From Dehalococcoidia bacterium (GTDB lineage: Bacteria; Chloroflexota; Dehalococcoidia; Lucifugimonadales; Lucifugimonadaceae): DNA of 33,919 nt. Shown here in pieces: positions 1-33,919 of the stretch. The notes below the pieces were generated by a model that was not told the origin of the DNA, made no database searches, and worked only from the letters and a program-made list of their open reading frames with translations. The stretch spans positions 1-33,919 of the forward strand of contig PBVQ01000025.1 in the NCBI GenBank assembly GCA_002728715.1, given 5' to 3'. How positions within the stretch are numbered: the stretch's first letter is position 1; each line of letters begins with the position of its first letter. A program made the translations under genes and the position numbers.

Positions 1-552
1 ATAGCAGTTTTACTAAGCGCTCAATGTACTGATGAAAGAGTAAATAAAGTTTCACCTAAACTTTTTTCTTTAGCGAATAATCCAAAAGAAATGTCAAAAA
101 TCCCCCTTGAAACAATATATTCCATAATTAGGACATGTGGCTTAGGTCCAAAAAAATCTAAAAGTATAGTTAGTATTTCAAAAATACTAACTGAAAAGTA
201 TGGAGGAAAGGTCCCATCAACTTATAGAGAATTAGAAAAATTACCAGGCATTGGTCATAAAACTGCAAGTGTTGTTATGTCCCAAGGTTTTGGTTATCCT
301 GCCTTTCCAGTTGACACACACATACATAGATTGGCCCAGAGATGGGGATTGTCTAAGGGAAAAAATGTTTCTCAAACTGAAAAAGACCTGAAAAGTTTAT
401 TTCCAAAAAGTAAGTGGAATAAATTACACCTGCAAATTATTTTTTACGGTAGATCGTTTTGCAGTGCAAGAGGGTGCGATGGAAGAAAATGTGAAATTTG
501 TATAACCTTCTTTCCCAAACGAGCAAAACCTTTTATAGCAAACAAAGCATAA
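1..552 (+). CDS. nth: Endonuclease III (DNA glycosylase/AP lyase), 5'-truncated by window edge
   Basis: Base-excision repair enzyme that removes oxidised pyrimidines and nicks the abasic site by beta-elimination. The frame is open from base 1, and the residues before the first internal ATG (base 91) match the family's N-terminal helix (LLSAQCTDERVNK), so the gene starts off the window and the ATG at 91 is not its start. Counting residues from that ATG, the helix-hairpin-helix LPGIGHKTA carries the catalytic lysine K57, and VDTHIHR carries the catalytic aspartate D75; their 18-residue spacing equals that of E. coli Nth K120/D138. The C-terminus is unusual: cysteines fall at C124, C129, C134 and C137 (C-x4-C-x4-C-x2-C) instead of the classical C-x6-C-x2-C-x5-C, and the expected last cysteine is lysine, so iron-sulfur cluster binding is uncertain. 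The family call is secure. Confidence 0.95.
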   Translation: MAVLLSAQCTDERVNKVSPKLFSLANNPKEMSKIPLETIYSIIRTCGLGPKKSKSIVSISKILTEKYGGKVPSTYRELEKLPGIGHKTASVVMSQGFGYPAFPVDTHIHRLAQRWGLSKGKNVSQTEKDLKSLFPKSKWNKLHLQIIFYGRSFCSARGCDGRKCEICITFFPKRAKPFIANKA

Positions 553-605
553 AAAATGCATACTTTTTTCATTTCGATAAAATATAACATTTTTGTTATA
601 AAAAA

Positions 606-635
606 TTAAGTATTTTTTTTTGTAAAATATATAAT
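606..635 (+). promoter_or_regulatory. Possible promoter of tRNA-Glu
   Basis: A perfect -10 hexamer TATAAT lies at 630-635, 11 bases before the tRNA. TTAAGT at 606-611 sits 18 bases upstream and could be a weak -35. Position relative to the tRNA is good, but the region is so AT-rich that chance matches are common. Confidence 0.4.
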
Positions 636-646
636 ATTGTAATTAT

Positions 647-722
647 GGGGCCATCGTCCAGCGGCCTAGGACACCACCCTTTCAAGGTGGAGACCGGAGT
701 TCGAGTCTCCGTGGCCCTACCA
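647..722 (+). tRNA. tRNA-Glu (anticodon TTC)
   Basis: A full cloverleaf can be folded by hand. The acceptor arm GGGGCCA pairs with TGGCCCT (one G-U at the end). The anticodon stem CCACC/GGTGG encloses the loop CTTTCAA with anticodon TTC. The T-arm contains GTTCGAGTC, the discriminator is A719, and the CCA tail is encoded at 720-722. It lies between nth and the convergent dehydrogenase gene, whose stop codon is only 10 bases away, so there is little room for a separate terminator. Confidence 0.96.
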
Positions 723-731
723 AAAGATATT

Positions 732-1778
732 TTACATAGTGATATGTACTTTTATTGATCCCGATTTTTTATCTGATGCAATATCAAAACCTTTTTGAAT
801 GTCTTCTAAATTAAATCGGTGGGTAACTATATCTTTATATGGAAATCTGTTTGAATCAAGTAAATCTATTGCTATATCATAATCATGAATTCCATTTGAT
901 TCAGAATAGCACATTACTGATTCTATTCTAATCTCTCTTAATGAAGCATCCATCAAGTCTAATTCCATAGGAATTTTCATGCCTCCTAAATAAACCATTT
1001 TTCCTTGACTTTTAGTAGCTCTAATTGATTGGTGAAATGTTTCGGATTGATGACCTCCAATAGACTCGACAACAATATCAGCTCCTATACCGCCAGAAGC
1101 ATCAAAGCATGCATCTTCAAATTCTCCACTTTTTGAGCTTACAACCACATCAGCACCCATTTTTTTTGCTGCTTCTATTTGCTGTGGGTATCTGGCTGAA
1201 GCAATTACTTTCTTTGCTCCAAAAGCTTTTGCTACAACAATAGAGGATAGACCAATAGTTGATGAGCCGACAACTCCAACAATATCTCCTTTTTGCATTT
1301 GAGAATATCTTAATGCATGGACACTCACAGCCATAGGCTCTACTAATGCTCCATTTGTCCAATCTAAAGAATCTGGTAGCTTAAACAAGCCTGATGGCAG
1401 CCTAGTAATATATTCTCCAAATCCACCTCCCGTATCCTCAATCCTATCAGTACAGTGTCTCATCTGACCGTTTTTACAATATATACAATTTAGGCACGCT
1501 CTTCCTGCACCTATCATTTCTACTGCAACCCTATCGCCTGGAACTAAATTTTTATTATTATTACCTATTTCAATAATTTCTCCTGCAACTTCATGCCCTG
1601 AGGGTAAAATTTGCGATTCATTTCTCTCTGTTGTTAAGTGAATATCCGAACCACAAATACCTGATTGAACAACCTTAATTAGTGCAGAGTTTTCAAATTT
1701 TTTTGGAAAAGGAATTTTTTGAACAAGGTAATCACCTTGGCCATTGTCTAAGGCTGCTTTCATGAGTTTTTCACCCAT
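732..1778 (-). CDS. Zinc-dependent alcohol dehydrogenase (MDR family)
   Basis: Medium-chain NAD(P)-dependent dehydrogenase that oxidises an alcohol or polyol in the cytoplasm. Catalytic-zinc ligands are visible as C42 (GICGSDIH), H62/E63 (SGHEVAGE) and E147 (VEPMAV); the structural zinc site is C95, C98, C101 and C109. The Rossmann glycine stretch VVGSSTIGL is slightly degenerate. Length (348 residues) is normal. The ATG at 1778 overlaps the stop of the upstream 63-residue gene (TAATG) and has an AAGGAA ribosome site; an in-frame ATG at 1763 is less likely. It is the last gene of the operon running down from 5944. The sorbitol/threonine/galactitol dehydrogenase branch fits, but the substrate cannot be read from sequence. 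Neighbours suggest sugar or polyol catabolism. Confidence 0.93.
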   Translation of the reverse strand: MGEKLMKAALDNGQGDYLVQKIPFPKKFENSALIKVVQSGICGSDIHLTTERNESQILPSGHEVAGEIIEIGNNNKNLVPGDRVAVEMIGAGRACLNCIYCKNGQMRHCTDRIEDTGGGFGEYITRLPSGLFKLPDSLDWTNGALVEPMAVSVHALRYSQMQKGDIVGVVGSSTIGLSSIVVAKAFGAKKVIASARYPQQIEAAKKMGADVVVSSKSGEFEDACFDASGGIGADIVVESIGGHQSETFHQSIRATKSQGKMVYLGGMKIPMELDLMDASLREIRIESVMCYSESNGIHDYDIAIDLLDSNRFPYKDIVTHRFNLEDIQKGFDIASDKKSGSIKVHITM

Positions 1779-1969
1779 TAATTATTCCTTTTAAAATTTG
1801 TAAGATAAAACATTATTATAAATAACGGAATACTGACCATTAAAATAATAAATATCCAAGTCATTGTAAATGATGAAAAACCTGTAGCACTCATTATTTT
1901 ATGTATTATTGCTTCAATTAATTCAGGATCAACTGATTCTGAATGATGTAATAAATAATTATAAGGCAT
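1778..1969 (-). CDS. 63-residue single-pass membrane protein in sugar-type operon
   Basis: I do not recognise a family. The N-terminal half is polar and rich in His/Glu (HHSESVDPELIEAII); residues about 37-57 form one strongly hydrophobic segment (WIFIILMVSIPLFIIMFYL), followed by a short basic tail (TNFKRNN) that would stay inside. Its start lies inside the end of the MFS transporter gene (11-base overlap), and its stop overlaps the start of the alcohol dehydrogenase, so it is probably translated by coupling to both. That position argues that it is real and possibly an accessory of the transporter; the function is unknown. Confidence 0.6.
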   Translation of the reverse strand: MPYNYLLHHSESVDPELIEAIIHKIMSATGFSSFTMTWIFIILMVSIPLFIIMFYLTNFKRNN

Positions 1970-3254
1970 TATTAGTTACACCTGTTTCTTTTATATATCT
2001 AATTGATGTAGATTTTTCAGGTAGAGATAATGAAATAAATCCTGCAAATACTAAAGTCATTACACCAAATAAAAATGCATAGTCATAAGTTCCCCATTTA
2101 GTAAATGACCAACCAAAAAATATAACAGCTCCTGCTCCTCCAATTTGATGAGACATGCTTGATATTCCAAAAAGAGTACCCATATTTCTCAAACCATAAA
2201 TATCAGAGGTGAGAGATGCAGTTAAAGGAACAGTTGCTAACCATGATGCCCCACCAATAATAGCAAAAGACCATATGGCATAATTTGCAGGTAAAATAAT
2301 TATAGATGCAAACGCTAAACCTCTTACCAAATAAACAATTCCTAGTAAGTTTTTTCTCTGGAATTTATCTGATAAAAGTCCAATAAATATTACTCCAATA
2401 GCATTTATAATACTCAGAATACCAAAAGCTAAAGCAGCAGTGCCTGTTCCAATGTCTTGACTTAATGCCCAACGAATAAAATGAACAGAAATTGAGCCAG
2501 TTGTTATTCCACATACAAAATATGAGAGAGATAGATTCCACATTGGTTTAGTTTTCATTGATGAAATCCAACTAGAAAAAAAGTAAGGACCGGTAATTTG
2601 TTTTTCACTTAATATTTTTTTATTAGCTTCTACTTCTCCATCAGGCATCATACTTAATTCTTCTGGTTTATTTTTTACAAATAACAACATAAGTGGAACG
2701 CCAACAAGTAGTGAAAATACACCAAGAATCATCCATGAAGATCTCCAACCAAATTCAATTAATGAAAAACTTAAAAAAGGTACAATTACTAAGCTACCTA
2801 CTGAACCACCAGACATAACTATAGCCATAGCAGTCCCTCTTTTTTTTACAAACCATTTTGATACTATTACACCAACCGTAGCAGGAGATACTCCTCCTGA
2901 AAAAAATGCTGTTATAAACCCATATAAAATTAACAACCCAATCACACTATTAATTAGTGAAATTAATGCCGTTGATATGGACATTATTATCAAGGATATT
3001 ATGATAACTAACCTTGCACCATACAAATCTGCTAATCTACCAAGCAAGGGTTGGGAAAATCCATTCACCAACCATCCCATTGATGCAGCAAATGAAATAG
3101 CAGCTGTAGTTACTTGCCATTCATCTTCCCAGGTTTTAACAAAAACTCCAAAACCTTGCCTACTTCCTATAGTCAAAAAACTTGTAAAAAATAATGATAA
3201 GACTATCAGCCAACCATAAAAAAAATTTTTATTTGAGAGTTTTTTTATAATCAT
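1959..3254 (-). CDS. MFS transporter, monocarboxylate/oxalate-formate-like
   Basis: Major facilitator with about 12 predicted membrane helices over 431 residues, the usual size. The start FYGWLIVLSLFF, the GFGVFVKTWEDEW stretch and the loop-2 motif GRLADLYGAR resemble the OFA/MCT-type branch that moves small organic anions; GLLSDKFQRK is the equivalent loop in the second half. The central loop near residues 200-225 is hydrophilic. The start at 3254 lies 6 bases past the amidohydrolase stop, and the gene overlaps the next small gene by 11 bases. In this operon it most likely imports the compound that the neighbouring oxidoreductases and amidohydrolase process; the exact substrate is inference. 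Confidence 0.92.
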   Translation of the reverse strand: MIIKKLSNKNFFYGWLIVLSLFFTSFLTIGSRQGFGVFVKTWEDEWQVTTAAISFAASMGWLVNGFSQPLLGRLADLYGARLVIIISLIIMSISTALISLINSVIGLLILYGFITAFFSGGVSPATVGVIVSKWFVKKRGTAMAIVMSGGSVGSLVIVPFLSFSLIEFGWRSSWMILGVFSLLVGVPLMLLFVKNKPEELSMMPDGEVEANKKILSEKQITGPYFFSSWISSMKTKPMWNLSLSYFVCGITTGSISVHFIRWALSQDIGTGTAALAFGILSIINAIGVIFIGLLSDKFQRKNLLGIVYLVRGLAFASIIILPANYAIWSFAIIGGASWLATVPLTASLTSDIYGLRNMGTLFGISSMSHQIGGAGAVIFFGWSFTKWGTYDYAFLFGVMTLVFAGFISLSLPEKSTSIRYIKETGVTNNAL

Positions 3255-3260
3255 AAAAGA

Positions 3261-4145
3261 CTAGTTAATCATTAATATTTCACACGAATCACGATTAATT
3301 ATTCCATTAATAGATTCTTCTGGTATAGCTGGTAAGTGATGATCTTTAGCAAATTTAGGAAGATTTAAAAGACTATCAATATTATCCTGTGGTTTAGTTA
3401 CAGGCCAATCTGATCCAAACAAAATTTTATCGATTGCACCCCATTCATAAAACAATCTCATCCCTTGCCAAAAAGAATAAGGTCTATAAAATTGGGCAGA
3501 CATATCAGCCCATACATTTGGATGCTTTCTAACAACTGATAAACAATCTGTCTGCCATGGATGCCCTAGATGAGCTAGAATCATTGTTAGCTTAGGAAAG
3601 GCCATAGCAATTTTGTCAGTAGTTAATGGGTGAGCGTAAGTCAAGGGCGCTTCAGTCATAGGTGAAGTACCTTGATGAAATATTATAGGAATTTTATCTT
3701 TTTCTAATCTTGCAAATAAACGAAATGCTTCTTCGGATAGAGGGTCGAAATCTTGATAATTTGGTCCAAGTTTTATACCTTGACAATTTAAATCACCAAT
3801 GCATCTTTCATATTCTTCCTCCCAATTAGGGTCTAAAGGATGAAGAGTCATAAATGGGATAATTTTTTCAGGATTTTTTAGAGAAGTTTGGTAAGCTACG
3901 TCATTCTGATTAAGATTTTTTGGCCAACCCGATACTTTTAGAACTCTTTCATTAGGCTTCCATGGTCTAGGAGCAATGCCAAAAATAAAAGACTTATCAA
4001 CAATTTTCATATCCCTAATATAATCATCAATCGAATTTGTCAATTGAACTTTATCTCCAGATCTCATAGCTGTTTCATAAGCCATTTCATCCTCGGGAAC
4101 TGTGTCCATGTGACTAGGCAAATGTGTATGTACATCAATTATCAT
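3261..4145 (-). CDS. Amidohydrolase-2 family metal-dependent hydrolase (possible lactonase)
   Basis: TIM-barrel hydrolase of the amidohydrolase superfamily (ACMSD / COG3618-like branch, which includes sugar-lactone hydrolases). From the ATG at 4145 it has 294 residues, with metal ligands H6 and H8 (DVHTHLP), H157 (FHQG), H192/H195 (LAHLGH) and D246 (FGSDWP). I prefer 4145 over the longer frame starting at 4190 because an AGGAGA ribosome site lies just upstream and the HxH motif then falls close to the N-terminus as usual; the start also forms a 4-base ATGA overlap with the upstream epimerase stop. Neighbouring sugar oxidoreductases make hydrolysis of a sugar lactone attractive, but decarboxylation of a hydroxy-aromatic acid is also known in this family. 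Confidence 0.88.
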   Translation of the reverse strand: MIIDVHTHLPSHMDTVPEDEMAYETAMRSGDKVQLTNSIDDYIRDMKIVDKSFIFGIAPRPWKPNERVLKVSGWPKNLNQNDVAYQTSLKNPEKIIPFMTLHPLDPNWEEEYERCIGDLNCQGIKLGPNYQDFDPLSEEAFRLFARLEKDKIPIIFHQGTSPMTEAPLTYAHPLTTDKIAMAFPKLTMILAHLGHPWQTDCLSVVRKHPNVWADMSAQFYRPYSFWQGMRLFYEWGAIDKILFGSDWPVTKPQDNIDSLLNLPKFAKDHHLPAIPEESINGIINRDSCEILMIN

Positions 4146-4930
4146 ATTTTCTCCTTGCTTAAATATTTTATATGAGATTTCGGTTGCCATCCAAGATATT
4201 GTTTTGCTTTTGTAAGATTATGTTCCTCCTCATTTTCATCTCCAGCTATAAAGATAGGATCAAATCTACCATGACCTTTATTAATTTTATCTAAAGATAA
4301 AATGTACGCGTTAGCTAAATCTTCCTCGTCTGTTACATATAAATCTGTTCTTAGTCTATCTGCTTCCTCTTGACTAATAATCCTTTTCTTTGCGTCTCTT
4401 ATTTTTATATATTCGTTTCTTTTTCTTGGGCCTGTTATTCTTAGAGCAATAATATTCATATCAAACCAACTAGAAAAATATTGACATATTTTTTCTCCAA
4501 AGCCTTTGCTTAGACCATATACGCTAGGTGTATCTAGAGACATATTTTCAGTTGGAAAATATTTTCTTTCCCTGTAATGAACACTCATAGAACTTGTGTA
4601 AATTCCTTTACTTATGCCTTTTTCTTGAGCAAGCCATAGAAATGTATGTAATCCTAAACAATTGGTAAAGTAGTTTTCTTGTATTATTTTTACATCTTGA
4701 TGAGTATTAGATCCCCCTTGAGGACTCTGCATTGCAAGCCATATAAATGCATCTATATCTTTTACTGCTTGATTAATTGCATTAGGGTCATCTATTGAGC
4801 CATTAATCCATTCGATATCTATTTTTGGCTTTTTTATATCAAGAACTTTTAGAGTAAAATTTTTTTCGATTAGGTATGGAGTAATAAATGACCCCACCAT
4901 ACCAGATCCTCCTACAAGTAATACTTTCAT
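4142..4930 (-). CDS. NAD-dependent epimerase/dehydratase (extended SDR)
   Basis: Extended short-chain dehydrogenase/reductase acting on a sugar or sugar derivative. The N-terminal Rossmann motif GGSGMVG spans residues 7-13, with D31 after the second strand favouring NAD. The catalytic residues are a serine in TSSMS (about 113-114) and Y138/K142 (YGLSK). At 262 residues it is shorter than nucleotide-sugar epimerases and closer to uronate dehydrogenase-like SDRs; the overall fold is complete. An AAGGA ribosome site precedes the ATG. It lies 30 bases after the aldo/keto reductase and overlaps the amidohydrolase start by 4 bases. Oxidation of a sugar or uronate to a lactone for the next enzyme is a reasonable inference. 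Confidence 0.85.
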   Translation of the reverse strand: MKVLLVGGSGMVGSFITPYLIEKNFTLKVLDIKKPKIDIEWINGSIDDPNAINQAVKDIDAFIWLAMQSPQGGSNTHQDVKIIQENYFTNCLGLHTFLWLAQEKGISKGIYTSSMSVHYRERKYFPTENMSLDTPSVYGLSKGFGEKICQYFSSWFDMNIIALRITGPRKRNEYIKIRDAKKRIISQEEADRLRTDLYVTDEEDLANAYILSLDKINKGHGRFDPIFIAGDENEEEHNLTKAKQYLGWQPKSHIKYLSKEKI

Positions 4931-4960
4931 AAAATCTTATCCTTTCTATCTATTATTTTT

Positions 4961-5944
4961 TCAGTCTAGAGTGTAATTAAGTCTACATGAAGCTTCATTT
5001 AATTCTTTTATAATTTCTAAAGGTAACTTAATTGTCATTGCATCAGCAGCTTCAGAAATTTGCTCTGAATTATCAGCTCCAGATATTGCTAAAGTAACTT
5101 CTGGATGAGATAAAACCCACGAAATCGCTAACTGTGACATTTCTATTCCTAATGTTTTTGAAATTTCATCTACTTTATTTATGAACAAGCCAGTTTCACC
5201 ACTTAAGAATTTTTCATAATCATTTTTTCTTTTTGAACCCCAAAGAGTATTTTTTTGAGGTTTCTCTCCTGGCTTATACGTGCCACTCAACAAACCCACT
5301 CCGAGAGGACTATACGCCATAAAGCCCAAACCAATATCCCTAATCATTGGAAACATTTCACCCTCGGCCTCTCTATTTAATAATGAATACGGATTTTGAA
5401 CACATAACAAAGGATGAGCGTTTATAGAATCTTGCACTCTTAAGGCTTGAACAACTTGCCAAGACTTAAAGTTGCTTACGCCAACATATAATATTTTTCC
5501 TTGATTCTTTAATATTTCCATGGCTCTAAATTGTTCTTCAAATGAACTAATCGATTCAAAAACATGAAATATATATATATCAATTCTATCCGTTGAGAGC
5601 CTTTGTAGAGATTTTTCAACTTGATTAATTATGTGATAAGCTGAAACACCTTTATCGTTGGGACCATTACCCATAGGGGAGGCAACTTTTGATGTTATTA
5701 CCAAATCATTCCTCTTATTTTTGATTATTTTACTAAGTAATTTTTCTGAAGAACCAATATTTTTTCTGTCATCCATATAACCATATACATTTGCGCAGTC
5801 TATTAAATTTATTCCTTTATCAATAGCTGTATTAATTGTTTTGGTTGCTTCTTTTTCATCATTTTGACCACGAAAACCTAATCCTAATGCAACTTTTGAA
5901 ACTTTAAGGCTAGAAGTACCGAAATTAACATATTGGTCGTACAT
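4961..5944 (-). CDS. Aldo/keto reductase
   Basis: NAD(P)-dependent oxidoreductase with a TIM-barrel fold. The full catalytic tetrad is visible: D49 and Y54 (DCANVYG), K86 (VITSKV) and H127 (YIFHVFE). The latter part has GVSNF, AYSPLGVGLLSG and the cofactor-binding ISGADNSEQ region. I set the start at the ATG at 5944 (327 residues) because GGAGAA lies 6 bases upstream; an in-frame ATG at 5956 would overlap that ribosome site and has none of its own. It is the first gene of the minus-strand operon and faces the ABC exporter across a short divergent gap. Relatives include L-fucose/D-arabinose dehydrogenase-type and voltage-channel-beta-like AKRs; the substrate is undetermined. Confidence 0.9.
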   Translation of the reverse strand: MYDQYVNFGTSSLKVSKVALGLGFRGQNDEKEATKTINTAIDKGINLIDCANVYGYMDDRKNIGSSEKLLSKIIKNKRNDLVITSKVASPMGNGPNDKGVSAYHIINQVEKSLQRLSTDRIDIYIFHVFESISSFEEQFRAMEILKNQGKILYVGVSNFKSWQVVQALRVQDSINAHPLLCVQNPYSLLNREAEGEMFPMIRDIGLGFMAYSPLGVGLLSGTYKPGEKPQKNTLWGSKRKNDYEKFLSGETGLFINKVDEISKTLGIEMSQLAISWVLSHPEVTLAISGADNSEQISEAADAMTIKLPLEIIKELNEASCRLNYTLD

Positions 5945-5955
5945 GAAATTCTCCA

Positions 5956-5977
5956 ATCAACAAATATATTTGTTAAT
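5956..5977. promoter_or_regulatory. Palindromic operator candidate in divergent gap
   Basis: AACAAATATATTTGTT at 5959-5974 is a perfect 16-base palindrome. Outside one mismatched pair the symmetry resumes with AT/AT, giving 20 of 22 symmetric positions over 5956-5977. It lies between the divergent aldo/keto reductase and ABC exporter genes, overlaps a candidate -35 of the latter, and sits upstream of the reductase ribosome site. A dimeric regulator binding here could control both operons. AT-richness lowers confidence, although the outer CAA/TTG arms are not pure A/T. Confidence 0.5.
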
Positions 5978-5998
5978 ATTAAACTATAAAAATAAAAT
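5970..5998 (+). promoter_or_regulatory. Possible promoter of ABC exporter operon
   Basis: TTGTTA (5970-5975) and TAAAAT (5993-5998) are separated by 17 bases. The predicted start of transcription, about 6005, is only a few bases before the ATG at 6010, which has no Shine-Dalgarno sequence, so the message may be nearly leaderless. The -35 overlaps the palindrome at 5959-5974. Confidence 0.45.
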
Positions 5999-6009
5999 TA
6001 TTTATAAAT

Positions 6010-6765
6010 ATGAAGCAAAGCATAATAATAGTCAATAATCTTTCAAAAAAATACAATGAGGTTTACGCTGTTAATGATATTTCGTTTAAGGTAAATAAAG
6101 GAGAAATATTTGGGCTTCTTGGTCCAAATGGGGCAGGTAAAACAACTACTGTTGAAATTTTAGAAGGACTAATCAGTCCAGATAGTGGAGAAGCAATAAT
6201 TGACGGTATTGATGCTATAAAAAATACAAAAAAAATCCGATCAATCATAGGAATACAACTACAACAAAATGCATTTTTTGAAAATCTAAATTTGTATGAA
6301 ATTATTGATGTTTATTCTAAATTATATAGTTCAAATAACGATCCTAATATAATCTTAGAAAAAGTTGACTTAGTATCCAAAAAAGATGCATCATATGATG
6401 AATTATCTGGAGGGCAGAAACAAAGACTTGCAATTGGAATAGCATTAGTAAATGATCCAGTTGTAATTTTTCTTGATGAACCTACCACTGGCCTTGATCC
6501 TCAAGCAAGAAGAAATCTATGGGAGCTGATTAATAATCTTAAAGGCCAGGGAAAAACCATTTTATTAACCACCCATTATATGGAAGAAGCTGAGGAATTA
6601 TGCGATAGAGTTGCAATAATTGAAAATGGAAAAATTATTGCTCTTAATTCACCTCAAAAATTAATTTCTGAGCTTATTTCTAGTGGATTTAAAGCACAAA
6701 AAAAAATCAATGAAGCAACATTAGATGATGTTTTCTTAAACTTAACTGGAAAAAAATTAATCTAA
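6010..6765 (+). CDS. ABC-2 type exporter, ATP-binding protein
   Basis: Cytoplasmic ATPase of an ABC-2 (drug/lipid/polysaccharide or Nod-type) exporter. Walker A GPNGAGKTT is at residues 38-46, the Q-loop near GIQLQQNAFF at 81-90, the signature LSGGQ at 132-136, Walker B VVIFLDEP at 151-158, and the switch histidine H189 in TTHYMEEAEEL. The C-terminal ATLDDVFLNLTG is typical of DrrA/CcmA-like subunits. At 251 residues it is slightly short for this group. No ribosome site is visible before the ATG. It forms an operon with the permease 7 bases downstream and the MerR regulator after it. A drug- or envelope-related efflux role is inferred; the substrate is unknown. Confidence 0.93.
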   Translation: MKQSIIIVNNLSKKYNEVYAVNDISFKVNKGEIFGLLGPNGAGKTTTVEILEGLISPDSGEAIIDGIDAIKNTKKIRSIIGIQLQQNAFFENLNLYEIIDVYSKLYSSNNDPNIILEKVDLVSKKDASYDELSGGQKQRLAIGIALVNDPVVIFLDEPTTGLDPQARRNLWELINNLKGQGKTILLTTHYMEEAEELCDRVAIIENGKIIALNSPQKLISELISSGFKAQKKINEATLDDVFLNLTGKKLI

Positions 6766-6772
6766 CTTAATA

Positions 6773-7945
6773 ATGAAACTATTCTTCGCACTAACCATAA
6801 TCAATATAAAAATGTATTTTAGAAATAAACAGGGTATATTTTGGACACTGTTTTTTCCCGGATTTATAATGATTATTTTTGGCTTCCAGTCCGTTTTTTC
6901 TGTTTCAGAAAACCCTCAAATCAGTGTATTTTTAAGTGAAAAATCATCAAACGATTCTCAATATAAATTGACTGAAAAAGAAGAAATTTTACTGAATAAT
7001 ATTTCTAATGATATAAAAAATATTTTGGGGATAAAAACCATCTACGGGATAACTAATTTTATTAAAAATAATAACCATGAAGACGATAGTATAATTAGAG
7101 TAAATATCCCTAGAGATATTATGAATAATACTTCCTTATGCGAAAAAATACCTGATAATTGCAAGGTTATAGTTACATATGATGAATCATTTATAAAGGA
7201 CTCATTAACTAGTAAAATAATTATTGAAAAAAATCTACAAAAAATTATTCTTGAAAATTATCCTGAGATAGGATCAAATAATGCTACTAAATATATCAAT
7301 TCAATTAGCTATATTTTAAATGATGAGAAATCAAAAAATAATTATAAAAATTGGATAGTCCCAGGAATAGCAGCTATGGCAATTATGCAAACAGGCATTT
7401 TTTCTGTAGGTTTTACATTAGTTAGATTAAAAAGAACTGGTACCTTACGAAGAATAAAAGCTACACCTGCTGGTGCATCTCATTTTTTAGCAGCACAAAT
7501 AGCCACAAGAGCGATAGTTATTTTATTACAAACATACTTACTTTTAATATTAGGTAAATTTTTTTTAGGAGCAGATATTAACATTTATAATTTTATTTTC
7601 TGGATAAATATCACTATAATTTCATTAATTGGAGGAGCTGTTTTTATTGGGTTAGGATTAGCAATTTCTGGAAAATCTAGGAGCGAGGATACATTAGCGC
7701 CAGTTGCTAACCTAATAGTTTTTCCAATGATGATACTTTCTGGAATATTTTTTCCTGTTTCTTCATTGCCAAACTGGCTCTCAAATTTTACACAATTTTT
7801 TCCTTTATCATTTCTTGCAAATTTGATGAGATCCACTACAATGGATAATCTACAAATCTTATCCTCAGGCATGCAAACAATAGGTTTATTAGTTTGGTTT
7901 GTTATAATTTTCTTGATTGCTATTAAACTTTTTGAGTGGGAATAA
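6773..7945 (+). CDS. ABC-2 type exporter, permease protein
   Basis: Integral membrane half of the exporter encoded just upstream. It has one N-terminal helix (about residues 22-41, FWTLFFPGFIMIIFGF), a large soluble domain of roughly 150 residues that would face outside, then a cluster of about five helices from residue 195 on. The conserved C-terminal pattern is present: LKRTGTLRRIKATP, LIVFPMMILSGIFFPVSSLP and the FFPLSFLANLMR ending of ABC-2 permeases. Length (390) fits the ABC2_membrane_3-like group with an extracellular loop. Only 2 bases separate its stop from the preferred start of the MerR gene, consistent with co-transcription. Confidence 0.9.
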   Translation: MKLFFALTIINIKMYFRNKQGIFWTLFFPGFIMIIFGFQSVFSVSENPQISVFLSEKSSNDSQYKLTEKEEILLNNISNDIKNILGIKTIYGITNFIKNNNHEDDSIIRVNIPRDIMNNTSLCEKIPDNCKVIVTYDESFIKDSLTSKIIIEKNLQKIILENYPEIGSNNATKYINSISYILNDEKSKNNYKNWIVPGIAAMAIMQTGIFSVGFTLVRLKRTGTLRRIKATPAGASHFLAAQIATRAIVILLQTYLLLILGKFFLGADINIYNFIFWINITIISLIGGAVFIGLGLAISGKSRSEDTLAPVANLIVFPMMILSGIFFPVSSLPNWLSNFTQFFPLSFLANLMRSTTMDNLQILSSGMQTIGLLVWFVIIFLIAIKLFEWE

Positions 7946-7947
7946 TT

Positions 7948-8511
7948 ATGTCTGAAAAAAAAACCTTTTCTATTGGTGAATTATCACAAATGAGTAATCT
8001 ATCTACTGCAACTATTAATTATTATGTAAAAATCGGTGTACTTACTCCTCCAAAAAAAATTAATAAGACAAGAGCAATATATTCTGAAACTCACATAAAG
8101 ATTCTAAAAACAATAAAAATTCTTAAAGAGAAAAAAATAAATCTGAACGGTATTAAAGAAATAATAAATAATTCAGATTACTCAAATGTAATTGATAATA
8201 AAATCAAAAATGAAGCAATTACTATTAATGAATTAATTGTTGATAGCAATATTTCTCAAGATATATATGAAAAACTTATTGACTCTAGAATAATTAAATT
8301 ACCCAAAATATCTGACCAAGGTATTCCTTACCACACATTAAATGATTTTGCTCTTTCTCAAGCTGTTGGAGCAATAATAAATCATGGAGTTAATATTGAA
8401 CAAATCTTAAAAAATAAAGACCATTCTATTCTCTCAAAGTCAGAATCAATGCTATTAGCAGAGTATATAAAATCAATAGAGGGTGAAAAAAAACAGGAAA
8501 AATATTTCTAA
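7948..8511 (+). CDS. MerR-family transcriptional regulator
   Basis: DNA-binding regulator whose N-terminal winged helix-turn-helix (FSIGELSQMSNLSTATINYYVKIG, in two parts) and Y-S-E-T wing are clear MerR hallmarks, followed by a basic helix. The C-terminal effector part (about residues 95-185) is not a metal-binding MerR tail: it has no cysteines, and its sequence is not one I can assign. I prefer the ATG at 7948, 2 bases after the permease stop with GGGA upstream, over a GTG at 7936 that overlaps the permease. Being last in the exporter operon, it probably autoregulates the operon in response to the exported compound; the palindrome at 5959-5974 is a candidate site. Confidence 0.88.
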   Translation: MSEKKTFSIGELSQMSNLSTATINYYVKIGVLTPPKKINKTRAIYSETHIKILKTIKILKEKKINLNGIKEIINNSDYSNVIDNKIKNEAITINELIVDSNISQDIYEKLIDSRIIKLPKISDQGIPYHTLNDFALSQAVGAIINHGVNIEQILKNKDHSILSKSESMLLAEYIKSIEGEKKQEKYF

Positions 8512-8518
8512 TATTATT

Positions 8519-8557
8519 CAATCTTTTGACACTATAAGAAAATACTTGAGAAGATTG
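8519..8557. repeat. Inverted repeat between convergent genes
   Basis: CAATCTT (8519-8525) pairs with AAGATTG (8551-8557), and two more pairs including a G-U extend the stem inward, leaving a loop of about 21 bases. It lies in the 77-base gap between the convergent MerR and TPR genes, where a two-way terminator would be useful. The long loop and the lack of a clean T-run make that role doubtful. Confidence 0.3.
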
Positions 8558-8588
8558 GAATTAGAAAAAATTTTATATAGAAAGTAAT

Positions 8589-8972
8589 TTAATTTTTTCT
8601 TTTTGTCTTAACATAGTCCAGTATTGCCATCAGACCATCTTCATTCGCACCCAATGATATAGCTTTTTTAAAATCTTTTGATGAATTTTCATCTTCCCCA
8701 ATAGCATAATAAGCTACACATCTGTTACCGTATGCATCGACTAGTTTATTATCAATTGATATAGCATTTGATAGATTTATGATTGCTTGCTCAAAGTTTC
8801 CTAAACTTAGGTGAGCAGTTCCCAAATTAAACTGTATTTTTGGATTTTTGGGATCTAGCCAAGCTGCTTCTTCAAATAGTTTAGAAGCATCATTCGGATT
8901 CCCAAGTTGTGCTAATTTTAATCCTTTATCAAATAATATTTTTGATTTTTTTATATCTTCATTTACTTTCAT
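8589..8972 (-). CDS. Small tetratricopeptide-repeat protein
   Basis: A 127-residue protein made almost entirely of about three TPR units (roughly residues 11-44, 45-78 and 79-112), with the usual alanine/glycine/tyrosine/proline positions, for example NLGTAHLSLGNFEQAI and YAIGEDENSSKDFKKAI. There is no signal peptide or membrane segment, so it should be cytoplasmic and act as a protein-interaction scaffold. Its ATG follows the alpha/beta hydrolase stop by one base (TGATATG), so the two are translationally coupled. The partner and pathway are unknown. Confidence 0.85.
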   Translation of the reverse strand: MKVNEDIKKSKILFDKGLKLAQLGNPNDASKLFEEAAWLDPKNPKIQFNLGTAHLSLGNFEQAIINLSNAISIDNKLVDAYGNRCVAYYAIGEDENSSKDFKKAISLGANEDGLMAILDYVKTKRKN

Positions 8973-8973
8973 A

Positions 8974-9894
8974 TCAATTAATATCTAATAAAAATTTTCT
9001 CATCAATAAATTAACTTTTTTACTTTTTTCAACTAATGGAATATGCCCGCTGTTCTTCACTAATTCTAATGAAGAATTTTTAACTAATTTTTTTATTCTA
9101 TATCCATGTCTTAATGGAAAAATTTTATCATTTTCCCCCCAAATAATTAAAATATTTTTTTGTATGGAAGATAGTTCTTTATCATTAAATATCATTTTTT
9201 GACCAAAAATATTTGTAACTGCAAATAAACTTTTTCTTAATGCTTCTGAATGATTATCAACTTTCGTTACCTTAAATGCATAATCTTTATATACATCGAA
9301 TCCAGGAAATCTAGTTGACTGAACTTCTAAATTTTTGATTAAAATATCGTTAGATCTGTTATTATTTTTATTTATTAAAAATTTTCCTAAAAAAGGCACA
9401 GTAGCCAATCTAAATACCAAAGGGAACTCTTTTCCGAGTCCTGCAGAGTCCATTAATATTACTTTTAGGAATCTTTCTGGAAATTTTAGCAAACATGCAA
9501 TTAGTCCTTGTCCGCCCATAGATAATCCAACAACATTCGTTTTTTCTAAACCTAGATTATCCATGAATGAAATTATATAATTTCTCAATGAATCATTTAA
9601 TGGTTTATTATATGGTGTTCTATCAGATAAACCGAAACACGGGTGATCAGGAACTATAACTCTATAAAATCTAGAAAAAAATCTTATTTGATTAAAGAAA
9701 ATTCCTGAACCAGCTCCTCCTCCATGTAATAGTAATAGTGGCTCACCCTTGCCATATTCTAAATAATGAATATTTATTCCATTAATATTTGTATATTGAC
9801 CCTGATAACCCAATCCAACGAACTCTAATAATGAACAAAGTGACATATATACATTTTTTTGACTTTTAGTAAAATTGATAATATTTTTGTCCAT
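8974..9894 (-). CDS. Alpha/beta hydrolase
   Basis: Serine hydrolase with a complete catalytic triad: S125 in the nucleophile elbow GLSMGG, D256 in WGENDKIFP and H284 in NSGHIPLVE. The oxyanion motif LLLHGGGAGS is at about 55-63, and the PDHPCFGLSD stretch matches the lipase/meta-cleavage-product hydrolase group. The 306-residue length includes an N-terminal extension of about 35 residues before the core. No clear ribosome site precedes the ATG at 9894. It is the first gene of a two-gene unit with the TPR protein and diverges from the sulfurtransferase. An esterase or C-C bond hydrolase are both possible; the substrate is unknown. Confidence 0.9.
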   Translation of the reverse strand: MDKNIINFTKSQKNVYMSLCSLLEFVGLGYQGQYTNINGINIHYLEYGKGEPLLLLHGGGAGSGIFFNQIRFFSRFYRVIVPDHPCFGLSDRTPYNKPLNDSLRNYIISFMDNLGLEKTNVVGLSMGGQGLIACLLKFPERFLKVILMDSAGLGKEFPLVFRLATVPFLGKFLINKNNNRSNDILIKNLEVQSTRFPGFDVYKDYAFKVTKVDNHSEALRKSLFAVTNIFGQKMIFNDKELSSIQKNILIIWGENDKIFPLRHGYRIKKLVKNSSLELVKNSGHIPLVEKSKKVNLLMRKFLLDIN

Positions 9895-9972
9895 AATTGG
9901 TTAAGATTTCTTATGTTTTAAAGTTATGTTAAATGGAATATAATTAAAATAATAATTAATGATAGATTAAAT

Positions 9973-10818
9973 ATGAAAAATTATAAACATCCCAATGATA
10001 GAGGATATACCAATCCTGAATTGTTTGTAACTACTGATTGGCTAGAAGACAATATAAATAAACCTAATCTTCAGATAGTTGATGTAGATTCTCCTGAAGA
10101 GTACCGCCTTGGTCACATCCCTGGAGCATCTAACCCAATAGATAATTTTTATAAGACTTCTCTTGACGATAGAACACATATTCAAGCTCCAGAAATATTT
10201 TCTGAAACAATGGCTAAACTAGGTATTGATAATTCAACACAAGTCATATGTTATGATCGTTCTGCAGGATTGTATTCATTTAGGCTTATTTGGGCACTAT
10301 ATTATCATGGTCACAAAAATGTAAAATTTTTGGATGGTGGATATCCTAAATGGATTGATGAAAATCGCGAAGTTACAAAAAATCAAACATTGATACAAAA
10401 TAAGATATTCCGTACAAAAATTGATAAAAATATCTTCGCTGATAAAGATTTTTTACAAAAAAGCTTCGATAATAAATCAATTATAATTCTTGATGTTCGC
10501 AGTGACGATGAACGTAATGGAGTAAACTTAAGGGGAGGATCTAGAGGAGGTAGAATACCTGGATCAGTACATATTGAATGGAAAAATTTTCATACGACAG
10601 GGAATATACCTATATTAAAAAGTGCAGAAGAAATAAGAAAAATACTTTCAGAAAACAATGTTACCAAAGATAAAAATATAATTACTTACTGTCAAGGTGG
10701 AATTCGTGCAGCACATACATTTTGGGCATTAAAATTATCTGGATTTAATAATGTAAAAAATTATGATGGATCTTGGAGAGAATGGGCTGAAGATTTTTCA
10801 TGCCCCATAGAAAATTAA
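9973..10818 (+). CDS. Sulfurtransferase with two rhodanese domains
   Basis: Thiosulfate or 3-mercaptopyruvate sulfurtransferase that moves a sulfane sulfur to cyanide or a thiol acceptor. The N-terminal domain (about 17-135) is the inactive rhodanese copy, with ICYDRSAGLYSFR in place of a catalytic loop. The C-terminal domain (about 150-280) carries C240 in the active loop CQGGIRA, and the inter-domain signature RGGRIPGSVHIEW is present. Length 281 is typical. There is no Shine-Dalgarno sequence upstream; TATAAT occurs at 9939-9944 and a TAGATT 4 bases before the ATG. The universal stress protein frame follows closely. The CxGGxR-type loop is closer to thiosulfate sulfurtransferases, so I favour that activity. 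Confidence 0.92.
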   Translation: MKNYKHPNDRGYTNPELFVTTDWLEDNINKPNLQIVDVDSPEEYRLGHIPGASNPIDNFYKTSLDDRTHIQAPEIFSETMAKLGIDNSTQVICYDRSAGLYSFRLIWALYYHGHKNVKFLDGGYPKWIDENREVTKNQTLIQNKIFRTKIDKNIFADKDFLQKSFDNKSIIILDVRSDDERNGVNLRGGSRGGRIPGSVHIEWKNFHTTGNIPILKSAEEIRKILSENNVTKDKNIITYCQGGIRAAHTFWALKLSGFNNVKNYDGSWREWAEDFSCPIEN

Positions 10819-10847
10819 TTATTAAATTAACCAAAAATCAGAACAAA

Positions 10848-11774
10848 ATGACAATGAATAACAAAAATATAAATAATTCTATGGACATTAAAAAAATCTT
10901 AGTCCCCCTAGATGGTTCTGCTAAATCTGAAAAGATTTTACCTTATGCATGGCTTTTTTCAGAATGGTTTTCTAGTGAATTAAACTTGTTTCATTCTTTA
11001 CCACCAAAGCACCCATTGGCAAACTTAAAAAACAACTACTCATTTGTACCAGATAATAATAATGATCGAGGGCTTTTGCTAGCAGGTCTTTATATGAAAG
11101 AAGTACAGGAACATTTAGGTAAACACAACATAAATTCAAAATGGGGAATAGCATCAGGGCAGATTGCATCTATGATTGTCTCTAAAGCAGTTACAAGTTC
11201 TATAGGATTAATTGCTATGATAGCAAACCCTACAAATAAAATAAAAAGAATTTTTTTCCCAAAATCTATTGATTATTTATGGAAAACTACATCCTGTCCA
11301 ATACTTATCGTAAAAAATAATAGCTTTAATAGTAACTCAACAAATTCTATTACCCCGTCAGAAATCATAACTTCAAAAGAGATAATTACAAATCCAGTGC
11401 TATCAAAGTTAATTACATCTATATCATTAGCAACCAATGTAACATTATTAATCTTTTTAGATAAAGAAGAAATTGAATTAGGTGAAAAAATATCTGAATT
11501 ACTTGATGATTACAAAATAAAGTATAATATAATTTATTCTCAAAAAAATATTACTGAATCCATTAAAAAAGCTGCAATGAATAGTCCTCGTGCATGGATT
11601 ATTATAAACTCAAAATTAAGATACGGAATTAACAGAGCTATCAATGGAAGTAATGCTGATGCTATTTTTAGAAGTACTGATAATCCTATAATTATTGTAC
11701 CTGATAAACATATAGTTAACCAAAGATCTAATCTAGTTCATAAAAATACACAAAACTTGGAGATAAACAATTAA
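10848..11774 (+). CDS. Universal stress protein family, two-domain
   Basis: UspA-like protein of about 308 residues. The first domain begins DIKKILVPLDGSAKSEKIL, the classic Usp first strand and loop, and ends at SCPILIVKN. A second, more diverged Usp-like half ends with AIFRSTDNPIIIVPD. The nucleotide-binding GxxG-x9-GS pattern is weak in the first half (NPTNKIKRIFFPKS), while SKLRYGINRAINGSNADAI in the second half resembles it, so ATP binding is uncertain. The start is unclear: the frame is open from 10800, overlapping the sulfurtransferase, with ATGs at 10848, 10854 and 10881, none with a good ribosome site. I chose 10848. Its stop shares TTAA with the stop of the convergent membrane gene. 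Confidence 0.8.
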   Translation: MTMNNKNINNSMDIKKILVPLDGSAKSEKILPYAWLFSEWFSSELNLFHSLPPKHPLANLKNNYSFVPDNNNDRGLLLAGLYMKEVQEHLGKHNINSKWGIASGQIASMIVSKAVTSSIGLIAMIANPTNKIKRIFFPKSIDYLWKTTSCPILIVKNNSFNSNSTNSITPSEIITSKEIITNPVLSKLITSISLATNVTLLIFLDKEEIELGEKISELLDDYKIKYNIIYSQKNITESIKKAAMNSPRAWIIINSKLRYGINRAINGSNADAIFRSTDNPIIIVPDKHIVNQRSNLVHKNTQNLEINN

Positions 11775-12127
11775 TTTTTTTCCTGATTTTTTCTTATTAT
11801 GTAACTTATCAGAGCACCTATAGTACTTCCAAACCAGGTATAGGGAATTAATACTAACAAAATAATAATAAAAATATCTGATGTTATTCCGAAAACCTCA
11901 TTAATGCCAAATATAAATCTAAATAATATGAATATCAACCCTGGAATAGACATCAGAAGTGCCATGAATAATCCAAACCTTATAGTAGTTTTTTCATCAG
12001 TTTTTGCAATCCCTCCTCCAATAAATCCGGCGACAAAAGGGCTTATGGGGACAGCTATAAAATGAACTACTGGTATAGGTATAGAAGCCAACATTATTAA
12101 AAACCCAACTAGAACACCATTAATCAA
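11771..12127 (-). CDS. Small four-helix membrane protein, unknown function
   Basis: A 118-residue hydrophobic protein with about four predicted membrane helices (near 3-20, 24-40, 50-68 and 80-110) and a glycine-rich stretch (FVAGFIGGGIAKTDEK) between the first two pairs. I do not recognise a named family with confidence; small DUF-type membrane proteins of this shape are common. It starts with TTG at 12127, preceded by GAAGG at suitable distance, and lies 12 bases after the LDH2-type dehydrogenase stop, so it is probably co-transcribed with it. Its stop codon overlaps that of the convergent stress protein. Confidence 0.65.
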   Translation of the reverse strand: MINGVLVGFLIMLASIPIPVVHFIAVPISPFVAGFIGGGIAKTDEKTTIRFGLFMALLMSIPGLIFILFRFIFGINEVFGITSDIFIIILLVLIPYTWFGSTIGALISYIIRKNQEKN

Positions 12128-12139
12128 CTCATCACCTTC

Positions 12140-13231
12140 TTATAAGTTTTCTGGAATTTCTAATTCAGAACAAATATTCTTAAACCACTCTATTACTTCT
12201 GGGTGTAATGGTATACCATTTTTTCTTCTCTCTATTCTTACTTCATGTTCAGGAAGTCCAGGATAAAAAACTCTGTCATGTCCAGGCATGGGTTTTGTTG
12301 TCTTAAATCCTTCCATCATTTCATCCATGTTATTCTTAAATTCATCAATATCCCCAAATGCATCAACCGAATATGCTGCTACAAAATGACCTCTTCTATT
12401 ATCTGCTAAATTTGCAAATCCTTCTGCAAAAGAAAGTTGTCCACATAAAATATCAACCATAATTCCTAAACCATATCCTTTGTGAGATCCAAGTTCTCTT
12501 GTAGAACCTAATGGTAACTGCCTTCTTACAGAATTAGCCGCAAAATCTGCAGAATTTCCTCCATGCATATCAGGAGTACCATCATCGTTAGCTACCCATC
12601 CAGGTTCCATCCCTTTTCCCATTCGGTTAGCCAAACCTATTTTATTTCCTGCTATAGAAGTCATTGCTGCATCAAACATAAAATGTGGCTGATTATTACA
12701 TGGTGCCGCAAAAGCTATAGGATTTGTACCTAGTTTAGGTTCTGCACCAAATGTAGGTATCATTGCATTACCTCCCCCTGTCATACACCAACCAATCATA
12801 TCTTTTTCTGCAGCAATCATAGCATGGTATCCAGCTGCACCCAAATGTCCAGAATTTCTTATAGAAACAACTCCTATACCAACTTCTTTAGCTTTTTTTA
12901 TTGCAATTTCCATAGCTTTTGGCGCAATTATTATTCCAAGTCCTTTATCACCATCTATGGTTGCAGTAGAAGGAGTTTCTTTTACAATATCAAGTTTTGG
13001 TGTCGGATTGAGTACTTTTGAATTATATAAATCAACATAAGATCTTAGCATATTGGAAACGCCATGAGTATCAATCCCACTCTCATCAGCAAAAATTAAT
13101 ACATCTGCACCTAACACAGCTTCATCTTTAGGTACTCCACACTTAATAAAAATCTCTTCAACCAATCCCCTAAGTTTCTTTACATCTATTCTTATAGCGA
13201 TATCATCTGGTACTTGGAAATGTTTTAACAA
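12140..13231 (-). CDS. LDH2/MDH2-type malate/lactate/ureidoglycolate dehydrogenase
   Basis: NAD(P)-dependent 2-hydroxyacid dehydrogenase of the Ldh_2 family, unrelated to classical Rossmann LDH. Family hallmarks seen: DESGIDTHGVSN with H56, NSGHLGAAGYHA with H129, GTNPIAFAAPC, and GSHKGYGLGIMVDILCG. Length 363 fits. The start is a TTG at 13231, supported by a strong AAGGAG 8 bases upstream and by the family's usual N-terminus (VKKLRGLVEEIF); no ATG is available. Family members use malate, sulfolactate, ureidoglycolate, 2,3-diketogulonate or other 2-keto acids, so the substrate is open; the genomic setting favours a sugar- or sulfonate-derived keto acid. A TATAAT at 13247-13252 just upstream of the ribosome site may be its -10. 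Confidence 0.92.
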   Translation of the reverse strand: MLKHFQVPDDIAIRIDVKKLRGLVEEIFIKCGVPKDEAVLGADVLIFADESGIDTHGVSNMLRSYVDLYNSKVLNPTPKLDIVKETPSTATIDGDKGLGIIIAPKAMEIAIKKAKEVGIGVVSIRNSGHLGAAGYHAMIAAEKDMIGWCMTGGGNAMIPTFGAEPKLGTNPIAFAAPCNNQPHFMFDAAMTSIAGNKIGLANRMGKGMEPGWVANDDGTPDMHGGNSADFAANSVRRQLPLGSTRELGSHKGYGLGIMVDILCGQLSFAEGFANLADNRRGHFVAAYSVDAFGDIDEFKNNMDEMMEGFKTTKPMPGHDRVFYPGLPEHEVRIERRKNGIPLHPEVIEWFKNICSELEIPENL

Positions 13232-13290
13232 ATGCTTACTCCTTAAATTATAATTATTTATATCTGAATCATATAAAATTTTATTATATT

Positions 13291-13776
13291 TTAATTATTA
13301 AAATAACTAATTATTTGATTTTTTCTATATGAAAAAATTTTTACTAAATCTTTTTTTACATAAAAATAATTAATTGCTCTACCTAAAAATCCAAAAGGAA
13401 TTCTATAGTCCACTATGTCTTCCACAACTGTCTCTTTATCTGAGAGTCTAATAATTTTATGTAAATGTCTCCAATGATTATATGGCCCAATCAATTGTTT
13501 TTCAACAAAAGAATTTGGCGGGTCCCATAATTCAATTAAACTTCTCCACCTTACACTAATCATGTGAAGTTTTAATTTATAGTCTATTATAGTATTTTTC
13601 TTCATTAGTATAGGCCGAGGAGTTTCGATATTAAATCTCAGCCAAGGAGGAGTTATCAAATTCAAGTTATCAGCACTTGAAAAAAAATTAAATGTGTCAT
13701 CTACAGATGCATTAACTATAGTCTTGTCATAAAGTCTATAAAAGTTATTTTTTTTACTTATAATTTCTATGTTCAA
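13291..13776 (-). CDS. SRPBCC-family ligand-binding protein
   Basis: A 161-residue protein of the START/Bet v1-like superfamily. The N-terminal strand-helix unit (VNASVDDTFNFFSSADNLNLITPPWLRF), the LKLHMISVRWRSLIELWDPP strand region and the FVEKQLIGPYNHWRHLH segment match small cyclase/dehydrase-like SRPBCC proteins often annotated only as ligand-binding. The fold has a deep hydrophobic cavity for a lipid or aromatic ligand, or may be catalytic. It begins with TTG at 13776, only 8 bases after the transketolase-like stop and without a visible ribosome site, so translation probably depends on coupling. Function unknown. Confidence 0.8.
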   Translation of the reverse strand: MNIEIISKKNNFYRLYDKTIVNASVDDTFNFFSSADNLNLITPPWLRFNIETPRPILMKKNTIIDYKLKLHMISVRWRSLIELWDPPNSFVEKQLIGPYNHWRHLHKIIRLSDKETVVEDIVDYRIPFGFLGRAINYFYVKKDLVKIFSYRKNQIISYFNN

Positions 13777-13784
13777 ATGGATAG

Positions 13785-16313
13785 TTAAATTGAATTGTTT
13801 AGTCTTTTCATTCTATCGTCATAATCATTAGCAAATTTAGTCACAGCTTCTAATATTGAACTTTCATCTAATTTTGCTTCTTTGATAACATCGTCTTCCG
13901 TCCCTCCAGTTAACCACTGATCGTCAAAATCTGAGGTAAGCGAATATTCCTCCGTCAATTGACCTAAACCACTAACAGGCCAAACTCTTTTTGTACCCGT
14001 AGTTATAACCATACAATTATTCTTATCCTTATTTGACAAAACTTTCTCTTTATATTTATCTGTCTGATGATTAAATAATTCTTCACTAATTGCTGAAATA
14101 ATTTTTACATTTATTCCATTTTGTTCAATCTTATCGATTACATTTACAAGATTAACTGTTGAACTGGATCCTTGAACTAACACCACTCCATGCTTTGGTT
14201 TTGATTCATCATAATCTCTTATCAGATACATACCTTTAGAAGCTGCGTTTATATCTTTGTCTGAAAATTTTGATCTATCAGCTACAGGAAAATCTGGTCT
14301 TGCGACTTCTAAAACTATGATTCCTACTTTTGAATCACGTGCCGCAATTTCTGCCGCAGCAAAGTAACCCGGTGCAACATCATTATAATCCCAAAAACTT
14401 AATACAATAACCTGTCCTTTTGGAAATAATTTCCATACTTGCGGTGCAAAAATACCAAAATGAGTTCTTGCATCAGCGGCTGTTTCTGGACCTGAATGAC
14501 CAGCCAAAATATGGGCTACACCCATTCTAAATGGGGAATCTTGATTTTGTTGACTCCAAACGCGTAATGGTAAATACATTAAAGGAGTAAATGCTCCGTA
14601 TGTCCCTGAAATAGCCCAAACACCTGAATGAATACTTGGGTCTTTTGATAAACTTTGGCTAGTAAAACCTACAACAGTTGATGCATTTCCCGCTTCTTGA
14701 ATACCAGCTTTTAATCGATTTCCAACTATGTTATCTATAGGGTCATAATGCCCCCACAAAGATCCTCCGTCCACATTAATTGATTCAGCTAAATCTGCAG
14801 CAGCTATTACAAACCTATTATCAGTTACATAGTTTGCCCATTTTATTATTTCTGAGATTGCTCTTCTAGTGCCTTTATTAGCCCCAGGTTTCTCATACAA
14901 TGTAATCTTGATATCTTTTTTCTCACCTGTAACAGGGTTTGTAACTGAAATATCCTTAGCTTCTGAAGGTAAATTTTTTACTAATAATCTTTCATCTTGG
15001 AAAGGATCTTTTTGTGTATCTACTCTTAATGACAAATTATCATTAACTTTGTCTCCAATTTCAACGAGCTTATTTGCTAACCATTTACCAATACCTTTTT
15101 TCTCCAAAACTGACATGATTATATCTATGTTAGTTTTTAATTGAATAAATTTTTCTCCAGTATTATTCACCGGTCCATCATAAATGCCATCAAATTTCAC
15201 ACCATATTTATTTTCAAAAGATTTTGCCAAAGCCTGAAAGTACTCACCATTCATTGGCATTCCATAAGCGTGACTTGCATGATCTTTTACCTGATTTACA
15301 TCACCAGGGAGTTTTCCGTCAACTGCACCCGGCCAATATCCTTTTAAGGTTTTCCCTATTACAATCATTGGTCTACGATCAGAGATGTCCCAATCTTCCA
15401 TAATTTTTAATGATGCAACTACTTGATCGTAATCAGTTGCATCATCCAACTTAAGAACATTCCATCCGTATGAAGACCACTGATCTTCTATTTTGTAAGT
15501 ATCTTCTTTAACTATGCTTCCTATCAGCTCATCATCAATGCCAGCATTGTTATAGGACATTAATACCCTAAGCCTTTTACCAACTCGCTGAGCAACCGCT
15601 TGTGTTTTAAATTCTTGTGAATGTCCAGAAGTTAAAGCAAATTCCCCCTCAATAGCAATAATTTTTAATGACGGATCAGCACCCATCATATCCCAAAATG
15701 CAGCCTTACCTGCTGCAGTAGCAATTCCTATTCCTGAAGGGCCACCATTAACATCATTAGTCAAGTCTGTCGATTCAGAATGTCCTGAAAGAGCTTTTAT
15801 ACCCCTGATTTTTGCTTGAGCCATGGAAGGATGGTCCGCAATATTATTATCTTCTAAAATAGTTGATAGAGCACCTGCTCCTCTTCTGAAACCAAGAGAA
15901 TCTATTGATAACATTGATGTTTTTGGATCTATTTTATATTTTTCATCTTTTGTACTATCGTATTCTCTAATTAGTGATTCTCCCATAATCATCCATAAAG
16001 CATATGTTGCTGGGGCATTATGCCCACCTGCTAGCAAAAATTTATCTGCAAATGGATGCTTAGGATTTCTGTAGTCAAAAGTCATTCCACCATTTTCAGG
16101 CCCAGCTAAATGGGAAGCTACTACATAGGGAGTATAAGCTGTAGGCCCCCCAAAATGACCTGTCTGATGATAGTTACACATCATTACAAAAGTCATAGTG
16201 GTCATAAATCCGATATCTTCCAGCATTTCTTTATCATAATTAGGTAAATTTACAGTATTATTTTTTTCACTGGAACTATTAATAGATGAAACTACGTTTA
16301 TGTTATTACTCAT
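13785..16313 (-). CDS. Transketolase-like thiamine diphosphate enzyme
   Basis: A large (842-residue) enzyme with transketolase / AceE-like architecture: an N-terminal ThDP-binding half (about 35-400), a middle pyrimidine-binding half (about 475-680) and a C-terminal domain (about 700-835). GHSESTDLTNDVNGGPSGIGIA and the GHSQEFKTQAVAQRVGKR block match the family. E540 in AGIQEAGNAS aligns with the catalytic glutamate. The ThDP/Mg signature is altered: G223-E224-F225 replaces GDG, while N255-N256 is intact. It is longer than typical transketolase (about 660) and shorter than AceE (about 890), so the reaction (ketol transfer or 2-oxoacid decarboxylation) is uncertain. The ATG has GGGAG 9 bases upstream. 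It is followed closely by the SRPBCC gene. Confidence 0.87.
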   Translation of the reverse strand: MSNNINVVSSINSSSEKNNTVNLPNYDKEMLEDIGFMTTMTFVMMCNYHQTGHFGGPTAYTPYVVASHLAGPENGGMTFDYRNPKHPFADKFLLAGGHNAPATYALWMIMGESLIREYDSTKDEKYKIDPKTSMLSIDSLGFRRGAGALSTILEDNNIADHPSMAQAKIRGIKALSGHSESTDLTNDVNGGPSGIGIATAAGKAAFWDMMGADPSLKIIAIEGEFALTSGHSQEFKTQAVAQRVGKRLRVLMSYNNAGIDDELIGSIVKEDTYKIEDQWSSYGWNVLKLDDATDYDQVVASLKIMEDWDISDRRPMIVIGKTLKGYWPGAVDGKLPGDVNQVKDHASHAYGMPMNGEYFQALAKSFENKYGVKFDGIYDGPVNNTGEKFIQLKTNIDIIMSVLEKKGIGKWLANKLVEIGDKVNDNLSLRVDTQKDPFQDERLLVKNLPSEAKDISVTNPVTGEKKDIKITLYEKPGANKGTRRAISEIIKWANYVTDNRFVIAAADLAESINVDGGSLWGHYDPIDNIVGNRLKAGIQEAGNASTVVGFTSQSLSKDPSIHSGVWAISGTYGAFTPLMYLPLRVWSQQNQDSPFRMGVAHILAGHSGPETAADARTHFGIFAPQVWKLFPKGQVIVLSFWDYNDVAPGYFAAAEIAARDSKVGIIVLEVARPDFPVADRSKFSDKDINAASKGMYLIRDYDESKPKHGVVLVQGSSSTVNLVNVIDKIEQNGINVKIISAISEELFNHQTDKYKEKVLSNKDKNNCMVITTGTKRVWPVSGLGQLTEEYSLTSDFDDQWLTGGTEDDVIKEAKLDESSILEAVTKFANDYDDRMKRLNNSI

Positions 16314-16350
16314 TTAAACATTCTCCCTATGTTTTAAATTCTCCTAAGCA

Positions 16351-16379
16351 ATTATAGTTCGTTATTAATAAATTATCTA
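16351..16379 (-). promoter_or_regulatory. Possible promoter of transketolase-like operon
   Basis: Read on the minus strand, TAGATA (16379-16374) and a perfect TATAAT (16356-16351) are 17 bases apart, giving a leader of roughly 30 bases that contains the GGGAG ribosome site of the gene starting at 16313. Spacing and position are good. Confidence 0.5.
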
Positions 16380-16419
16380 TCTTATTTTATTTAAATAGAA
16401 TAGATTACATATTGTTTTT

Positions 16420-17151
16420 TCATATAACCCAATTCGGTAAAGAATCTAAACTGAAAAGTTTCTTAATATTCTTTTTATTTATAACATTCTTAGACAAACC
16501 TGAATATATTATCGAACCAGAAGATAACATAACACATTCAGATATGTTATACCTCACGAAATCTATATCATGAGACGTAATAATTATATTTGTATCGAAT
16601 TCCTTAATAGTGTTTAATATTTGAGTCACTAATAATTTATTGGATAAATCTAAATTTGAGGTAGGTTCATCAAGTAGTAAATATTTAGGCTCTTGAACTA
16701 AAGCTCTGGCGAATCTCACTTTTTGCCTTTCGCCAGATGATAAATCATCTGTCCTATTTTTCCTAATCGATTCCAAATTTAGTAATTCAATTGTCTGATT
16801 AATGATTTTTCTGTCATTTTTACTTTGAAATCCCCAAAAAGACAAGTATGGATATCTACCCATTTCAATTATTTCCTCAACAGAAAATCCATAAGTTGGC
16901 TCATATTCTTGAGAGACAATTGCAAACATTTTCGCAAGTTGCTGAGGAGAAAAATTCAAAATATTACTATTATCTATGAAAATCTCTCCTCTGTTGCTTT
17001 TTAATAAACCCGAGATAATTTTTAATAGTGTTGTCTTACCCGACCCATTAGGACCTAAGATTCCAATTGAATCTGATGATAAATTTATTGAAATATCATC
17101 TATTATCAATTTTTCTCTATATCTAAAACTTATATTTTTAACACTAATCAT
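16420..17151 (-). CDS. btuD: Vitamin B12 importer, ATP-binding protein BtuD
   Basis: Cytoplasmic ATPase of a type II (FecCDE/BtuCDF) ABC importer. Walker A GPNGSGKTT is at 33-41, the Q-loop FAIVSQEYEP near 77-86, the variant signature LSSGERQ at 137-143, Walker B YLLLDEPT at 157-164, and the switch histidine is in ITSHDIDFV. EEIIEMGRYPYLS is the family's characteristic segment. It starts 11 bases after the binding-protein stop with no separate strong ribosome site, so it is the third gene of the riboswitch-led operon. By sequence alone siderophore or heme import would be equally possible; the cobalamin riboswitch upstream of the operon decides for B12. Confidence 0.88.
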   Translation of the reverse strand: MISVKNISFRYREKLIIDDISINLSSDSIGILGPNGSGKTTLLKIISGLLKSNRGEIFIDNSNILNFSPQQLAKMFAIVSQEYEPTYGFSVEEIIEMGRYPYLSFWGFQSKNDRKIINQTIELLNLESIRKNRTDDLSSGERQKVRFARALVQEPKYLLLDEPTSNLDLSNKLLVTQILNTIKEFDTNIIITSHDIDFVRYNISECVMLSSGSIIYSGLSKNVINKKNIKKLFSLDSLPNWVI

Positions 17152-17162
17152 TTATCTATGAA

Positions 17163-18248
17163 TTAGAAGTCCCCGAAATCTTCAAAGTTTCCTTCACTGT
17201 GTATAATTTTTGCAAGTTCCTGTGAACCTTTTATGTTCCAATAGGAAAGAGTTGTCCACCAATTTGAATTCACAAGATATACTTCTGAATTATTAATTGC
17301 AGTAATTGAATTTAATGAAGCATCCCCTATCAGTTGCTGGTAAAAATCTTCTCCTCCCCATTCTGGTGATTGAGTTATAACAATAATGTCAGGATTGATA
17401 GACATCAATTGTTCTTTATCTATCGTTGTATTTGATTCAATTCCAACTTTGGATGCAGCATTTATACCTCCACCTAAAGTAATAACAGAATCTTCTGTAG
17501 AACCAATGCCTGCAGTCCAATATGCATCCCACCAAGATAGCGCTAAGACAGTTTTAGTTGGGTTTTCACCTTGATTGGATAGAGAAGTCAATACATTTAT
17601 TTTATTTTCTATATCCTCCGCAAGAATTTCTGCATTATCAAGATTCCCAGTTGCATAAGCCATTAGCCAAATATCATTATATCTACCCTCAATAGAATTA
17701 CTTAATTGAGTTTGAATAACTATAATCCCGAAATCTTCTAAAGCATCTATAAGGTCTACTGAAGCATAAGGGTCAGCAAAAACTATATCAGGGTTCAAAT
17801 CAATAATATTTTCAGGGTCGCTAGTAATTATTGGCAATCCTTGAGCCTTTGAATATATATTACTATTGGGATCTTGAGCAAAACTTGTTGTAGCAACAAT
17901 TTGGCTTTTATCAGTTATTCCAAATAGTACCTCGTCGTGACCCAAAGAAATCGTAGCTACTTTATTAGGTTTTTCCTCAATATAGATATATTTACCATTG
18001 ATTTCTAAAACCCTTGGCCATGAAATGTTTTTTGGATCCGATATATAACTTATTTTCGACAATTCATCTTCAAAGTTATTTACTGTAATCGCTGTACTAG
18101 CAGGCAAAGCTGGCATAGCTTTGCTTGGAGGTTCAGCAGGGAGCGGCGTAGAGGGTAATTTAGTAATTTGACTTTTATTATTCTGATTTTCTCCACCGCA
18201 GGCAAAAAGAACAATTACAGTAGTTAATAATAAAAATTTAATTTTCAT
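17163..18248 (-). CDS. btuF: Vitamin B12-binding lipoprotein BtuF
   Basis: Substrate-binding protein of the importer, exported and lipid-anchored: signal peptide with lipobox LFAC and acceptor C17, then a Pro/Ala-rich linker to about residue 55. The mature part has the two-lobe type III fold typical of B12/siderophore binders, with KVATISLGHDEVLFGI, the lobe-spanning helix region and NPDIIVITQSPEW. At 361 residues it is longer than E. coli BtuF (about 266), partly through the linker. Its ATG overlaps the permease stop by 4 bases (ATGA), with AAGGAGGAA upstream at a rather long spacing. Assignment to B12 rather than iron rests on the riboswitch. Confidence 0.88.
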   Translation of the reverse strand: MKIKFLLLTTVIVLFACGGENQNNKSQITKLPSTPLPAEPPSKAMPALPASTAITVNNFEDELSKISYISDPKNISWPRVLEINGKYIYIEEKPNKVATISLGHDEVLFGITDKSQIVATTSFAQDPNSNIYSKAQGLPIITSDPENIIDLNPDIVFADPYASVDLIDALEDFGIIVIQTQLSNSIEGRYNDIWLMAYATGNLDNAEILAEDIENKINVLTSLSNQGENPTKTVLALSWWDAYWTAGIGSTEDSVITLGGGINAASKVGIESNTTIDKEQLMSINPDIIVITQSPEWGGEDFYQQLIGDASLNSITAINNSEVYLVNSNWWTTLSYWNIKGSQELAKIIHSEGNFEDFGDF

Positions 18249-19291
18249 GATATATAATTCCTCCTTAAGAAATTATTTTTAATTAGTAAAAACAAAAAAA
18301 ATGGGCCTCCAATAAGGCTCATTATTACTCCGACTCTAAGTTCAGATGATGTAAAAAAAATTCTAGTAATAAAATCCATTGATAAAACAAAAAAACCACC
18401 TGCTAAAGCAGATATAGGCAAAAGCAACCTGTTATCATGACCTATTATAAGTCTAATCAGATGAGGGACTACAAGCCCAACAAAAGCTAAAATTCCACTA
18501 ACAGAAACAGCTGCTGATGTAGCTAGCGTAGCAAAAAATAATGATGATAGTACAACTCTGTTTTTTTGAACACCAACAGACGAAGCATATTCATCTCCAA
18601 TCATTATTAAATTTATTTCCTTTGATCTGTATATGAGAAAAATCAACGATACAATAATTAAAGGGATAGAAATATTTATATGCTCCCATCTAGTCGATTC
18701 AAAACCACCTATTAACCAATAAAATATTGCTCTCATTTGAAAAGGACTATCACTTAAGTAAACTGATAATGTAATTAAGGAATTCAAGAATGCTCCAATT
18801 GCTATACCAGATAAAAGTAATATCGAATTAGATTTATGAGACATAAAAATATATATAGTAAATACCAAAAACGCAGCAAACAACCCACCTAATAAAGAAA
18901 ATATTGGGATAATCAATATACTAGTTGTATGTATTGCAAGCGATATAGGAATAACAGCTCCCAAAGCGGCTCCAGCAGAAACACCCAAAATAGAAGGATC
19001 TGCAAGCGGATTTCTAAATAATCCTTGAAGTACTACCCCAGAAATTGACAAGGCTAAGCCTACGAAAAAAGATAGTATTATCCTTGGAAGTCTTATATCC
19101 CATACCACTGAATCATTCACTAAATTACCTGAATTATTTTGAAAAAGTATCATTAGGACTTCAGAAATAGAAATATTAATATGACCGGAAGATAAAGAAA
19201 TAAAAGAAACTACAAAAGAAAGAAGAATAAATAAAATTGAAAAAAATAATATTGTTTGATATTTCTGATTTTTAATTATTATATTTCTCAT
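18245..19291 (-). CDS. btuC: Vitamin B12 importer, permease BtuC
   Basis: FecCD/BtuC-family permease of 348 residues with about ten hydrophobic helices, forming the homodimeric membrane channel. Family signatures seen are DIRLPRIILSFFVGLALSIS, GLFRNPLADPSILGVSAGAALGA (read in two parts), GEYASSVGV-like GDEYASSVGV and GLVVPHLIRLIIGHDNR. The ATG at 19291 has AAGG 9 bases upstream; that sequence can pair with CCTTA a few bases before it. It is the first gene of the btuC-btuF-btuD operon, about 85 bases after the cobalamin riboswitch, which therefore likely controls it. Confidence 0.9.
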   Translation of the reverse strand: MRNIIIKNQKYQTILFFSILFILLSFVVSFISLSSGHINISISEVLMILFQNNSGNLVNDSVVWDIRLPRIILSFFVGLALSISGVVLQGLFRNPLADPSILGVSAGAALGAVIPISLAIHTTSILIIPIFSLLGGLFAAFLVFTIYIFMSHKSNSILLLSGIAIGAFLNSLITLSVYLSDSPFQMRAIFYWLIGGFESTRWEHINISIPLIIVSLIFLIYRSKEINLIMIGDEYASSVGVQKNRVVLSSLFFATLATSAAVSVSGILAFVGLVVPHLIRLIIGHDNRLLLPISALAGGFFVLSMDFITRIFFTSSELRVGVIMSLIGGPFFLFLLIKNNFLRRNYIS

Positions 19292-19298
19292 TAATATA

Positions 19299-19320
19299 CC
19301 TTAATCTCATAAAAATAAGG
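19299..19320 (-). promoter_or_regulatory. Possible ribosome-site-masking hairpin of btuC leader
   Basis: On the minus strand CCTTA (19320-19316) can pair with TAAGG (19303-19299), which contains the btuC ribosome site AAGG; the loop is 12 bases. No U-tailed terminator hairpin is seen between riboswitch and gene, so control at translation start is the simpler reading. The stem is only 5 pairs. Confidence 0.35.
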
Positions 19321-19376
19321 CATAAGAAACATAACAATCTAATACCCTTTTATCGCGAAGAGTTAGATAAAAAATA

Positions 19377-19473
19377 CTTAGGCAGGTCTCCTGACTTATG
19401 AATTATCAATTACAGTGGCGCGACCGTGATGGACTTTCACCATCTTCCCTATTCTCTCTGATGAGCACCTAAG
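19377..19473 (-). ncRNA. Cobalamin riboswitch, compact form
   Basis: Read on the minus strand, the conserved elements occur in order: GGTGC near the 5' end, GAATAGGGAA, a GATGG/CCATC stem around GTGAAAGT, CGCGCCACTGTAA, and the B12 box AGTCAGGAGACCTGCC. The closing P1 stem CTTAGG (19473-19468) pairs with CCTAAG (19382-19377). The whole aptamer is only about 97 bases and lacks the large side domain of class I adenosylcobalamin riboswitches, so it resembles the short class II / marine env-type that prefers methyl- or aquocobalamin (inference). It lies ahead of btuC and is expected to turn the importer down when B12 is plentiful. Confidence 0.93.
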
Positions 19474-19490
19474 AATTATTTACTAAATCA

Positions 19491-19519
19491 AGCATACTTA
19501 AAATTAAAAATAATGTAAA
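19491..19519 (-). promoter_or_regulatory. Possible promoter of the riboswitch-btuCFD transcript
   Basis: On the minus strand TTTACA (19519-19514) and TATGCT (19496-19491) are exactly 17 bases apart. The predicted transcript would begin near 19484, about 10 bases before the riboswitch P1 stem, which is where it should begin. Confidence 0.5.
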
Positions 19520-19576
19520 TAGATAAAATTGGAAATCTTTTAATTTAAGTTATTTTGTATCATTAAGTTATTATAT

Positions 19577-19652
19577 GCCCCTGTAGCTCAGTGGATAGAG
19601 CAATGGTTTCCTAAACCATGTGTCGCGTGTTCGATTCACGCCAGGGGTACCA
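19577..19652 (+). tRNA. tRNA-Arg (anticodon CCT)
   Basis: The cloverleaf folds cleanly: acceptor GCCCCTG with CAGGGGT, D-arm TAGCTCAGTGGATAGAGCA, anticodon stem ATGGT/ACCAT with loop TTCCTAA (anticodon CCT, reading AGG), T-arm with GTTCGATTC, discriminator A649-equivalent at 19649 and CCA encoded at 19650-19652. It diverges from the riboswitch-btu transcript. TTGGAA (19529-19534) and TATTTT (19551-19556) could be its promoter, weakly supported. Confidence 0.96.
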
Positions 19653-19666
19653 CACAACTAATGATC

Positions 19667-20131
19667 TTATATAGAATCTTCTGATATGTCATTTGGAATT
19701 TCAAGAGGGGTTTCAAAAACCTCATTTCCTCTTTGAAGATTATCCGCAATCATACCTAAGGCCATAAAACCTGGAATCACAAATAATATAGTAACTAACC
19801 ATGCAATGAAAACTCCGAATCTTTGCCCTCTATAAATTATTAGAAAAATAAATGGAACTAATAAAATTGAAATTATTGCAATAAAAGATATTGGACCACC
19901 TAAATCTAAAAATTCATATAAAACAAATTGATCAATAATAAAAAATACTAAGGCTATGAAATCTAATTTTGCGACCTTGATTAAGCCTCTCTTGAAACCA
20001 TCGTTTTTATCTATATATCTATTTTTTTTATAACTATTATTTTTAGTATATGATTTCAATACCTTATTGCCACAATTACCACAAAAAGAAATATTTTTTT
20101 CTAAAAGAATTCCGCACATAGAACAATTCAT
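19667..20131 (-). CDS. Zinc-ribbon membrane protein, unknown function
   Basis: A 154-residue protein with an N-terminal zinc ribbon (C3-x2-C6 and C17-x2-C20), a basic linker to about residue 55, and three hydrophobic segments (about 57-75, 80-100 and 108-130). The C-terminal 20 residues are acidic. The cysteine spacing and position are identical to those of the DUF2339 protein just upstream, whose stop is 5 bases before this ATG, so the two probably work together in the membrane. GGATT upstream may be the ribosome site. No catalytic motif is visible. Confidence 0.75.
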   Translation of the reverse strand: MNCSMCGILLEKNISFCGNCGNKVLKSYTKNNSYKKNRYIDKNDGFKRGLIKVAKLDFIALVFFIIDQFVLYEFLDLGGPISFIAIISILLVPFIFLIIYRGQRFGVFIAWLVTILFVIPGFMALGMIADNLQRGNEVFETPLEIPNDISEDSI

Positions 20132-20136
20132 TTTAG

Positions 20137-22071
20137 CTAATCCTTTAGGATAAATTCCTTAATTCTATGTTCATATTTTTGATACATAAATCCTCCAATA
20201 ATTAATAAAACTCCCAAAAATACATATGCAATTATTCTATAAATTTGCTCTAGATTAAATGTGTCATATACAAATAGTTTTACCACAGGTATAGCAAGTA
20301 AAAATATTGCTGCAGATCTTATCTGATAAGACCTCTTAGAAATACCTATGACAAGTAAAATAGCAGAATAAATTCCCCAAAAAATTGTCAGACCTAGTGC
20401 TTTTGCATAAGATTTTGTATCATTATCAAAATCAAAAATATTACTATCAAAAACTGATGTAATTTCAAAACTAATTGACCAAACTATGAAAAAATTAGCC
20501 AATACTATTGTAAATATAAATAAGTTTTTTATTGATAAAGTTTCTCTTATTGAATCAAGGTTATTATTAGTGATATTAAAAAATAAATTTCTGTTAAATA
20601 ATTTTGTCTCGTGTTTTTTTATTACCAAATAGTAAAAATAAGAACTTGTCAAAAGACATAATGTGGTTATAAAAAAGACTAAAAATCTTTGATTAAAAAC
20701 AATCTGATAACCATCTAATTCATAGTCTTGAAAATCAATAAATAATAATCTAAAAATAGCTAGTATAAATATCATAGTTGAAAAAGCCTGAAACTCCCAA
20801 GACTTAAATCTTATCGACAGCCAAACAAAAACTAAAGCCTGTATGGAGAATAATATTGTAACAATAGTTCCAGATAATTGAACAGGAATTGCGGAAATAA
20901 TACAAATAATACCAACTCCTGCAAGCATTGAAGATAAAGTGATTTCATATTTGCTACGAATGTAAGATATGTATGCAAATATAAAATACAATAATCCAAC
21001 CGCGATTATAATAGATCCTAACCAAGAACTATTACCTTCACTCAATAAATCATTAGAAATAAATATAAAAATTAATGGATTAAGAGAAATTGTAGAATAT
21101 TCCCAAATTTTAGGTACAACATTTTTTCTAACAAAATATGAGATGGTTATCAAAAACTGCATTAGGAAATTTATGGCAAGAAAAATAAGTGCGTTATTAG
21201 TTGATATATTATCTTTATACAATTCGTTCCAAGTACCTAATAATTGATAGGAGCCTAAAATTGAAAGAACTTTGAAAAACCTCCAATCCTTAAATAATGA
21301 AATAATCAAAACAGATAAATTAATAACTAAAAGATAATAAACTAGTAAATTATTGTCTTCAGGTTCAGAAAAAGTATTAGTTGATACCTCCCTTGATATT
21401 CCACTATCATAAATTAGTAATGGTGCTAGTAAAGCTCCTAATAATCCAAGTATTGCAAGAGTTTGTGAATTTCTCAAAAATGCTAATCTTACAGAAATTC
21501 CGCTTGTCAAAACAAGCATAAGTATTGAAACCCAGGATGGCTTTATTATTTCATAAATAGCAGAACCTATAAAAACAGTAAGATAAAGTGTAGCTATACC
21601 GCCTCCTGATAAAGCAAAAGAATACACAGTATATCTCTTGGAGAAAAAATCTCCAAAAAAGATAAGCACAAATGATATTAATATTCCTGTCGCTATTTGA
21701 CTTTGTTGATTGATCCAATTATTCGAAAAAGCATGTTGTAGAAAAAAACCAACTCCCAAAATTAGAGCAAAAACTCCTACTCTTACTAACCAATTTCCCC
21801 CTAAATACTCTTCGACATTTGGAAATCTAAAGTTTTTTCGCTTTTTATCTTTACCTAAAGATGAAATTACAGAGTTAGGGTATTTATTTTTTGATTTAGA
21901 TCCACTAATAATAGAAATTTTTTGTTTTATCTCTTCTAAATCGTCCTGGATATTTCTATATTGGACATTTAATTCCTCAATAGTGAGATCTTCCTTTTTC
22001 ATTTGAACGCCACAGTAAGAACAAAATTTATCACTACTAGAAACAATTTTGTTACACTTATTGCATTTCAT
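20137..22071 (-). CDS. DUF2339-family polytopic membrane protein with zinc ribbon
   Basis: A 644-residue protein: N-terminal zinc ribbon (C3, C6, C17, C20), a short coiled-coil (about 28-55, EELNVQYRNIQDDLEEIKQK), then a very hydrophobic body with well over fifteen predicted membrane segments. The entry to the membrane part, GGNWLVRVGVFALILGVGFFL, is the signature of DUF2339 proteins, and the NGW/NNW and KLFVYDTFNL elements also fit. Family members are usually 600-1000 residues, so this is a small one. The biochemical role of the family is not established. It sits between the RraA-family gene (8 bases upstream) and a second zinc-ribbon membrane protein. Confidence 0.85.
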   Translation of the reverse strand: MKCNKCNKIVSSSDKFCSYCGVQMKKEDLTIEELNVQYRNIQDDLEEIKQKISIISGSKSKNKYPNSVISSLGKDKKRKNFRFPNVEEYLGGNWLVRVGVFALILGVGFFLQHAFSNNWINQQSQIATGILISFVLIFFGDFFSKRYTVYSFALSGGGIATLYLTVFIGSAIYEIIKPSWVSILMLVLTSGISVRLAFLRNSQTLAILGLLGALLAPLLIYDSGISREVSTNTFSEPEDNNLLVYYLLVINLSVLIISLFKDWRFFKVLSILGSYQLLGTWNELYKDNISTNNALIFLAINFLMQFLITISYFVRKNVVPKIWEYSTISLNPLIFIFISNDLLSEGNSSWLGSIIIAVGLLYFIFAYISYIRSKYEITLSSMLAGVGIICIISAIPVQLSGTIVTILFSIQALVFVWLSIRFKSWEFQAFSTMIFILAIFRLLFIDFQDYELDGYQIVFNQRFLVFFITTLCLLTSSYFYYLVIKKHETKLFNRNLFFNITNNNLDSIRETLSIKNLFIFTIVLANFFIVWSISFEITSVFDSNIFDFDNDTKSYAKALGLTIFWGIYSAILLVIGISKRSYQIRSAAIFLLAIPVVKLFVYDTFNLEQIYRIIAYVFLGVLLIIGGFMYQKYEHRIKEFILKD

Positions 22072-22079
22072 CTAAATTG

Positions 22080-22841
22080 CTACTTTTTATTACTATTTTT
22101 TTTCTTCCATGCTTCATACTCTGGCCTAGCTTCATCAGAAAGAGGATAATATCTGCGCAGATCTCCACCTTTTTCTAATTGAATTCTACTGAATTCCTCC
22201 CACTCATGATATTCACCAATAGATTCGGAAAATTCTTCTATGTGTTGCTGAGGAATAACGGCTGCACCATCATCGTCTGCAACAATCAAATCTCCAGGTG
22301 CAACAAAAGTGTCGCCACAAGCAATTGGAACATTCACAGCAAAGGGGAAAATTTCTGTCTGAGTATGGTAATTAGGAGTAACCCCTTTCAACCACAAACC
22401 TAAACCAATATCCTTACTCTCTCCAAAGTCTCTAATACAACCATCAATTATTGCTCCCAGTCCTCCTGCTCCATAAAAGTATGTAAGCATCATATTACCA
22501 AAAACTCCACTTTTCATACTACCTCTAGCATCAACTACAATTATATCGCCAGGTTTAGTGTGATACAAAGCATGCCTATGTAGTTGTTTTTCCGGTTCAA
22601 CATATTCACCTTCAGGATAAACATCTTCTCTCTTTGGCATAAATTGCAGTGTCAAAGCTGGACCGACTACTCTCTTACCAGGGGTAAAAGTTCTTGGACC
22701 TTGAATAAAAGGATCTTTGATACCAAATCCATGGGATAGTTTTCCTGCGACAGAAGCTGAACTTATATCTTTAAATTTTTCAATAATATTTTTTGAAGGT
22801 CTTTTTATTTCATCACCGTGGATTATTCTTTTATCTGCCAT
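22080..22841 (-). CDS. RraA-family protein (HMG-aldolase-like)
   Basis: A 253-residue member of the RraA/4-hydroxy-4-methyl-2-oxoglutarate aldolase family (older name dimethylmenaquinone methyltransferase-like). The core is seen as GDIIVVDARGSMKSGVFGN (about 98-116), GAIIDGCIRD with R137-D138 in the metal/substrate loop, and GDLIVADDDGAAVIP. It is longer than true RraA (about 160) and than bacterial HMG aldolases (about 230), so I call it an aldolase or decarboxylase of a 2-keto acid rather than an RNase E inhibitor. AAGGA precedes the ATG. It diverges from two acid-sugar dehydratases, whose 2-keto-3-deoxy products would be a plausible substrate (inference). DUF2339 follows on the same strand. 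Confidence 0.87.
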   Translation of the reverse strand: MADKRIIHGDEIKRPSKNIIEKFKDISSASVAGKLSHGFGIKDPFIQGPRTFTPGKRVVGPALTLQFMPKREDVYPEGEYVEPEKQLHRHALYHTKPGDIIVVDARGSMKSGVFGNMMLTYFYGAGGLGAIIDGCIRDFGESKDIGLGLWLKGVTPNYHTQTEIFPFAVNVPIACGDTFVAPGDLIVADDDGAAVIPQQHIEEFSESIGEYHEWEEFSRIQLEKGGDLRRYYPLSDEARPEYEAWKKKNSNKK

Positions 22842-22943
22842 TTAAACTATCCTTTTTATTAAAATTATTTATATAATTCCAAGCATTATATAGCCTTTTT
22901 GAAAGAAATTATATAATCTCTATGTATATTATCTATATATATA

Positions 22944-22975
22944 TTGACCATAAATAATTTAACTGAAAATATTAA
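22944..22975 (+). promoter_or_regulatory. Possible promoter of dehydratase operon
   Basis: TTGACC at 22944-22949 is a near-consensus -35. The candidate -10s (AATATT 22968-22973 or TATTAA 22970-22975) are spaced 18-20 bases away and are weaker. A 9-base direct repeat AATATTAAT occurs at 22968-22976 and 22982-22990, just before the ATG at 23003. Confidence 0.35.
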
Positions 22976-23002
22976 TAAAACAATATTAATGAAAGAAATA
23001 CA

Positions 23003-24154
23003 ATGAAAATAACTGATATTAAACCTTTCCCTGTCTGGGTAGGAACTCGAAACCAAATGCTCGTTAAGGTAGAAACAGATGAAGGAATTTACGGATGGGG
23101 TGAATCAGGTTTATCTAGTAGAGAGCTTGGTGTAAAAGGAATAGTTGAACATTACAGAGAATTTCTTATTGGAAAAGATCCTATGAAAAGAGGTGCTTTG
23201 TGGCAAGAGATGTATAGGAGTCAGTATTTTGAAGGTGGTAGAACATTAACTGGTGCTATATCGGCAATAGATATGGCTTTATATGACATAGCAGGAAAAA
23301 AATTAAGAGTACCTGTTTACGAATTACTCGGAGGAAAGCATAGAAATTGGGTGCCAACTTTTGCAACTGGCGGAGGCTCTTCACCTGAAGAAATGGTACA
23401 TGTTGCAAAAAAAATAATTTCAGAAGGATTTAATTGCTTTAGGATTCACAGAGGATTTGACGAAGAAAAAGAAAATATTTATGAACCAAGAGAGCATATA
23501 GCTCAAGTCGCTGAAGGCCTTATAAAAGTCAGAGAAGCTGTAGGGAATCTTCCTACTATAGGAACAGATATTCACCATAGACTTAATGTTGCAGAGGCAG
23601 CGTCATTTTGTCAGATGATGCCAGCCCATACACTTGATTTTCTTGAAGAACCAATAAGAGATGAGACACCTGAAGCATATGAAGTTCTAAGAAAAATGAC
23701 TAATATCCCATTTGCAATAGGAGAAGAATTTGCTTCAAAATGGCAATTTGTCCCATATATTGAAAGAGGAATAACAAATTATGTAAGAATTGATGTATGT
23801 AATGTTGGTGGAATAACTGAATCAATGAAAGTTGCAGGTTGGGCTGAAGCTCATTATATAGATCTTATGCCTCATAATCCACTTGGTCCAATATGTGTTG
23901 CTGCTACAGCTCATGTAGCAATGGCAACACCTAATTTTTCATGGCTTGAAATAAGAGAATCTTCTGGAGAAGATAATGGATTTTATTCAAAAGAAGTATT
24001 CCCTGTTCAAGCTGAAATTGTCCCAGGAAAAGTAATACCACTTGATAAACCTGGGCTAGGTGTAGAGGTAGATGAATCTTCATTAACTGAGCCCTTCAGG
24101 CACGCAGAAATGCCTCATCTAACCAGAAGAGACGGATCACATACAAACTGGTAA
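23003..24154 (+). CDS. Enolase-superfamily acid-sugar dehydratase, paralog 1
   Basis: Mandelate racemase / D-galactonate dehydratase-like enzyme (383 residues) expected to dehydrate an aldonic acid to a 2-keto-3-deoxy acid. The N-terminal capping domain spans about 1-115, then the barrel. Metal and catalytic residues line up with DgoD: D189 and H191 (GTDIHHR), E215/E216 (LEEP), E241/E242 (IGEEFASKW) and H291 (MPHNPLGPI). The ribosome site is weak (GAAAG). It shares about 105 of its first 120 residues with the next gene, but residues about 123-185, before the first metal ligand, differ strongly (here FRIHRGFDEEKEN). It is first in a three-gene operon diverging from the RraA-like gene. Substrate unproven. 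Confidence 0.9.
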   Translation: MKITDIKPFPVWVGTRNQMLVKVETDEGIYGWGESGLSSRELGVKGIVEHYREFLIGKDPMKRGALWQEMYRSQYFEGGRTLTGAISAIDMALYDIAGKKLRVPVYELLGGKHRNWVPTFATGGGSSPEEMVHVAKKIISEGFNCFRIHRGFDEEKENIYEPREHIAQVAEGLIKVREAVGNLPTIGTDIHHRLNVAEAASFCQMMPAHTLDFLEEPIRDETPEAYEVLRKMTNIPFAIGEEFASKWQFVPYIERGITNYVRIDVCNVGGITESMKVAGWAEAHYIDLMPHNPLGPICVAATAHVAMATPNFSWLEIRESSGEDNGFYSKEVFPVQAEIVPGKVIPLDKPGLGVEVDESSLTEPFRHAEMPHLTRRDGSHTNW

Positions 24155-24181
24155 ATAAAAATAAATTTAGGAGATAATATA

Positions 24182-25342
24182 ATGAAAATAACAGAAGTAA
24201 AGCCCTTTGCAGTATGGGTCGGTAGAAGGAATCAAATGCTGGTAAAAATAGAAACAGATGAAGGCATATACGGCTGGGGTGAATCTGGTTTTTCTGGTAG
24301 GGAACTTGGAGTAAAAGGAATAATAGAACACTATAGAGAATTTCTGATAGGAAAAGATCCTATGAGCAGAGGAGCACTTTGGCAAGAAATGTATAGAAGC
24401 CAATACTTTGAGGGTGGAAGAACTTTAACTGCTGCAATCTCTGCAATAGATATAGCTCTATATGATATTGTTGGAAAAAAATTAGGTGTACCTGTTTACG
24501 AATTGCTTGGAGGAAAGCATAGAAATAAGGTACCAGTGTTTGCAACAACAGCAGGTCCTTATGGGCAAGATATGATCGATCAAGCAAAAGAATTTATGGA
24601 AATGGGAATTAATGCATTTAGGCTCTCTTATGACAACATGGACATACAAAGTGGAGGGTTATTTGAACCAAGGGTATCAATTGCCAATTCAGCTGAATGG
24701 TTTATAGAAGCAAGAAAACAGCTTGGAAATCAAGCAATAATTGGTGTTGATTATCATCATAGACTAAATGTTGCGGAAACGGCATCTTTTTGTCAAATGA
24801 TGCCATCACACACCTTAGATTTTATTGAAGAACCCATCAGAGATGAAACCCCTGAGGCATACGAAGTTTTACGCACGCTTACAGATGTTCCATTTGCAAT
24901 CGGAGAAGAATTTGCATCAAAATGGCAGTTTTTACCATACATAGAAAGAGGTATAACAAATTACGCAAGAGTTGATATATGTAATGTTGGAGGTTTTACA
25001 GAATCTATGAAGGTTGCAGGCTGGGCTGAAGCTCACTATATTGACCTAATGCCTCATAATCCACTTGGTCCTATTTGTACTGCTGCTTCCGTTCATTTAG
25101 GGGCTGCAGTACCAAACTTTGCATGGCTAGAAGTTGCTATGGCAAGAGCTTCAAATAATTATGGCGAGGGTCCAAATTTTGAGGTATACCCTGAACAAGT
25201 ATTGTTGGAAGGCAACGGGTATTCACTCCCAGAAAAACCTGGTTTAGGCGTAGAAGTGAACGAGGATAAATTATCCGAACCATTCAAATTTTGGGAGGCT
25301 CCACATCCTCACAAAGAAGATGGTTCTCATACTAACTGGTAA
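24182..25342 (+). CDS. Enolase-superfamily acid-sugar dehydratase, paralog 2
   Basis: Second tandem copy (386 residues), clearly a duplicate of the preceding gene. Catalytic and metal residues are all kept: D190 and H192 (GVDYHHR), the IEEP pair, IGEEFASKW, and H292 (MPHNPLGPI). The segment at about 123-185 is different from paralog 1 (here FRLSYDNMDIQSGG), as is the extreme C-terminal loop after WLEVA, so it probably acts on a related but different acid sugar or epimer. AGGAGA precedes the ATG, 27 bases after the first paralog. At the DNA level the two copies differ at many synonymous sites, which argues for an old duplication. Confidence 0.9.
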   Translation: MKITEVKPFAVWVGRRNQMLVKIETDEGIYGWGESGFSGRELGVKGIIEHYREFLIGKDPMSRGALWQEMYRSQYFEGGRTLTAAISAIDIALYDIVGKKLGVPVYELLGGKHRNKVPVFATTAGPYGQDMIDQAKEFMEMGINAFRLSYDNMDIQSGGLFEPRVSIANSAEWFIEARKQLGNQAIIGVDYHHRLNVAETASFCQMMPSHTLDFIEEPIRDETPEAYEVLRTLTDVPFAIGEEFASKWQFLPYIERGITNYARVDICNVGGFTESMKVAGWAEAHYIDLMPHNPLGPICTAASVHLGAAVPNFAWLEVAMARASNNYGEGPNFEVYPEQVLLEGNGYSLPEKPGLGVEVNEDKLSEPFKFWEAPHPHKEDGSHTNW

Positions 25343-25362
25343 AAATTATAAAGGAGAAATTC

Positions 25363-26142
25363 ATGACTTTTTCTATAGATCTTAATGGGAAAAAAGGAAT
25401 TGTATTTGGAGTCGCAAACCATAGAAGTATCGCATGGGCGATATCTAAAGTACTTGCAGATGCTGGTGCAGAATTATGTTTTACTTATCTTAACGAAAGG
25501 CTTAAGCAACCTGTAGAAAAGACTGTATCTGAAATTGGCAATCCATTATTACTAGAATGTGATGCAACGGATGAGAAGCAAATAGAAAAAGTATACGAAA
25601 CTGTTAAAAATCATTATGGAAGCATAGATTTTATAGTACATTGTATTGCATACGCTGAAAGAGAAGATTTAGGGGGGAATTTTTCAGATACAAATATAAG
25701 TGGTTTTAGAACGGCTCTAGAAACCAGTGCATATACTCTAATTCCTGTTGTCGGAAAAGCAGCAAACTTGTTCGGAGAAAATGGGGGTTCTGTGATTACA
25801 TTAACTTTTGATGCATCTCAAAGAGTATATCCAGGTTATAACATTATGGGAACTGCTAAAGCTGCATTAGAAAATGAAGTAAGACAACTAGCAGTCGAAT
25901 TTGGAGAAAAAAATATTAGAGTTAATTCAATATCTGCAGGACCACTTCCCACGTTAGCGGCAAGAAGTATTCCAGGATTTAGCGAAATGAATAAAGCTCA
26001 CAGAGAAAGATCTCCATTAAAAAGAAATATTAATCATAATGAGGTAGCTATGACTGCTCTTTTTTTATTGAGTGATATGTCTTCAGGTATAACTGGAGCC
26101 AATATTCCTGTAGATGCAGGTTATGGAATAATTGCATTATAA
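25363..26142 (+). CDS. fabI: FabI-like enoyl-ACP reductase / SDR
   Basis: A 259-residue short-chain dehydrogenase most similar to NADH-dependent enoyl-ACP reductase FabI, which performs the last step of fatty-acid elongation. Features seen: the FabI-type cofactor loop GVANHRSIAWAIS, the EDLGG stretch, Y159-x6-K166 in YNIMGTAK, ISAGPLPTLAAR, and the end GITGANIPVDAGYG. The residue that is Tyr146 in E. coli FabI is phenylalanine here (F149), while the equivalents of Tyr156 and Lys163 are kept. AAGGAGAAATTC gives a strong ribosome site. It sits at the end of the acid-sugar dehydratase operon, an odd place for a fatty-acid gene, so a catabolic dehydrogenase derived from FabI is an alternative. 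Confidence 0.8.
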   Translation: MTFSIDLNGKKGIVFGVANHRSIAWAISKVLADAGAELCFTYLNERLKQPVEKTVSEIGNPLLLECDATDEKQIEKVYETVKNHYGSIDFIVHCIAYAEREDLGGNFSDTNISGFRTALETSAYTLIPVVGKAANLFGENGGSVITLTFDASQRVYPGYNIMGTAKAALENEVRQLAVEFGEKNIRVNSISAGPLPTLAARSIPGFSEMNKAHRERSPLKRNINHNEVAMTALFLLSDMSSGITGANIPVDAGYGIIAL

Positions 26143-26146
26143 AATT

Positions 26147-27133
26147 TTATTCAGGTAATTGTGGAATAGGCTTTCCTGTAAGATAATTTCCAATTATAGA
26201 GCCTAGCTCTGAGGGAGCGTTCGTTCTTTTTGATTCAAATATAGACTGTGAACCTGTTATTACATTTTTGTCATTAGCGCACAAATAATCTATAGAATTA
26301 ATAGAATCTGTTGTATAAAAATCTAACCTAAAAATTGTTGTACATCCATCATGATCACTTATTGGAATATCTAAATTTAATATAGAAAGAAGTTTTCCTG
26401 TATCTTCAATACTAATCTGATCTATTTCATCAAACTTAAAGTTAACAAAATTTCGAGTAAGTAAAACTATTCTTTGGGTTTTTTCAAGATTAAGTTCTTG
26501 ATATAAATTAACTGTTGGCCCATCTAAAACTTCAATTTCATCGCATCTAAAAATTACAGTATCGTCAATATCGACATGGTATTCCCATGTTTTATCGCCA
26601 TCAGACAAAAAATACTTATATCCTGGATATTCTCCAAGAGAGTCTTCGTAATAAACTCCAGGCGAAGGACAACCATATGATGAATCAGACCATTTATATG
26701 GGTAAAATTCTTCTAAATAAAGTTTACTTGGGTCAATATTTTTTTCATAAATAAGTCTAGCCATTTCCTGAACATAAGAGCTTGGAGGAGAATTTCTTAA
26801 TGCGTCGTCTGGAACAGGGAGAACAGTAGGAATAATTGCAGTAGGTTTTGGTTCTATAGTTGGAGATAATTCAACATTAGGTTGTTTAGGAAAAGGAGGA
26901 ACAAATTTTTCTCCATCTGAAACTGTAGGAATGGGGGTTGTAGTAGGGGTCACTTGGTTAATTTTCGGCACAGAAGTAGGAGTCACTGTATTAATGGCTA
27001 ATGTAGGTTTTAAAACTATATTCTGAGTGGAAATCCTTGGTTTACTTTGAACACAAGAAATAGAAAAAAAGAGAATCATAGATAAAAAAATCAATGATAA
27101 ATGGCTTAATATTACTCTGTTGGAAAGAAACAT
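26147..27133 (-). CDS. Lipoprotein with Thr/Pro-rich linker, unknown function
   Basis: Exported, probably lipid-anchored protein (328 residues): signal peptide with lipobox FSISC and acceptor C27, then a low-complexity linker to about residue 110 rich in TP/PT steps (TPTTTPIPT), then a globular domain. That domain contains the recurring W-x-D-x-S-x-G-C-P-x-P-G-x-x-Y pattern (W148, C155, P156, P158, G159) followed by W-E-Y-H (183-186) and C197. I have met this pattern in secreted bacterial proteins of unknown function. Two further cysteines (DHDGCTT, DYLCAND) could form a second disulfide. It starts one base after the histidine kinase stop, so it belongs to the regulatory operon and may be its sensor partner or an accessory. 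Confidence 0.78.
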   Translation of the reverse strand: MFLSNRVILSHLSLIFLSMILFFSISCVQSKPRISTQNIVLKPTLAINTVTPTSVPKINQVTPTTTPIPTVSDGEKFVPPFPKQPNVELSPTIEPKPTAIIPTVLPVPDDALRNSPPSSYVQEMARLIYEKNIDPSKLYLEEFYPYKWSDSSYGCPSPGVYYEDSLGEYPGYKYFLSDGDKTWEYHVDIDDTVIFRCDEIEVLDGPTVNLYQELNLEKTQRIVLLTRNFVNFKFDEIDQISIEDTGKLLSILNLDIPISDHDGCTTIFRLDFYTTDSINSIDYLCANDKNVITGSQSIFESKRTNAPSELGSIIGNYLTGKPIPQLPE

Positions 27134-27134
27134 A

Positions 27135-28094
27135 TTACTTAGATCTGTTATCTAAAGGAAGCCTTAATATAAAAGTTGTACCTTTATCCTCGTTAGTTTT
27201 AGAAAAATTTGAATTAACATCCAAAGTCCCTCCACAAAAAGTAGTCAATGAGTCTGCTATAAATAACCCAATACCAGAACTTTGCTTTTCACTTCTTGCT
27301 GCTAACTCTGGAGTCCAACCTCTATTAAATATATGAGGCAAATGTGATTTTTCTATTCCTTGTCCGTCATCCCATACTTTCACATAATAATAATTTTCAT
27401 CTTTAATTAGTGAAATTTCAATTTGTTTATTTGCAAATTTAGTTGCATTGTCAACTATGTTAGTAACTATGTGATCCAGTGCAGATGCATCTCCAAAAAC
27501 TATTCCAAAATCACTCGGATCTGCCCACCATACGAGATCCACTCCCTTTTCCTTCCCAACATAAAAATACCTATCAGTTATATTTCTAATTACAGAAGCT
27601 GGCTCTACCGGCTCAGATGAAGGTTTAGCATTAGGATTCTCAAGATCTACTAAAACTCTTACGTTTTCAATCATTAATCTAAAATTTGGTGATTGTTGTT
27701 CAATTTCATCAATTAATTCCGTAACCATTCTCGGAACTTTACTTTCTGTCTCTTTGATGACAGCTCTAACTTCTCTTTCTTTACCTAGAATTCTTCTGAG
27801 AGGCCTACCCATGTCATGGGCAAAAGTATCAAAATAATCTTGAGTGACCCTACTCCAGCTTTTTATATTTTTGTTGTCTTCAATTTTTTTATCGTAAAAA
27901 TAATTAATGATATATAGAAGTATGCAACTTACAATAAATATAGAACCTCCTAGATAGGCAATAGGCTCAATCCACCATAAAGAATTAGGAGATAAATCAT
28001 CTCCTATAATAGGAGATGAAATTATCATAATTACTCCTATGATAAGGAAGATAATAATACTTTTTTTTATTAATGCTAAAATATCTATTTTCAT
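27135..28094 (-). CDS. Membrane histidine kinase
   Basis: A 319-residue sensor kinase. Two membrane helices (about 10-29 and 44-66) enclose only about 15 external residues, so there is no periplasmic sensor domain. The dimerisation helix holds the phospho-acceptor H93 in FAHDMGRPL, a slightly unusual H-box (commonly SHELRTPL). The catalytic domain has an N-box DHIVTNIVDNATKFA, G1 VWDDGQGIEKSHLPHIF and G2 SSGIGLFIADSL. It follows the response regulator by 2 bases and precedes the lipoprotein by 1 base. Sensing could occur within the membrane or through the lipoprotein; both are inference. Confidence 0.9.
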   Translation of the reverse strand: MKIDILALIKKSIIIFLIIGVIMIISSPIIGDDLSPNSLWWIEPIAYLGGSIFIVSCILLYIINYFYDKKIEDNKNIKSWSRVTQDYFDTFAHDMGRPLRRILGKEREVRAVIKETESKVPRMVTELIDEIEQQSPNFRLMIENVRVLVDLENPNAKPSSEPVEPASVIRNITDRYFYVGKEKGVDLVWWADPSDFGIVFGDASALDHIVTNIVDNATKFANKQIEISLIKDENYYYVKVWDDGQGIEKSHLPHIFNRGWTPELAARSEKQSSGIGLFIADSLTTFCGGTLDVNSNFSKTNEDKGTTFILRLPLDNRSK

Positions 28095-28096
28095 TA

Positions 28097-28891
28097 TTAT
28101 TCTGGATGTATTAACCTATATCCCCTATTTCTAACATTAATTATTAATTCATTAGCACTAAATTCTCTTCCTATAGATTTTCCTAAGGAAATCTTAAGTT
28201 CTCTTATTCTTACTCTCAAAGATGCTCTTGAATCTTCTCCAAATGAAAACCTTTCAAGTTTAGAAAATGGAACTAGTTCTCCTTCACTTCTATATAGTGC
28301 TGCAGCTAGTTCTTTTAATATTTCTAATTTCATTCCCTGAACATCTTTGACAATTTCTTTTTTACCATCAACAATTGCATAAACAGCAGAGTTATCAGAA
28401 TCTATTTCGAAAAGATCTCCTATCATAACTTTCTCAGGGGCACTACCAATTAGCCTGCGCAAACGAAGAACAACTTCTTCTGGACTAGCCAATTTATCTA
28501 TGAAATCCACATTAGCATCAACGCTCAAGGTTGCTGTTACAGCAGTGTCTCTATATGGTCCCTGCGCATATTGAGTGAACATCAAAACAGGTATTTTGTT
28601 ATTTCTATCAACTATTTTTTTTAATATTGATAAGCCCTTAAATCTATCAGTATCATACTCTCCAAACCTAACATCTAGAAGTATAGCGTCAGGATGGTAC
28701 TCCTCTAATGCAAAAAGAGTTTGAATTTCATATTCATCACCTGTACCCATTGTACCTTTAGGCTTTACAACAATAGTCTTAAAACCATCTATCTCTAGCC
28801 TTCTCAAAACTGATCTCATTAAGTCTGACATATGTTCATCATCAACAACGAGTATTTTTTGATTATTATTTTTTTCGCTTAAATTATTCAT
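28097..28891 (-). CDS. Response regulator with OmpR/PhoB-type DNA-binding domain
   Basis: Transcription regulator of 264 residues paired with the kinase downstream. Receiver domain about 11-150: acidic pocket D17/D18 (LVVDDEH), phospho-acceptor D73 (ILLDVRF), switch T106 (MFTQYA) and K133 (DFIDKLAS). It carries extra residues after strand 2 (about 43-56, with GTMGTGDEYE) and around 76-85, making the receiver larger than the usual 120. The C-terminal winged helix (about 190-264) ends ASLRVRIRELKISLG and IINVRNRGYRLI, typical trans_reg_C. It is first in the operon and diverges from dnaE; the dyad AGTATAAAATACT at 28944-28956 could be a binding site. Targets unknown. Confidence 0.9.
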   Translation of the reverse strand: MNNLSEKNNNQKILVVDDEHMSDLMRSVLRRLEIDGFKTIVVKPKGTMGTGDEYEIQTLFALEEYHPDAILLDVRFGEYDTDRFKGLSILKKIVDRNNKIPVLMFTQYAQGPYRDTAVTATLSVDANVDFIDKLASPEEVVLRLRRLIGSAPEKVMIGDLFEIDSDNSAVYAIVDGKKEIVKDVQGMKLEILKELAAALYRSEGELVPFSKLERFSFGEDSRASLRVRIRELKISLGKSIGREFSANELIINVRNRGYRLIHPE

Positions 28892-28943
28892 ATTAACTAC
28901 TATTATATAATTTTATTAAAAACTAGGTGGTATATAGAAAAAA

Positions 28944-28956
28944 AGTATAAAATACT
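28944..28956. promoter_or_regulatory. Short dyad between response regulator and dnaE
   Basis: AGTAT-AAA-ATACT is a 5+5 inverted repeat with a 3-base centre in the 169-base divergent gap, 53 bases upstream of the response regulator start. It could be an operator or simply chance in AT-rich DNA. Perfect TATAAT hexamers at 28993-28998 and 29009-29014 may serve dnaE. Confidence 0.3.
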
Positions 28957-29060
28957 CCAAATTGTATTTTTTTAATCAAAAAGAGCAATTTTTATAATAA
29001 AAATAAAATATAATTTCATTAATCATTATTTTACCTAAACAAATATATAAAAAAATAGAC

Positions 29061-32000
29061 TTGAAAAATTTTGTTCATTTACATAATCATTCTGAATTTT
29101 CTCTACTAGATGGATTTAGCAGAATCCCTGAGATGGTCAGAAGAACAAAGGAACTTGGGCAACCTGGTTTAGCAATCACAGATCACGGAAACCTTCATGC
29201 TGCTATAGATTTTTATAAACAGTCAAAAAATGAAGGTATAAAACCTATAATAGGCCTAGAAGGTTATGTTGCTTTTAAAAAAAAAGAAGAAAGAAATCCA
29301 AATGAAAGATCTCCTTATCATATAACTCTTTTAGCACAAAATAAAATTGGGTATAAAAATCTTATTAGCCTAGCATCTGAATCTCATTTATACGGTTTTT
29401 ACTACAGACCTCGGATGGATAGAGAATTATTGGCAAAATATTCTGATGGTATTATTGTTTTATCAGGTTGCCCATCAGGAGAATTACCAAAAAAAATTAT
29501 TCAAGATTCAGATGAAGAGATCTTAGAGACAATCGAATGGTACTCAAATGTTTTTCAGGATAATTATTATCTTGAAATTATGAATCACAATTTTGTACCA
29601 AATCAAGAAAAAATAAATAATAAACTAATAGAACTTAGCCAAAAAACAGGAATACCTGCGGTTATTACAAATGACTCTCATTATGTCACAAAAGATCAAC
29701 ATGAGGCTCAAGATATTTTGACATGCATACAAACAAATTCAAATATCAATGATTCAAAAAGATTCCATATGGAAGATCATTCATATTACATAAAAAGTAC
29801 TGAAGAAATGCATGAAGAATGGAATAATCTTCCAGAAGCACTGGAAAATACTATTAATATTTATGACTCTGTTGATTTGAATCTTGAATTCGGTGTTAAT
29901 CATCTGCCAAAATTTCCTACTTCAAGCAATAAATCCTCATTCGAATATTTGAAAGAGCTTAGTTACAAAGGATTAAGAAAAAGGTATACAAATCCTGAAA
30001 ACAAACTAATAGAAAGACTTGATTATGAACTTGGAATAATAGAAGAAACAAATTTTGCAGATTATTTTTTAGTTTGTTGGGATATTTTTAATTTTGTAAA
30101 TGAGAAAAAAATACTATCAGCAGTAAGAGGTTCAGCTGCATCAAGTTTAGTACTTTATTGCTTAGAAGTAACTCAAATAGATCCAATGAAATATGATTTA
30201 TTTTTTGAAAGATTTCTTAACCTAGAGAGAAGAGAAATGCCCGATATTGATATGGACTTTGCAGATGATAAAAGAGAAGAAGTAATAAAATATTGTATTG
30301 ACCATTATGGGAGGGATCATGTTGCGCAAATTATCACGTTTGGAACCTTAGGTGCAAAAGCAGCTATAAGAGATACAGCTAGAGCAATGGGATTGCCATT
30401 AAGTCTTTCAGATAAAATGGCTAAAATGGTCCCTATGACTTTAGGAATTAACTTAAAACAAGCTGTGAGTGAATCAAAAGAACTGCAGTCTGAAATCGAT
30501 ACTAATGTTGATGCAAAAAATTTATATAATATGGCCACAAGAGTCGAAGGGTCTGTAAGGCATGCAAGTACTCACGCAGCTGCGATAGTTATATCTGAAG
30601 AGCCATTGACAAACTTTGTACCTTTGCAGAGATCTACCAGAGATAAAAATCAAGAAAATTCTACTCCAACAACTCAATATTCTATGAATCCTGTTGCTGA
30701 TGTAGGGTTACTAAAAATGGATTTCTTAGGTTTGGCTAACTTATCAATTATAGATAAATGTGTTAATCAAATTCATAAAAACACTGGAGAAAAGATTAAC
30801 GTCTACTCATTGCCGCTTGATAATGACAAAGCATTCGATATTCTTAGCACGGGTAATACATTTGGCATATTTCAACTCGAATCTCAAGGAATGAGAAAAA
30901 ACATAAAAGAGTTAAAACCTAAATCGATAAACGATATTGCAGCTATGATTGCATTGTATAGGCCTGGACCAATGGATGAAATAGATACTTTCATTGATGC
31001 AAAGCACGGAAAAGCAAAGATCACTTATCCACATGATGATCTTAAAGATCTATTAGAGTCTACTTATGGAGTGATAGTTTATCAGGATCAAGTAATGTTA
31101 ATTGCACAAGCATTTGGAGGATATACGCTTGGTGAAGCAGATATTCTACGTAAAGCAATGGGGAAAAAAATCCCTGAAGTTATGGAAAAAGAAAAAGAAA
31201 AATTTATTAATGGTGCTATGGAAAAAAATTATACGCATGAACAAGCAAATAAAGTTTTTGACTTAATTACTCCATTTGCTGGATACGGATTTAATAAGGC
31301 ACATGCTATTTCTTATGCTTACATTGCTTACTGGACGGCTTACTTCAAATCTAACTATCCAAACGAGTATATGACAGCAGTCCTAGATTCTTCTATCGGT
31401 AATCCAGATAAGATAGGACAAGCAGTGAGAGAAGCTAATAAACTAGGTATTGATATTTTACCACCAGACATTAATTCTTCGTACTCTAAATTTTCAATAG
31501 AAAAAAATAACCAAGGCACTACCTGTATCAGATTTGGGCTTTCTGCTGTAAAAAATGTAGGCAACATAGCTGTGGAATCAATGGTAGAAGCTAGAGACTC
31601 TGAAGGAAAATTTTTTACTTTCGACGACATATGCAAAAGAATAGATTCGAAATTTATGAATAGAAGAGTATTGGAAAGTTTGGTTAAAGTTGGAGCATTT
31701 GATGCTTTTGGTGATCGAACAAATATACTTAATTCCATAAGTAAAATAATTTCCTTAAATCAAACACAAACAAAACTAAAAGAAAGTGGTCAAACATCTA
31801 TGTTTGATATGCTTGGGCAATCAGTGCCAACCCCTACTGCAAATATTGATATAGAAAATATTGTAAAGACAGATGACCAAGAAAAAGTTTTATGGGAAAG
31901 AGAATTACTTGGAATAGAAATCACAGAAAGTCCTTTTTCTAAAGAGATGAAAACTCAACCAGAAAATGTTTTAGTTTATGCCTCTGACCTAAGTAACGAT

Positions 32001-32648
32001 ATGATTAACCAAAAAAAAGCAATTATTGGACAAGTAAATGAAATAAGAGAATTATTCAAAAAGAATAATGAAAAATTTTTATCTGTAGATTTATCTCTTC
32101 TCGATGGAAATATTGAGTTGATTGTATGGCCAAACATTCTAGAGAAAAATCCTGAAGCTTGGCTCAAGGGGAATTTTATCTCTATAACTGGAGTTGTAAA
32201 AGATAGATTTAATCAACTTACAATACATGTAGAGGAGTATAATATTTATGAACTAAATAAAATTGAAAAAAATGAAAGTCCTATTTTGGAAAAAGAGAAT
32301 ATAACAAATTTCAACTCATACAATGAACCAAAACCTACTATTAATGATCAAGTAAGTCCCATTAATAAAGAAAACATTATTCAAGATACCCCTTTAGATA
32401 AAGCAGTAGAAGAAGACATTCATATCAAAATAAAAGATACTGGAAATAAATCATATGATGAAAAAAATATTGAAGAAATATTTGATGCATGCGCTTTTTC
32501 GCCCGGTAATCGAAAAGTGATTTTAGAAATTGAATCTCAAAATAATAATGAAAATACAGTTCAACTTGAGATTCCACATCTTGTAGATGGGTCAAGTATT
32601 TTTTTTGAAAGAATTAAATCCTTAACTGGTCAAGAATCTAGGAAATAG
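29061..32648 (+). CDS. dnaE: DNA polymerase III alpha subunit
   Basis: Replicative polymerase catalytic subunit, 1195 residues. Domains in order: PHP (about 1-280) with HLHNHSEFS, ITDHGNL, SGCPSGE and TNDSHYV metal-site motifs retained; polymerase core with RGSAASSLV, catalytic D395/D397 in PDIDMDF and D554 in KMDFLGL (E. coli D401/D403/D555), YRPGPM, and FNKAHAISYAYIAYW; helix-hairpin-helix region with FGLSAVKNVG; OB fold about 990-1070 (IIGQVNEIRELF); an acidic, low-complexity linker about 1070-1130; and a C-terminal tau-binding-like domain. The start is a TTG at 29061 without a Shine-Dalgarno site; it gives the family's normal N-terminus. TATAAA at 29046-29051 suggests a very short leader. 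The 3' end overlaps ogt by 11 bases tail to tail. Confidence 0.97.
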   Translation: MKNFVHLHNHSEFSLLDGFSRIPEMVRRTKELGQPGLAITDHGNLHAAIDFYKQSKNEGIKPIIGLEGYVAFKKKEERNPNERSPYHITLLAQNKIGYKNLISLASESHLYGFYYRPRMDRELLAKYSDGIIVLSGCPSGELPKKIIQDSDEEILETIEWYSNVFQDNYYLEIMNHNFVPNQEKINNKLIELSQKTGIPAVITNDSHYVTKDQHEAQDILTCIQTNSNINDSKRFHMEDHSYYIKSTEEMHEEWNNLPEALENTINIYDSVDLNLEFGVNHLPKFPTSSNKSSFEYLKELSYKGLRKRYTNPENKLIERLDYELGIIEETNFADYFLVCWDIFNFVNEKKILSAVRGSAASSLVLYCLEVTQIDPMKYDLFFERFLNLERREMPDIDMDFADDKREEVIKYCIDHYGRDHVAQIITFGTLGAKAAIRDTARAMGLPLSLSDKMAKMVPMTLGINLKQAVSESKELQSEIDTNVDAKNLYNMATRVEGSVRHASTHAAAIVISEEPLTNFVPLQRSTRDKNQENSTPTTQYSMNPVADVGLLKMDFLGLANLSIIDKCVNQIHKNTGEKINVYSLPLDNDKAFDILSTGNTFGIFQLESQGMRKNIKELKPKSINDIAAMIALYRPGPMDEIDTFIDAKHGKAKITYPHDDLKDLLESTYGVIVYQDQVMLIAQAFGGYTLGEADILRKAMGKKIPEVMEKEKEKFINGAMEKNYTHEQANKVFDLITPFAGYGFNKAHAISYAYIAYWTAYFKSNYPNEYMTAVLDSSIGNPDKIGQAVREANKLGIDILPPDINSSYSKFSIEKNNQGTTCIRFGLSAVKNVGNIAVESMVEARDSEGKFFTFDDICKRIDSKFMNRRVLESLVKVGAFDAFGDRTNILNSISKIISLNQTQTKLKESGQTSMFDMLGQSVPTPTANIDIENIVKTDDQEKVLWERELLGIEITESPFSKEMKTQPENVLVYASDLSNDMINQKKAIIGQVNEIRELFKKNNEKFLSVDLSLLDGNIELIVWPNILEKNPEAWLKGNFISITGVVKDRFNQLTIHVEEYNIYELNKIEKNESPILEKENITNFNSYNEPKPTINDQVSPINKENIIQDTPLDKAVEEDIHIKIKDTGNKSYDEKNIEEIFDACAFSPGNRKVILEIESQNNNENTVQLEIPHLVDGSSIFFERIKSLTGQESRK

Positions 32649-33138
32649 TATTATTTTTTTCTAGTTCAATCAATTTCTTTTTCATAATACTTCCTCCTTG
32701 AAAGCCTCCAATATTTCCATCTGAACTAATCACTCTGTGACATGGAATAAATAATGGCAGAGGATTTTTAGACATAGATAATCCTGCATATCTATAAGCT
32801 TTGGGTTTTTTTGAATTATTTGCCAACCATTTATAACTTCTTGTTTCTCCAAATGGAATTTTTCTACAAGTTTCCCAAAAGTTTATAAAACTTCCACTAT
32901 TATGGTAGTCTATTTGTATATTTTGTAAATTGATCTTTATTCCATCAAAATACTGAATAACTGTTTTTGATAATTTTTCTAATTTTTCTGTTTTATTTAT
33001 CCTAAATTCCTGATTTTCTATAAATTTCATAACTTCATTAAAATTTTTTTTAGGCAAACATGATTTTACTAGCCCTTTGGAGCTTGAAATAATCCCTACC
33101 CATCCAAGTGAAGTCTCAAAAATTTTATACTGATACAT
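32638..33138 (-). CDS. ogt: Methylated-DNA-protein cysteine methyltransferase
   Basis: Suicide repair enzyme that takes the alkyl group from O6-alkylguanine onto its own cysteine, C133 in IPCHRVI. The helix-turn-helix segment GETRSYKWLANNSKKPKAYR with the RxxG(A)L-like region, and the downstream GNIGGFQGG, complete the C-terminal domain; the N-terminal ribonuclease-like domain (about 1-85) is diverged. Length 166 fits Ogt/MGMT without an Ada regulatory domain. Its ATG follows the NIPSNAP gene stop by one base (TAAAATG), so the two are coupled, and its 3' end overlaps dnaE by 11 bases. Confidence 0.95.
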   Translation of the reverse strand: MYQYKIFETSLGWVGIISSSKGLVKSCLPKKNFNEVMKFIENQEFRINKTEKLEKLSKTVIQYFDGIKINLQNIQIDYHNSGSFINFWETCRKIPFGETRSYKWLANNSKKPKAYRYAGLSMSKNPLPLFIPCHRVISSDGNIGGFQGGSIMKKKLIELEKNNTIS

Positions 33139-33139
33139 T

Positions 33140-33754
33140 TTATTGTATTGGTGAAAACTTTGCTGCCAGCATTATCATATTTTGCATACTTACAGGAGAA
33201 ACGGATGAATCTGGAGGCCATCCAATAGATTGAAATTGCTTTCTTGCTTCAATTCTATGCTCGAAACTTTCATAAGCCCACATATGCGCCCACTGATTAA
33301 CCCCCCCAAGCTCTGAATACCATATACCAACAGGGGGACACAATGTCATCCTAGATTCTATTTTTTCACTCCAAGCATCAATCACCAAAGGTATTGTACC
33401 TGGAGGATATTTATAAAGTCTTAGTTCAAATATTGGGCCAATATTACGATTTCTATCAAATTTAGGCATAAAAGGAGCAGGGAAAAATATATCAACTTGT
33501 TGATTAAGTAAAATAGGGTTATTTTGTGGAGGCCAAATTCCGTCTTTAACAACCTGAGATCTAATTTTAGCTCTATGATTAAGATCTTCATACTCCCATA
33601 TATGCAAAACTCTGTTCAGAGGTCCTATTTCTGTATGAAAATATCCAACTAACGGAGAATACTCTAGTCTTTTTTTTATCATTGCACCAGTAGAATCATA
33701 ATATCTTTCTAATGTTCCAGGTTTTATGTCATATATTCGAAATTCATGAATCAT
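33140..33754 (-). CDS. NIPSNAP-family protein, two-repeat
   Basis: A 204-residue protein of two ferredoxin-like NIPSNAP repeats. Repeat 1 (about 1-95) starts HEFRIYDIKPGTLERY and has VLHIWEYEDLNHRAKIR; repeat 2 (about 107-200) starts FELRLYKYPPGTIPLV and has WAHMWAYESFEHRIEARKQF. The matching G-x-[FW]-[HY]-[ST]-E-[IL]-G segment occurs in each. The family has no agreed biochemical function in bacteria; a role in small-molecule or lipid-related metabolism is often suggested. AAGG precedes the ATG at 33754. It is transcribed with ogt. In marine Chloroflexota such genes are often numerous (from memory, not checked). Confidence 0.9.
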   Translation of the reverse strand: MIHEFRIYDIKPGTLERYYDSTGAMIKKRLEYSPLVGYFHTEIGPLNRVLHIWEYEDLNHRAKIRSQVVKDGIWPPQNNPILLNQQVDIFFPAPFMPKFDRNRNIGPIFELRLYKYPPGTIPLVIDAWSEKIESRMTLCPPVGIWYSELGGVNQWAHMWAYESFEHRIEARKQFQSIGWPPDSSVSPVSMQNMIMLAAKFSPIQ

Positions 33755-33821
33755 TGTTTTACCTTAATTTTAGTAATTATTATTTAAAAGAATAATATAT
33801 CAAATTATTCACTCATGAAGA

Positions 33822-33827
33822 TATAAT
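33822..33827 (+). promoter_or_regulatory. -10-like TATAAT before the right-edge frame
   Basis: A perfect TATAAT ends 7 bases before the ATG at 33835, so a transcript would start at or next to the start codon. No convincing -35 is seen at 17-18 bases. Confidence 0.3.
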
Positions 33828-33834
33828 TAAATGT

Positions 33835-33919
33835 ATGAAGAAAGAAAAAAATAGTTTTAAGACTTGTATAGATAATGAAAGAAATTTCTTAATCTCAGTA
33901 GTCAGAAGATTATCTAAGA
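33835..33919 (+). CDS. Start of an unidentified gene, cut by the window end
   Basis: An open frame begins at ATG 33835 and stays open for 28 codons to the last base, starting MKKEKNSFKTCIDNERNFL. It is polar and basic at first, then has a short hydrophobic helix-like stretch (FLISVVRRL). No ribosome site precedes it, but TATAAT lies immediately upstream, which would fit a leaderless message. It diverges from the NIPSNAP gene. Too short to assign a family, and could be a chance frame. Confidence 0.4.
   Translation, partial: MKKEKNSFKTCIDNERNFLISVVRRLSK

Follow-up and report, generated by a model that had tools for sequence, protein, structure and literature searches.

A regulator-kinase-lipoprotein operon of SAR202-type Chloroflexota with repeated replacement of the lipoprotein outer domain

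Results

Three closely packed genes on the minus strand

The window, by which we mean the whole 33,919-nucleotide stretch of DNA analysed, is contig 21 of the 1.35-Mb genome of a SAR202-type Chloroflexota bacterium; among named genomes, those of Chloroflexi metagenomes and of the cultured SAR202 bacterium Candidatus Lucifugimonas marina are close to it. Positions 26147-28891 of its minus strand, on which all protein features described below also lie, hold ORFs for a response regulator (28097..28891, 264 aa), a histidine kinase (27135..28094, 319 aa) and, as third gene of the operon, a lipoprotein (26147..27133, 328 aa). The intergenic gaps are of 2 and 1 bases, just as an earlier note on this DNA had reported. 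The same gene order is present in four species of the window's genus, and hence the arrangement is not due to chance. An intergenic region (28892..29060), mostly A+T and with 88% mean column identity in the genus, separates the regulator gene from a divergent dnaE-like gene; we would expect the operon promoter here, and promoter-like sites occurred at a frequency not above that in shuffled sequence. A second copy of the regulator (G002:C3:30980-31216, locus L073, a fragment at a contig end) or of the regulator-kinase pair beside dnaE (G081:C61, locus L113) was observed in two other assemblies, and these copies possibly reflect strain mixture in metagenome assembly. Elsewhere in the window are genes for what looks like an ABC transporter of the iron/cobalamin type (an ATPase, a lipoprotein for binding and a permease; 16420-19291) and two tandem paralogous enolase-superfamily genes (23003-25342), the latter in agreement with the known expansion in SAR202 of catabolic paralogues such as the enolase superfamily.

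ORF calls and Pfam matches divide the regulator into a receiver and a C-terminal domain. The receiver (Response_reg, 32.3 bits for a cut-off of 30.2; matched at E up to 0.01 in 17/17 homologues) has residues D17, D18, D73 and K133 invariant in the alignment, and its 131 residues span 109 Pfam model positions. The acid pair is 55 residues from the phospho-Asp and Asp73 is 13 from the conserved Gly, compared to 44 and 8, respectively, in CheY, which indicates two insertions and locates them near the extra loops (~43-56 and ~76-85) noticed earlier. The C-terminal domain weakly resembles an OmpR/PhoB winged helix, with a Trans_reg_C score of 17.6 bits, under the cut-off of 26.2, and a weak match in 5/17 homologues; a sigma-54 activation domain is absent by Pfam. 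Structure prediction for the regulator, with input poor in diverse sequences, was of low confidence (mean pLDDT 39), and PDB sequence searches with the regulator and lipoprotein profiles returned no useful match.

A kinase with two membrane segments and a short outer loop

Hydropathy analysis of the kinase reveals two hydrophobic, transmembrane segments (residues ~13-31 and ~45-63) joined by a loop of ~13 residues, DDLSPNSLWWIEP (residues 32-44; 27963..28001), in keeping with the ~15 residues outside the membrane proposed in the earlier note. Pfam detects only HATPase_c domains in the protein, with no match to PAS, HAMP or HisKA, and the kinase has no extracytoplasmic domain. The same holds for its relatives: 17 kinase homologues match HATPase_c families only, save for one weak DUF7269 match, with no PAS, HAMP or CACHE domain in any, and the outer loop is 12-21 residues long by hydropathy in 18/19 homologues, the other being a row with a long N-terminus that was mis-called. 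Kinases are classed as intramembrane-sensing when the linker between their helices is under 25 residues (PMC4388633). By this linker criterion, and given the absence of any other sensor domain in its sequence, the window kinase is of the intramembrane-sensing type.

The H-box AHDMGRPL (H93; 27798..27821) pointed out earlier is present, and HD[MLI]xRP is kept among the aligned relatives. Since the H, N and G boxes are all kept in every one of these, the kinase is likely to be active. In the outer loop, the Glu-Pro pair E43-P44 is nearly invariant across the order, and most of the order keeps the longer pattern LW-x-[IV]-EP. At its outer-loop codons, the kinase gene contains an inverted repeat with two perfectly matching 10-bp arms (TCATCTCCTA-tta-TAGGAGATGA, 27997-28019), a terminator-like pattern that is probably there by chance.

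The lipoprotein: anchor, linker and outer domain

The third protein has a signal peptide that ends in FSISC27, followed by the lipid-anchored segment Cys27 to Arg33 (CVQSKPR; 27035..27055), whose C-x5-R signature is common to the Ig-type third genes of the order, then by a Thr/Pro-rich linker delimited from sequence and alignment (26789..27034), and finally by an outer domain (residues 116-328; 26150..26788). The motif WSDSSYGCPSPG (26657..26692), running as W148-S-D-S-S-Y-G-C-P-S-P-G159, was located in the latter by sequence and alignment; a lipid-anchored protein with a Thr/Pro linker and a W-x-D-x-S-x-G-C-P-x-P-G motif, as first described, is therefore confirmed. Cysteines 155, 197, 264 and 285 of the outer domain are invariant in 21 homologues and suggest two extracellular disulfides. 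No Pfam family was found in the lipoprotein or in its 21 aligned homologues, and no NCBIfam family in the lipoprotein. The predicted structure of the outer domain (mean pLDDT 88.8, pTM 0.74) comprises two subdomains; Foldseek gave no match to it at E 0.001 or better. The known structure most similar to it, 4r7r, of a putative lipoprotein from Clostridium perfringens (Z 8.9, rmsd 3.5, 107 aligned residues), was set aside as a clue to function because it covers the C-terminal subdomain alone and reveals nothing sure about function.

Relatives of the lipoprotein lie at the relA locus

We examined how far this trio extends in other genomes, as the earlier note had proposed. The exact trio is restricted to the window's genus (4/4 species), and it is a lipoprotein in the third slot, rather than this lipoprotein, that recurs order-wide, as detailed below. 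A search of 60 relatives with the window lipoprotein yielded matches in 39 genomes, of which just four, those of the window's genus, have the match adjacent to the kinase; in the 35 other family genomes with the regulator the homologous outer domain, where present, sits at a separate locus. A narrower lipoprotein alignment scanned over the genome collection gave 15 loci. Linkage of the same lipoprotein to the kinase beyond the genus is thus ruled out by the relatives' loci in the family, so that the outcome named earlier as one that would refute a module, a lipoprotein gene unlinked to the kinase in relatives, is what we found outside the genus and the opposite of what we found within it.

The separate locus has a conserved gene set across the family (G000:C13:1-471 and C17:13-393; L050, L053-L072), with neighbours that we take to be an iron ABC transporter on one side and thiL, relA (spoT), rpsT and lexA on the other. 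The outer-domain protein occurs at this relA locus in almost all family genomes examined, including genera without the regulator-kinase pair, and its family has no Pfam counterpart. The window's genus also keeps a relA-locus copy, which has a transmembrane anchor and no lipobox. The outer domain of the window lipoprotein is nested in the relA-locus family (support 100/100), grouping with the proteins of the nearest genera, and a polytomy in the outer-domain tree leaves both the genus's own relA-locus copy and that of a close relative as its possible source. The anchor, on the other hand, is CVQSKPR (CVESKPR in one species), compared to CVESRPR and CVESRAR in the Ig-type proteins of the sister genus; in the relA tree, the window's genus is sister to an Ig-type genus, g12. 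On a profile of the six residues after the Cys, built from Ig-type third proteins, the window lipoprotein scored 13.6 bits, within the 11.5-17.0 of the Ig types, and each other lipoprotein 0.41 or less, a likeness that amounts to seven residues plus position.

One reading of these data is that in one genus a duplicate of the relA-locus gene came to lie next to the kinase gene by accident and is functionally unrelated to it, and the presence of the domain at the relA locus in genomes devoid of the regulator-kinase pair would fit this. We regard it as very improbable, given that the window copy has the anchor of Ig-type third genes in their exact slot, with a gap of a single base, whereas the relA-locus copy of the same genus is anchored by a transmembrane helix. 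The simplest history, judged from these sequences, is instead that the window lipoprotein is a chimera that kept its Ig-type anchor and in which a relA-locus-derived domain replaced the ancestral Ig outer domain. The swap must then have taken place inside the Thr/Pro linker.

The third slot across the order

The regulator was found in 94/250 genomes of the order, and in 39/76 of the window's family. Behind the kinase gene there is almost always a gene for a protein with a Thr/Pro linker, in most cases a lipoprotein that carries a bacterial Ig-like domain. For nearly all of the 94 regulator genomes we read on past the kinase gene, and 90 loci could be classified by their third ORF: 57 encode an Ig-type lipoprotein, 13 a transmembrane-anchored Ig protein, nine a type that we call PHVFVG, four the window type and one a TPR protein, with apparently no such gene in two and the remaining four cut by contig ends. 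Lipid-anchored third genes were seen in seven families. In the other genera of the window's family, the third gene encodes a lipoprotein that combines a Thr/Pro linker with an Ig-like Glucodextran_B domain, and the fourth a large secreted DUF5666-like protein. This fourth gene is present in 35/35 regulator genomes outside the window's genus (~5 kb or less from the regulator in 30 of them and on different contigs in the other five) and in 0/4 within it; one genome of another family has the identical four-gene set (L108). Ca. Lucifugimonas marina has the Ig version of the operon, and also an unlinked Ig paralogue (L120:3789-4862) that appears to be joined to a receiver-like domain, with a DUF5666-like gene after it.

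A single metagenome-assembled genome, of a genus otherwise Ig, encodes ~19 TPR repeats on a C-x5-R anchor (L128:3305-5641). The PHVFVG type (L183-L191, L142), with a ~90-residue domain (PHVFVGxVTIxGxxAPDGTEVTVW) that has no Pfam match, again on a C-x5-R anchor, is confined to one genus, which also includes an Ig member. Swaps within a genus are thus seen between Ig and TPR (L127/L128) and between Ig and PHVFVG (L124/L183). In a regulator plus kinase tree, obtained by a quick method and with a weak PHVFVG node, all three outer domains that took the place of Ig branch from within the Ig types. Over at least three such changes of outer domain, the kinase loop pattern LW-x-[IV]-EP was largely kept. 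In 13 genomes of one genus (L133-L135, L167-L176) the third protein has a transmembrane helix, not a lipid anchor, and the Arg of the C-x5-R signature is lost; these keep the kinase and the Ig domain, with the loop Glu replaced by Gln in two. The loop Glu-Pro mostly persists also where the lipid anchor or the third gene is missing.

An arginine at position +6 of the lipidated cysteine

All third proteins with a lipobox Cys chosen blind to position +6 have Arg there (71/71, or 70/70 when the ORF was chosen blind as well), a count inflated by shared ancestry. The corresponding background is low: of 41 N-termini of other lipoproteins, encoded at loci in the same family, one has Arg at +6, as do 3/26 in a blind background from operon loci, one of the three being the TPR partner itself; three unlinked Ig paralogues lack a lipobox. 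The anchors comprise 61 distinct nine-residue sequences. Because positions +1 to +5 vary across seven families, the conservation argues for selection on the Arg. Lipidation and the Arg are nonetheless not essential everywhere, as the 13 genomes lacking both demonstrate.

The fixed Arg could instead help to process the lipoprotein or to place it in the membrane, if the lipoprotein were what the system produces, namely a surface protein in the same transcript because the regulator controls it, with no part in controlling the kinase. The operon does run on to the large secreted DUF5666-like protein in many genomes, so exported products are made, and Ig and TPR outer domains are generic surface modules. 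Yet an Arg at +6 is rare in the other lipoproteins of these loci, it stays with the kinase slot through three outer-domain changes, and the window's genus has lost the fourth gene and kept the lipoprotein slot; we consider this explanation unlikely, with a modest chance of being correct. There is a rather smaller chance that the lipoprotein, like SaeP/SaeQ, acts in feedback on the kinase or for its stability: it would dampen the kinase by favouring its phosphatase mode, or stabilise it, and leave signal sensing to the membrane helices. The SaeS/SaeP pair has this anatomy too, a short-loop kinase and a lipoprotein in one operon; SaePQ switch on the phosphatase activity of SaeS, which can be activated without them (PMC5083920), and an unchanging segment near the membrane together with an outer domain that can be dispensed with would fit as well. 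However, the operon encodes no SaeQ-like four-helix membrane protein, and the outer domain, having been exchanged repeatedly, seems to matter. Altogether, our analyses suggest a lipoprotein that acts as a plug-in sensor or regulator.

Discussion

On balance, we think it reasonably probable that the window holds one genus's version of an order-wide three-part operon, in which an intramembrane-type kinase is regulated by a lipoprotein on the outer face of a shared membrane and the outer domain of the lipoprotein is swappable. The external lipoprotein partner put forward in the earlier note gains from the order-wide occupation of the third slot by lipoproteins with the same membrane-proximal signature; the window's own lipoprotein family is a partner in one genus only. 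Electron microscopy of Ca. Lucifugimonas marina, a related SAR202 isolate, shows one membrane only (PMC10444878), and hence the lipoprotein would share the kinase's membrane.

The product of the third gene would then sit on the outer face of this membrane and regulate the kinase. Its constant part, adjacent to the membrane, comprises the signal peptide, the lipidated Cys and the +6 Arg, and its changeable part the Thr/Pro linker and the outer domain. The constant part may dock on the near-invariant outer loop of the kinase: we infer that the anchor-proximal segment touches the loop because neither of the two varies when the outer domain does. Docking, and with it the kinase/phosphatase balance, could be altered when the outer domain, which would serve as input or as tether, binds a ligand, contacts the wall or is crowded, and the regulator would in turn change transcription of its target genes, possibly of its own operon too. 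More tentatively, and with somewhat less than even confidence, we propose a plug-in receptor system in which a sensorless kinase reads interchangeable outer domains via a lipid-Cys-x5-Arg adaptor on the LW-x-[IV]-EP loop, such that the input would evolve by swapping the outer domain and not the kinase. The operon provides a natural domain-swap series, with a fixed Arg and a fixed kinase loop that point to specific residues to test; for SaeP, SaeQ and SaeS, the interacting parts are, according to a review, not known (PMC5083920). The lineage that has this signalling system is, moreover, abundant in the deep ocean and represented in culture by Ca. Lucifugimonas marina.

The earlier suggestion that the module was previously undescribed applies to the operon itself, on which our literature search found no papers in SAR202, and not to its kind, for which MtrAB-LpqB, SaePQRS and QseEGF are precedents. 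Intramembrane-sensing histidine kinases, such as BceS, LiaS, SaeS and GraS, similarly have two helices, a linker under 25 residues and no outer sensor domain, and need accessory partners (PMC4388633). Transporters, membrane proteins and SaeP have been described as their partners, whereas the SAR202 partner is a lipoprotein in which the anchor stays constant and the outer domain changes. SaePQRS of Staphylococcus aureus is alike in its intramembrane-type SaeS, with a 9-residue outer linker, and in having the lipoprotein SaeP in the operon (PMC4388633, PMC5083920). It differs in its gene order (P-Q-R-S), in the membrane protein SaeQ, with no four-helix protein of this type in the window operon or the related loci read, and in that SaeP has no described relation to the SAR202 lipoproteins; nor is outer-domain exchange described in these two papers. 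Actinobacterial MtrAB-LpqB shares the regulator-kinase-lipoprotein order, and LpqB binds the outer domain of MtrB and affects MtrA phosphorylation (PMC3353115). MtrB, however, has an extracellular domain and HAMP, and the window kinase neither, and Pfam and NCBIfam detected no LpqB-type domain in the window lipoprotein. In QseE-QseG-QseF of Enterobacteriaceae, a lipoprotein is likewise encoded with the kinase and the regulator, and QseG binds and activates the kinase QseE directly (PMC12691602). QseG is, in contrast, an outer-membrane lipoprotein that bridges two membranes and works through its C-terminal region, and the order there is kinase-lipoprotein-regulator, with a sigma-54-dependent regulator, compared to regulator-kinase-lipoprotein in the window. 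None of these three systems fits on defining features, and we therefore call the SAR202 operon a variant of the already known kinase-lipoprotein-regulator kind of operon rather than one of them.
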